Notes under the pieces: model-generated
Seen by the model: only the letters and a program-made list of their open reading frames with translations
Databases searched by the model: none
Told to the model about the DNA's origin: nothing
Translations under genes and position numbers: made by a program
In this document: positions 1 to 45,854 of the stretch, in pieces
Position numbering within the stretch: position 1 is the first letter of the stretch
Layout: each line of letters opens with the position of its first letter
From: Microcaldota archaeon
GTDB taxonomy: Archaea > Micrarchaeota > Micrarchaeia > Burarchaeales > Fermentimicrarchaeaceae
Assembly: GCA_013425405.1 (NCBI GenBank)
Contig: JACCLF010000048.1
Span: forward strand, 1 to 45,854
Direction: 5' to 3'
DNA length: 45,854 nt

Positions 1-839
1 AGAGGCAGAATCTTGTTGAATTGATAATGCAGAAGCTCTGCATAAAGCCAAGCAAGAAGGATTTGAAGAACTGGGAGGGACTTGTTGAAAAGATAAAGAA
101 CCCGAAGAAGGAAGTTACAATTGGGATAACCGGCAAGTACACGGCCCTGAAGGATGCATATGTGAGCATAAAGGAGGCTCTTGTCCATGCAGGAGCTCAC
201 AACGACTGTAGAGTGAATATAAAGTGGATTGAAACTACTGATATAGAGGATGGAAAACAGACGGTGGGTGTTCTGAAGGATTGCGACGGCATGATAGTGC
301 CAGGCGGGTTTGGAGAGCGAGGCATGGAGGGGAAGATTCAGTGCATAAAGTATGCAAGGGAGAAGGGAATGCCTTTCCTTGGTCTATGCCTGGGGATGCA
401 GCTTGCTGTCGTTGAGTTTGCAAGGAATGTGTGCGGTTTGGAAGGCGCGAATACCACTGAGAGCGACCCGAACACTAAGCATCCGGTTGTTGACTTGCTG
501 CCTGAGCAGAAGAGGATAGTCTACAAGGGGGCAACCATGCGTTTGGGAGGGCATGATGTTCAAATTAAAGAAGGGACCCTTGCCTACAAGCTATACGGAA
601 GCACAAAGACAAGGGAGCGCTTCAGGCACAGGTGGGAGATAAACGAGAATTATTTCAAAGTTCTTGAGGAGAAAGGATTGGTTTTCTCAGGCAAGGCAAT
701 TGGTGAGGAGGTAATGCAGATTGCAGAGCTGCCTAGGCATAAATTCTTCCTGGGAACGCAGTTCCACCCAGAGTTCACATCAAGGTTAGAAAGACCGAAC
801 CCGCTATTCAATGGATTTTTGAAAGCATGTATAAAATAG
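1..839 (+). CDS. pyrG: CTP synthase, C-terminal part (truncated by window edge)
   Basis: CTP synthase makes CTP from UTP with ammonia taken from glutamine, the last step of pyrimidine nucleotide synthesis. The frame is open from base 3, so only about 279 of the usual ~535 residues are here: the end of the synthetase domain and the whole glutamine amidotransferase domain. Visible motifs are PGGFGERG (oxyanion region), the nucleophile elbow FLGLCLGMQ with its Cys, and the catalytic His/Glu pair in GTQFHPEF near the C-terminus. The TTG at 21 and ATG at 27 are internal codons, not starts, because matching protein continues upstream. The gene converges on a small membrane protein 8 bp downstream. 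Identification is secure. Confidence 0.96.
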   Translation, partial: RQNLVELIMQKLCIKPSKKDLKNWEGLVEKIKNPKKEVTIGITGKYTALKDAYVSIKEALVHAGAHNDCRVNIKWIETTDIEDGKQTVGVLKDCDGMIVPGGFGERGMEGKIQCIKYAREKGMPFLGLCLGMQLAVVEFARNVCGLEGANTTESDPNTKHPVVDLLPEQKRIVYKGATMRLGGHDVQIKEGTLAYKLYGSTKTRERFRHRWEINENYFKVLEEKGLVFSGKAIGEEVMQIAELPRHKFFLGTQFHPEFTSRLERPNPLFNGFLKACIK

Positions 840-847
840 ACGTCAAA

Positions 848-1315
848 CTACGCTCGCTTTGGCTTCTTTGTTTTTGGTTTTTCTCGTGGTTTTACTCCCT
901 CTCTTATGCGGGCTATGACCGCCCCTATCAATACGGGAATTAGTCCAAAAATCATAAGTGGAGGAGACGGAACATGATAATACAAAATATTATTTTTACA
1001 CACATTTAGACCAAATCCATCACAATCAATGGTTGTGGGTGCTAATTCTGCGATGACGAAGAAAAAAACAGCAAAGATTCCAGCGATAGTTGCATCCCTA
1101 ACTCTGAGGTTATAGCTCTTTATTGCAGAGTAGCCAATAATAATAAAGATGAGTACGATAGACCCTAAAACCCAGAGGTCATAGAACGGAGGGGTTAACA
1201 TAGGATATGGATTGAGATATTTCCACCAGATTAAAGAGGCTATAATCTCTATAAGAAACCAAATAGCCACTGGGATAAAGGATACTTTCAGTATTTTCTT
1301 CCACTCAACCACCAC
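848..1315 (-). CDS. small four-TM membrane protein, unknown function
   Basis: I do not recognise a family. The protein is about 155 residues with four hydrophobic segments, a charged loop between helices 2 and 3, a short extracytoplasmic-looking loop with two Cys, and a very basic Lys/Pro-rich tail, so the C-terminus is probably cytoplasmic. A TTG start at 1348 would overlap the upstream coiled-coil gene by 28 bp. I prefer one of the two adjacent GTG codons at 1312-1315, which have a GGAG-type ribosome site a few bases upstream and begin just after the stop of that gene. The two genes therefore look co-transcribed. Confidence 0.6.
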   Translation of the reverse strand: MVVEWKKILKVSFIPVAIWFLIEIIASLIWWKYLNPYPMLTPPFYDLWVLGSIVLIFIIIGYSAIKSYNLRVRDATIAGIFAVFFFVIAELAPTTIDCDGFGLNVCKNNILYYHVPSPPLMIFGLIPVLIGAVIARIREGVKPREKPKTKKPKRA

Positions 1316-1320
1316 AACTA

Positions 1321-1899
1321 CTACTTCTCCTTCTTCTTTATAACGCAAATTTCCCCCAAATCCACCCTTCCATCCTCATTCTTCTTCATGAAAGGCTTAA
1401 TTTCCTTCAGCTTCTCCTCCTCAACCTTCCTCTTCAGGTCAAGCAGCTTCTTCTCCTTCCTTGACTTGTGCTCGGCGCTTTGCTTCTCGTGAACCTTCGC
1501 CCTCAGCTCATTCATCCTGGTTTCAAACTCCTTGACCTGCTGCTCCGCCCTCTTTATATCCTCACTTATAAAAACAAGCCTTCTTTCCATCCTTTCAACT
1601 TCTATAGCGCCACTGAGCTTCTTCTCCCACCCCCTAACTTCCTTTACAAGCTCCCTCTCCTGCTTCAAAGTTCTGGCTTCTGTTGAAATTATGAACTCCA
1701 ATCTATGGATATTTTTTCGTATCTCTCTCGCCGGTGGAAGTGGGTTCTCTTTTTTTCTTTTCTCCAGCATTTCGCTCAGAGCCTTTGCCTCATACACCTT
1801 GTATCTATACCTCCTGTCAGCTTCCTTCAGCCTCTCAAGTAAGCCCGCTTTCTCCTTCTCAAGCGCTTCTGCATCCCCTGCAGGTTTCTGCTCCTCCAC
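1321..1899 (-). CDS. archaeal coiled-coil protein (COG1340-like)
   Basis: About 192 residues, almost entirely charged heptad-type helix (Lys/Glu/Arg-rich, no Pro after residue ~65), predicted to form long coiled coils. A central stretch with the pattern IRKxIxRLE...TEARTLKQERELV resembles the uncharacterised archaeal coiled-coil family COG1340, whose members carry a similar 'RxRIExLEW...T..LS.EEE..LV' block. The role is unknown. I place the start at GTG 1899 because AGAGGAG lies 6 to 7 bases upstream; a TTG at 1914 is possible. The gene is first of a two-gene minus-strand unit with the small membrane protein. AT-rich sequence at 1920-1945 may hold its promoter. Confidence 0.6.
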   Translation of the reverse strand: MEEQKPAGDAEALEKEKAGLLERLKEADRRYRYKVYEAKALSEMLEKRKKENPLPPAREIRKNIHRLEFIISTEARTLKQERELVKEVRGWEKKLSGAIEVERMERRLVFISEDIKRAEQQVKEFETRMNELRAKVHEKQSAEHKSRKEKKLLDLKRKVEEEKLKEIKPFMKKNEDGRVDLGEICVIKKKEK

Positions 1900-1961
1900 G
1901 TGAACTCCTCTCAAGCGAAAGCTTTATATTAAGGTCCTAATATAATAAATTACTTCGTTTT

Positions 1962-2036
1962 TTGCGTCTTCTCTAATACTGCCGAAAGGCAGCAAAACTG
2001 GTCGCCTTGCCAGCGCATAACGCGCTGGCCTCTTTT
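1962..2036. other. two strong stem-loops upstream of TnpB element 1
   Basis: Non-coding-looking DNA between the coiled-coil gene and the TnpB element. CTGCC-GAAA-GGCAG (around 1979-1992) is a perfect 5-bp stem with a GNRA-type loop. CCAGCGC-ATAAC-GCGCTGG (about 2011-2029) is a perfect 7-bp stem, followed on the plus strand by CCTCTTTTT. Such an arrangement can be a structured RNA ending in a T-run or the decayed end of an older element. No protein of recognisable character is encoded here. Confidence 0.4.
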
Positions 2037-2046
2037 TAACATCATA

Positions 2047-2087
2047 AGCGAGAAACCCCACACTCTTCAGAGTTGGGATGAAAGCGA
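2047..2087 (+). repeat. 41-bp hairpin repeat upstream of TnpB element 1 (copy 1)
   Basis: This segment matches 42833-42873 upstream of the second TnpB element at about 32 of 41 positions. Both have the order AGCG, R-rich linker, a CCAC...CTTCAGAG...GTG-type hairpin, then GATGAAAGCGA. Here the hairpin is CACTC-TTCA-GAGT with GGG/CCC support. The layout resembles the 3' ends of TnpB elements (GAAGCCC-hairpin-GGGAGCATGTCACC), so it may be a leftover right end of another element or part of this family's left end. It is not present upstream of the deleted copy at 10328. Confidence 0.6.
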
Positions 2088-2201
2088 ATGTATAACCGAA
2101 TACATTTACACATAAATTCACAACCCAGATTTATAAGCTTTCACTGGAAAGTTACCCCTCCCAGAGGTTTATAAAGAGAGAAATCGACGTAAATAACACC
2201 T

Positions 2202-3332
2202 ATGAGAGCCTATAAATTCAGGATATATCCCTCGAAGAAGCAGGAGGAACTTCTGAATAAACATCTGTGGCTAGCAAAGAAACTCTGGAATGAGTTGCTT
2301 GAACACTGCAAACAGACCTATGAAGACTTTGGCTACTTCCCAACAAAAAACACATCGCAACTGGTGGTAAAAAATTATGGCCTCTATTCTCAAACCCAGC
2401 AGGAGATTGCTCACAGAGTTTATAATGCAGTAATGAGGGTTTTCAAGCTGAGGAAGAAAGGAGTAAAATGCGGTTTTCCACGTTTCAAATCTTTTGACAG
2501 GATGAAAAGTCTGCATTACCCGCAGTTTGGCTTCTCCCTTGAAGAGAAACTCAAAGTAACTCCTTTTGGTGAGATTGCGATAAAGAAGCATAGGAATATA
2601 AAAGGAAAAATTAAGACACTGACTCTGAAAAGAGAAGCATCTGGGAAATGGTTTGCTGTTTTTTGCGTTGAAACACCAAAAGAGTTTCCAAAAGAAAACA
2701 AGGGAGGGACAGTTGGAATTGACTTGGGACTGAAGACATTTGCGACCTTATCAAATGGAATGATGATAAACAACCCAAGGCATTTCAAGAAATACGAAGA
2801 CAGACTTGCCTTCATCCAGAGAGAGCTTTCAAAAAAGAAGAAAGGCAGCGCCAGCAGGAAGAGGGCAAAGATAAGAGTAGCAAAACTGCATGAGAAGGTG
2901 GCCAACACAAGAGCAGACTTCCTTCACAAGATTTCAACTGAATTGGTGAATGATTATTCCTTCATTGCATCAGAAAAGCTTGCCTCACAGGAAATGGCAG
3001 AACAGCATTACGGCAAGTCCATCAACGATGCGGGATGGAGCATGTTTACAAGCTTCCTTGCATACAAGGCGGAAGGGGCTGGATGCAGAGTGGTGTTTGT
3101 AGACCCAAAGAATACTTCAAAGATGTGCAGCAGGTGCGGAAACATCAGAGATGACCTGACGCTCGGGGATAGGATATATACCTGTCCTGAATGTGGGTTA
3201 TCAATAGACCGAGACATGAACGCTGCATGTGTTATACTCATAAGAGCTACCGGGGGGCACCCGGGAAGTAACGCTTCTGGAAATGCAACAATAGTTGCGT
3301 CTGTGAAGGAAGAAGCCCACACCTGTTTATAG
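2202..3332 (+). CDS. tnpB: TnpB RNA-guided nuclease, copy 1
   Basis: TnpB is the compact RuvC-type nuclease ancestral to Cas12 and uses an RNA from the element's right end to cut DNA beside a short motif. The 376-residue protein opens with MRAYKFRIYPS. It has RuvC-I GIDLGLKTFA (Asp174), RuvC-II ASEKLAS (Glu258), a four-Cys zinc ribbon (Cys309, 312, 328, 331) and RuvC-III DRDMNAA, so the catalytic residues look intact. Residues ~115-350 are very close to copy 2, whereas residues ~30-110 (wedge/REC region) are much more diverged. The 3' end of the gene overlaps the probable guide RNA. A TATA-like TTTATAAAG within the left end lies about 30 bp upstream of ATG. Confidence 0.93.
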   Translation: MRAYKFRIYPSKKQEELLNKHLWLAKKLWNELLEHCKQTYEDFGYFPTKNTSQLVVKNYGLYSQTQQEIAHRVYNAVMRVFKLRKKGVKCGFPRFKSFDRMKSLHYPQFGFSLEEKLKVTPFGEIAIKKHRNIKGKIKTLTLKREASGKWFAVFCVETPKEFPKENKGGTVGIDLGLKTFATLSNGMMINNPRHFKKYEDRLAFIQRELSKKKKGSASRKRAKIRVAKLHEKVANTRADFLHKISTELVNDYSFIASEKLASQEMAEQHYGKSINDAGWSMFTSFLAYKAEGAGCRVVFVDPKNTSKMCSRCGNIRDDLTLGDRIYTCPECGLSIDRDMNAACVILIRATGGHPGSNASGNATIVASVKEEAHTCL

Positions 3333-3348
3333 GTGGGAGCATGTCACC
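3240..3348 (+). ncRNA. probable right-end guide RNA (omega/reRNA) scaffold of TnpB copy 1
   Basis: By family knowledge, the right end of tnpB elements is transcribed as a scaffold RNA whose 3' guide is the adjoining chromosomal sequence. Here the tail of tnpB contains the conserved block GGAAGTAACGC, then a GAAGCCC-CACCT/AGGTG hairpin (3320-3335) and GGAGCATGTCACC ending at 3348. The putative guide would begin at 3349. The 5' boundary is approximate. The same block survives in the deleted copy at 10398-10490, which argues that it matters as RNA or as a transposase-binding end. Confidence 0.55.
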
Positions 3349-3463
3349 AAACTCTCAGTTACCAAGCCTTCACCAGTCTCAAGCAATACTCATGAATATG
3401 ATTTCAGCCAAAGAGATTTCTCTCATTATTTATATTTATTCCTATATTTATAATACTGTTCTT

Positions 3464-4543
3464 ATGATTGAAATAAAAGCAGATGAAATGGAAGGCGGCG
3501 GACAGATTCTTCGCTCCTCCCTCTCCCTCTCCTCGGTGCTGCATGCTCCCGTAAAGCTCTTCAACATACGCGCCAAGAGGGCAAAGCCAGGGATGCAGGC
3601 CCAGCATCTAACGGGCGTCCAGGCTGCCTCAATGATGGCAGACGCCCAGACGCAGGGGTTTGCAAAAGGGTCAACAGAGCTCGCCTACTCGCCGTCATCA
3701 ATACACGGAGGGGATTTCAGGTTCAATGTGGGAACAGCCGGCTCCTCAATGCTTGTGCTTCAGACAATACTGCCTCTGGCTGCATTCGCGCCTTCTGATG
3801 TCAGCATCAAGATAATCGGAGGAACACATGTCGCCTGGTCACCTAACTTCAATTATGTAAAGGAAGTATTCTTTCCATTACTTAAGAAGACAGGCTTCTC
3901 TCCATCCTCCTTTGGGCTTGAGAGGGCAGGCTGGTATCCCAAGGGAGGGGGGTCAGTAACATTCTCATCAAAGCCGGTGGATTACTTGCAATCCATCAAC
4001 CTAGAATCGCCCGGCAAGCTTCTGAAAATATGCGGAGTCTCCTGCTGCTCCAACCTTCCGGATATTGTTGCTGAAAGGCAGGCAGAATCCGCCAAGCAGA
4101 TTCTCGGGGAGAACGGCTATGGGGATGTTGAGATAGAGAAGCAGGTTCTTCCATCCCCTTCAAAAGGCTCTGCTCTTACGCTGTATGCAGTGTGCGAGAA
4201 CAGCATACTTAGCGCCTCTTCCCTTGGCGCTCTGGGTAAAAAATCCGAGAAGGTTGGTGAGGAAGCCGCAAAAGGGCTTCTCGCAGAAATGACAAGCTGC
4301 GCTGCGCTGGACAGGCACACGGGAGACCAGCTTTTAATTTACATGGCACTGGCAAAGGGTGAGTCCTCAGTTACAGTGGGCGAGTTAACCCCGCACATAA
4401 AGACGAACATATGGGTGCTTGAGCAGTTCGTGGATGCCCGCTTCAGAGTTGAGGAACTCGGAAATCATGCAAGAATTGCCGTGAAGGGAATAGGGCTGGA
4501 GAGAAGCCAGCTGCGCTCAGCTGAGCAGGCTCAGAGGATATAA
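3464..4543 (+). CDS. rtcA: RNA 3'-terminal phosphate cyclase
   Basis: RtcA converts RNA 3'-phosphate ends to 2',3'-cyclic phosphates by an ATP-dependent adenylylation cycle, in RNA repair and end processing. The protein is 359 residues, normal for the family. It begins EMEGGGQILRSSLSLS, with the RAKRAKPGMQAQHLTG block, GGGSVTF in the middle, and the C-terminal DRHTGDQLLIYMALA holding the His that takes the AMP. Although the frame is open from 3341 across the end of the TnpB element, I start at ATG 3464, where homology begins (MIEIKADE) and which follows an AT-rich TATA-like tract at 3425-3455. The 3' end overlaps the convergent prepilin peptidase by 27 bp. Confidence 0.93.
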   Translation: MIEIKADEMEGGGQILRSSLSLSSVLHAPVKLFNIRAKRAKPGMQAQHLTGVQAASMMADAQTQGFAKGSTELAYSPSSIHGGDFRFNVGTAGSSMLVLQTILPLAAFAPSDVSIKIIGGTHVAWSPNFNYVKEVFFPLLKKTGFSPSSFGLERAGWYPKGGGSVTFSSKPVDYLQSINLESPGKLLKICGVSCCSNLPDIVAERQAESAKQILGENGYGDVEIEKQVLPSPSKGSALTLYAVCENSILSASSLGALGKKSEKVGEEAAKGLLAEMTSCAALDRHTGDQLLIYMALAKGESSVTVGELTPHIKTNIWVLEQFVDARFRVEELGNHARIAVKGIGLERSQLRSAEQAQRI

Positions 4544-5398
4544 ATAAGCAAGCGGGTCCCCGAAAAGCAGGGCAGCCGCAAGTGCCAGAAGCACGTATGG
4601 CATGAAGACAGGCATCTCCTTGTACACAGGAAATTTCTTGCCCTTCCCAAGCGTTTTCAGCTTCTCTATCTCCCCGAGGGTGAGCAGCCTGTCGAGCTTG
4701 TGCTCGCTCACAAGCTTCGGGTCCATCTTCTCAATCGCCAGCACGTCCTCCTCATCTATCTCGTTGACTCCTACCATCCTTATCATGTATTTTTCGCTTA
4801 TGTGGTCCTTCAGCGCGAAGAGGCTCGTGGCGCATACAATAACTGCGGCAAAGATTGCAAGCTGCGTTTGAGGCAGCTCCACCATGCCATTCATATAATA
4901 GAGGAATGCCGCATAGAAAACCAGTGTAAAAGCTGCAAGCGCAACCTGCGCTGCATCAATCCTAACCTTCTCACCTCTTAAAAAATCGAGGATAATCAAC
5001 GGTATGTAATTGAGGAATATGCCGAAGATGGCAAGCACTCCCGAGAGAACAAATACCGAGACGACAAAGGGAAGGTCCAGCTGCGATTTTGCCTGCAGGA
5101 GCATTGACTGCGGCGCTTCAGGGAGCAACAGGGCTATGGAGATAAACACAAGCACATCTGCACCGCCTATCTGCCCTGTCCTATAAAGAATATACCCAAA
5201 TACGAATATGACAAGAGCCACAACGCCGCTGCTTACTATCACATTTGCGTTGAGGCTTGCAAGGGTGAAAAGCGCTCCAATTGCCACAAGCGAGTATGTG
5301 ACCCACGAGGGGACATTCCTCCTGTTGAAAAGGTCGTAGTATGTCGCCGCAGCGCATCCCACGAAGCATATTGCAAATCTCAGCAGTGCGAACTCCAT
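4517..5398 (-). CDS. A24-family prepilin peptidase (archaeal, FlaK/EppA-like)
   Basis: This is a membrane aspartyl protease that removes class III signal peptides from archaeal pilins and archaellins. The 293-residue protein has six or more membrane helices. The first catalytic Asp is in YYDLFNRRNVPSW (about residue 22) and the second in the GGAD form of the GxGD motif (GQIGGADVLV, near residue 80). A charged cytoplasmic domain (residues ~200-265) sits between the last helices, a feature of archaeal rather than bacterial members. It is the last gene of a minus-strand group and starts 4 bp after the MscS gene stop. No pilin genes are seen in the window, so its substrates are encoded elsewhere. 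Confidence 0.85.
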   Translation of the reverse strand: MEFALLRFAICFVGCAAATYYDLFNRRNVPSWVTYSLVAIGALFTLASLNANVIVSSGVVALVIFVFGYILYRTGQIGGADVLVFISIALLLPEAPQSMLLQAKSQLDLPFVVSVFVLSGVLAIFGIFLNYIPLIILDFLRGEKVRIDAAQVALAAFTLVFYAAFLYYMNGMVELPQTQLAIFAAVIVCATSLFALKDHISEKYMIRMVGVNEIDEEDVLAIEKMDPKLVSEHKLDRLLTLGEIEKLKTLGKGKKFPVYKEMPVFMPYVLLALAAALLFGDPLAYLYPLSLLS

Positions 5399-5402
5399 CA
5401 GC

Positions 5403-6335
5403 TCACCCCACGACCGTTATCCTGCTCTTGTGTCTCTTCAGTCCTTTCAGAAGGTTCTCAGTTATCTGCGCCTCGGCCTGCCTCCTCTTCCTTGCTGCCA
5501 CAAGGTAGCGCACAGCAACTCTAACTGCCCCTCCCTCCATTGAGACGTAGGCCAGCGGCTCCTCCTTGATATCCTTTATCTTGAGCTTGTATTTTCTAAG
5601 GCTGAGAAACTTGGCAGCATCCCTCATCTTCTCACCCACAATTTTCTTCACAGCATCCTCTGCAAGCTTCTTGGCAAGCTCATAGTCGCTTCCGTAAGTC
5701 ACCTTAAAAGATACTTCATCCCAGATGAACGGGCTTTCGGCGGTGTAGTTCACAACACTCTTGTTAAGCACCATGCTGTTGGGCACGCTCGCAAACCCGC
5801 CAGTTTCCTGCCAGCTCACCCTGTCCAGCTCGTTTATTCTCGTGAAGAAGAGGGTTATATCGGATATATCCCCAAGCACGCCCCACATACTGTCCCCTAT
5901 GAAAACCCTGTCACCTGTTTTGTACAGCCTTGAGGCAACTATGGACACCCAGCCTATAAGGTTCAATAGTGCCGGCTGCACAGCTATTGCAACTCCAGCG
6001 CCCACAAGCCCTGAGAAAAGCGTCAGGGAGGAAATATCTCCAAGATATATGAAGCCCAGCAGAATCAGGACCAGCCCTGCTGCGAGATACTTCTGAACCC
6101 CGGTGATATACCTCCTCTCATCCTCGGAAAGCTTCAAGTGCCTTGTCATCCATGTTTCGGTGAACTTCAGCGAGCCGAATACAATCAACACAACGAGCAC
6201 AGTCCTTAGAATCTTGTCAATCACTATCATAATCTCTTGCGCCATCTGGAGCCTAGCCTCAATGATGGGAAGAGCGTACACCATGACGAGTATTACTGCC
6301 AGGTAGACCAGGAAAGTTGGCGTATTCATCCTCAC
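5403..6335 (-). CDS. MscS-family mechanosensitive channel
   Basis: A small-conductance mechanosensitive channel that releases osmolytes on hypo-osmotic shock. It has 310 residues. Three or four hydrophobic segments fill the first ~170 residues, including a glycine/alanine-rich pore helix LVGAGVAIAVQPALLNLIG. A beta domain follows with the family pattern Y+TGDRVFIG (residues ~137-150) and FASVPNSMVLNKSVVNYT, then an alpha/beta C-terminal domain. The GTG at 6335 overlaps the RidA stop in a GTGA arrangement; ATG at 6329 is an alternative. It is in the SRP54-RidA-MscS-peptidase run and is probably translationally coupled to RidA. Confidence 0.88.
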   Translation of the reverse strand: MRMNTPTFLVYLAVILVMVYALPIIEARLQMAQEIMIVIDKILRTVLVVLIVFGSLKFTETWMTRHLKLSEDERRYITGVQKYLAAGLVLILLGFIYLGDISSLTLFSGLVGAGVAIAVQPALLNLIGWVSIVASRLYKTGDRVFIGDSMWGVLGDISDITLFFTRINELDRVSWQETGGFASVPNSMVLNKSVVNYTAESPFIWDEVSFKVTYGSDYELAKKLAEDAVKKIVGEKMRDAAKFLSLRKYKLKIKDIKEEPLAYVSMEGGAVRVAVRYLVAARKRRQAEAQITENLLKGLKRHKSRITVVG

Positions 6336-6673
6336 ACCTTTACAACTGCATCAAGCTCAACCAATGCTTCCTTTGGAAGTGAAGCAACACCCACCGTTGT
6401 TCTTGCCGGGGGGTTTTTTACGAAGTATTCAGAATAAACCTTGTTCATAAGATTGAAATCCGCAATATCTTTTAGATACACAGTAACCTTAACGATGTTC
6501 TCAGTACTCCCGCCCGCTTCCTCAACCACCGCTATAAGATTTTCAATTGCTTTTCTCGTCTGCTTCTCAATATCACCTGCTATTCTCCCCTCCTCATCAA
6601 TACCCAGCTGTCCCGATACGAATATGAAACCCCCTTTCCTAACATATGGCGAATACGGCCCTATTGCGTTCAT
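6332..6673 (-). CDS. ridA: RidA/YjgF enamine-imine deaminase
   Basis: RidA hydrolyses reactive 2-aminoacrylate and related enamines made by PLP enzymes, protecting them from damage. The protein is 113 residues, about ten shorter at the N-terminus than most. It has the GPYSP start, FVSGQLGID, TVYLKDIADF, and the active-site Arg in PPARTTVGVASLP. The C-terminal VEIEAV of typical members is VELDAV here, a conservative Glu-to-Asp change at a residue usually placed near substrate. It sits 1 bp after the SRP54 stop and overlaps the MscS start, so it is within one transcription unit. Confidence 0.92.
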   Translation of the reverse strand: MNAIGPYSPYVRKGGFIFVSGQLGIDEEGRIAGDIEKQTRKAIENLIAVVEEAGGSTENIVKVTVYLKDIADFNLMNKVYSEYFVKNPPARTTVGVASLPKEALVELDAVVKV

Positions 6674-6674
6674 G

Positions 6675-7997
6675 CTACATCCCCAGGTTGCCCCCGCCGC
6701 CTTTCATGAACCTCTCAACCTGCCTTCTCAACCCCCTGTTCTTCTTGAAGGCATTCATGAACTTCTTCATTTTCTCAAACTGGCTTATAAGCTCCTTTAT
6801 ATCTTCAACCTTCGTGCCAGAGCCTTTCGCTATCCTCTCTATTCTGCTCTTGCTCTTCCTCACAAGCTCAACATCCTTCCTCTCCTGTTTTGTCATTGAG
6901 CTTATTATAACTTCGTATTTCTTGAGTTTTTCCTCGCTCTGCTCCATCAGCTCCTTTGGCAGATCAACCATGCCCATCATCTGGAAGACGCTCTTGAGAG
7001 GACCCATCTTCTTTGTTGCTTTGAGCTGCTCGTAAAAGCTCTCTATTGTCAGCTCCTCTCCAAGAAGCTTCTCTGCGTCAACTTCCTCAATGCCTGCCTG
7101 CTTTACCTTCTCAAGCAAGGCCTCCAAATCCGGGAAGCCCAGCAGCCTTCCGACAAACTTCTTGGCGTCAAAAACTTCAAAATCGTCAAGCTTCTCCCCG
7201 GTGCCTATGAAGGCAACTTTTGCTCCAGATGCCGCAACAGAGCTTAGCGCTCCTCCCCCCTTCCCGCTCCCATCCATCTTTGTGACAAGCACTCCAGTGA
7301 TGCCGACAGCCTTGTTGAACTCCTCCGCCTGCTTCCTTGCAATCTGCCCTATGTCTGCGCTGACCACGATGAATTTCTCATCAGGCTTGAGAGCTTCATT
7401 TATATCAACCAGCTCTTTCTGCAGCTCACCGTCAAAAGCATCTCTCCCTGAGGAATCCACAATTACAACATCCTTGTCCTTGAACTGCTCCAGCCCTGCC
7501 TTCACTATGTTCTTCGCATCCCTCTCCCCTTTCATTCCAAAGAATGGAACGCCTATTTTGGCTGCAAGCTGCTCCACCTGCTCATATGCAGCAGGCCTGT
7601 AGGTGTCGCAACAGATGAGCCCTATGCTCAAACCCCTGTCCCTGTAGAACTTGGCAAGCTTCGCGGTGCTCGTTGTTTTCCCGCTCCCAAACAAACCGAG
7701 GAGAAGAATTTTCTGCTTTCCAAGCCTTGGCTCGTGCTTCTCACCCATCAATGCAACAAGCTCGTCATAGACAACCTTCACAACATGCTCCCTTGCCCCA
7801 ACACCACCTGCAGGCTTCTCCTTCAAAGCTCTCTCTTGAATCCTCTTGGAAAGCTCGAAAACAAGCTTCACATTAACATCATTGCTTATCAGCACTCTCT
7901 GCAGTTCCTTCACTAGCTCTGCTACGGCCTTCTCGTCAACTATGGCTGCGCCGGTTATCTTTGCCAGTGCCTTCCTTAAGCCTGCTCCCAGATCCAT
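6675..7997 (-). CDS. srp54: signal recognition particle GTPase SRP54
   Basis: SRP54 (Ffh) binds signal peptides and SRP RNA and pairs with FtsY (encoded at 13724) to deliver ribosomes to the membrane. About 440 residues: the N domain, then the G domain with P-loop GLFGSGKTT, DTYRPAAYEQ, TKMD and the insertion box, and the Met-rich M domain with the SRP-RNA-binding stretch SKSRIERIAKGSG. The G3 motif, usually DTAGR, reads DSSGR. I start at ATG 7997; a TTG two codons upstream is also possible. It is the first gene of the minus-strand group. A likely TATA box lies near 8035-8045. Confidence 0.96.
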   Translation of the reverse strand: MDLGAGLRKALAKITGAAIVDEKAVAELVKELQRVLISNDVNVKLVFELSKRIQERALKEKPAGGVGAREHVVKVVYDELVALMGEKHEPRLGKQKILLLGLFGSGKTTSTAKLAKFYRDRGLSIGLICCDTYRPAAYEQVEQLAAKIGVPFFGMKGERDAKNIVKAGLEQFKDKDVVIVDSSGRDAFDGELQKELVDINEALKPDEKFIVVSADIGQIARKQAEEFNKAVGITGVLVTKMDGSGKGGGALSSVAASGAKVAFIGTGEKLDDFEVFDAKKFVGRLLGFPDLEALLEKVKQAGIEEVDAEKLLGEELTIESFYEQLKATKKMGPLKSVFQMMGMVDLPKELMEQSEEKLKKYEVIISSMTKQERKDVELVRKSKSRIERIAKGSGTKVEDIKELISQFEKMKKFMNAFKKNRGLRRQVERFMKGGGGNLGM

Positions 7998-8073
7998 AAA
8001 CAACTCACGCTCGTAGACTATACTTTTGACGTAGCTTATTTAATTCGTTACTGGATTGCATTGGAGCTGAGAC

Positions 8074-9768
8074 TCAAGCCTTGGCACCAGGCTTCTCTTC
8101 AATGTAACTTTCCCGCATCGTCAGCGCACCATACTCTGTGAATACCCTCAGGATGCGGTCCAGCTTACCGCGGGCCAGAGACGGATTTAGATTTTTGAAA
8201 TGCTTGTTGAAAACCTCTTGTATATCATCCTTGCGAACCTCTCCCTTACTCTTTATCTCTTCTCCAACCTCCTCAAGGAACTTCCCCTCATCTGCAGCGC
8301 GTGTTGAAGCAAGATCATAGAAATCCTCATTGCCGAAGGAATACATGCGCATACTCCTGCCCTCACCTACTGGAGTTATCAAAAGCTTGCCATCCTCATT
8401 GATTCTGAATGTCGTGACATTCCCGGCTTTGAAACCCACTTTTTGCGCTATGTTTTTAGGAATCGCTGAGCTAAGCTGCTCTCCGTAGTCGCGGACTCTT
8501 TGCATAATTTTGCTTATACCTGGGTAATCTTCCGCCATTTTCAGCGACATCTTCTCTCCATCGGCAAACCACTCCCCACGCATTCCTGGCTTGAGATGCA
8601 AACTCTTGGACATCGAATTCGGTATCACAATTATATGTGAACTGCCACCTGCTTGAATTATCTTCGTTTGGTCTATAAATGACATATCCTCCGCTCCCAG
8701 CTCAGCCTTCCCACCATGGACCTCTAGGATGAGCTTGTCCGTTTCACCAGTCCAGGTGCAGCACATACCTCTGACAAGCCCGGCGGAGTTGACTATTTTT
8801 GTGGGAATTCCCACACTGTACTCATTATTAATGTTGGAATATCGGAGTTTCACAGTATTTGGCGATGCGCTTTCTGTTGGCTTTAAGGAAAGCTTGCTCT
8901 CGCCTTCAACCGACCACTGCATAACCATGCCTTTTGTAAGTTTCTTCAATCTAACCAGCTCTTTAGGGACTGTTACGTCTAATCCATTCACAAAGCCGAG
9001 TTTCACTGTGCGATGGAAGCTCTCGAGAGGAGTGAGCAGAAGAGAGTTGCCCTCTACAGTCCACTCGCACTGCATGTCCTGCTTCAGCTTCATCGATATC
9101 ATCAACTCCGTTGGAATTGTGACTCCGAATGATGTGCCCAGCTTCAAAACCATAGCTCTGTAGTGCACTCCCTCAAGCGGAGTGAATACAGCGGATTTTC
9201 CCTCAGCAGTCCAAGCTGCCTGTTTGCCGCCCTTCAGCCCCATTGTATCTACAACTTCCTTAGGAAAATTAATAGAAAAGTTGTCAGGATAAGTCTCTTG
9301 AATTTTTACCATCTGAGTGAAGACGCGCGGAGCTGGCTTTTTCAGACTCTCTGTTTCGGCATTCCTCCCCTCTCTTAAGAAGTGCGGGAAGAAAACCTCC
9401 TTGGGCGATTCAGAGAGATTCTGCAGCTGGGTTATGCTTCTTACGAATTCCGGGAGATTCTGCCTGTGCCTTTCTGCCAGCTTCTTATAAATCTCACTTT
9501 TGAATGCTACCTCCCAGCCGTGCATCCTGTATGAAGGGTCAAACCTAGTGGTCCAGACCTTTTCATTAATAACCTCGCTGACCTTCACTTCCTTCAGTCT
9601 TTTTTCTTGTGAAATAACCTCTATGCGGAGCTTGCTCTTCGCACTCTCATTTCCCCCGTCATTCCAGAAGGTGTGCTGCTCCTCCCCCGCATCAATTTTT
9701 TTCACTAGGCGCACCGTTTCTTCTCCAAAAACAGTGTTGACCTTTTTCTGCATGCTTAGATTACTCAT
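8074..9768 (-). CDS. large protein with six tandem AbrB/SpoVT-like repeats
   Basis: I do not recognise this as a named family. After an N-terminal region (1-145) of mixed charge, six repeats of ~45-50 residues follow (about 150-197, 204-247, 253-297, 304-350, 367-411, 421-466). Each has the AbrB swapped-hairpin pattern: beta strand, [IV]P+E[LV], a hydrophobic turn, then 'L..G....W...G..L.L.P'. A helical C-terminal domain (470-564) ends the chain. AbrB domains normally dimerise to bind DNA, so six in one chain could make three internal pseudo-dimers. A TATA-like TTAAATATATAAA at 9770-9782 lies immediately before the ATG, which suggests a leaderless start at the internal ATG 9753. The gene is divergent from tRNA-Ile. 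DNA binding is inferred. Confidence 0.7.
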   Translation of the reverse strand: MSNLSMQKKVNTVFGEETVRLVKKIDAGEEQHTFWNDGGNESAKSKLRIEVISQEKRLKEVKVSEVINEKVWTTRFDPSYRMHGWEVAFKSEIYKKLAERHRQNLPEFVRSITQLQNLSESPKEVFFPHFLREGRNAETESLKKPAPRVFTQMVKIQETYPDNFSINFPKEVVDTMGLKGGKQAAWTAEGKSAVFTPLEGVHYRAMVLKLGTSFGVTIPTELMISMKLKQDMQCEWTVEGNSLLLTPLESFHRTVKLGFVNGLDVTVPKELVRLKKLTKGMVMQWSVEGESKLSLKPTESASPNTVKLRYSNINNEYSVGIPTKIVNSAGLVRGMCCTWTGETDKLILEVHGGKAELGAEDMSFIDQTKIIQAGGSSHIIVIPNSMSKSLHLKPGMRGEWFADGEKMSLKMAEDYPGISKIMQRVRDYGEQLSSAIPKNIAQKVGFKAGNVTTFRINEDGKLLITPVGEGRSMRMYSFGNEDFYDLASTRAADEGKFLEEVGEEIKSKGEVRKDDIQEVFNKHFKNLNPSLARGKLDRILRVFTEYGALTMRESYIEEKPGAKA

Positions 9769-9813
9769 TTTATATATTTAAGCGAGTGGGAAAGCTCTCC
9801 CTAGACATCAATA

Positions 9814-9823
9814 TTTTAAATAC
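9814..9823 (+). promoter_or_regulatory. TATA box for tRNA-Ile
   Basis: TTTTAAATAC lies 26 to 35 bp upstream of the first base of the tRNA, the normal distance for an archaeal TATA box. Confidence 0.6.
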
Positions 9824-9848
9824 AAGCAACAGAAATATACTCCTCAAC

Positions 9849-9949
9849 GGGCCCGTAGCTCAGTTGGTCAGAGCGGCAGTCTTATACGACGCGCTCTTGC
9901 ACAAGTCTAGGAAAGCTGTAGGTCGAGAGTTCAAATCTCTCCGGGCCCA
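9849..9949 (+). tRNA. tRNA-Ile (anticodon UAU) with a 27-nt intron
   Basis: The acceptor arms GGGCCCG/CGGGCCC, a D arm GCTC/GAGC, anticodon stem GCAGT/GCTGT and T arm GAGAG-TTCAAAT-CTCTC fold cleanly, with discriminator A and no encoded CCA. The intron is 9887-9913, between positions 37 and 38. A textbook bulge-helix-bulge is visible: outer anticodon stem, 3-nt bulge AAA (9912-9914), 4-bp helix CTTA/TAGG (9881-9884 with 9908-9911), 3-nt bulge TAC (9885-9887) and inner helix GAC/GTC. Splicing after the second bulge base on each side gives loop CUUAUAA, so the anticodon is UAU, reading AUA. Most archaea instead use a CAU tRNA modified to agmatidine. Rpp21 follows 15 bp later. Confidence 0.88.
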
Positions 9950-9964
9950 TATAATGGTTTTTAG

Positions 9965-10291
9965 ATGAGAAGGGGAAACAAGCCTAATTTTCTTTTGCAG
10001 GTTGTGAGGGAAAGGATAAGCATACTTTTCCAGCTCGCAGAAGAGGAGCTGAAGAGCCATCCTGAGAGGGCTAGGAGGTATGTATCGCTTGCAAGGAAGC
10101 TCGGGATGAAATACAATGTGAGGTTCTCCCCAAAGCTGAAGAGGAGGTTCTGCAAGAGATGCGGAACTCTATGGATTCCCGGCTACAACCTGAAGGTGAG
10201 AGTGAACTCAAGGAAGGGATGTATGGAGTACAGGTGCGAGTGCGGAGCTGTCAGGAATTTTCCGTTGCATCCGAAAGCATTGAGAGAGTAA
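9965..10291 (+). CDS. rnp4: RNase P protein component 4 (Rpp21/Rpr2)
   Basis: Rpp21 is a zinc-ribbon subunit of archaeal RNase P, the enzyme that matures tRNA 5' ends. The 108-residue protein has two N-terminal helices (the Rpp29-binding part) with the family signature RARRYVSLARKLGMKYNV, then a zinc ribbon with CKRCG near residue 62 and CECGA near residue 92, ending in FPLHP. The length fits the family (~105-120). It starts 15 bp after tRNA-Ile, so the two may share a transcript. Confidence 0.9.
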   Translation: MRRGNKPNFLLQVVRERISILFQLAEEELKSHPERARRYVSLARKLGMKYNVRFSPKLKRRFCKRCGTLWIPGYNLKVRVNSRKGCMEYRCECGAVRNFPLHPKALRE

Positions 10292-10327
10292 ACTGAGATA
10301 GGCAACTATATCCTCTAATGACTTGAG

Positions 10328-10490
10328 TTCACTGGAAAGTTACCCCCTCCAAAGGTTTATAAAGCAAAACTTATGAGTATGAACTACGGCTGGGCAAGTC
10401 GAAAGTAACGCCTGCAATTCCGTAATGGAGAGAGATGGTGCAGAAGCGCCGTCAATGAAGCAGGAACTACACGCCATGAAACAGGGGCTG
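10328..10490 (+). mobile_element. internally deleted TnpB-family element (left end joined to right end)
   Basis: Bases 10328-10364 match the left ends of both full copies (TTCACTGGAAAGTTACCCC...GGTTTATAAAG). From about 10392 the sequence matches the right end of copy 2: GAAGTAACGCCTGCAAGTCC-type block, GGAGAGAGATG, then TGAAGCAGGAA. All of the tnpB coding region is gone. The terminal hairpin and GGAGCATGTCACC are decayed (ACGCC...GGGGCTG). This is a MITE-like (PATE-type) derivative. Whether the retained right end still makes a guide RNA is unknown. Confidence 0.75.
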
Positions 10491-10559
10491 AAAAAACACG
10501 TAAATCGTGTAGGATGTACTATATATTTTAACTGACAAACACACTTTGAGGCGAAACCG

Positions 10560-10664
10560 ATGAAAAGTGTCTATAATATACCTGCGGACAGAGTCATAAA
10601 GAACCTGACTGAAGAAGAACCTCATAATGAACTTACGAATTGTGGAAGAAAAATTGCTATCTAG
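10560..10664 (+). pseudogene. degenerate duplicate of the 5' end of rps19e
   Basis: The ATG at 10560 follows GAGGCGAAACCG and reads MKSVYNIPADRVIKNLTEEE before losing all similarity and stopping at 10662-10664. The real S19e, 240 bp downstream, follows GAGGTGAAACATA and reads MKSVYDVPVDRLIKKATEKL. About 12 of the first 17 residues match, with many silent differences, and the leader is shared too. So this is an older or transferred partial copy of the operon's start, about 60-70 bp long. It is unlikely to make a functional protein, though it could act as a decoy leader. Confidence 0.75.
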
Positions 10665-10802
10665 AATTTAGAAAAGGTTTTAGGGAAAGGATGGTGTACC
10701 CACAGGGGAAAAGGAAATGTAGATACAAAATACCCCGCAAACTGGGGCGCTAGATTAATATAGTTTGACTGCCTAATTCTATACCTTCTGAGGTGAAACA
10801 TA

Positions 10803-11222
10803 ATGAAAAGTGTTTACGATGTGCCGGTAGACAGGCTCATAAAGAAAGCTACAGAGAAGCTCAAGGATATTCCAGAGGTGAAGGCGCCCGGCTGGATGGA
10901 ATTTGCCAAGTCCGGTGCGCACCGAGAGAGGCCCCCTGAGCAGGAGGACTTCTGGTATATTCGCTGCGCTTCAATACTGAGGAAGCTATATCTAGATTCG
11001 CCCATAGGGGTGAGCAGGATGAGAAGGGAATACGGAGGAAGGAAGCACAGAGGGGTGAAGCCTGAGAGGTTCAAGAAGGGAAGCGGCTCTGTGGCAAGAG
11101 AAGCTTTGCAGCAGCTTGAGAAGGCCGGCTTCGTGGGGCACACAAAGAAGGGAAGGCACATCACAGGTAAGGGAAAGGCATTTCTTGATTCCGCTGCGTT
11201 GGATGCATCAAAGGTGGGTTAA
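10803..11222 (+). CDS. rps19e: small ribosomal subunit protein eS19
   Basis: An archaeal/eukaryotic-specific 30S protein needed for small-subunit maturation. 139 residues, normal length, with the family blocks YDVPVDRLI, PGWMEFAKSGAHRERPPEQEDFWYIRCASILRKLY split around residues 35-70, GVSRMRREYGGRKHRGVKPE, and a C-terminal GRHITGKGKAFLD. A GAGGTG site precedes the ATG. It is the first gene of the operon S19e-PDCD5-L39e-L31e-eIF6-MetRS beta-like-L18a-prefoldin-FtsY, a gene order known from many archaea. Confidence 0.96.
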   Translation: MKSVYDVPVDRLIKKATEKLKDIPEVKAPGWMEFAKSGAHRERPPEQEDFWYIRCASILRKLYLDSPIGVSRMRREYGGRKHRGVKPERFKKGSGSVAREALQQLEKAGFVGHTKKGRHITGKGKAFLDSAALDASKVG

Positions 11223-11534
11223 TTGGGGGAAGATGAGCTCGAAGGCATGAGGGATAAAGAGCTGAAGGAGAGGCTCTTGAAATACCAGCAGGTTAGGGAG
11301 CTTGAGATGCAGAAGAAGTTTGCATTGAAATATATTGTTGACGCACAAGCGTACGAGAGGCTGATGAATGTGAAAATAGCAAACCCCGCCCTGTACGACC
11401 AAATCGTCACAATGCTTATATACCTTTACCAAAACAAGCAGGTGAAGGGCAAGGTGACAGATGCACAGCTGAAGGCGATTCTTGCAAAGATAACGGCAAG
11501 GAAGGAACCTGAGATAACATTCAGGAAGAAGTGA
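11223..11534 (+). CDS. PDCD5/TFAR19-family DNA-binding protein
   Basis: A small helical protein, universal in archaea and related to human PDCD5, annotated as DNA-binding and often next to eS19. 103 residues, a three-helix core with the family pattern EMQKKFALKYIVDAQAYERL, then RxANPALYDQI-type and a basic tail. The start is TTG at 11223, directly after the S19e stop, with the stretch AAAGGTGGGT upstream serving as ribosome site. Alternative ATG codons downstream would remove the conserved N-terminal acidic segment. Confidence 0.9.
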   Translation: MGEDELEGMRDKELKERLLKYQQVRELEMQKKFALKYIVDAQAYERLMNVKIANPALYDQIVTMLIYLYQNKQVKGKVTDAQLKAILAKITARKEPEITFRKK

Positions 11535-11538
11535 TACT

Positions 11539-11703
11539 ATGGGAAGTATGAAATCAAGCAAAAAGAAAACTGCCCTAGGGGCAGCCCTGAGAAGGAATAA
11601 GAGAGTACCCGTATTCGTCATTGCAAAGACGAACAGGAGGATAAGGACAAACCCCCATGCCCGGAACTGGAGGAGAAGGAAGCTTAAGCTTCATATCAAA
11701 TAG
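11539..11703 (+). CDS. rpl39e: large ribosomal subunit protein eL39
   Basis: A 54-residue basic protein of the exit tunnel region. It shows the complete eL39 pattern: KKTALGAALRRNKRVP, VIAKTNRRIRTNPHAR, NWRRRKLKL. ATG at 11539 lies in GTGATACTATG, 4 bp after the PDCD5 stop; another in-frame ATG three codons on is also possible. The gene is short and easily overlooked. Confidence 0.95.
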   Translation: MGSMKSSKKKTALGAALRRNKRVPVFVIAKTNRRIRTNPHARNWRRRKLKLHIK

Positions 11704-11711
11704 GTGAGCTA

Positions 11712-12041
11712 ATGGTTGAAGAGCTAGAAAGAATATACACTGTGCCGCTCATTGGGGCATACAAGACGGTGAGGGGCAAGAGAACCTCGAGAGCAGTCAA
11801 GATACTCAAATCCTTCCTCGCGAGGCACATGAAAACGCAGGAGGAGAGGGTGAAGGTCAGCGCCGAGGTGAACTCGTTCCTCTGGCAGAGAGGGATGCAG
11901 AGGCCTCCCAGAAGGGTCAAGGTGAAGGTTAAGAGGGATGCAAAAGGGGAGGTTTCAGTAAGCCTTGTGGAGGAGCCCAAGGCAGAGAAACCAGCTGAGA
12001 AACCTGCCGAGAAGCCGAAGCAGGAGGAGAAGAAGGGGTAA
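11712..12041 (+). CDS. rpl31e: large ribosomal subunit protein eL31 with Pro/Lys/Glu-rich tail
   Basis: A 50S protein near the exit tunnel. The core (residues 1-82) has ERIYTVPL, the basic block KTVRGKRTSRAVKILKSFLARHMK around residue 18-40, and the end RPPRRVKVKVKRD. It is followed by a ~25-residue low-complexity tail of EKPAEKPAEKP repeats that is not part of the usual ~85-residue family. A very similar EKPAEKP tract occurs in the FtsY linker of the same operon. Confidence 0.94.
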   Translation: MVEELERIYTVPLIGAYKTVRGKRTSRAVKILKSFLARHMKTQEERVKVSAEVNSFLWQRGMQRPPRRVKVKVKRDAKGEVSVSLVEEPKAEKPAEKPAEKPKQEEKKG

Positions 12042-12045
12042 GTTG

Positions 12046-12711
12046 ATGCATTTTGCGAAGGCAGCCATGGAGGGAAACCCTTTCCTCGGAATCTTTGCAA
12101 AAACCAACGACTCCATAACCCTGCTTCCAAAGAACTCTTCAGAGAAATTCAAAAAAATCTGCTCGGAAGTGCTGAATACACGGGTTGTCACGGCAAGCGT
12201 TTCCAATTCAAACCTCATAGGACTATTCTCCGCGATGAATTCAAATGGGATTGTGCTTCCGGCTTTGGTCTACGAATCCGAGCTGAAGGAGCTCAAAGAG
12301 GCAGGGCTCAATGCAGCGGTTGTTGGCGACAAGAGTTCAGCATTTGGAAATAACATACTGGCGAATGACTCGGCATGCCTCGTCAACCCTGCCATGGGCC
12401 GCAAGAGCTTAAAAAGCATTGCTGACTGCCTTGGCGTGGAGGTTGTGAAGGGGACAGTTGGAGGGTACAAGACAGTGGGAGTATCTGCCGTTGTTACAAA
12501 CAGAGGGATGCTGGCAAAGACGAGCGTGACTGATGAGGAGCTGGTCTCGTTGGAGAGCATTTTCAAGGTGAAGGGTGCCGTGGGCACTGCAAACATGGGC
12601 ATGCCTTTCGTGGGGCTGTGCATGCTTGCAAATAAGCATGGTTTTGTTGCAGGAGAATTAACAAGTGGGTATGAGCTGAACAGAATTGATGAAGCATTCG
12701 GCTTCATATGA
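12046..12711 (+). CDS. eif6: translation initiation factor aIF6
   Basis: aIF6 binds the large subunit and blocks premature joining with the small one. 221 residues, the usual length, with the pentein-fold repeats: EGNPFLGIFAKTND at the start, NSNGIVLP, VGDKSSAFGNNILAND, VNPAMGRKSL, GVSAVVTNRGMLAKTSVTDEE split around residues 135-155, and VGTANMGMPFVG. I start at ATG 12046 (MHFAKAAMEGNPF), which gives the family's usual short leader before EGNP; ATG 12067 is possible. Confidence 0.95.
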   Translation: MHFAKAAMEGNPFLGIFAKTNDSITLLPKNSSEKFKKICSEVLNTRVVTASVSNSNLIGLFSAMNSNGIVLPALVYESELKELKEAGLNAAVVGDKSSAFGNNILANDSACLVNPAMGRKSLKSIADCLGVEVVKGTVGGYKTVGVSAVVTNRGMLAKTSVTDEELVSLESIFKVKGAVGTANMGMPFVGLCMLANKHGFVAGELTSGYELNRIDEAFGFI

Positions 12712-12730
12712 AGGTGATTGAGTTACAATT

Positions 12731-13048
12731 GTGACATTTGACGAGTTCAGGGCTCTGGATTTCAGGGTGGGGCAGGTTGAGAGCGCCGAGAAGGTTTTAA
12801 ATACCGAGAGGCTTGTAAAGATGATTATAAATATAGGAGAGGAGAAAAGACAAGTGATAGCAGGCATAGGCAGCAGCTATACCCCGGAGCAGCTTGTTGG
12901 GAGAAAACTTGTGATTCTGGTAAACCTGGAGCACAAGAAATTCAAGGGTCTCGAATCCGAGGCAATGATACTTGCCGCAGACTGGGAGGGCGGCGTGGCA
13001 GTCATTTTTGTTGGCGATGATGTTCCGGTTGGAACAAGAGTGGTGTAA
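12731..13048 (+). CDS. tRNA-binding OB-fold protein (MetRS beta subunit-like)
   Basis: A 105-residue stand-alone EMAP/Trbp111-type domain, the same fold as the C-terminal appendix of methionyl-tRNA synthetase. Features are FRALDFRVGQVESAEKV, the strand LVKMIINIGEEKRQVIAGI, LVILVNLEHKKFKGLESEAM (around residues 60-80) and the end VGDDVPVGTRV. Archaeal MetRS often carries this domain as a separate dimeric subunit that binds tRNA non-specifically. The start is GTG at 12731. It is inserted between aIF6 and L18a in the operon. Confidence 0.88.
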   Translation: MTFDEFRALDFRVGQVESAEKVLNTERLVKMIINIGEEKRQVIAGIGSSYTPEQLVGRKLVILVNLEHKKFKGLESEAMILAADWEGGVAVIFVGDDVPVGTRVV

Positions 13049-13050
13049 CT

Positions 13051-13227
13051 ATGAAATACTCAATAGATGGTGAGATGCTCCTGAAGGGGCAGAAGAGGAA
13101 GTTTCACAAGGAAGTGGAGGCAGAGAACCAGAAGAGAGCCCTTGAGGCAGTATACATGGCGCTTGGGAGCAACCATAGGATGAGCAGGAAGAATATAACC
13201 ATAGCATCAGTGCAGGAGGTGAAATGA
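13051..13227 (+). CDS. rplX: large ribosomal subunit protein eL18a-like (LX/L20a)
   Basis: A 58-residue archaeal 50S protein. It opens MKYSIDGEMLLKGQKRKFHK and ends with ALGSNHRMSRKNITIASVQEV, the single-domain archaeal version of eukaryotic eL20. The ATG is 2 bp after the preceding stop, and the TGA overlaps the next start as ATGA, so prefoldin is translationally coupled to it. Confidence 0.92.
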   Translation: MKYSIDGEMLLKGQKRKFHKEVEAENQKRALEAVYMALGSNHRMSRKNITIASVQEVK

Positions 13228-13700
13228 TGGCAGGCAAGGACGAAATGGCAAAGATTGCCTATGAGATGCAGCTCTACAGGGAGGAAGCTCAGGTGATTCA
13301 GCAGCAGCTTGCAAACCTGCAGATAAACTACTCCTCAACAGAAGCCGCAGTGCAGACTCTTGAGAACCTCCGCAAGCTAAACAAGGATGACGGCATGCTG
13401 CTCCCAATAGGCTCCGGCGCATACATAAAGTCAAAGGTTGACAACAATGATGTCGCGCTTATAGATATTGGGGCCGGCGTCATCGTGGAGAAGTCTGTCC
13501 CGGAGGCAGTGACATTCCTGAAATCAAAAATGGGTGAAATGGACTCAGTAAAGGACAAGCTCCAGAAGAATTTCATGGACATCTCCAACAGGATGAAATC
13601 GCTGGAGGAGTCTGCAAACAAACTCATGGAGAAGCTGAGAGCAGAAAAGGAGATTAAATCCTACAAGGATGAGGATGTAGAGCATCAGGAGTATAGGTAA
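13224..13700 (+). CDS. pfdA: prefoldin alpha subunit
   Basis: Prefoldin is a hexameric jellyfish-shaped chaperone that captures unfolded proteins and hands them to the thermosome. The 158-residue protein has an N-terminal coiled coil (to ~50), a beta-hairpin centre with GSGAYIKSKV and VALIDIGAGVIVEKS, and a C-terminal coiled coil, as in other alpha subunits. Start ATG 13224 overlaps the L18a stop by 4 bp; a second ATG follows directly. The position just before ftsY is conserved in archaea. Confidence 0.93.
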   Translation: MMAGKDEMAKIAYEMQLYREEAQVIQQQLANLQINYSSTEAAVQTLENLRKLNKDDGMLLPIGSGAYIKSKVDNNDVALIDIGAGVIVEKSVPEAVTFLKSKMGEMDSVKDKLQKNFMDISNRMKSLEESANKLMEKLRAEKEIKSYKDEDVEHQEYR

Positions 13701-13723
13701 AGATAAAAGTAAGGCGCATAGGA

Positions 13724-14788
13724 ATGTTCAACCTTCTAAAGAGCAAACTCTCTTCTTTTGTTAACTCTCTTTCCAAGAAGGTTGAGGAGAAGCCCGAGGA
13801 GCCTGCTCCAAAGCAGGCTGAGGAGAAGCCCAAGTCTGCAGTTGCAGAGAAGAAGCCGGAGAAACCTGCCGAGAAGCCCAGGGAGGAGAAGAAACTGAAG
13901 CTCAGCCTCGAAACCCGTGTGAAAAGCATACTCTCCTCGGAAGTTGAGATACGGGAAAAAGACGTCTCAAACCTGCTTGAAGACCTTGAGCTTTCGCTGC
14001 TGGAGGCTGACGTTGCGTATGATGCTGCTAAGAGCATAACATCCAATATGAGGAGCAAGCTTGTGGGAATGCATGTCAACAAAAATGAGGTTGGCCGGAC
14101 TGCCAATGATGTCGTGAAGGCAACACTTCTTGGGGTCATGGAGAAGGAGAAACCCGATGTTGTTGAGCTCGCACGGAAGAAGACTTCCAATGGCGAGGCA
14201 TTTGTCATACTTTTCCTGGGGCCCAACGGCTCTGGCAAGACTACCACCATCGCAAAGATGGCAAACCTATTCAAAAAGAACAATCTTTCCTGTGTGATTG
14301 CAGCTGCGGATACATGGAGGGCAGCCTCCCAGGAGCAGGCGGAGGTGTGGGCAGGCAGGCTTGGAGTGAAAGTTGTTGGAGGTCAGTACGGATCGGATCC
14401 GACTTCCATAGCATGGAATGCGCTCGCGCATGCAAAAGCAAAAGGAATAAACGTTGTGCTCATAGACACTGCAGGAAGGCAGGAGACCAGTAAAAACTTG
14501 ATGAAGGAGCTTGAGAAAATGAACAGGGTAGTTAAGCCGGATTTAAAGATATACATTGGAGAGGCCCTTACTGGCAACGCCATTGTAGAGCAGGTGAAGG
14601 AATTTGACAAGCTCATAGGTGTGGATGGAGTCATACTCACAAAGGCGGATGTGGATGAGAAAGGAGGAGCTTCTCTCTCTGTCTTCCACTCAACTGGCAA
14701 GCCAATCCTATACCTGGGAGTGGGGCAGGAGCTCGATGATTTGCAGGAGTTCTCATCAGAATTCGTTGTTGAGAATCTCCTAGCTTGA
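13724..14788 (+). CDS. ftsY: SRP receptor FtsY
   Basis: FtsY is the membrane-associated GTPase that docks SRP54 and releases the ribosome to the translocon. 354 residues: a short amphipathic N-terminus (MFNLLKSKLSSFVNSL), an acidic/Pro-rich linker of EKPAEKP-type repeats (20-60), then the NG domain with P-loop GPNGSGKTTT, DTWRAAS, DTAGRQ and TKAD. It lacks the long A domain of bacterial forms. It is the last gene of the operon; its end overlaps by 9 bp the convergent membrane protein. Confidence 0.95.
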   Translation: MFNLLKSKLSSFVNSLSKKVEEKPEEPAPKQAEEKPKSAVAEKKPEKPAEKPREEKKLKLSLETRVKSILSSEVEIREKDVSNLLEDLELSLLEADVAYDAAKSITSNMRSKLVGMHVNKNEVGRTANDVVKATLLGVMEKEKPDVVELARKKTSNGEAFVILFLGPNGSGKTTTIAKMANLFKKNNLSCVIAAADTWRAASQEQAEVWAGRLGVKVVGGQYGSDPTSIAWNALAHAKAKGINVVLIDTAGRQETSKNLMKELEKMNRVVKPDLKIYIGEALTGNAIVEQVKEFDKLIGVDGVILTKADVDEKGGASLSVFHSTGKPILYLGVGQELDDLQEFSSEFVVENLLA

Positions 14789-15601
14789 CTTGTTAAGCTT
14801 CCTCCAAAGTACAACTTTTGACATGAGTTCTACTGGCTCCACTATGAATGGTATTGTGACGAATGTCAGTGGAATCAGACATATGGTGCACATCAGCATT
14901 AAATTCAAAACACCCACGCCCATCCTGATAAGGAACCACAGTATCGAAAAGACAAATACATCCCAGAGATTACTCATTACGAGGCGGATTGATCTAGACA
15001 TTGCACCAAAAATTCCACGGCCTCCCAGAACAATCTCAACCTCAAGGAAGGTGAGAAGGAACATCACTATGCTCCAAACAATTACACTAATGACCCCTAC
15101 AATTAAAATCAGCAGAATCCCCCCGCCAAGCAGCAAAGCAGGGTTGATATTACCCTTTAGAGCAATAAGCGCAGGGATGCTGCCCAGTGCAACTAGTACT
15201 AAAGGTGTAAAAATAATCAGGGATACCAGCCCCCTGACGACCATAACCTTAATTACATTGAACAACTGGGGAAAGAAGTGCTTAGTCCAGTCCGAAACTG
15301 TTTTTTTGCCTATTATTTCATCCATGGGTTTAATAACAGCAATTGTTATCACATTGTTAAGCAAACCCCCAAGCAACCCAAGAACCACCTGGAGGATTAG
15401 TGGGCTTATGCAGAATAAGAGCACTAGCACAGCGTTATTGGCGGCTTGGCATATAGTATCCACAACAAATCGGGATAGGATGTTGACGACGCCCAGGATT
15501 AATGCAAAGAGGAAAAGCACAATGAATGCAGTTATAACCTTCCTCCAGTTCTCTTTATACAATTCATACGAATCCTGTATTACGCCTATGGCATCAACCA
15601 T
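14780..15601 (-). CDS. polytopic membrane protein of unknown function
   Basis: 273 residues with about six long hydrophobic helices. The N-terminus has a conserved-looking amphipathic start (IQDSYELYKENWRK) and a cytoplasmic helix near residue 200 with GRGIFGAMSRSIRLV. Proteins of this form, with paired long helices and an 'SF...K.NW' type start, are widespread in archaea as uncharacterised families with a glycerophosphodiester-phosphodiesterase-like membrane domain. I cannot name one with confidence. The gene is monocistronic, convergent with ftsY, and starts 57 bp downstream of the MgtA gene stop. Confidence 0.65.
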   Translation of the reverse strand: MVDAIGVIQDSYELYKENWRKVITAFIVLFLFALILGVVNILSRFVVDTICQAANNAVLVLLFCISPLILQVVLGLLGGLLNNVITIAVIKPMDEIIGKKTVSDWTKHFFPQLFNVIKVMVVRGLVSLIIFTPLVLVALGSIPALIALKGNINPALLLGGGILLILIVGVISVIVWSIVMFLLTFLEVEIVLGGRGIFGAMSRSIRLVMSNLWDVFVFSILWFLIRMGVGVLNLMLMCTICLIPLTFVTIPFIVEPVELMSKVVLWRKLNKSS

Positions 15602-15658
15602 TCTACCACCTCATTTCTCTGCAAGTGAGTATTTGAATGCGTTATTTATAAAATATGA

Positions 15659-18352
15659 TTATTGCCAGCCGTACTTCCTAATGAACCATCCTTTTAGCAC
15701 CTGCACGTGCACCAGGTAAACCGCAATTATTATGACAATCAGCAGAAGATACTGAACTGGAGGATGCGCGAAACCCAGCATGCTTGCAACTGGAGAGAGT
15801 GTAAGTAACAATGCAGTAAGCACTATGCCCGCAGTTGTGAGTGCGAGCCACTTGCTGGGGCTGCTCTGAAGGAATGGTACTTTCGATGTGCGAATGATAT
15901 AAATTACAAAAGTCTGCGTGCCCAGCGATTCAAGGAACCAGAAAGTCTGGAAGAGGGCAATTGATCCATTGAGGTAGTAATAGAAATACAAACCGATGGC
16001 GTAGGTCATTAAGTCATACAATGAGCTTATAGGCCCGAAGGCTATGATGAAATTCTTAATATAATCAATCCTCCAGGGGGTAGGTTTGAGCAGGTATTCT
16101 GCATCAAGGTTATCTGTGGGTATTGTCAGTTGCGACATGTCATAGAGGAAGTTGTTCACAAGTATCTGCAGAGATGTCATGGGCAGGAACGGCAGAAAAA
16201 CGCTCCCCACACTGACGCTTATCATATTCCCGACATTGGAGCTTGCACCCATTTTTATGTACTTGAGCACATTTCCATATACCTTTCTTCCCTCCATGAC
16301 TCCGTCTTCCAGAACAAGAAGGCTTTTCTCAAGGAGTATTATGTCAGCTGTTTCCTTCGCAATATCCGCTGCATTGTCAACAGAAATTCCAACATCAGCA
16401 GTCTTTATAGAAGGAGCATCATTTATTCCATCGCCTAGGAAACCCACAGTATGCCCTGCTTTTTTCAGTATTCGTATAACCCTCTCCTTCTGAATGGGGT
16501 TCAGCCTGGCGAAAACCGATGTTTTGTTCACAACCGCAAGCAGCTCCTCATCGCTTAGATTGTCAATCTTGTCACCAGTCACAATGCTGCTGACATCAAT
16601 TCCCACATCCCCGCATATTTTCTTTGAGACCAGCTCGTTGTCCCCTGTCAAAATCTTGAGCTGTATACCCAATTTCCTGAGTGAATCAAGAATCTTTTTT
16701 GCATCGGGCTTTGGCGGGTCTAGAAATATTATAAATCCTTTCAGAACAAGCTCGCTCTCATCATCCTTCGAATAGGACTTTTTCCTATGCTTGAATTTCC
16801 TGTATGCCAGCGCGAGAACCCTAAAGCCCTGTCTCGCGTACTTGTCAGATTCACCCATAAGATGTTCGGAGATTTTTCCACCAATTTCATAAACATCTCC
16901 GTCAAGCTCATACCTGTTGCAGCGTCTCAGCACCTCTTCTGGGGCACCCTTTGTTATGAGGATATGGCCCCCGTCATCCTCCATAACCACGGACATGAGC
17001 CTTCTGGTGAAATCGAAAGGTATCTCGTCGACTTTTTTTCTCTTGCGGACTAGAATCTCCTCATGCTTTATTATCGCCTTGTCAAGCAGGTTCTTAAGCC
17101 CTGTCTGGAAGTAGCTGTTCATGTATGCATATTCAAGCACCTCCTCGCTCTCCCTTCCCTGCAAATCGAAATGCCTTTCCAGCACGACCTCGCCAAGAGT
17201 TATTGTCCCTGTTTTGTCGCTGCAAAGGACATCCATCGCACCGAGGTTCTGAATTGCACTCAGCCGCTTGACGATGACCTTCTTCTTTGACATCTTCATT
17301 GCCCCGCTGGAAAGGTTCACTGTGATGAGCATTGGGAGCATCTCAGGTGTAATCCCAACGGTAACCGCAAGAGCGAACAACAATGCTCCCATGGCATCCC
17401 CTTTCAGTAGTGTGTTCAGAACGAATACGGGAACAGTCAGGATAACTATAAACCAAATCATAAGGCGCACGAAGCTGTTCACCCCAATATCAAAGCTCGT
17501 CACAGTGTCCCTGCCAGAAATCATTGTTGCGAGCTCCCCGAACTGGGTCGATGGCCCTGTCTTTACAACCAGCCCAACTCCAGTGCCGCTCATAACGTTT
17601 GAGCCCATAAAAGCGATGTTTGTCAGCTCAGTTATGGAACTCCCCTTCACAATGATTGACTCTCCTGTTTTCTCAACAGGGAAAGACTCCCCAGTCAGTG
17701 TTGCCTGGTTTATGAAAAGATCCTTGGCGTCAATAATCCTCAAGTCCGCAGGAATTATATTTCCTGCTGAGAGCAGAACAATATCACCTGGCACAAGCTG
17801 GCGCGTGTTCAATTCATGGTGTCTACCCTCCCTCACAGCAGTTGCATTTACAGAAACCATCTCTATGAGTTTCTGTGCCTCCCTCTTTGCTTTGTACTCC
17901 TGGTAGAAGGAGAGCGATACGCTGATAATTGTCATGAAGTACACCAGAACAGCGCTTACCAGCTGGTTCGTGAGAAGCGAGACGGTTGCAACTATGAGAA
18001 GAACTATGATGAGCGGATTTTTGAATCTCTCAAGTATCTGCAGTGGTAGGGGCACTTCCTTTGTTCTGGCCGGCTCGTTAAACCCATACTCCCCAAGTCT
18101 CCTCTTCGCCTCTCTCCCCGAGAGGCCTTTCGTTGAGGTTTTAAACTTCTTAAGAAGAGCATTTTTGGAAAGCTCAGCAAGCCCGGGTTCAAACTTCTTC
18201 TGCGTCTCACTGCGTGCATCTACCTTTCCATTGGCACCAAACAATCTAAAAATAGGGGTTTCTATAGCACTGATGAGTTTGTCAAGCGTACCTGCTGCAT
18301 TCTTTCTTTTCTCCGCTGTAACTTTTGGCTCAGAATTCTGGGCGTCTTTCAT
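15659..18352 (-). CDS. mgtA: MgtA-like P-type magnesium-transporting ATPase (P3B)
   Basis: A P-type ATPase importing Mg2+. 897 residues, typical of MgtA/MgtB. Visible are the dephosphorylation motif TGES (220-223), membrane helix 4 motif TPEMLPM (335-341) in the form characteristic of P3B pumps, the phosphorylated Asp379 in DKTGT, LTGDN, and the hinge GDGINDAP followed by the helix 5 signature. A ~90-residue N-terminal cytoplasmic region precedes the first helix pair, as in MgtA. No leader RNA could be recognised upstream; 95 bp separate it from the ZIP gene. Subfamily assignment is good, ion specificity is inferred. Confidence 0.88.
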   Translation of the reverse strand: MKDAQNSEPKVTAEKRKNAAGTLDKLISAIETPIFRLFGANGKVDARSETQKKFEPGLAELSKNALLKKFKTSTKGLSGREAKRRLGEYGFNEPARTKEVPLPLQILERFKNPLIIVLLIVATVSLLTNQLVSAVLVYFMTIISVSLSFYQEYKAKREAQKLIEMVSVNATAVREGRHHELNTRQLVPGDIVLLSAGNIIPADLRIIDAKDLFINQATLTGESFPVEKTGESIIVKGSSITELTNIAFMGSNVMSGTGVGLVVKTGPSTQFGELATMISGRDTVTSFDIGVNSFVRLMIWFIVILTVPVFVLNTLLKGDAMGALLFALAVTVGITPEMLPMLITVNLSSGAMKMSKKKVIVKRLSAIQNLGAMDVLCSDKTGTITLGEVVLERHFDLQGRESEEVLEYAYMNSYFQTGLKNLLDKAIIKHEEILVRKRKKVDEIPFDFTRRLMSVVMEDDGGHILITKGAPEEVLRRCNRYELDGDVYEIGGKISEHLMGESDKYARQGFRVLALAYRKFKHRKKSYSKDDESELVLKGFIIFLDPPKPDAKKILDSLRKLGIQLKILTGDNELVSKKICGDVGIDVSSIVTGDKIDNLSDEELLAVVNKTSVFARLNPIQKERVIRILKKAGHTVGFLGDGINDAPSIKTADVGISVDNAADIAKETADIILLEKSLLVLEDGVMEGRKVYGNVLKYIKMGASSNVGNMISVSVGSVFLPFLPMTSLQILVNNFLYDMSQLTIPTDNLDAEYLLKPTPWRIDYIKNFIIAFGPISSLYDLMTYAIGLYFYYYLNGSIALFQTFWFLESLGTQTFVIYIIRTSKVPFLQSSPSKWLALTTAGIVLTALLLTLSPVASMLGFAHPPVQYLLLIVIIIAVYLVHVQVLKGWFIRKYGWQ

Positions 18353-18447
18353 TACTTCTTCGCAACCTCCAGTGCTATCATGCTCTGCTTCTCCCGAGCA
18401 TCTAAATTAGCCCATAGCATGCTTTAAAGCGTTTGTGTCGTGGGAAA

Positions 18448-19191
18448 TCAAAATTTCAAGAACGATGCAATGCCAAATGCAACCAGCACCCCTCCAACAA
18501 AGAACAGTGCCACTGCCCATGGTCTACCCTTGAATGCGTCTGGCAGTAGCTCTGCAAGAACCACATAGGACATTGCTCCTGCCGCGAAACTCAACGCAGG
18601 TGGAATAATAGCAATTACAGAGCTTAGCAGGGCATAGGCGAATAGTGCAGCCACGCCTTCAACAATACCAGAAAAAACCCCATACTTAAATGAGCGCCAC
18701 CTGCTCATGCCATAGCACATAAGAGGGGCGGCTACGAGCATGCCTTCTGGTGCATCCTGTATTGCGATTGATGATGTAACAAGCCATCCCAGAGGGCCTG
18801 AGTGTGCGAATGCAGATGCAACTGCCAACCCCTCCGGTATGTTGTGTATAGTTATCGTACCCGCAATTAGAGTTGCCTTCTTCTTTGAGTCACTCATCTT
18901 TGTTTTTCTCAGCACAAAATGCAGATGTGGCAGGGATCTCTCAAGTGCAAGCAGAGCTAGAACACCTACCAGCAGACCTCCAATAGCAACAGTATCACCA
19001 ACGTGCATCCTTGACTCAGTGAACATCTCCATTGCGGAGAATGCCATAACTCCGGCGCAGAAAGAGATTATGTTTGAATAATCTTTCTGTTCAATTTCCC
19101 TACCCCTAAACAGAAGTATACCTGCCGAACCTAGCGAAGTAGCTAGGAATACCGTAAATGCCCCCAGGAGCAAATCAACAAATGCCATCAT
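18448..19191 (-). CDS. ZIP-family metal transporter
   Basis: A divalent metal (Zn2+/Fe2+) uptake permease of the ZupT/GufA type. 247 residues, eight hydrophobic helices. Helix 4 has the metal-binding motif HNIPEGLAVA and helix 5 has QDAPEGMLVA in place of the usual HxxPEG, so one metal-site His is Gln/Asp here, as in several GufA-like proteins. It lies upstream of the Mg2+ ATPase on the same strand and is divergent from deoxyhypusine synthase. Confidence 0.88.
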   Translation of the reverse strand: MMAFVDLLLGAFTVFLATSLGSAGILLFRGREIEQKDYSNIISFCAGVMAFSAMEMFTESRMHVGDTVAIGGLLVGVLALLALERSLPHLHFVLRKTKMSDSKKKATLIAGTITIHNIPEGLAVASAFAHSGPLGWLVTSSIAIQDAPEGMLVAAPLMCYGMSRWRSFKYGVFSGIVEGVAALFAYALLSSVIAIIPPALSFAAGAMSYVVLAELLPDAFKGRPWAVALFFVGGVLVAFGIASFLKF

Positions 19192-19272
19192 ATTCGCCTT
19201 GGAATATTACATATTTTGATGGGAAATAATAAAAATAAGAACATACCATTCATATAGCAGAGGTGTGATCGA

Positions 19273-20244
19273 ATGGAAGGCAAAGTTACCGAATTCATAA
19301 AGCGCAATTTCAAGCATTTCAATGCAGCAGCTCTGGTGGATGCAGCTGAGGCTTATAAACAGCTTATAGACTCTAGCGGAAAGATGTTCCTAGTTATTGC
19401 AGGCGCTATGAGCACCGCAGAGCTAGGCATCAGTCTTGCAGAGATGATACGAAAGGATAAGGTGCATGCGATTTCCTGCACAGGAGCCAACCTTGAGGAG
19501 GATATATTCAATCTGGTTGCAAACAAGCACTACAAAAGAGTTCCATACTACCGGCAGCTCACTCCTGAGCAGGAGAAGGAACTTGCAGATACCGGCCTCA
19601 ACAGGGTCACGGATACGTGCATACCTGAAGAGGAAGCGATGCGCAGGTTAGAAAGTGCATTGCTTGCCATCTGGCAGAAGCATGAGAAGGAGGGAAAGCC
19701 GGCTCTGCCACATGAGTACATGTACGAGCTTCTGCGTTCCGGAGTTCTTGAGAAGTATTATGAAATCGACCCGAAGAACAGCTGGTTGGTTGCAGCGTCA
19801 GAAAAGAACCTTCCGCTCTTCGTGCCTGGCTGGGAGGATTCAACAATGGGCAACATGTTTGTTTCCCAGACAATGAAAGGAGGACTGAAAGACTTATCGA
19901 CAATGAAAAGCGGCCTGCATTACATGGACGAACTCATCCGCTGGTATACGAAGGAGTCGGCAAAGCAGAAGATAGGCTTCTTCCAGATAGGGGGCGGGAT
20001 TGCAGGCGACTTCCCAATATGCGTTGTGCCGCTCATCAACCAGGATTTGAGAAAGAATGTCCCGTTCTGGTCGTATTTCTGCCAGATATCTGACTCAACA
20101 ACAAGCTACGGCTCCTACTCTGGTGCGTTGCCCAATGAGAAAATCACCTGGGGCAAGCTCGGCATAGACACGCCCAAATTCATAATCGAGTCAGATGCAG
20201 CCATAGTGGCTCCGCTCATTTTTGCATACGTTCTTGGCTGGTAA
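19273..20244 (+). CDS. dys: deoxyhypusine synthase family protein
   Basis: Deoxyhypusine synthase uses NAD+ and spermidine to modify a Lys of aIF5A, required for translation of difficult peptides. 323 residues, normal length. Signatures: FLVIAGAMSTAELG (NAD site), ISCTGANLEEDIF, PGWEDSTMGN, FQIGGGIAGDFPIC, and the region SYSGALPNEKITWGKLG with the catalytic Lys295 in WGK. Some paralogues of this family act on other substrates (homospermidine-type), so the precise reaction is likely but not certain. It ends 1 bp before the convergent hydrogenase gene. Confidence 0.88.
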   Translation: MEGKVTEFIKRNFKHFNAAALVDAAEAYKQLIDSSGKMFLVIAGAMSTAELGISLAEMIRKDKVHAISCTGANLEEDIFNLVANKHYKRVPYYRQLTPEQEKELADTGLNRVTDTCIPEEEAMRRLESALLAIWQKHEKEGKPALPHEYMYELLRSGVLEKYYEIDPKNSWLVAASEKNLPLFVPGWEDSTMGNMFVSQTMKGGLKDLSTMKSGLHYMDELIRWYTKESAKQKIGFFQIGGGIAGDFPICVVPLINQDLRKNVPFWSYFCQISDSTTSYGSYSGALPNEKITWGKLGIDTPKFIIESDAAIVAPLIFAYVLGW

Positions 20245-20245
20245 C

Positions 20246-21910
20246 TCAGAACCTGCTCCTTTTCATATAGTGCGTGTGCAGCAGCTCCTCAGCCTTTTTG
20301 GAGAGCGGCTTTCCGAGCATCTCTTCATAAATCTTCTTCACAATCGGATTTTCATGAGACCTGCGCAGCTTTGAGCTGCGGTCAGCAGAGTAAATTGCTT
20401 CAGTCCTCTTCCTTAGTATCCCAGGGTCCCTGTAGACGGGCTGCCCTCCTCCACCAATACATCCTCCTGGGCATGCCATTATCTCTATGAAATGGTACTT
20501 GTCCTTCTGTGCAATGAGCTTGCGCGCGTTTGCGCCCCCGTGGGCGCATGCGAATTTTATTTTCTTCCCTTTAAGGGTTATGCTGCCCTCCTTTATCCCC
20601 TTCATGCCTCTTATTTCTGAAAATTCAATGTTCTCCAGCTCCTTGCCTGTTGCAAATTTATGTGCAGTTCTGAGTGCCGCCTCTATCACCCCGCCAGTAG
20701 CGCCGAAAATCACACCTGCGCCGGTTGATATGCCCAGCGCAGGATCAAACTCCTCGTCAGGCAGGGAGGCAAAGTCAATATCCTTCATCTTTATAAGTTT
20801 GCCAAGCTCTTTGGTCGTGAGCACGTAATCAACACCACTTTTCATCTCTGGGCGTGTTGACTCAAACTTCTTGGCAGTGCAAGGCATAATTGAAACCACA
20901 ACTATCTTCTTGGGATCAATGCCTGCCTTTTTTGCATAATAAGTCTTGATGAGCATTCCCAGCATCTCATGGGGAGACTTGCAGGTTGACATGTTCTTCA
21001 GCAAATCGTGGTAGAAGAACTCCATCATGAGTATCCAGCCCGGGCAGCATGTTGTTATCATGGGAAGCTTGCCGCCCTTCTCAACCCTTCGCAGCAGTTC
21101 AGATGCTTCTTCCATTATCGTCATATCTGCTCCAAGGTCAACATCAAATACCTTTTCGAACCCGCACCTGCGAAGCGCAGCGACTGTTTTGCCTGTCACT
21201 AGCGTGCCAGCAGGCATTCCGAAAAGTTCTCCAAGAGCAGCGCGGATGGACGGTGCAACCTGTGCCACCACATACTTGTTTCTGTCATTAAGGGCATCCA
21301 CCACTCCCTCAAGATGCGAGCACTCTGAAATTGCTCCTACGGGGCAATTGAGTATGCACTGGCCGCAGCGTATGCATGCAACATCAGCAAGGGGATGCTC
21401 CCAATAGGGGGTGATATGCTCGTTGTGAGCCCTGCTCGCAAAGTCTATTGCAAAAACTCCCTGCACATCTGCGCAAACCCGCACACACCTGCCGCAGTTT
21501 ATGCATTTGTTGTCATCGCGGACGACTGCAGCCCCAAGGTCCGGTTTGTACTCCTTTATCTTCGGAAACCTTGCTTTTCTCATTCCAACTTCAGCGTAAA
21601 TTTCGCAAACTTCCAAATCATCCACAAGGCCGCAGGAAGGCTCTGGCATCATGAGCTCCATGTTCAGCTTCCTCGCTTTCACAATTCTCTCGGAGTTGGT
21701 GACAATTGCTGCGCCCTCCCTCGGCTTTGTTGAGCATGCCGTGACCAACTTGCCATCCATCTCAACAAGGCATACCCTGCAGCGTGCCTCTGGGAAAAGG
21801 CTTGCATGGTAGCAGAGAGTTGGAATAGTAATGCCGTTCTCCCGGCAGATGTCAAGAAGCGACTTGCTTCCATCCACCTCAATCCCCTTTCCATTCAGCT
21901 TTATCTTCAT
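20246..21910 (-). CDS. hydA: [FeFe]-hydrogenase catalytic subunit (HydA/HndD type)
   Basis: Catalytic subunit of a multimeric [FeFe]-hydrogenase that makes or oxidises H2. 554 residues from ATG 21910; an upstream frame to 21964 would overlap hydB and is not preferred. Domains: N-terminal [2Fe-2S] (Cys33, 44, 47, 59), a degenerate accessory-cluster region (C93...C102), two [4Fe-4S] motifs (CINCGRC...C 136-146; CIRCGQC...C 179-189), and the H-cluster domain with L1 TTCCPGW (286-292), L2 MPCTAKKFE (342-350) and L3 MACPGGCIGGGGQP (478-491). A C-terminal small-subunit region ends the chain. Cys288 and Glu267/268 needed for proton transfer are present. In the His-ligated cluster site (HxxxCxxCxxxxxC) the His is Pro89 and the middle Cys is Val96, so that cluster is probably absent. 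It follows hydB by 4 bp. Confidence 0.95.
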   Translation of the reverse strand: MKIKLNGKGIEVDGSKSLLDICRENGITIPTLCYHASLFPEARCRVCLVEMDGKLVTACSTKPREGAAIVTNSERIVKARKLNMELMMPEPSCGLVDDLEVCEIYAEVGMRKARFPKIKEYKPDLGAAVVRDDNKCINCGRCVRVCADVQGVFAIDFASRAHNEHITPYWEHPLADVACIRCGQCILNCPVGAISECSHLEGVVDALNDRNKYVVAQVAPSIRAALGELFGMPAGTLVTGKTVAALRRCGFEKVFDVDLGADMTIMEEASELLRRVEKGGKLPMITTCCPGWILMMEFFYHDLLKNMSTCKSPHEMLGMLIKTYYAKKAGIDPKKIVVVSIMPCTAKKFESTRPEMKSGVDYVLTTKELGKLIKMKDIDFASLPDEEFDPALGISTGAGVIFGATGGVIEAALRTAHKFATGKELENIEFSEIRGMKGIKEGSITLKGKKIKFACAHGGANARKLIAQKDKYHFIEIMACPGGCIGGGGQPVYRDPGILRKRTEAIYSADRSSKLRRSHENPIVKKIYEEMLGKPLSKKAEELLHTHYMKRSRF

Positions 21911-21914
21911 ACTC

Positions 21915-23039
21915 TCACTTCTTTTTTCCAAGGTACGCCTCGTAATCTTTGGGGAAATGCTCAAGGCTTGTGAGTATGTGGGTGCCGCAAGTCTCCCCCA
22001 GTCCGCAGAGCGAGGTATCCTGAATATGCGTGGCTAACTCGCGCAGAATCTGCAAATCTTTTTTCTCGCCCTCACCGCTCCTGATTTTCTTCAGCAGGTT
22101 GAGAATGCGGATTGTTCCTTCTCGGCATGGCGTGCACTTGCCGCACGATTCATAGGTGTAGAATTTAGCAATTGAATAAACAATATCCACAACATTGTGC
22201 GTCTCATCTATGAAAATTATGCTGTAGTTTCCATGCTGGCAGTCCTCCTTGCATATTGCTTCCGGAGTGATGCTCATGTTCTTGTCGACCGGCATTATCC
22301 CTCCAGCGCAGCCAAAAGACATTGCCTTGAGCTTTTTCTCCGGACGCGCAACGTCTATCACGGAGGACATCTTCACCCCTAAGGGGAACTCATACACACC
22401 GGGATTCCTGATATTGCCTGAAAGCGAGAATAATCTTAGGTTTGGGTCCCAGTCATCAAACAGCACTGCCTGAGCCGCGCAGGTTAGGGTTTCAACATTG
22501 TTTATCAGCGTTGGCTTGCCCCAAAGCCCCTGCCTTGTCGGGTTTGGCGGCTTGTACATTGCATTTCCGCGGAAGCCCATTATTGATTGCAGAAGCGCAG
22601 TCCCCTCCCCGCATATGTAAGCTCCGGCCCCGCGCACAATTTCTATTGTCACTTTCATTTTTGCGCGGGAAAGAACATCCGCAATCTGCTCCTCAAGATG
22701 CGGGCGCAGGTAGTCATACTCCCCGCGCAGGTAGATGAAGCATCTCTTAGCGCCAATTGTATATGCTGCAATTAGAATTCCCTCAATGAGCGTTTCTGCG
22801 TTGTGCCTGATGATTAGCTTGTCCTTGAAACTGCCGGGCTCGCCCTCATCGGCATTGCACACCACGAACCTCTCGTCTGCAGCAGTGTCCCGGCAGGTTC
22901 GCCACTTTTGGGCGGTGGAGAAAGCCGCTCCGCCCCTTCCAACAAGCCCCTTCTTCTCCAAAAGCGAGAGCACTCCATCTGAGCCAAGCATCCGCGCCTT
23001 CTCAAGCGCCTCTAAGTCTGTCTGGCGGAGTATCTTCAT
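21915..23039 (-). CDS. hydB: NuoF-like flavin subunit of [FeFe]-hydrogenase (HydB)
   Basis: The diaphorase subunit that links hydrogenase to NAD(P)H through FMN. 374 residues: FMN/NADH motifs GRGGAAFSTAQKW (34-46) and NADEGEPGSF (62-71), GAGAYICGEGTALL, and an N3-type [4Fe-4S] site with Cys299, 302, 305 and 345. It lacks the N-terminal thioredoxin-like and C-terminal ferredoxin domains of long bacterial HydB (over 600 residues), so it is a minimal form. In the usual CGEET motif the second Glu is Gly, and the following SLEG reads SIMG; this region contacts the dinucleotide. It is 4 bp downstream of hydC and 4 bp upstream of hydA. Confidence 0.94.
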   Translation of the reverse strand: MKILRQTDLEALEKARMLGSDGVLSLLEKKGLVGRGGAAFSTAQKWRTCRDTAADERFVVCNADEGEPGSFKDKLIIRHNAETLIEGILIAAYTIGAKRCFIYLRGEYDYLRPHLEEQIADVLSRAKMKVTIEIVRGAGAYICGEGTALLQSIMGFRGNAMYKPPNPTRQGLWGKPTLINNVETLTCAAQAVLFDDWDPNLRLFSLSGNIRNPGVYEFPLGVKMSSVIDVARPEKKLKAMSFGCAGGIMPVDKNMSITPEAICKEDCQHGNYSIIFIDETHNVVDIVYSIAKFYTYESCGKCTPCREGTIRILNLLKKIRSGEGEKKDLQILRELATHIQDTSLCGLGETCGTHILTSLEHFPKDYEAYLGKKK

Positions 23040-23043
23040 AAGC

Positions 23044-23478
23044 TCACTTCTTTTTTGATTTGCGCAGCTTCTTCAGTAGCAGCTTCACCCTCTCTACAGT
23101 CATGTTAGTGTAAGGCTTTCCGTTTATGAGCATTGCAGGAGCCTCGTCGCAGCACCCGATGCAGGAAGTTTTGTAAAGGGAGAACATGCCGTCCTTGGAG
23201 GTTTCGCCTATTCTCACGCCAATCTCATTTTCAAGGAACTTCTCAAGCTTCATTCCGTTATTCAGAACGCATGACGGCGAGCCACAAATTTCCAGAACGT
23301 ATTTCCCCTGAGGCTCTGTATGGAACATTGTATAGAACTTGACAACCCCAAAAAGCCGCGAGATGGGTATATTCTGCTCTACAGAAATTTTCTTGAGCGC
23401 CTGTTCCGAGATATAGCCTTGCTTATCCTGCACCTCATGCAGGATGTTAATGAGCAAAGGAGTGTTTTTCCCTTTCAT
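23044..23478 (-). CDS. hydC: NuoE-like [2Fe-2S] subunit of [FeFe]-hydrogenase (HydC)
   Basis: A thioredoxin-like [2Fe-2S] subunit that partners HydB. 144 residues: helical N-terminus (LLINILHEVQDKQGYIS...) then the ferredoxin fold, with cluster ligands Cys65 and Cys70 in CGSPSC and Cys106 and Cys110 in SCIGCC, then DEAPAMLING. The extra Cys109 replaces the usual small residue. It has a very basic C-terminus. First gene of the operon. A TATA-like ATATATAAAG on the minus strand (23501-23510) is only ~22 bp before ATG, which suggests a nearly leaderless mRNA. Confidence 0.93.
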   Translation of the reverse strand: MKGKNTPLLINILHEVQDKQGYISEQALKKISVEQNIPISRLFGVVKFYTMFHTEPQGKYVLEICGSPSCVLNNGMKLEKFLENEIGVRIGETSKDGMFSLYKTSCIGCCDEAPAMLINGKPYTNMTVERVKLLLKKLRKSKKK

Positions 23479-23500
23479 CAGTTTATAATTCTCTAAAAAT

Positions 23501-23510
23501 CTTTATATAT
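23501..23510 (-). promoter_or_regulatory. TATA box for hydCBA, possibly shared with the divergent gene
   Basis: ATATATAAAG on the minus strand sits about 22-32 bp upstream of the hydC ATG, giving a transcription start at or within a few bases of the start codon. Read on the plus strand (CTTTATATAT) it is about 32 bp before the ATG of the divergent membrane protein, so one AT-rich core may serve both directions. Confidence 0.5.
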
Positions 23511-23541
23511 CTAACCTACGTAAAACCAATGAGGCGCTTGC

Positions 23542-24105
23542 ATGAAGATTGAATACTCTTACATCTCAGATTCGTTTTTCAAGCAGGAATACGCCATTTC
23601 AATGATGCAGGAGTACACAGAGATGTTCCTCTACGCACTTGTGGCATTCTTGCTTCCATTCATTCTAGGGCACGAGCAGCTTATTGTGGGCTCCGTGGTG
23701 AACTGCACCCTGGTGCTTGCTGCGCTGAACCTCCGCGGCGCTCGCCTGCTTCCAGTAATACTCCTTCCCAGCATAGGCGCCCTACTCGCGGGCATGATTT
23801 TCGGCCCACTGTCTTCTTCGCTTGTCTACATGTTGCCTTTCATCTGGCTGGGCAATGCAATTCTGGTGCTTGCAGTTAAAGAAATTGCTCTGAGAGGAAA
23901 AAGGAACCACTTGGTGACACTCGGCGCAGGCGCGCTCGCAAAGACTGCGCTTCTCTCACTTTCAGCATTCCTGCTGTTTTCATTTGGTCTGGTGCCTCTG
24001 CAGTTTATTGCAGCGTTTGGAATACTCCAGTTAGCAACAGCTCTTTGTGGCGGAGTTGCAGCTCTTGGCGTGCAGGAAGCAAAGATACGGCTTGCAGTGG
24101 CTTGA
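23542..24105 (+). CDS. ECF-transporter S-component-like membrane protein
   Basis: 187 residues with about six hydrophobic helices. The middle shows the pattern 'PSIGALLAG...MLPFIWLGNAILVLAVKE', which I associate with small S-component-like membrane proteins, sometimes labelled 'iron hydrogenase' in databases because of gene neighbourhood. S-components bind a vitamin and work with a shared energising module (EcfA/T), not seen here. The neighbours give two readings: thiazole/thiamine precursor uptake (thiM starts 30 bp downstream) or a hydrogenase-linked role (hydC is divergent 63 bp away). I favour neither strongly. Confidence 0.6.
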   Translation: MKIEYSYISDSFFKQEYAISMMQEYTEMFLYALVAFLLPFILGHEQLIVGSVVNCTLVLAALNLRGARLLPVILLPSIGALLAGMIFGPLSSSLVYMLPFIWLGNAILVLAVKEIALRGKRNHLVTLGAGALAKTALLSLSAFLLFSFGLVPLQFIAAFGILQLATALCGGVAALGVQEAKIRLAVA

Positions 24106-24134
24106 AATTGAATAGGAAGTCAACGGTGCGTCCC

Positions 24135-24941
24135 ATGGTAGATTTCCAATCAAAGCTTAAGGAAGCCCTGGAGAATATTTCATCTAAAAAGCCGCTCATT
24201 TTCTCAATAACTAATTATGTGAGTATTCTGGATGTTGCACAGGGCATCAGGGACTGCGGCGCCCTCCCTGTGATGTGGTATGAGCAAGATGTAGCAGAGC
24301 AGCTTGCGGGAATAGCGTCTGCGCTCTACCTGAATATGGGCACCCTCTCAAAAGAAAGCTATAAAACAATGGTGGCTTCGGGAAGAATTGCAAAGAGGAG
24401 GGGAATCCCGATTGTCGTGGACATAGTTGCAGCAGGCGCAACAGAATTGACAACCAACAACTCAAAAAAGCTGTTGGAGGACATTAAGGTTGACATCGTC
24501 AAAGGTAACAAGGGAGAAGTCAGCACCATATGCGGTGGAAAGGCAGAGGTTAGAGGAGTAGAAGCAATGAGCCACCAAGACAATCTTCTTGAACTCATGA
24601 AAGATTATTCAAAAGAACACGAAACAGTTCTTGTAGCATCAGGTGCGGTGGACTACGTAACAGACGGCAGGAAAAGCTATTTGGTGAAGAACGGCTCACC
24701 CGAGATGGGCCTCATTGTGGGCTCCGGATGCGTTTCAAGTGCCATAGTTGCAGCATTCTCAGCAGTCCAGAGGGACTATGGTCTTGCAAGTGCCCTCGCC
24801 ATGTCATATTTTGGCATAGCAGGCGAAATAGCTTCAAGAGTCTCAAAGCTGACAGGAACCTTCAAGTGCAATTTCTCTGACAGCCTCTTCTCGCTTGCGC
24901 AGAAAAGGGATGTTGATGGCGTAAGGATTGATGAAAGATGA
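24135..24941 (+). CDS. thiM: hydroxyethylthiazole kinase
   Basis: ThiM phosphorylates 4-methyl-5-(2-hydroxyethyl)thiazole, a salvage step for thiamine. 268 residues, ribokinase-like fold, normal length. Motifs: ITNYVSILDVAQG near the N-terminus, LNMGTLS, VDIVAAGATELTT, KGNKGEVSTICG, and the active-site loop VGSGCVSSAIVAAF (usually GTGC) with the family Cys. I start at ATG 24135 (MVDFQSKL), 30 bp after the S-component-like gene, because the open frame upstream overlaps that gene and lacks similarity. Forms an operon with thiE. Confidence 0.9.
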   Translation: MVDFQSKLKEALENISSKKPLIFSITNYVSILDVAQGIRDCGALPVMWYEQDVAEQLAGIASALYLNMGTLSKESYKTMVASGRIAKRRGIPIVVDIVAAGATELTTNNSKKLLEDIKVDIVKGNKGEVSTICGGKAEVRGVEAMSHQDNLLELMKDYSKEHETVLVASGAVDYVTDGRKSYLVKNGSPEMGLIVGSGCVSSAIVAAFSAVQRDYGLASALAMSYFGIAGEIASRVSKLTGTFKCNFSDSLFSLAQKRDVDGVRIDER

Positions 24942-24953
24942 ATTGGTGGGTAA

Positions 24954-25598
24954 ATGAAGATTGACAAAATAGGGTACTACTTCATCACAGACTCAGTAAT
25001 CACCAACGTTCCAGTAATAGAACAGGTTGAGAAGATAGTTGAAAGTTGCCTTGGCGTAAGATTCATCCAGTACAGGGAAAAGCGCAAGAGCGCATCCGAG
25101 ATGGCGAAAGAGCTGAAGGAAGTAAAATCAATAATGCCCAAAGATGTTGCTCTGATAATGAACGACAGATTAGATTTGGCACTTACTTACTGCGACGGAG
25201 TGCATCTGGGAGATGATGACATTCCCGTTGAGAATGCTATTGAGATTGCCAGAAATAAACTGGAATGGGATGAATTTGTGATAGGGTGCTCCGCAACTAA
25301 CATTGATACGGTCAGAAAGTTGAACAATCTCCCAGTTGATTATATTGGTTTTGGACCGGTATACAGAACCGCAACAAAAAAAGTTACCGTTCCAGAAACT
25401 GGTTTAACTGGTCTGAAGGCAGGGCTTGCAATTGCCCAGCATCCCGTTGTTGCCATAGGAGGCATAAACCAGGACAATCTCATGTCCGTTCTTGCTGCAA
25501 AACCCCAGGGCATATCGGCAATATCCATGGTTCTGAAGAAGGATAGTATTGATTTGGAGCAGGTGAAGATAATACAGAAAGAGTATGGATTGCCGTAG
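24954..25598 (+). CDS. thiE: thiamine-phosphate synthase
   Basis: ThiE joins HMP pyrophosphate with thiazole phosphate to give thiamine phosphate. 214 residues, TIM barrel. Motifs: IQYREK, LIMNDRLDLALTYCDGVHLGDDD split around residues 61-83, GFGPVYRTATKK, AIGGINQDN. The pyrophosphate-binding and Mg-binding residues look intact. ATG 24954 lies 12 bp after the thiM stop, with GGTGGG upstream. Together with ThiM it points to salvage of the thiazole half of the vitamin. Confidence 0.93.
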   Translation: MKIDKIGYYFITDSVITNVPVIEQVEKIVESCLGVRFIQYREKRKSASEMAKELKEVKSIMPKDVALIMNDRLDLALTYCDGVHLGDDDIPVENAIEIARNKLEWDEFVIGCSATNIDTVRKLNNLPVDYIGFGPVYRTATKKVTVPETGLTGLKAGLAIAQHPVVAIGGINQDNLMSVLAAKPQGISAISMVLKKDSIDLEQVKIIQKEYGLP

Positions 25599-25603
25599 AA
25601 TGG

Positions 25604-25614
25604 TGCAGGGGGAG
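25604..25614 (+). repeat. 11-bp copy of the tRNA-Leu 3' end (possible att site)
   Basis: TGCAGGGGGAG is identical to bases 26505-26515, the last 11 bases of tRNA-Leu on this strand. The two copies bracket about 0.9 kb holding the toxin-antitoxin pair. Duplicated tRNA 3' ends are the usual mark of site-specific integration, although 11 bp is short and no integrase is seen. Confidence 0.5.
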
Positions 25615-25642
25615 CAAGGCAAGGGTGATGCTAGAGGCTGAC
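25615..25642 (+). repeat. 28-bp imperfect direct repeat flanking the toxin-antitoxin genes
   Basis: CAAGGCAAG...AT.CTAGAG.CTGAC here matches 26280-26307 (CAAGGCAAG...AT.CTAGAG.CTGAC) at about 22 of 28 positions. A weaker third relative, GGCAAGGCAGAGGCTG, lies near 26332-26347. The first two copies flank the two-gene module. Confidence 0.5.
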
Positions 25643-25646
25643 TCGC

Positions 25647-25931
25647 TCACCTGAACATGAGGAGATATCTTTTTTCGTATTCTTTATGGTTACCGATAAA
25701 AAACACCGTTCTTGTCTTTGTGTTTTCGTCTATCAAATACATAGCGCGGTATTTGCCAATTCCGAGAACCCAAACCTCGCCATGCTTCTTGAGCGTTCTT
25801 GCGGGTTGCAGCGTGCTTAGCGCCTTCAACCTCTTTTTTACCCTCTCGCGCACCCGCTTATCGAGCTTATTCAATGCTGCGAGTGCTTCGTCAGTAAGAA
25901 GGACGTTGTGTTTTTCATCACCGGAAGGCAT
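25647..25931 (-). CDS. RelE/ParE-type toxin
   Basis: A 94-residue basic protein of the RelE/ParE superfamily: LTDEALAALNKLDKRVRERV in the N-terminal helices, then the strands GEVWVLGIGKYRAMYLID, TVFFIGNHKEYEKRY at the C-terminus with the late His/Tyr seen in RelE-type mRNA interferases. Such toxins cut mRNA at the ribosome or act on gyrase and are held in check by the upstream antitoxin. It starts 9 bp after the antitoxin stop. Mode of action is not provable here. Confidence 0.82.
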   Translation of the reverse strand: MPSGDEKHNVLLTDEALAALNKLDKRVRERVKKRLKALSTLQPARTLKKHGEVWVLGIGKYRAMYLIDENTKTRTVFFIGNHKEYEKRYLLMFR

Positions 25932-25940
25932 CGGACCAGC

Positions 25941-26192
25941 TCAGATATCTTCAATCTTGTGAAGCCGCGCCTTGCCCGTTTTCAGCTTGTGCAATGCTGG
26001 CTCTGCATCCTTGTACATCATCTCCTCGATGATCTCCTCCTTGGACTTGACCACTCCGTACTTTGCCGCAAGCTCCATTGCGCCAATCCTGAAGATGTCC
26101 GCCTTGGATTTGAAAACACCAAGTTGCAGCAGCCTGTCGACTGCTTTCTCGACATTCCCTTCGTATTGCAACATTGTGGATTTCATAAACAT
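25941..26192 (-). CDS. antitoxin with ribbon-helix-helix-like N-terminus
   Basis: 83 residues (81 if ATG 26186 is used). The pattern AVDRLLQLGVFKSKADIFRIGAMELAAKYG resembles archaeal CopG/VapB-type ribbon-helix-helix antitoxins. The C-terminal half is charged and probably wraps the toxin. GAGGTG at 26195-26200 is spaced better for ATG 26186 than for ATG 26192. A perfect inverted repeat lies directly upstream and is a natural operator. Confidence 0.75.
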   Translation of the reverse strand: MFMKSTMLQYEGNVEKAVDRLLQLGVFKSKADIFRIGAMELAAKYGVVKSKEEIIEEMMYKDAEPALHKLKTGKARLHKIEDI

Positions 26193-26202
26193 TCACCTCG
26201 AG

Positions 26203-26227
26203 TATATATACAGTAATTGTATATATA
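26203..26227 (-). promoter_or_regulatory. perfect palindrome: probable TATA box plus operator of the toxin-antitoxin operon
   Basis: TATATATACA-GTAAT-TGTATATATA is a perfect 10-bp inverted repeat with a 5-bp spacer, 10-35 bp before the antitoxin start. It overlaps the TATA region, so binding of the antitoxin (or complex) would block promoter access. Confidence 0.65.
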
Positions 26228-26504
26228 ACACTTTCTTTACCTGACTGGTTTACTGTATCACTCCTCAATTGAAAATAGTGCAAGGCAAGACGCATTCTAG
26301 AGTCTGACCGTTAATAAGGCTACGCAGACATAGGCAAGGCAGAGGCTGTTGGAGCTCCTTCTCAAAGTTCGTCTGGTGCTTGTATATTGTGAATTCGTTC
26401 ATGTGCCTGCGTCTGCTCAAAGGTCTATTTATAGATTGCTGCAGAATTAGGCATTTTGTTAGGGCGTTGACGAGGAAGGGGCAAGACTATAGAATCATAC
26501 AAGA
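26228..26504. other. gene-free stretch between toxin-antitoxin operator and tRNA-Leu
   Basis: About 280 bp with no credible gene on either strand. It contains the second 28-bp repeat (26280-26307) and the weaker third relative near 26332. The remainder shows no structure I can interpret and may be decayed sequence of whatever brought in the toxin-antitoxin genes. Confidence 0.6.
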
Positions 26505-26589
26505 TGCAGGGGGAGAGATTTGAACTCTCGCAGGCCTAAGCCAACAGATCTTGAGTCTGTCGCGTTTGACCAAGCTCCGCCACCCCTGC
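26505..26589 (-). tRNA. tRNA-Leu (anticodon CAA)
   Basis: A type II tRNA of 85 nt: acceptor GCAGGGG/CCCCTGC with discriminator A, anticodon stem ACAGA/TCTGT around loop CTCAAGA (anticodon CAA), long variable arm with GGC-TTAG-GCC, and T arm GAGAG-TTCAAAT-CTCTC. CCA is not encoded and no intron is needed. A TATA-like AACTTAAAAG on the minus strand near 26614-26623 is at the right distance. Confidence 0.95.
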
Positions 26590-26625
26590 GCGGGTATAGA
26601 TTACGCATGCGTTGCTTTTAAGTTT

Positions 26626-27036
26626 TCACTCAATGTAATCCCTTATCAGTCTCTTGTATTTCTTGGGGTATCTCTCCTTCAGTCTGTAGCAGCGCCTGTA
26701 GTAGAGGAAATTTCCCGTAACCATGAAACTTCCCATCATAACAGAGAGGACAAGGGCTGCAAGCGCAACAATGTCATCCTTTGTGAGAAAGACCACCAAC
26801 GCCACTATGCTACATACAATCCACTGCAGAATCAGGCCGATAACTGCAGCTGTTTTATAGCTGAAGCGCTTCCATAGAAATTTCTGGAAAATATTGTTCT
26901 CCCTTTTCTCAGCATCTTTCTTCCCAAGAGCTTCACTGGTTATCTCAACATCCCAGTATGTTGAAACATGGTCCATTATTGCGAAGAAGCACAGAAATAT
27001 CCATGTGAGGATTGAAATCCCAACATACGAAACCAT
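26626..27036 (-). CDS. small membrane protein, unknown function
   Basis: 136 residues with four hydrophobic segments: an N-terminal helix ending MDHVSTYW, two close helices around residues 62-100, and a fourth before a basic C-terminal segment (YRRCYRLKERYPKKYKRL). I recognise no family. It lies 3 bp after the GuaA amidotransferase stop, so it is probably co-transcribed with the GMP synthase genes. Confidence 0.6.
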   Translation of the reverse strand: MVSYVGISILTWIFLCFFAIMDHVSTYWDVEITSEALGKKDAEKRENNIFQKFLWKRFSYKTAAVIGLILQWIVCSIVALVVFLTKDDIVALAALVLSVMMGSFMVTGNFLYYRRCYRLKERYPKKYKRLIRDYIE

Positions 27037-27039
27037 TTT

Positions 27040-27603
27040 CTATCTCTTGCACATTCTGACAAAATTCGCATATATCTCCTCCCCATGCTCAGTATGCTCA
27101 ACTTCTGGGTGGAATATACATCCGTATATTGGCTTGCTCTCATGCTTCATTGCCTCATTTGTGCAGTCCTTTGAGTGGGCGAGAATTTTGAAATGAGGGG
27201 CATTGGCAATCTCATCATTGTGGGAAGCCCATACATTGAACTTCTTAGGAAGTCCCTTGAATAAATCATCCTCATAATCAACAATCAGCTCAACCCTCCC
27301 GTACTCCGGCTTTTTTGCAGGCTGAGCCTTCCCGCCGAAATGCATACCAATGAACTGGTGCCCGGCGCATATGCCCATTATTGGCTTGCCAAAGTTGTCT
27401 ATGTAGTTGGAAACTTCCTTCAGCTCCTTCACTTCACCTAAGCCAAGCCTTATTGCGCCTCCTGAGAAGACAAGTCCGTCAGCATCTATCTTGCTCAAGG
27501 GAGTCTTGCAAGGAATTATCTCCGTATCCACCTTAAGATAGCTCAGAGTTCTCCAGATTCTGTGGGTCCACTGCGAGCCCAAATCAACAACAAGTATCCT
27601 CAT
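27040..27603 (-). CDS. guaAA: GMP synthase glutamine amidotransferase subunit (subunit A)
   Basis: Supplies ammonia from glutamine for XMP to GMP conversion. 187 residues, a stand-alone class I amidotransferase as in most archaea. The nucleophile Cys79 is in MGICAGHQFIG, and the His/Glu pair in FHPEVEHTEHG near the C-terminus. VFSGGA forms the oxyanion region. It starts immediately after the stop of subunit B. Confidence 0.95.
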   Translation of the reverse strand: MRILVVDLGSQWTHRIWRTLSYLKVDTEIIPCKTPLSKIDADGLVFSGGAIRLGLGEVKELKEVSNYIDNFGKPIMGICAGHQFIGMHFGGKAQPAKKPEYGRVELIVDYEDDLFKGLPKKFNVWASHNDEIANAPHFKILAHSKDCTNEAMKHESKPIYGCIFHPEVEHTEHGEEIYANFVRMCKR

Positions 27604-28563
27604 TTATTCCCACTCTATACAGGCAGGCGGCTTGCTTGTTATATCGTAAACAACCCTGTTGACATCTTCCTTCAGCTCCCTCGTAATCCTGTTGGAGATG
27701 CTTTCAAGTATGTTGTCAGGAATTCGTGCATACTGCGCAGTCATCCCATCAACGCTGTAGACTGCCCTCACTGCAACGGTGTAGCCGTAGGCTCTCTTGT
27801 CCCCGAGTACCCCGACGCTTCTTGAGGGAAGCAGCACAGCAAAGTACTGCCAGGGAAGTTCCATCTCTCCTCTTGCAGCAGCCTGCTCCAGCTCCTCCTC
27901 AACTATGGCGCAGGCTTCCCTGACGACTTCAACCTTCTCGGGAGTTGCTTCGCCTACAATTCTTATGGCAAGTCCGGGCCCTGGGAAAGGCTGCCTGTTG
28001 CATATATTGTCCGGCAGGCCCAGCTCCTTCCCTACTTTTCTAACCTCATCTTTGTAAAGCTCCCTTACAGGCTCCACAAGCCTCAGCTTCATTCCGCTTG
28101 GAAGCCCCCCGACATTGTGGTGAGATTTTATGGTTGCCCGCATCCCTGTTCCAGATTCTATCCAGTCCGGCGCAAGTGTGCCCTGCCCCAAAAATTTGGC
28201 CTTCTCCTCTTTTGCAATTTTCTCAAACGTCTTTATGAAAAGCCCCCCGATGATTTTCCTCTTCCTCTCCGGCTCTTTCACTCCTTTCAGGGAGGAATAG
28301 AATTTCTTCTTGGCATCAATGAAGCGCAGGTTCATGTTTATCCTGCCTGCAAGCTCCCGCATGCTCTCGGGTTCACCTTTCCTCATGAAGCCGGTGTCAA
28401 CAAAAACAGCAACGCATTTCTTTCCAAGCGCCTCATTCATCAAAACAGCTGTGACAGTGCTGTCAACCCCTCCGGAAACTGCTATTATGGTCTTCCCAAT
28501 CCTCACAGTCCTCTTTATCTGGGCAACTGCATCCTCTATGAATTGTTTTGGTTCAAATGGCAT
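27604..28563 (-). CDS. guaAB: GMP synthase ATP-pyrophosphatase subunit (subunit B)
   Basis: Activates XMP with ATP and accepts ammonia from subunit A. 319 residues: P-loop AVSGGVDSTV (~28-37), GTLAPDWIESG, SHHNVGGLPSGM, and the C-terminal dimerisation domain ending in RVVYDITSKPPACIEWE. First gene of the minus-strand unit. Divergent from purP over a 91-bp intergenic region with AT-rich TATA-like blocks for both directions (28583-28593 minus, 28622-28633 plus). Confidence 0.96.
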   Translation of the reverse strand: MPFEPKQFIEDAVAQIKRTVRIGKTIIAVSGGVDSTVTAVLMNEALGKKCVAVFVDTGFMRKGEPESMRELAGRINMNLRFIDAKKKFYSSLKGVKEPERKRKIIGGLFIKTFEKIAKEEKAKFLGQGTLAPDWIESGTGMRATIKSHHNVGGLPSGMKLRLVEPVRELYKDEVRKVGKELGLPDNICNRQPFPGPGLAIRIVGEATPEKVEVVREACAIVEEELEQAAARGEMELPWQYFAVLLPSRSVGVLGDKRAYGYTVAVRAVYSVDGMTAQYARIPDNILESISNRITRELKEDVNRVVYDITSKPPACIEWE

Positions 28564-28654
28564 GTCATTCTATTGGATGGCACACTATAAAAAATCTTTC
28601 ATTCAGGCATCCGACAAGCAAAACATTAAAAATCTCACCTCGTAAATAGTATTA

Positions 28655-29785
28655 ATGGAAGGGTCAGATATACAAAATTTGGCTAATTCTTACAGAACTT
28701 TCAGCATTGCTACCCTCGGTTCCCACTCCGCTCTGGACATATGCGAGGGTGCCAAGAGAGAAGGGGTGAAAACATTAGTAGTATGCCAGAAGGGCAGGGA
28801 GAGGACATATGAAAGATACTACCTGTCTAGGAAAAGATTCGGGAAGAAAGTTGGTTGCATTGATGAGATAATGCTGCTGAGCAGATTCTCGGATATTGCA
28901 ACTCAGAATATTGTAAAACAACTGCAGAAGAAGAATGTCATTTTCGTGCCCCACCGCTCATTTTCCGTTTATGTAGGCTACGATGCAATTGAAAAGCAGT
29001 TTGAAGTTCCCATTTTCGGCAACAGATACCTGCTCCGGGCAGAGGAAAGAACCGCGCAGAGAAACCAGCTCTACCTGCTCAAGAAGGCAGGCGTAAGAGT
29101 TCCCCGTAACTTCAGCAGGCCTTCCGGGATAGACAGGCTTGTTCTGGTGAAGGCGAGCGAGGCAAGGAGGAGCTATGAGAGAGCATTCTTCTTCGCAAGC
29201 TCGGAGGAAGAGTACGAGCAGAGGAGCGGTGAGATGCTGAGGAAAGGAGTACTCACCGAGCAGGGTCTGAAGTCCGCTCCAATTGAGGAGTTTATCCTGG
29301 GCGCGCAGTACAACTTCAACTTCTTCTACTCTCCTTTGAATGAAGAGCTGGAACTCATAGGGACCGACACAAGGAGGCAGACAAACCTGGATGGTTTGCT
29401 GAAGCTGCCAGCGGCAGAGCAGCTTGAAGTCCTGAAACATGTAAGGATGAGCAACATAGAGGTAGGCCATATAGCATGCACCCTGAGGGAGAGCATGCTT
29501 GAAAAGGTATTTGACATCGGTGAAAAATTTGTTGAGACGTGCAAGAAGGAATACCCGCCAGGCTTGATAGGGCCGTTCGCACTGCAGGGAGCAATTGTGC
29601 CGGAGGAGAAAGGCGAAGAGATAGTCATATTTGATGTCAGTTTCAGACTGCCAGGCTCTCCAGGAGTAAGATTCACTCCTTACACAGAATATCTCTATGG
29701 AGAGAGCCTCAGCATGGGCAGGAGGACCGCAATTGAAATAAAGAATGCCTTCAAGAAAAAGCAGCTCGCAGAGGTAGTCACGTGA
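28655..29785 (+). CDS. purP: PurP-family FAICAR synthetase paralogue 1 (degenerate ATP-grasp loop)
   Basis: PurP makes formyl-AICAR from AICAR, formate and ATP, replacing the folate-dependent bacterial enzyme. 376 residues, with IATLGSHSALDICEGAKREG at the N-terminus (20-39), VPHRSFSVYVGYD, FGNRYLLRAEE, and the C-terminal ESLSMGRRTAIEIK. FYSPLNEELELIGTDTRRQTN matches the canonical enzyme. However the ATP-grasp loop, normally KFPGARGGRGY, reads VKASEARRSYERA with the glycines lost, so ATP use is in doubt. It may have a different or regulatory role beside paralogue 2, which overlaps its stop by 4 bp. Confidence 0.85.
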   Translation: MEGSDIQNLANSYRTFSIATLGSHSALDICEGAKREGVKTLVVCQKGRERTYERYYLSRKRFGKKVGCIDEIMLLSRFSDIATQNIVKQLQKKNVIFVPHRSFSVYVGYDAIEKQFEVPIFGNRYLLRAEERTAQRNQLYLLKKAGVRVPRNFSRPSGIDRLVLVKASEARRSYERAFFFASSEEEYEQRSGEMLRKGVLTEQGLKSAPIEEFILGAQYNFNFFYSPLNEELELIGTDTRRQTNLDGLLKLPAAEQLEVLKHVRMSNIEVGHIACTLRESMLEKVFDIGEKFVETCKKEYPPGLIGPFALQGAIVPEEKGEEIVIFDVSFRLPGSPGVRFTPYTEYLYGESLSMGRRTAIEIKNAFKKKQLAEVVT

Positions 29786-30828
29786 TTTCGAAAGAGAAGA
29801 TTGACTCAATTCTTGAAAAGTATGATAAGAGGAAGATAAAGATAGCGACAATATGCTCCCATACCTCACTGCAACTCTTCCATGGAGCAAGGCAGGAGGG
29901 AATGAAAACAATCGGGATATGCCTGGAGAAGTATAAGAAAACCTATGACTCATTCCCCTATGGCAAGCCCGATGAGTACCTCATTGTGGACAATTACAGG
30001 GAGATACCCGCAAAGGAGCTTGTTGAGGAAAATGCAATAATAGTGCCGCATGGCTCCTTTGTAGAGTATACCGGCAAGAAGCTTGAGGAGCTTCCTGTCC
30101 CCATATTCGGCAACCGGCTGAGCCTCATGTGGGAGGGGGACAGAGACAGGCTTTTCAAGTGGATGAAGGATTCCGGCCTGCAGATACCAAGACTTTTCAC
30201 ACCTGAAACAATAGACAGGCCGTGCATAGTGAAGCTGCCCGGCGCGAAGGGCGGCAAAGGATACACTATTGTGAGCTCTCCAGCAGATTTCAAAAAGAAA
30301 GTAAAGGAGCAGAAGTTCGTAATACAGGAGTACATCTCCGGAGTGAGGGTCTACCCACATTACTTTTACTCACCAGTTTCAAAAGGAGGCTATGAAGTCA
30401 GAGGAGGCGCGCTTGAGCTCATGAGCATAGACAGGAGGTTGGAGAGCAACATTGACGAGAGCTACAGGGCAACGCTAGCAGGAATAAAAGTTGAGCCAAG
30501 CTTCACTGTCATAGGCAACGAGTCGGTTATACTGCGGGAATCACTTGTCCGGGAAATTATGGAGATGGGAGCAAATGTGGTGGAGTCAGCCTACAGGCTT
30601 TTCAACGGGCTCCCAGGGCCTTTCTGCATAGAGATGATATGCACGGACAACATGAAGTTTTATGCCTTTGAGATTTCTGCAAGAATTGTTGCTGGAACGA
30701 ACCTATACCCCCTTGGTTCGCCTTATACATGTTATTCCTACAAGGAGCCCATGAGCACGGGCAGAAGGATAGCCCGTGAGATAAAGAGGGCTGCCAAGTT
30801 GGACAAGCTGGCTAAAGTAATATACTAG
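29782..30828 (+). CDS. purP: PurP-family FAICAR synthetase paralogue 2
   Basis: 348 residues, ATP-grasp fold. It has IATICSHTSLQLFHGARQEG (20-39), VPHGSFVEY, FGNRLSLMWE, the intact glycine loop KLPGAKGGKGYT, FYSPVSKGG, DRRLESNID and EPMSTGRRIAREIK. This is the better candidate for the catalytically active formate-dependent enzyme of purine synthesis. The start is GTG 29782, overlapping the paralogue 1 stop. Two PurP genes occur in several archaea, but a head-to-tail overlapping pair suggests a joint complex. Confidence 0.9.
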   Translation: MISKEKIDSILEKYDKRKIKIATICSHTSLQLFHGARQEGMKTIGICLEKYKKTYDSFPYGKPDEYLIVDNYREIPAKELVEENAIIVPHGSFVEYTGKKLEELPVPIFGNRLSLMWEGDRDRLFKWMKDSGLQIPRLFTPETIDRPCIVKLPGAKGGKGYTIVSSPADFKKKVKEQKFVIQEYISGVRVYPHYFYSPVSKGGYEVRGGALELMSIDRRLESNIDESYRATLAGIKVEPSFTVIGNESVILRESLVREIMEMGANVVESAYRLFNGLPGPFCIEMICTDNMKFYAFEISARIVAGTNLYPLGSPYTCYSYKEPMSTGRRIAREIKRAAKLDKLAKVIY

Positions 30829-30841
30829 CACCCGGAGGTGG

Positions 30842-32353
30842 GTGGTGTTGAGAAATGCCAGCCTGAATTTTCTCTTTGCACTGCTATTGCTAGTTATAAT
30901 TCCTTGTCAGGCAGACTCGTGCCTTGGTAACATCAATGCCACTCTTGGGGCAAACCCATCGTTCTTCAAGATGAGCAATCCAGCCAATCAGGGCATATCC
31001 AACATGAACATATCCGCTGCAGAAAAGTTTTACCTACTTGTGCACAGCGCTTTCTCAGAAGCTCCGCTTCTCCCCAGCATAATGAATTACAACCTGCTCA
31101 TGTCTTTTTCCTGCCCTCCTAATGGAACGCAGAGCATGGATGGGAAGTATATACACAATGCCTGGGTGCGTGCAATAACGGTCATGCCTTCAGTGACTGA
31201 CGGAGACGGCAACCGCTGGGCCCTTCCAAACGGCGAGGTGCTTGCTGCGCACAACTACTCTGTGCAGCTGCCGAGAAGCGCGACGAACGTCTACCCTGAC
31301 TGTGGTGTTGTATACACTCTCCTAAACTCAAGTGCTCATCTTTCCGTATACGCAAATGGCAATTATCTAGGGGATTCCGACCTGACCCGCTATGGGATAA
31401 ATTCCACAAATCTTAATGCTACCGCGCAGCTGTCTGTTTCGGCAAGCGTGAGGAGGGACTACTACGAGTCATACTGCTACTGCTGCAAGTCGAGCAAGGA
31501 AGGATGCGAGGAAACATGTTGCTACTGCAAATTCTCCAGCAGCGATGTGGATACTGACCAAGTCAATCTGCGCAGCTCCATCGACAGGAAAGTCTACAAC
31601 TTTGAAGCAGTTCCCAATATAACAATGCGGCAATGCCCGAATGGCAGCACCTCCGCAGCATCCGGCAACCTCTCATTGAACACCAGCGTCCCTGTGCAAG
31701 CCGTCTCAATATCTTTTGGTGAAGCCAGTTCCACGGTTTATGCATACGGGCTGGATATCCTGACAATTCTTGAACCGCATAATGCGCTTGAGGCGCGTTC
31801 TTTTGACCTCTGCAGCCACTCACCGCAGACATTCATAAGCGGCTACAGCATCTCGCCGAACCTAATACTGGTTAACTTCACCGGCATACCTCCGGAATAC
31901 GTGAAGTCCCCTTATGCTGGCATCATAGTGGTCGATTTGTTTGGGATACGGCACAACCTCACGAGCCGCGCATACATACTATGTCCCATCAACCCGCAGA
32001 TAAAACTCACCATACCCTGGCTTGTGGAAAACGGTTCCAACTTCCAGGTGTTTGTAACTTTATCCAAAGACGGCAGAGGCATCCCAAACAAGAAAGTCAA
32101 CCTCTACTACTCGGGGGAGGAATTCACAGGAGCTACCAACTCTGCGGGAGAGGTTGGCTTCAACCTCAAGGCAAACCAGAGCATAGTTAAGGCGGAGTCT
32201 GACTACGATGGAAAGTATGCCGAAGCAAGCGCAGTAGATATTCTTGTCGTATACGAGCAATCGATTATAACCTACTTTTTATCTCTTTTGGCATTGCTTT
32301 TTATCCTAGCTCTGAGCTATATTGCAGTTAGATTAGTGGGTGGTGGACTATGA
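30842..32353 (+). CDS. secreted, membrane-anchored glycoprotein candidate with Cys-rich insert
   Basis: No family recognised. 503 residues: a basic N-terminus and hydrophobic signal peptide (5-24), a long extracytoplasmic part with about fifteen N-x-S/T sequons, a Cys-cluster near residues 210-235 (YCYCC...CEETCCYCK, eight Cys in about 20 residues), an Ig-like C-terminal domain (PNKKVNLYYSGE...TNSAGEVGF), and a final transmembrane helix (~475-498) with a short tail. Start among GTG/GTG/TTG at 30842-30850, after GGAGGTG. Its stop overlaps the next start as ATGA, so the two are coupled. It is likely a surface structural or receptor protein and a substrate of the N-glycosylation genes downstream. 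Confidence 0.7.
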   Translation: MVLRNASLNFLFALLLLVIIPCQADSCLGNINATLGANPSFFKMSNPANQGISNMNISAAEKFYLLVHSAFSEAPLLPSIMNYNLLMSFSCPPNGTQSMDGKYIHNAWVRAITVMPSVTDGDGNRWALPNGEVLAAHNYSVQLPRSATNVYPDCGVVYTLLNSSAHLSVYANGNYLGDSDLTRYGINSTNLNATAQLSVSASVRRDYYESYCYCCKSSKEGCEETCCYCKFSSSDVDTDQVNLRSSIDRKVYNFEAVPNITMRQCPNGSTSAASGNLSLNTSVPVQAVSISFGEASSTVYAYGLDILTILEPHNALEARSFDLCSHSPQTFISGYSISPNLILVNFTGIPPEYVKSPYAGIIVVDLFGIRHNLTSRAYILCPINPQIKLTIPWLVENGSNFQVFVTLSKDGRGIPNKKVNLYYSGEEFTGATNSAGEVGFNLKANQSIVKAESDYDGKYAEASAVDILVVYEQSIITYFLSLLALLFILALSYIAVRLVGGGL

Positions 32354-33369
32354 AGCTGAACGTTCTGTTACTTTCAATTCTCGTCATTTGCATAGTTATA
32401 CATGGGGCATCGCAGCAAAACTCGACATCACCGCAGAATGCAACACAAGAAAGCATGCCCTGGATACAGGATATGATTGAAAAAGCAATTATGAATGCAA
32501 TCAACTCAACTTTACTGTCTGGATTTAATAGAGGGTTGGAACTAATGAATTTCCTTCTTGCATACAATGTCCCCCCAGAGTTAGCCAATATGCTCTCTTC
32601 CGTTCATATGGAGATCATAAAAATGCTTGCCCCCCTATACCTGCTTGTCCTGTCATGGAACGCAATTGAGGTAATGACCAGCGAGGTTATAATAAACCAG
32701 GCCAAAGCGCGCATAACCATCCAGAATTCAGTAGTGAGCATGGTGCTCGTTGCCTCTTCCCTTCAAATCTACAAATTGCTTCTCTCCCTGTCCCAGGGAA
32801 TTTCAAAATATCTTCTCTACATACAATTCGATTCAAAACTAGCTAATACAATAAGTGCTGTTGAAGTGGCGGGGGCCTTGGGAGCCTTTGCCGTCGTTCT
32901 ACTGCCGGCTGTGGAAATTCTAATAATACTGGTAATCCTATTCTTATTGATTAGGATATACATACTAGCAGTTGGGGTACTGCTCTTCCCAATTGGCATA
33001 TTCATGTATTTCTTCTCACCCTTGAAAAAATACGGCAAGTTGATAACGTCGGTTATACTATACTTCATGTTCATACAGGTAATAATAGCGCTTATGGTAT
33101 ACGTTATGAATGCACTTATGGCCGCGCCTCCCCAGTCTTTTGGCCCCATCCCAGCAGAAGATCTCATGAAACTAAGAGTTTTATTATATATAGGTGGCAT
33201 ATTCCTAATCATGATTGTTCCACTGGGCATATTGCTGCAACTGGTGCTCATAGTTGCATTCCCGGAGATAATGATTCCCATGTATGTCACATCTCTGGCG
33301 GGTGTTGCGGCGGGTACGACGGCAGCGGCTGGAAGCGTAGTGTCATCAAAACTAAGCGTGAGAGAATGA
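32350..33369 (+). CDS. polytopic membrane protein with VirB6/TrbL-like topology
   Basis: 339 residues: cleavable-looking signal (4-20), a polar N-x-S/T-rich segment, an amphipathic stretch (~40-85), then about six membrane helices (~87-105, 124-142, two or three in 165-215, 228-250, 275-312), ending in an Ala/Gly/Ser-rich tail. Signal plus amphipathic segment plus clustered helices resembles VirB6/TrbL or archaeal DNA-import (CedA-like) channel proteins. That is similarity of form only. It is translationally coupled to the secreted glycoprotein upstream and to the sugar-phosphate mutase downstream (ATGA overlap). Confidence 0.6.
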   Translation: MKLNVLLLSILVICIVIHGASQQNSTSPQNATQESMPWIQDMIEKAIMNAINSTLLSGFNRGLELMNFLLAYNVPPELANMLSSVHMEIIKMLAPLYLLVLSWNAIEVMTSEVIINQAKARITIQNSVVSMVLVASSLQIYKLLLSLSQGISKYLLYIQFDSKLANTISAVEVAGALGAFAVVLLPAVEILIILVILFLLIRIYILAVGVLLFPIGIFMYFFSPLKKYGKLITSVILYFMFIQVIIALMVYVMNALMAAPPQSFGPIPAEDLMKLRVLLYIGGIFLIMIVPLGILLQLVLIVAFPEIMIPMYVTSLAGVAAGTTAAAGSVVSSKLSVRE

Positions 33370-34712
33370 CAAAATACTTTGGAACATACGGGATAAGAGG
33401 GAAGCTTGACATGTTTACTCCTGAGTTTGCCCTGAGGATGAGCTCTGCATTCGGGGAGCACATAAAAGGAGGCAAGGTTCTCCTGGGGAGGGATGCGCGC
33501 CTCAGCGGTGAGATGCTGGAGCATGCGGTCATTGCAGGTCTGCTGAGCTCTGGCTGCAAGGTTACAAATCTGGGGATGGTGCCACTTCCAACACTGGAGT
33601 TTGAGATAAAAAAGCTTTCGGCAGCAGGAGGAGTTATGATAACTGCATCCCACAACCCACCTGAATGGAACGGCCTGAAGTTCGTAGACAAGAACGGCAT
33701 AGGCGTCTCAAGGGAGGAGGGGGAGGGAATTGAGAGAATTTTTGAGAGCGGTAAATGCAGGAAAGCCGAGTGGAACAATCTCAAGAAAGTCGAGGATTAC
33801 CCAACTGCGCTGGAAGAGCATATGGATGCGCTGAGAAAGACCATAGAGAGGAGGCACATCCTGAAGGAATCACCAAGGGTTGTGCTGGACTGCGGAAACG
33901 GTGTTGCGAGCCTGATTGCGCCGAAACTTTTCAAGGAGTTCGGCTGCAGAGTCACAACCCTCAATGCACAGCTTGACGGCTCCTTCCCGGGCAGGAACTC
34001 CGAGCCCACTCCGCAGAACCTCCAGGAGCTCATGAAAGCAGTTGTTGCTCTGAAAGCTGACATGGGAATCGCATGGGATGGGGATGCGGACAGAGTTATA
34101 TTTATAGATGAAAAGGGCGGCTACATCTACGGTGACAAGAGCTTTGCGCTTTCCGTGGATATTGCCCTGAGGCAGAGAAAAGGTCCTGTTGTCACAACCG
34201 TTGCTACGAGCAACGCAGTTGTGGATGTTGCAAATGAGAGAGGAGGCTCCATAGAGTATGTGAAGGTTGGCGGCCCCTACCTCTCCAGAAGGGCCAAGGA
34301 GCTCAATGCAGTGATAGCAGGCGAGGAGGCGGGAGGCGTCATCTGGCCGGAAGTGCACCTTGGGAAGGATGGTTTCATAACTTCTTTGAGGATTCTTGAG
34401 AGGATGTGCAAGGATGGAAGGCCGTTCTCATCCCTCATAGCAGAAATCCCGAGCTACTACAACTCGAAAACAAAGTTGGAGTGCCCTGCAGACAGGAAGC
34501 AGGCAGTCCTGAAGAAATTCAGGGAAAGAGTCAGGGGAGAAGGGAGAATAAATTGCATGGACGGCGTGAGGATTGATTTTGACGATTCATGGGTAATCCT
34601 TAGGGCATCGGGTACTGAGAACCTCATGAGAATATTTGCTGAGGCCAGGAGCCAGAAGAAGGCGGATGAGCTGCTGCGAAAGTATAAAAGAATGGTTGAA
34701 CAATTAATCTAG
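33366..34712 (+). CDS. glmM: phosphoglucosamine/phosphomannomutase family enzyme
   Basis: Interconverts hexose-6-P and hexose-1-P for nucleotide-sugar synthesis. 448 residues with four domains: phosphoserine loop TASHNPPEWNG (~93), Mg2+ loop DGDADRV (~237-243), sugar loop GEEAGG (~319-324) and the phosphate-binding RASGTENLMRI near the C-terminus. Archaeal members act on glucosamine, mannose or glucose phosphates and cannot be told apart by motif alone. It overlaps the VirB6-like gene by 4 bp and precedes the nucleotidyltransferase by 10 bp. Confidence 0.9.
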   Translation: MTKYFGTYGIRGKLDMFTPEFALRMSSAFGEHIKGGKVLLGRDARLSGEMLEHAVIAGLLSSGCKVTNLGMVPLPTLEFEIKKLSAAGGVMITASHNPPEWNGLKFVDKNGIGVSREEGEGIERIFESGKCRKAEWNNLKKVEDYPTALEEHMDALRKTIERRHILKESPRVVLDCGNGVASLIAPKLFKEFGCRVTTLNAQLDGSFPGRNSEPTPQNLQELMKAVVALKADMGIAWDGDADRVIFIDEKGGYIYGDKSFALSVDIALRQRKGPVVTTVATSNAVVDVANERGGSIEYVKVGGPYLSRRAKELNAVIAGEEAGGVIWPEVHLGKDGFITSLRILERMCKDGRPFSSLIAEIPSYYNSKTKLECPADRKQAVLKKFRERVRGEGRINCMDGVRIDFDDSWVILRASGTENLMRIFAEARSQKKADELLRKYKRMVEQLI

Positions 34713-34722
34713 TGGTGGTGAA

Positions 34723-35427
34723 ATGAAAGCAATTGTATTGTGCGGGGGGAAGGGGACGAGGCTGAGGCCTTATACTTACTCCATACCAAAGCCAATGCTG
34801 CCGCTGGGCAACAAGCCCATACTGGAGTTCGTGATAAACAACCTCAGCGCGCATGGATTTGACGAAATATTCCTGACGGTCGGCTACCTGAAAGAAACCA
34901 TAATGAAATACTTTGGTGACGGGAGCAAGTTTGGCGTCAAAATAAGTTACTTCATCGAGGACAAGGAGATGAACACCGCAGGTTCCATACTCCCCTGCAA
35001 GAAGAACATCGAAGATTCTTTTGTAGTAGTTATGGGGGACCACCTCAGCTCTGCCAACCCCCAGAAGCTCATGGAATTCCACAAAAAGAAGGATGCAATG
35101 GCAACGCTGGCTTTAAAGAGAACCGGAGTCCCCCTGGAGTACGGAGTAGCCCATACTGACGGGGACGGCAGGATAGAGAAGTTTGAGGAGAAGCCCATAG
35201 TCCAGAACCTTGTGAACGCCGGCATGTACTGCTTCGAACCCGAGATTTTCAACTACATAAAGGATGGCTATGACTTTGCTCAGGATGTCTTCCCAAGGCT
35301 GCTCAAGGAAAAGAAGAAGATCTACGGTTACATATTCGATGAATACTGGATAGACATAGGAAGAGTTCCGGACTACGAGCAGCTCAACCAGATAATAAGC
35401 ATAGTGGATTTGGTGACGAGAAAGTGA
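34723..35427 (+). CDS. sugar-phosphate nucleotidyltransferase
   Basis: Forms an NDP-sugar from NTP and sugar-1-P. 234 residues, a single Rossmann-like catalytic domain without the left-handed beta-helix. It has the signature LCGGKGTRLRPYTYSIPKPMLP at the N-terminus (residues 6-27), VMGDHLSS at the metal-binding Asp, FEEKP and NAGMYCFEPE, and YWIDIGRVPDYEQ at the end. Specificity (mannose-1-P/GTP or glucose/GlcNAc-1-P) is undetermined. Last gene of the plus-strand operon that begins at purP. Confidence 0.9.
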   Translation: MKAIVLCGGKGTRLRPYTYSIPKPMLPLGNKPILEFVINNLSAHGFDEIFLTVGYLKETIMKYFGDGSKFGVKISYFIEDKEMNTAGSILPCKKNIEDSFVVVMGDHLSSANPQKLMEFHKKKDAMATLALKRTGVPLEYGVAHTDGDGRIEKFEEKPIVQNLVNAGMYCFEPEIFNYIKDGYDFAQDVFPRLLKEKKKIYGYIFDEYWIDIGRVPDYEQLNQIISIVDLVTRK

Positions 35428-36450
35428 TCACCAGTATATGCTCCAAACAGCAATAGCACCGCACAAAACCTGGAAAGCCAGCAGGATAACCACAAGCTGC
35501 TTCTCTGTTGGGTGAATTGTTTTCATTAGCAGGTGCGTCAGGGAGTATATTTTTCCATTATAGCGCAGCCTGCCATTCTTGCCAACTCTCCCGAAGTTCT
35601 CAGCTGAGAAGCCGGGGCTCCTTGCCTTGAGCAGGAATTCAATTATCTGAGGGGTAAGGCATATCACGCCAATCCTCTCCATATTTCCGGTAACTACTGC
35701 AGAAACTACTGCCGCACCTATCATATAGGTTGTGATGTTACCTGGGAATACTCTTGCTGGGTACCAGTTAAAGAAGAGGAATGCGAGGCATGCCCCGAAA
35801 AGCGCAATCATGAGGAAGCTTGCTTCTGCCGTGTGCATTCCCATATTCCCAAGCAGGATGCTCGCAGTGAAAAGAGAAAATGAGATTATAGCGCCAGCCC
35901 CCGCCTCCAGTCCGTTAAAGCCCGCCAGCAGGTTCACGAGGTTTGAGCATGCAATTACCCCTATTGGGATGAGCAGAAGCGAGTATAGGTTGAAGTCCAT
36001 TGGCCCCAGCATTGGAAGAGTGTAAACTCCCAAATCGAAGTTCAAGTTGAAGAAAATGAAGCTCATGATTGAAGTTCCTGCTTTTGTCACCATGAGGGGA
36101 ATTGCCGCGAAGAGGGGGAGCAGAACCCTGTACCTGTCAGGAAGGTCAAGTATGTCATCAAGCAAGCCCATTACTGCTATAAGGGTTATGGAGCATATTG
36201 CGGCAAGCATGTACTCATGGTTGATGCCCTTGGAGTAGAGCTGCAGGGAGAGGAGAATTGCTATGGAGAAGCCCAGCAGAATTGCAACCCCGCCGATTTT
36301 AGGTATCATAGGCCTGTCCGCCTTGTTGGCATCCGCCCCGTTGATGCCCTGCTCCTTAACCTTTCTTGCAACTTTTGGCGTTATAAAAAATACTACTAGA
36401 AAGCTCACCAAAAAGACAATTGCGCATGCATCAATGAGGTTTATGTTCAT
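35428..36450 (-). CDS. GlcNAc-1-P transferase-like enzyme (glycosyltransferase 4, AglH/Alg7 type)
   Basis: Transfers a sugar-1-phosphate from a UDP-sugar to dolichyl phosphate, the first step of lipid-linked glycan assembly. 340 residues with ten or so membrane helices. Motifs: ADANKADRPMIPKIGG at the first loop, GLLDDILDLPDRYR (Asp-rich, ~95-108), NLLAGFNGLEAG, and PARVFPGN at the loop that reads PxxVFxGD in MraY and Alg7 (Asn here). It overlaps the start of the upstream STT3-like gene's stop by 4 bp, and its own stop abuts the nucleotidyltransferase stop. Confidence 0.88.
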   Translation of the reverse strand: MNINLIDACAIVFLVSFLVVFFITPKVARKVKEQGINGADANKADRPMIPKIGGVAILLGFSIAILLSLQLYSKGINHEYMLAAICSITLIAVMGLLDDILDLPDRYRVLLPLFAAIPLMVTKAGTSIMSFIFFNLNFDLGVYTLPMLGPMDFNLYSLLLIPIGVIACSNLVNLLAGFNGLEAGAGAIISFSLFTASILLGNMGMHTAEASFLMIALFGACLAFLFFNWYPARVFPGNITTYMIGAAVVSAVVTGNMERIGVICLTPQIIEFLLKARSPGFSAENFGRVGKNGRLRYNGKIYSLTHLLMKTIHPTEKQLVVILLAFQVLCGAIAVWSIYW

Positions 36451-38225
36451 TTCATTACCTCATACAATTTTATGCCCCCTTCCTCGGTTGTGTAGACGGG
36501 CTTCATGCCGTTTACCTGCCCGAAGAACAGCATGAAGAGGTTCACCTTGTAGTTGTCCTCTGGGTAGATGAGCCTGCCGCTGCCCAGCATAAGGAAGTTC
36601 GTAATGGGAATAAGCCTCATGTTGCCCTCCCTTGTAATTAGCCTCGCATTTCCCGAGACCGGGACACCGCTAAACGCGTCAATCTGCACATACAGGATAT
36701 TCCCTTCCCCCGATAAGAATATCCCATACAGGTTGGTGCCATCCGTTGCCTTCTGCCAGTACCTGAAAGACTCAATCCTAACTCTCGTGTTGTTCGCAAG
36801 AGTCTTGAGAGTTTCAATATTGTCAAAAAGGGATGTGTCAACCAATAGGTGCGTCACGTTCCTCTCTTTCAAGAACTCTGCAGACTCATTGGAGAGAATG
36901 AAGCGTGCGAACTCGGTGTCGTTTGAATAGCTCTTCCTGCCAGTTGTGAACTCAAGCAGAGGTGAAACCCTGAAAGCCCACAGGCTTGCGTCGTCAGGCA
37001 GATTGTCAACACTCCAGCTTATTACTTCATCAGCTTCCGACCCCACAACATCCTGCCGCTGTGAAGCGCTGATTATTGCTGCGCTTACGGAAGAGAATAG
37101 GAAGAGAGCCATCACTGAGAATGTGATGTACGCTACAATCCTCCTTTCCCTGTAGAGGGCAGCCACGAAAACAGAAGTCAGTGCGATACCTACAGATGCA
37201 ATGATAGACTGTGTCATGTCAAGGAAGTTTACTGCAAACAGGAAAGACACGAAGAAGAATGTGCCCGCGAATAGGAGAAGCGCAAGTTTCTCATTCCTCA
37301 GCTCCAGCAGCTCATTTATTGCGAATGCCGAGAAAAGCGCAATGCCAAATGCTGCCGGGAAATAGTGGAAGAGCAGAATGATTACCGATAGGACAAAGAC
37401 AGATGCCGCAAACACGCCGAACTCGCTCCTGCGCTTGTGCTTTTCTATAACCCAAGAGATAAATGCGAATATTCCAACAATGGCAAAGGGTGCGCTGAAG
37501 ATGTACCTGCTGAGGTTTGCCGTCTTCATCTCACCAAGAAGATTGCCGTGGGGAGAAATGAAGTAGGCCAGCAGGAAGGTTATGAAAATTGCCGCAACTC
37601 CGTGCGCAAGCAACTCATCGAATTTCTTACTCCGGTCATAAACCAGCTGGGCTAGAAGCGAGAGTAAGATAACCCCTATCATGACCCAACCCATCTCCCA
37701 GCTCATAACGGATATGAGGAATATAACCGCTGAAGCAAGCAGGAAGAGGTAGTTCTTCCTGCTGTAAAACATAAAGAATGCAAAGCAGGCCATGGTGAAG
37801 AGGCACATTCCCAGTGCATCTGCGTAATACGACCCCGAGCCCATTATTATGACAAAAGGCTGAGAAGATGCCAGAAGGACTGCTCCACCTACAGCAGCTA
37901 TTTCGGAGAACATGCTCCTGAGCATGAAGTAGAATGATGCAATGCATACAAGTGAGAAAATTATCGGAAGCACTTTTGCTATGTTGAGCATAAGATTTGC
38001 ATCGAATTCCGTGCTGCCGGAACTCAGGGTCTGGTATACCCCGGCTGTGAGCATGTATAAAACCGGAGTCGGACTTGAGAACTTCCCCTCCACTGCATTC
38101 TTTGCAAGCAGCAGCTCTGCATAGGAGTCAAGGCTCAGCAGGTGCGCGTTCATCGCACCGTAGGCTGACAGAGAGAAGGTGAGCAGTATAATAAAGGCTA
38201 GCGTGAGCTTCTCCTCATCTTTCAT
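36447..38225 (-). CDS. STT3-like membrane glycosyltransferase lacking WWDYG
   Basis: 592 residues from ATG 38225. About 12 membrane helices fill 1-400, with an early extracytoplasmic Asp in LLSLDSYAELLLAKN as in STT3/GT-C enzymes, then a soluble C-terminal domain (~400-592). The join between the parts aligns in pattern with archaeal oligosaccharyltransferase ('W...N.P.DA....WWDYG......GR....DN....EFL...NVT..LVD'), but WWDYG is replaced by LWAFRVSP. So it is either an inactive or re-purposed STT3 relative or a separate GT-C enzyme. It sits between HMG-CoA reductase and the GlcNAc-1-P transferase on one transcript. Confidence 0.72.
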   Translation of the reverse strand: MKDEEKLTLAFIILLTFSLSAYGAMNAHLLSLDSYAELLLAKNAVEGKFSSPTPVLYMLTAGVYQTLSSGSTEFDANLMLNIAKVLPIIFSLVCIASFYFMLRSMFSEIAAVGGAVLLASSQPFVIIMGSGSYYADALGMCLFTMACFAFFMFYSRKNYLFLLASAVIFLISVMSWEMGWVMIGVILLSLLAQLVYDRSKKFDELLAHGVAAIFITFLLAYFISPHGNLLGEMKTANLSRYIFSAPFAIVGIFAFISWVIEKHKRRSEFGVFAASVFVLSVIILLFHYFPAAFGIALFSAFAINELLELRNEKLALLLFAGTFFFVSFLFAVNFLDMTQSIIASVGIALTSVFVAALYRERRIVAYITFSVMALFLFSSVSAAIISASQRQDVVGSEADEVISWSVDNLPDDASLWAFRVSPLLEFTTGRKSYSNDTEFARFILSNESAEFLKERNVTHLLVDTSLFDNIETLKTLANNTRVRIESFRYWQKATDGTNLYGIFLSGEGNILYVQIDAFSGVPVSGNARLITREGNMRLIPITNFLMLGSGRLIYPEDNYKVNLFMLFFGQVNGMKPVYTTEEGGIKLYEVMK

Positions 38226-38229
38226 GAGA

Positions 38230-39447
38230 CTACCCCTTGCCTCTCCCCAGCCTGTCGTGGGCTTTTGCAAGATGCCCCGCAGCCAGAGCGGATATGAGGC
38301 TTACCTCTCCTGCGAGGGCAGTTGCGCAGGCTATCTCGACAAACTTCCTGGCGTTGCTTCCAGCCGGGTTTCCTGGACCGTAGCACCCCATTATCTGCAG
38401 TGCCTCCTTTTGTGTCGGGAGGTTCATTCCCCCTCCAAGCGCGCCGCTCTCAACGCTGGGCATAAATATTGAGAAGTAAGCATCCTCCCCCTCCCCTTCA
38501 ACAGATGTTATTGCCATGGCGCTGTTCATTATCTGAGCAGGGTCCTGCCCGCATGCTATGTACAATGCGGCAATGGGATTCGCCACATGGGCGTTGAATC
38601 CCCCCAATACTCCTGCCATTGCGGAGCCGATGAAATTCTTGCCGTAGTTCACTTCCACCATCTTTTCTGCTGTCGTCTTGAGTATCTCCTTTGCAATTTT
38701 TTTCGGAATTACAACATCCGCAGTGACGCTCCTTCCCCTGCCAAGTATGAAGTTTACTGCAGATGGCTTCTTGTCTGTGCACATATTCCCGCTCAGGGCG
38801 ATGCACCTTGCATCCTTATTCTCTTTCTCAATGAATTCGACAACCCTCTCCAAGCCAATAGTTATCATGTTCATTCCCATGGCATCTGAGGTGTCGCACA
38901 CAAACCTCAGGAAGACGTGCCTGCCTGCTATGAAGGGCTGCACTTCCTTGAGCTTCAGGAATTTGTCCTGCTCCATGAGCTCCTTCAGCTTGTAGAAGTT
39001 CGTATTCGCCCAATCCCTGAATTTAACTGCCTCGGAAACATTCGTCACCTTGAAGAGAGGGGCTCTTGTCATTCCTTCATGCAGCACCCTCACATCGCAG
39101 CCTCCGCTCAGAGTTATTGCCCTCATCCCCCTGTTGACTGATGCAACCAATGCGCCTTCAGTTGTCGCAAGCGGAACATAGAATTCGCCATTTGCATACT
39201 CTCCGTTCACCTTCACTGGGCCGGCAACGCCAACCGGAACCTGCGTGACCCCTATGGGGTTGTCTATATTCCTATTCGTCGCAAAGCCCAAATCTATGGA
39301 GTACTTACCCATGTGCTCCAGCTTTGCCTTGGTGAGCTCCTCCAGTGCTCTTCTCCTCACCTCAACAGCATTCCCTGCGTCGGTGAACTTCTGAACATCG
39401 TGGAATTCTACCTCTCCCCTAACAACCTTTTTTACAAGCTCATCCAT
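38230..39447 (-). CDS. hmgA: HMG-CoA reductase (class I)
   Basis: Reduces HMG-CoA to mevalonate with NADPH, committing carbon to isoprenoid lipids and dolichol. 405 residues. Motifs: IGVTQVPVGVAGP, ATTEGALVAS with the catalytic Glu, DAMGMNM, GNMCTDKKPSAVN with the catalytic Lys, and the late catalytic His in LAAGHLAKAH. I start at ATG 39447 (MDELVKKVVRGEV), preceded by GTGGTG; the frame is open to 39567 but that would overlap the Lrp-type gene. Dolichol made from this pathway also feeds the glycosylation genes downstream. Confidence 0.93.
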   Translation of the reverse strand: MDELVKKVVRGEVEFHDVQKFTDAGNAVEVRRRALEELTKAKLEHMGKYSIDLGFATNRNIDNPIGVTQVPVGVAGPVKVNGEYANGEFYVPLATTEGALVASVNRGMRAITLSGGCDVRVLHEGMTRAPLFKVTNVSEAVKFRDWANTNFYKLKELMEQDKFLKLKEVQPFIAGRHVFLRFVCDTSDAMGMNMITIGLERVVEFIEKENKDARCIALSGNMCTDKKPSAVNFILGRGRSVTADVVIPKKIAKEILKTTAEKMVEVNYGKNFIGSAMAGVLGGFNAHVANPIAALYIACGQDPAQIMNSAMAITSVEGEGEDAYFSIFMPSVESGALGGGMNLPTQKEALQIMGCYGPGNPAGSNARKFVEIACATALAGEVSLISALAAGHLAKAHDRLGRGKG

Positions 39448-39524
39448 TAAAACACCACTATAGATTTGCTCATACATTTTTATTAATGTGCTTCCGCGGT
39501 TATCATATTCGCCGTCAACTGTAA

Positions 39525-40517
39525 TCAGCTTGTCGGCATCATCATCTTCTTGAAGCCAGGAGTCCACTCATCCGTTCTGAGTATGACAGAGTCAACAGTT
39601 TTAATAGTCTGTGGAAACTTCTCCTTCAGCTTATTTATGATATCGTAATATTCATTGTAATTCCTGACAACAAACTCTGGCTCTATCTGCCAGAGGTTCC
39701 TGATGAAGTATTGTATCTCGGGGAGTTGGCTGCAATACTCCAACAGCTCCTTCAGCTCCTCACTAGTGTGGCTCTCCAGCCTCACTATCGCCTTGTAATA
39801 CTCCAGTCCAAGTCTGATCAGGTTGACACCTATCCTGTACTGGATTATCACCCCGAGCTTCTCCAGCTTCTTAAGTCTTGAGGAAACTGTGGGAGGCGTG
39901 GAGGATACCCTCTTTGCTATCTCCACTGTGGGGGCTCGTGCATTTCCAATTACATAATCCAGTATTCTGAAATCCAGAGAATCCAACTTATTCTGAACTA
40001 CCACGCCGCCAAACTCTACTGGCTTCTCGAGTTTACCCGTGAAGTACATCTTCGGGTATTGCTTAACATCCAGCAGATAGTCGCCGTAGAAATCAACTAT
40101 AATATCCTTGAATGTAGAAAGAAGCTCGTTCTTCAGGCTGTAGAACATGTACTCATCCTTTGCATATAACGCAAAGATAATGTCCCAGGAGCCGTCGCAC
40201 TCTCCCATCCAGTAGACATTCATCGACTGCCTCAGATATGAGATAAGCTCCTCCCTTCTTTTGGGTATGTTCCTGAACTTAAGGTATATTTTGAACAGCC
40301 TGTGCCCCATCTTATTTGGGTTGATTGCCGCGTAGAAGCCAGTGATTACCCCATCCTTTACGAGGCGGTTTATCCTGTAAGCCACAGTTTGCCTTGAGCG
40401 CTTTATCCTCTTGGCCAGCACCCCATCAGATACCCGGCAGTTTTTGTCAAGTTCTGCAAGAATCTTGCAGTCGAGCTTATCGATTTTTTGCTCCATAATG
40501 CCACTTATATTTGTCAT
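39525..40517 (-). CDS. double Lrp/AsnC-type transcription regulator
   Basis: 330 residues made of two Lrp-like units in one chain. Helix-turn-helix 1 spans ~15-60 (LDCKILAELDKNCRVS...TVAYRINRLVKDGVI) and helix-turn-helix 2 spans ~187-232 (LDFRILDYVIGNARAP...TVSSRLKKLEKLGVI). Each is followed by an alpha/beta region like the RAM sensing domain. Such duplications act as DNA-binding pseudo-dimers. Start may be ATG 40517 or ATG 40496. TATA-like GTTTAAATACT on the minus strand (40534-40545). It is upstream of HMG-CoA reductase and divergent from the radical SAM gene, either of which it may control. Confidence 0.85.
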   Translation of the reverse strand: MTNISGIMEQKIDKLDCKILAELDKNCRVSDGVLAKRIKRSRQTVAYRINRLVKDGVITGFYAAINPNKMGHRLFKIYLKFRNIPKRREELISYLRQSMNVYWMGECDGSWDIIFALYAKDEYMFYSLKNELLSTFKDIIVDFYGDYLLDVKQYPKMYFTGKLEKPVEFGGVVVQNKLDSLDFRILDYVIGNARAPTVEIAKRVSSTPPTVSSRLKKLEKLGVIIQYRIGVNLIRLGLEYYKAIVRLESHTSEELKELLEYCSQLPEIQYFIRNLWQIEPEFVVRNYNEYYDIINKLKEKFPQTIKTVDSVILRTDEWTPGFKKMMMPTS

Positions 40518-40615
40518 TTTATTAATTCAAGTATTTAAACCTTTATTTTTGCCAAATAATTGATTGTATATTTAATATGCCCCATTCTCCCTAAGTATAC
40601 CCCAAGGTGATGGGC

Positions 40616-41797
40616 ATGAAGCAGATAAAATACCCGTTAGTGGAACCCATGTTCAATGGAAGGATGCCCGAGGGATTTGTAAATGACGTCCGCGGGTGGA
40701 CCTTCACGAAGAGAGAGGTAGCTGATGCTGCCAAGGAGGGAAAGCTTCTCACAATGGACATAGACATGGACGGTTACGGCAGGTGCAGCCTCAACTGCGG
40801 CCACTGCTTCAGGAGAAATAAAGATTTCCACAATGAGAAGAGGATGGGGAGGGAGGAGTTATTCTTTCACCTCGCTGAAGCCAAAAAACTCGGCTTGAAG
40901 ACGGTCAAACTAATAGGGCCTGGCGAGCCTCTTGAAGAGCCCGGTCTGATAAGCTTCTTGGAGAGGCTTAATGATACTGGGATAACTGCGCTGATATTCA
41001 CGAAAGGCAGGATTATAGGTGACGACGCAGCCTGCTTGGAAATACATAAAAAGGAAGATGGAAGCGGGATGAACGGCAGTGAGCTTGCTGCAAAGCTTAA
41101 GGGGCTCGGAGTGAGCATATTGCTTGGTACAACTTCCTTCGACCCAGAGACGGAAGATAAAACGGTTGGCAAGGTGGGTTACCATAAGGCAAGAAATGAA
41201 GCAATACTAAGACTTGTGGACGCAGGATTCAATGAGTACACGCCAGACCAGCCCACAAGACTCGCTTTCGTGTGCACCCCTGTTACGCCAGTAAACATAG
41301 ATGAGGTTTTTGAACTCTACAAATGGAGCAGGGAGAGGCATATACAGCCAGTCATAGCACCTACAATGATAGCAGGAAGGGCATTGGGCAAGCTTCAACA
41401 GTTAGTCCCCCCAAGGGATAAACTGCTTGAGTTATACACGAAAATAAACATCTGGGCGATAGAGCATGGTGTATGCACATTTGAGCAACTTCTGGAACAG
41501 GGTATCGCAGCATATGCAGGTGGTGCACCATGCAATCAGGTGGCAGTAGGTGCCTTCCTGAGAGGGGATGGCAAAGTACTCAGGTGTCCTGGCGACGATA
41601 TAACGATAATTGGTGATCTAAAGGAGAAGAGTCTTACTGAGATATGGAAGGGAAGCGAAAACAGGAAGAAATACTCGGGAATGCACAACAATGGCTGCCC
41701 TGCAAAGGAAGGCAAATCTTTTCCGCAGGAGTTCTTCAAGGATGTTATGAAGAATGTAGTTGGGTTTGAAAGCAAGGCGTCAAAGATTCTCGGATAG
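40616..41797 (+). CDS. radical SAM protein with SPASM-like C-terminus
   Basis: About 393 residues. The SAM-binding [4Fe-4S] motif is CSLNCGHC (Cys57, 61, 64), followed by GPGEPLEEPG, the radical SAM glycine-rich motif. The C-terminal third has further Cys in APCNQVAVGAF, VLRCPGDD and NNGCPAKEG, and the SPASM-type phrase GDLKEKSLTEIWKGS, suggesting extra clusters. Substrate unknown; peptide or cofactor modification is typical for this group. AAGGTG spaced 6 bp from ATG 40616 decides the start over GTG 40607. TATA-like TATATTTAATATG at 40566-40578. Confidence 0.82.
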   Translation: MKQIKYPLVEPMFNGRMPEGFVNDVRGWTFTKREVADAAKEGKLLTMDIDMDGYGRCSLNCGHCFRRNKDFHNEKRMGREELFFHLAEAKKLGLKTVKLIGPGEPLEEPGLISFLERLNDTGITALIFTKGRIIGDDAACLEIHKKEDGSGMNGSELAAKLKGLGVSILLGTTSFDPETEDKTVGKVGYHKARNEAILRLVDAGFNEYTPDQPTRLAFVCTPVTPVNIDEVFELYKWSRERHIQPVIAPTMIAGRALGKLQQLVPPRDKLLELYTKINIWAIEHGVCTFEQLLEQGIAAYAGGAPCNQVAVGAFLRGDGKVLRCPGDDITIIGDLKEKSLTEIWKGSENRKKYSGMHNNGCPAKEGKSFPQEFFKDVMKNVVGFESKASKILG

Positions 41798-41807
41798 CAT
41801 AATACTC

Positions 41808-42746
41808 TCATAATTGCTTCGCAACTCCGACAATTCTCAGCCCTTTTGCATTCAGGTCGCACAGAAGCAGGTTTTCCTCCTTCAGGAATGCAACCGGTTT
41901 TTCGGTTTTTATCGTTCCCCTTCCCTTTTCGCCAGGCTTTATCTCACTCAGAATCTCAAGCCTGCATGGCTCGAACTGCAAGCCCGCGCTTAGGTGAAGC
42001 GCCTCATCATTTACAAGCGGTTCCTTTGCGAATTTCAAGGAAGCCAGCTCGCAGGCGAATCTCTCCTCCACGCAGATTTTCTCCTTTGAAAGCACAGTTC
42101 CCCGCGTTATCTCTCCAGGTTTAACATTCTTGAGCGCAAGCCCCACCCTATCCCAGCAGACTGCAGAAGTGACATCCTCGTCATTCTTCTGGATACCCTT
42201 CACCTCAATCTCCTTCCCAGATGGGTAGGCGGTTATCCTGTCATGCACTGCTATGCCGCCCCGCTTGACAATGCCAAGGGCAACAGTTCCGACTCCCTTC
42301 ACTTCAAAGCAGTGGTCTATATGCACAAGAGTGCTTCCCTCAACTCTCGGGCTCTCCTGCGCAAACAGGAACTCCCGCGCCTCATTAATTTCTGAGAAAA
42401 TTCTGCTGTTTTTCAGCGATGTCTGCGCAAGCAGAGGCTTCAGGTCAAATGAGCTCAGGAAAACAGCCTTCATCCCAAGAACATCAAGGGCGACAATCAT
42501 CTCCCCAAGCACGGAAGATGGTGTGTCTGCAACTACCAGTGTCATATCCGAGAGGCACAGCGTTTGGAGCAGAACTGGAAACTTTGCCGGGTAAGCCAGG
42601 GGGTCTATTGCCGTTATTATCTTTCCCTGGAATACTGTGTGGTAGAATGAAATGTCGTCAGCAGTCCCCTTTTTGCCCAGCGCCTTGGCTGCAGTTGCGC
42701 GTCTTTCCGCATCCTCTCCCAGCACTGCAATATTTAGACTTGACAT
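41808..42746 (-). CDS. GTPase-dead SelB/EF-Tu-like protein
   Basis: 312 residues. Domain 1 (1-125) follows an EF-Tu-type G domain but has lost every nucleotide motif: G1 (GHVDHGKST) reads LGEDAERRATA, G3 (DTPGH) reads DPLAY, and G4 (NKxD) reads SSFD. Domain 2 is well preserved and SelB-like (FEVKGVGTVALGIVKRGG...IQKNDEDVTSA...DRVGLALKNV, in pieces over 150-220), then domain 3. It may bind RNA or tRNA without GTP hydrolysis. Archaeal annotation often calls such proteins EF-Tu domain 2 proteins. Convergent with the radical SAM gene (10 bp apart). TATA-like block near 42783-42792. Confidence 0.78.
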   Translation of the reverse strand: MSSLNIAVLGEDAERRATAAKALGKKGTADDISFYHTVFQGKIITAIDPLAYPAKFPVLLQTLCLSDMTLVVADTPSSVLGEMIVALDVLGMKAVFLSSFDLKPLLAQTSLKNSRIFSEINEAREFLFAQESPRVEGSTLVHIDHCFEVKGVGTVALGIVKRGGIAVHDRITAYPSGKEIEVKGIQKNDEDVTSAVCWDRVGLALKNVKPGEITRGTVLSKEKICVEERFACELASLKFAKEPLVNDEALHLSAGLQFEPCRLEILSEIKPGEKGRGTIKTEKPVAFLKEENLLLCDLNAKGLRIVGVAKQL

Positions 42747-42831
42747 TCAATCAACTGAAAGGCATAACTTGGGGCGCTCAAGGTTTAAAATCCTGTGCGA
42801 GCCTCAGGGGGCTGTGTTATTATACCCGCAG

Positions 42832-42873
42832 AAGCGGGGAAATCCACATTCTTCAGAGGTGTGATGAAAGCGA
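42832..42873 (+). repeat. hairpin repeat upstream of TnpB element 2 (copy 2)
   Basis: Matches 2047-2087 upstream of TnpB element 1. Here AGCGGGGAAATCCAC leads into CACATTC-TTCA-GAGGTGTG and ends GATGAAAGCGA. A perfect stem CCCGC-AGAA-GCGGG (about 42825-42838) overlaps its 5' side. It ends 32 bp before the element's inferred left end. Confidence 0.6.
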
Positions 42874-42904
42874 GCTATATAAAGAAAGTATATATCATTC
42901 CACT

Positions 42905-44129
42905 TTCACTGGAAAGTTACCCCCCTCCACGAGGTTTATAAAGGGAGAAATAGACTTAAATAACGTCTATGAGGGCTTACAAATTTAGAATATATCCTTC
43001 AAAGAAGCAGGAGGAGCTTATGAACACTCATCTTTGGTTAGCAAAGAATCTCTGGAATGAGATGCTTGCCTTTACCAAAGAGATTTACGACAATTACCAA
43101 AGATTCCCAACTAAAAAGACATTAAGGGAAATTGTCAAACAGTCAGGTCTCTTCTCTCAGGTTAACCAGGAGCTTGTAGATAGGTTGATTGATGCTCTTC
43201 ATAGAAAGATAGAGATGAAGAAAAAAGGAGAGAAAGGCGGCTTCCCGCGCTTCAAATTTTTTGACAGGATGAAGAGCTTATCATATCCACAATCTGGCTT
43301 TTGGTTGGATAAGAAACTGAAGGTCACTCCATTTGGAGAAATTGCAGTAAAGAAGCACAGGGACATAAAAGGTAAGATTAAGACACTGACTCTTAAAAGG
43401 GAAGGTTCAGGTAAATGGTTTGCAACCTTCTCTGTTGAAACTCCAGAAGAGATTCCAAGAGAAAACAGAGGAGAAGCAGTGGGAATTGACTTGGGGCTGA
43501 AGACATTTGCAACCCTCTCAAATGGAATAAGGATAAAAAACCCAAGACACCTAATGAAGCATGAGGACAGGCTTACCTTCATACAAAGGAAGTTCTCAAA
43601 GAAAAAGAAAGGAAGCGGCAACAGAAAGAAGGCAAAGATAAGAATTGCCAGATTACATGAGAAGGTAGCAAACACAAGAAAAGACTTCCTGCATAAAACA
43701 TCAACACAACTTGTCAATGATTATTCCTTCATAGCATCAGAAAAGCTTGCCTCAAAAAAAATGTCAGAAGAAAAATATGGCAAGCAGATAAGAGATGCTG
43801 GATGGAATATGTTTGCAGACATTCTTGCATACAAGGCGGAAGGGGCTGGATGCAGGGTTGTGTTTGTAGACCCAAGAAATACTTCAAAGATGTGCAGCAG
43901 GTGCGGAAACATCAGAGATGACCTAACTCTCTGGGACAGGGTGTATACCTGTCCCAATTGTGGTCTATCAACAGACAGAGATTTAAATGCTGCAGTAAAT
44001 ATACTCATAAGAGCTACCCCCGGGCAGGGGGGAAGTAACGCCTGCAAGTCCGTAAAGGAGAGAGATGTTGTATTGGCAACGTCTGTGAAGCAGGAAGCCC
44101 GCACCCTTCATGGGTGGGAGCATGTCACC
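42905..44129 (+). mobile_element. IS200/IS605-type element carrying only tnpB, copy 2
   Basis: Left end TTCACTGGAAAGTTACC at 42905 with a CCTC-CAC-GAGG stem and GAGGTTTATAAAG TATA block; right end hairpin CACCC-TTCAT-GGGTG (44102-44116) then GGAGCATGTCACC ending at 44129. It is the same family as copy 1 and the deleted copy. It lies between the SelB-like gene and the helicase without breaking either. No tnpA is present. Confidence 0.75.
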
Positions 44130-44162
44130 ATCAGCTATTGTACGGGTATTACTCACTGTTAA
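42969..44162 (+). CDS. tnpB: TnpB RNA-guided nuclease, copy 2
   Basis: 397 residues, the same architecture as copy 1: RuvC-I GIDLGLKTFA, RuvC-II ASEKLAS, zinc ribbon CSRCG...CPNCG and RuvC-III DRDLNAAVNIL, so probably active. The reading frame runs on through the right-end hairpin and 33 bp past the element's inferred end, so the last ~11 residues (after GWEHVT) are encoded by flanking DNA; copy 1 stops earlier. Residues 30-110 differ strongly from copy 1 while the rest is nearly identical. Confidence 0.93.
   Translation: MRAYKFRIYPSKKQEELMNTHLWLAKNLWNEMLAFTKEIYDNYQRFPTKKTLREIVKQSGLFSQVNQELVDRLIDALHRKIEMKKKGEKGGFPRFKFFDRMKSLSYPQSGFWLDKKLKVTPFGEIAVKKHRDIKGKIKTLTLKREGSGKWFATFSVETPEEIPRENRGEAVGIDLGLKTFATLSNGIRIKNPRHLMKHEDRLTFIQRKFSKKKKGSGNRKKAKIRIARLHEKVANTRKDFLHKTSTQLVNDYSFIASEKLASKKMSEEKYGKQIRDAGWNMFADILAYKAEGAGCRVVFVDPRNTSKMCSRCGNIRDDLTLWDRVYTCPNCGLSTDRDLNAAVNILIRATPGQGGSNACKSVKERDVVLATSVKQEARTLHGWEHVTISYCTGITHC
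44020..44129 (+). ncRNA. probable right-end guide RNA (omega/reRNA) scaffold of TnpB copy 2
   Basis: The segment includes GGAAGTAACGCCTGCAAGTCC, GGAGAGAGATG, TGAAGCAGGAAGCCC, the CACCC/GGGTG hairpin and GGAGCATGTCACC. The first three blocks recur in the deleted copy at 10328-10490. The guide would start at 44130. The 5' boundary is a guess. Confidence 0.55.
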
Positions 44163-44177
44163 TTGTGGAGTATTTGA

Positions 44178-45392
44178 ATGAACATTAAATTTAGTGAACC
44201 CATTTCCAAGGCACTTGCAGAGCTAGGCTTCAAGGAACTTACGGAAGTGCAGAAGCAGGCGATACCTTATATCATGCAGGGTGAGGACTTGATAGCGCAG
44301 GCGAGGACAGGGACAGGAAAGACTGCCGCTTTTGCAATACCTCTGCTGGAGATAATAACCGATAAGCCCTACGTTCAGGCAATAGTGCTTGCCCCTACAA
44401 GGGAGCTTGCAATGCAGGTTGGCAACGACTTCAGGAAAATAGGTAGGTACTCCAAGGCTCGCGTGCTCGTCGCATACGGCGGAGTAGGGCTGGAGCCGCA
44501 GATTGAGAAGCTGAGGGCAGGGGTGCACATTGTCGTCGGCACGCCAGGCAGAATACTTGATTTGATGTCGCGAGGCGATTTGAATTTATCCAGGATAGAG
44601 TTCTTCGTAATTGATGAGGCGGATGTAATGCTTGCAATGGGCTTCATAAGGGATGTTGAGAGGATACTGGGAGCAGTTCCCCAGAAAAGGCAGATGCTGC
44701 TCTTCTGCGTTGATTTCCCAGAGGAAATACTATCACTTGCCAAGAAGCACATGCGCTACCCTCAGCACGTGAAACTCATATCATCTGAGAAAAGCGCCCA
44801 GGGAGTTACGCAGTTATTCTACATGGTTGAATCCGGGAGAAAGCTCGGGGCACTGCTTTTCCTTCTCAGGCAGATTAAGCCCCAGAGGACGCTGATATTC
44901 TGCAGAACGAAGAGAAGGGTGGATGAGCTGACGCGCATACTGAACTACAATGGGATAAAGGCAATGGGCATACAGGGAGATTTGTCGCAGGCGCAGAGAA
45001 CCAGGACCATGGATGCTTTCAAGGAGGGCTCCATACCCTTGCTTGTCGCAACTGATGTCGCATCAAGGGGAATTCAAGTTGAGAAGATTTCCCATGTGTT
45101 CAACTACGAGCTTCCCCATGACATAAACTACTACCTTCACCGCATAGGCAGGACTGGAAGGATGAGTGATGTCGGTGAGGCTATCACACTCTGCTACTCG
45201 GATGAGATGGGCACCATGGGGCAGATTGAGAGGCTTATCGGCACAACTCTTGAGGAGAAATTCCTACCAGCAAATACTCCGGCTCCGAGAATGCCTCCTT
45301 ACCAAGGTTACCAGGGCCGGGGCAGACCAAATCGTGCCTATGGTCAGAGTAGCTTCGGAGACAGGCGCAGACCACCGCGTTTCCGCAGGTAA
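44178..45392 (+). CDS. DEAD-box RNA helicase with altered motif III
   Basis: An ATP-dependent RNA remodeller. 404 residues: Q motif region, motif I ARTGTGKT (42-49), Ia APTREL, TPGR, motif II DEAD (146-149), motif IV LIFCRTK, motif V ATDVASRGI, motif VI HRIGRTGR, and an Arg/Gly/Tyr/Pro-rich RNA-binding tail. Motif III, almost always SAT, is CVD here (177-179, in LLFCVDFP), so coupling of ATP hydrolysis to strand separation may be changed. It starts 48 bp after the TnpB element's inferred end and is followed by 5S rRNA on the other strand. Confidence 0.93.
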   Translation: MNIKFSEPISKALAELGFKELTEVQKQAIPYIMQGEDLIAQARTGTGKTAAFAIPLLEIITDKPYVQAIVLAPTRELAMQVGNDFRKIGRYSKARVLVAYGGVGLEPQIEKLRAGVHIVVGTPGRILDLMSRGDLNLSRIEFFVIDEADVMLAMGFIRDVERILGAVPQKRQMLLFCVDFPEEILSLAKKHMRYPQHVKLISSEKSAQGVTQLFYMVESGRKLGALLFLLRQIKPQRTLIFCRTKRRVDELTRILNYNGIKAMGIQGDLSQAQRTRTMDAFKEGSIPLLVATDVASRGIQVEKISHVFNYELPHDINYYLHRIGRTGRMSDVGEAITLCYSDEMGTMGQIERLIGTTLEEKFLPANTPAPRMPPYQGYQGRGRPNRAYGQSSFGDRRRPPRFRR

Positions 45393-45472
45393 GTTCTTCT
45401 GAAGTGTCTTCTTAACTTTTAAGAACAACAAAAGGTTTCAGCTAGATTCTTGAAGATGAAATAAATTCGAGT

Positions 45473-45587
45473 GGTCAGCAACAATGGGCGTTCCCGCTGC
45501 AAAGCAGTACAGGCACCATCGTGAGCGAGCTTAACTTCCGAGTTCGGAATGGGTTCGGGTGTCTCCCCGCTCCTATGGCCGCTGACC
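45473..45587 (-). rRNA. rrf: 5S ribosomal RNA
   Basis: About 115 nt on the minus strand. The terminal helix GGTCAGC/GCTGACC closes the molecule. Inside are the conserved loop B/C stretch CCCGAACCCATTCCGAACTCGGAAGTTAAG (in pieces, 45510-45545) and the loop E/helix IV region with GATGGTGCCTGTA. No 16S or 23S sequence is in the window, so this 5S gene stands alone or at the edge of a cluster outside it. Ends are accurate to a few bases. Confidence 0.95.
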
Positions 45588-45607
45588 GTCTATAATTATG
45601 CAGAATG

Positions 45608-45619
45608 GTATTTAAAAAG
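45608..45619 (-). promoter_or_regulatory. TATA box for 5S rRNA
   Basis: On the minus strand CTTTTTAAATAC lies about 21-32 bp before the first base of the 5S rRNA, matching the archaeal promoter distance. Confidence 0.6.
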
Positions 45620-45633
45620 CTTACTTCCTCCTT

Positions 45634-45714
45634 GCGTTGTAGCGTAATTCAAAAATTACGAGGTAAATAAAAAAAGCAAAAATAAGCTCTCTGAGGGAGT
45701 TGTGCTACAACGCA
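45634..45714. mobile_element. 81-bp MITE-like inverted-repeat structure with flanking 9-bp direct repeats
   Basis: Perfect 10-bp inverted ends GCGTTGTAGC (45634-45643) and GCTACAACGC (45704-45713) enclose an inner perfect hairpin CGTAATT-CAAA-AATTACG (45643-45660) and a weaker CTC...GAG stem (45687-45698). The unit is flanked by the direct repeat TTCCTCCTT at 45625-45633 and 45715-45723. Inverted ends plus a 9-bp duplication are what a small non-autonomous transposon leaves. A three-way-junction RNA is the alternative reading. Confidence 0.5.
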
Positions 45715-45721
45715 TTCCTCC

Positions 45722-45854
45722 TTACTCCTTTATATCAAAAATGCTGCGCAGATTCTCCTGCAGGTGTTTAATGTTAGGTGGATACGTCAGGCTTGAAAGA
45801 GTGGCATCCGCCGTTTTCTTTATGTCGTCAGGCAAATTCATTGATAGGGGGTTA
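45722..45854 (-). CDS. 3' end of an unidentified gene (truncated by window edge)
   Basis: The minus-strand frame from the window edge ends in ...LRSIFDIKE with TAA at 45722-45724, giving 43 residues with a Lys/Asp/Leu-rich helical look (LPDDIKKTADATLSSL, YPPNIKHLQENL). No family can be named from so little. Its stop codon overlaps the right 9-bp direct repeat of the MITE-like structure. An in-frame ATG at 45841 lacks a ribosome site, so a longer protein is more likely. Confidence 0.45.
   Translation of the reverse strand, partial: NPLSMNLPDDIKKTADATLSSLTYPPNIKHLQENLRSIFDIKE

Follow-up and report, generated by a model that had tools for sequence, protein, structure and literature searches.

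The AbrB-type fold is normally built from one unit per chain, with two separate chains forming the dimer. An archaeal open reading frame in which an initial annotation recognised six AbrB-like repeats in tandem therefore raises the questions of whether the repeats are of this type, how they would pair and what such a chain would bind. The frame lies on contig JACCLF010000048.1 of a Microcaldota archaeon (Micrarchaeota; assembly GCA_013425405.1, 0.95 Mb in 58 contigs); the window is the whole stretch analysed, positions 1 to 45,854 of the forward strand.

The gene and its start

The features of the gene are listed in Table 1. Translation probably starts at Met6, since this is where the TATA/start motif shared by the family ends and where the relatives begin in the alignment, and the gene is probably leaderless, to judge from the TATA box about 25 nt upstream of the ATG. 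It adjoins a tRNA gene and SRP54, a layout that is kept in the sister species. The tRNA gene, at 9849-9949 (+), has an apparent intron and was found by Rfam but missed by ARAGORN.

Table 1. Features of the gene and its product, in window positions
Feature	Position	Strand	Evidence or remark
CDS	8074..9768	(-)	ORF without internal stop, 564 aa; 559 aa from ATG 9753
Family start motif, TTAAAT-N-TAATCTAAGC-ATG	9751..9781	(-)	6 exact genome matches; 0 for the reversed-pattern control
N-terminal domain (NTD)	9325..9753	(-)	no Pfam family; also carried by helical-repeat proteins
AbrB unit R1	9172..9321, residues 150-199	(-)	repeat profile, leave-one-out, two-unit model
AbrB unit R2	9022..9165, residues 202-249	(-)	repeat profile, leave-one-out, Pfam, two-unit model
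AbrB unit R3	8872..9018, residues 251-299	(-)	repeat profile, leave-one-out
AbrB unit R4	8713..8862, residues 303-352	(-)	repeat profile, leave-one-out; followed by a 13-residue linker
AbrB unit R5	8530..8673, residues 366-413	(-)	repeat profile, leave-one-out, Pfam
AbrB unit R6	8365..8517, residues 418-468	(-)	repeat profile; strongest lone Pfam match
C-terminal domain (CTD), helical	8077..8358	(-)	recurs on helical-repeat proteins, or straight after the NTD

An orthologue with 65% identity over the aligned part was found in Micrarchaeota isolate Sv174 (JACCLG010000042.1; G002:C20), where it too adjoins SRP54. Between the two genes dN is ~0.24 and dS ~1.0, with dN/dS at ~0.2-0.3 in all domains, and this purifying selection indicates a real gene. 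The same values bear on the suggestion that the family evolves fast without a single conserved function, by decaying or neutral duplications. Its paralogues are only 24-28% identical, its distribution inside the genus is patchy and one CTD copy (G002:C2) is interrupted by stops, all of which would suit such a history; the constraint on every domain, together with the conserved synteny and start motif, would not. Decay or neutrality is thus disfavoured at this locus by purifying selection, and we hold it to be the least probable of the explanations weighed here.

Six AbrB-type units

A profile built from the six proposed units placed them across residues 150-468, at 48-51 residues each. PF04014 (MazE_antitoxin) matched the whole chain with E=1.2e-13 and 51.2 bits, above its cut-off of 24.7, and the orthologue with 44.4 bits; isolated single units stayed under the cut-off, R6 being the strongest at 3.8e-5. 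In a leave-one-out comparison, a profile of five units was used to score the remaining unit against 1000 shuffles; R1 to R5 each beat all 1000 and R6 beat 998. Identity between units of the protein is only 10-40%, so the duplications are old. The profile search with the repeat unit that the initial annotation had proposed was run against the PDB with 34 units of the family, and ranks 1-5 were all taken by AbrB-family proteins (5itm, 2l66, 5itj, Abh 2fy9 and 7d2n; E 0.001 to 0.03); SpoVT, MazE and aspartate decarboxylase followed further down. Judged by sequence, the units are thus of the AbrB/MazE type, as first read. Pfam scans gave no family match for the NTD and none above cut-off for the CTD. 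A profile search of the CTD against the PDB returned designed helical proteins and scattered lysozymes on top, which was taken as an effect of composition.

A rival reading is an antitoxin-like array that would neutralise or sequester several MazF/Doc-like toxins or nucleases, and the NCBIfam and PHROG matches do include the doc_partner, ChpS and MazE antitoxin families. Every NCBIfam match, however, is under its curated cut-off, and no toxin-like ORF was seen by eye among the translations next to the gene, whose tRNA and SRP54 neighbours are the same in the sister species. We therefore consider this role highly improbable.

Relatives and unit counts

The initial annotation had also suggested looking for orthologues with other repeat counts, and the orthologue is one, with four units. 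Its second unit is a composite that begins as the first half of R2 and continues as the second half of R3; R4 is without a counterpart. Six more complete members were found, five with four units (C24 in the same genome as the window; C4 twice, C49 and C52 in G002) and one with six (G003:C12, without the NTD). In G002:C52 the third and fourth units are weak and an insertion is present. The unit counts are therefore even in all eight complete members (6, 4, 4, 4, 4, 4, 4, 6), from which it follows that the units probably pair inside one chain. We regard this as moderate evidence for within-chain pairing, the counts coming from related, non-independent proteins with only two inferred changes from four.

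Among the four-unit members, a unit on average resembles its positional equivalents in the other members more than any other unit. The units of the window protein map to positions 1, 1/2, 2, 3, 3 and 4, and those of the six-unit protein of G003 to 1, 2, 1, uncertain, 3 and 4. Since positions match across the four-unit members and differ between the two six-unit proteins, four units are probably ancestral and six were probably reached twice, by different routes.

Predicted pairing of the units

An AF2 model of R1-R2 was built from an alignment whose further rows were R3-R4, R5-R6 and the pairs of the orthologue. It has a pLDDT of 84 and a pTM of 0.77 and runs twice through a beta-beta-alpha-beta-beta order. 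The top five VIA-align matches are all MraZ entries (Z 9.6-10.9, rmsd 2.0-2.9, 87-91 of 103 residues), and the next fold, that of plant B3 DNA-binding domains, follows at Z <=6.4 (~6). Separate-chain AbrB dimers are absent from this list, an absence that carries no weight, since a one-unit chain cannot span a two-unit model. The swapped-hairpin fold with pairing expected by the initial annotation is thus borne out as a prediction for R1-R2, which would form one barrel within one chain; this pairing was in part imposed by the input, whose five rows were in-phase pairs cut to two units. Foldseek alone gave no match at E<=0.001 for this model, and a full-length AF2 model from a two-row alignment reached a pLDDT of 32; for these reasons we infer, rather than model, a like pairing of R3 with R4 and of R5 with R6.

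MraZ is a bacterial cell-division regulator with two SpoVT/AbrB units per chain that form one barrel, and in this respect, and as the nearest PDB fold, it is the closest known counterpart of the R1-R2 model. The window protein differs from it in having six units rather than two, in its end domains and in lacking AbrB-type arginines. Identity to MraZ is 10-12%, the Pfam and NCBIfam scans gave no MraZ match, and the gene is archaeal and outside a dcw cluster. With AbrB, MazE and SpoVT proteins (PF04014; for example 2l66 and 5itm) it shares the unit sequence and the beta-beta-alpha-beta-beta pattern, whereas those proteins normally have one unit per chain and dimerise between chains and the present family has 4-6 units and has not kept the DNA-contact arginines. 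AbrB units are a textbook case for a possible origin of double-psi barrels, in which a dimerising half-barrel would later have been fused into one chain; Coles et al. (2005) reportedly related double-psi beta-barrels such as VatN to AbrB by duplication and fusion. Those barrels likewise contain two AbrB-like halves in one chain, but the window protein has several fused pairs in series, its half-barrels still recognisable singly. If the pairing holds, the family would take this path one stage further, by serial multiplication of the fused pairs, with four- and six-unit versions in sister species; it would also offer a testable even-count rule and naturally occurring repeat modules for use in design. 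The open-access papers searched contained neither serial AbrB arrays in archaea nor AbrB together with Micrarchaeota, so that the array is apparently an undescribed variant of the AbrB/MraZ fold.

Exchange of the middle block

The NTD also heads helical-repeat proteins (G000:C40, G000:C48, G002:C30), the CTD also occurs on other helical-repeat proteins (G003:C13, G003:C18, G004:C27, G000:C23), and in G000:C17 the NTD is joined directly to the CTD with nothing between. Because the same ends flank helical repeats or nothing at all, the AbrB array is, on these domain orders, an exchangeable middle block in a genus-specific paralogous family. AIG1 and clathrin Pfam matches of the helical-repeat proteins were judged to be chance. 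Their repeats look mTERF-like by eye, but the Pfam scan contained no match to mTERF. Two adjacent ORFs of a distant Micrarchaeota family (L104 and L106 of G212:C6) each carry the CTD twice, and in one of the two it is preceded by a long array of ~33-residue helical repeats (NPSNLEKNIKTLE...).

Most members, whatever their middle block, are preceded by TTTAAAT, ~9 nt, CATAATTTARGC and ATG. Besides the window gene, the motif occurs on G000:C23, C35 (two), C41 and C50 and ahead of members in G002 and G003, and some of the six exact matches to its core precede other genes specific to the genus. The paralogous, genus-specific genes that share it come from several families without relation to one another; a cupin-like gene is among them, as is the C40 member's divergent neighbour. 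The genes that share it possibly form a common regulon.

In the mechanism that we propose, R1+R2, R3+R4 and R5+R6 would form three covalently linked MraZ-type swapped-hairpin barrels, each from two AbrB units, the equivalents of the two subunits of an ordinary AbrB or MazE dimer. The array would sit between the genus-specific NTD and the helical CTD, the end domains remaining constant while the middle block, barrels here and helical repeats in the sister proteins, would serve as an exchangeable ligand-binding platform. These proteins may constitute a new modular class in one Micrarchaeota genus. In such a class the same ends would enclose, as alternative binding blocks, either helical repeats or serial AbrB pairs with two, three or more barrels to a chain, and within-chain pairing would enforce an even number of units; we give this class slightly less than even credence. 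That the chain of three MraZ-like barrels serves as an intracellular scaffold for multivalent binding is the reading we somewhat favour.

Possible ligands

The initial annotation had offered a three-site DNA clamp or a nucleoid protein as functions. A multivalent DNA-binding regulator or nucleoid protein could recognise three adjacent direct-repeat boxes with its three barrels, much as repeated promoter boxes are read by an MraZ oligomer; MraZ recognises a series of GTG-containing repeats (PMC7761207). The best structural matches, MraZ entries (some with promoter DNA) and then plant B3 domains, agree with this, as does the charge of the chain, which is basic (pI 9.0), its array mildly so (8.8); some paralogous arrays, on the other hand, are acidic (pI 5.7-6.8). 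In AbrB, R8, R15, R23 and R24 are the arginines proposed to contact DNA (PMC4022651). Across 37 units of the family these positions hold K/R in only 24%, 9%, 0% and 19%, respectively, and in the window protein in ~3 of 24 cases, which makes DNA less favoured as a ligand and speaks against the clamp and the nucleoid protein. The comparison is not decisive, because the R15A mutant of AbrB retains DNA binding (PMC4022651); one-unit controls from the phylum often lack these arginines too. The DNA-binding regulator is accordingly rated unlikely, with a non-canonical nucleic-acid role possible for the family. For the scaffold that we prefer, a protein seems the more likely ligand, at about an even chance, and DNA or RNA a somewhat less likely one.

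Distribution and further observations

Multi-unit AbrB arrays were found in 3 of 295 sampled genomes of the phylum, all from one genus, and the NTD in 2 of 295, again in this genus; single AbrB genes occur in 224 of 290. In one genome (G001:C1) a 77-aa AbrB-type ORF is present in three copies, at 343498, 369487 and 395476. The copies lie at an exact spacing of 25,989 bases, which points to tandem triplication of a 26-kb segment or else to an artefact of assembly.

Beyond the phylum, tandem arrays were sought in collections of viruses, phages and plasmids and, by two pattern-based scans, in a collection of bacterial and archaeal genomes. A single-protein scan of the bacterial and archaeal genome collection returned no relatives, and a scan with the two-sequence alignment returned the orthologue only. 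The viral contig, phage and plasmid collections contained no relatives and so gave no indication of an origin from viruses or mobile elements, and a PADLOC scan gave nothing. Elsewhere in the window, two TnpB-like (IS200/IS605 OrfB) genes at 2202-3332 (+) and 42969-44162 (+) share a CxxC...CxxC motif and appear by eye to be close to each other in sequence. At 30842-33369 (+) a secreted Cys-rich membrane protein stands beside a multi-pass TrbL/VirB6-like protein, both recognised by eye, and the pair may be part of a type IV secretion-like apparatus.
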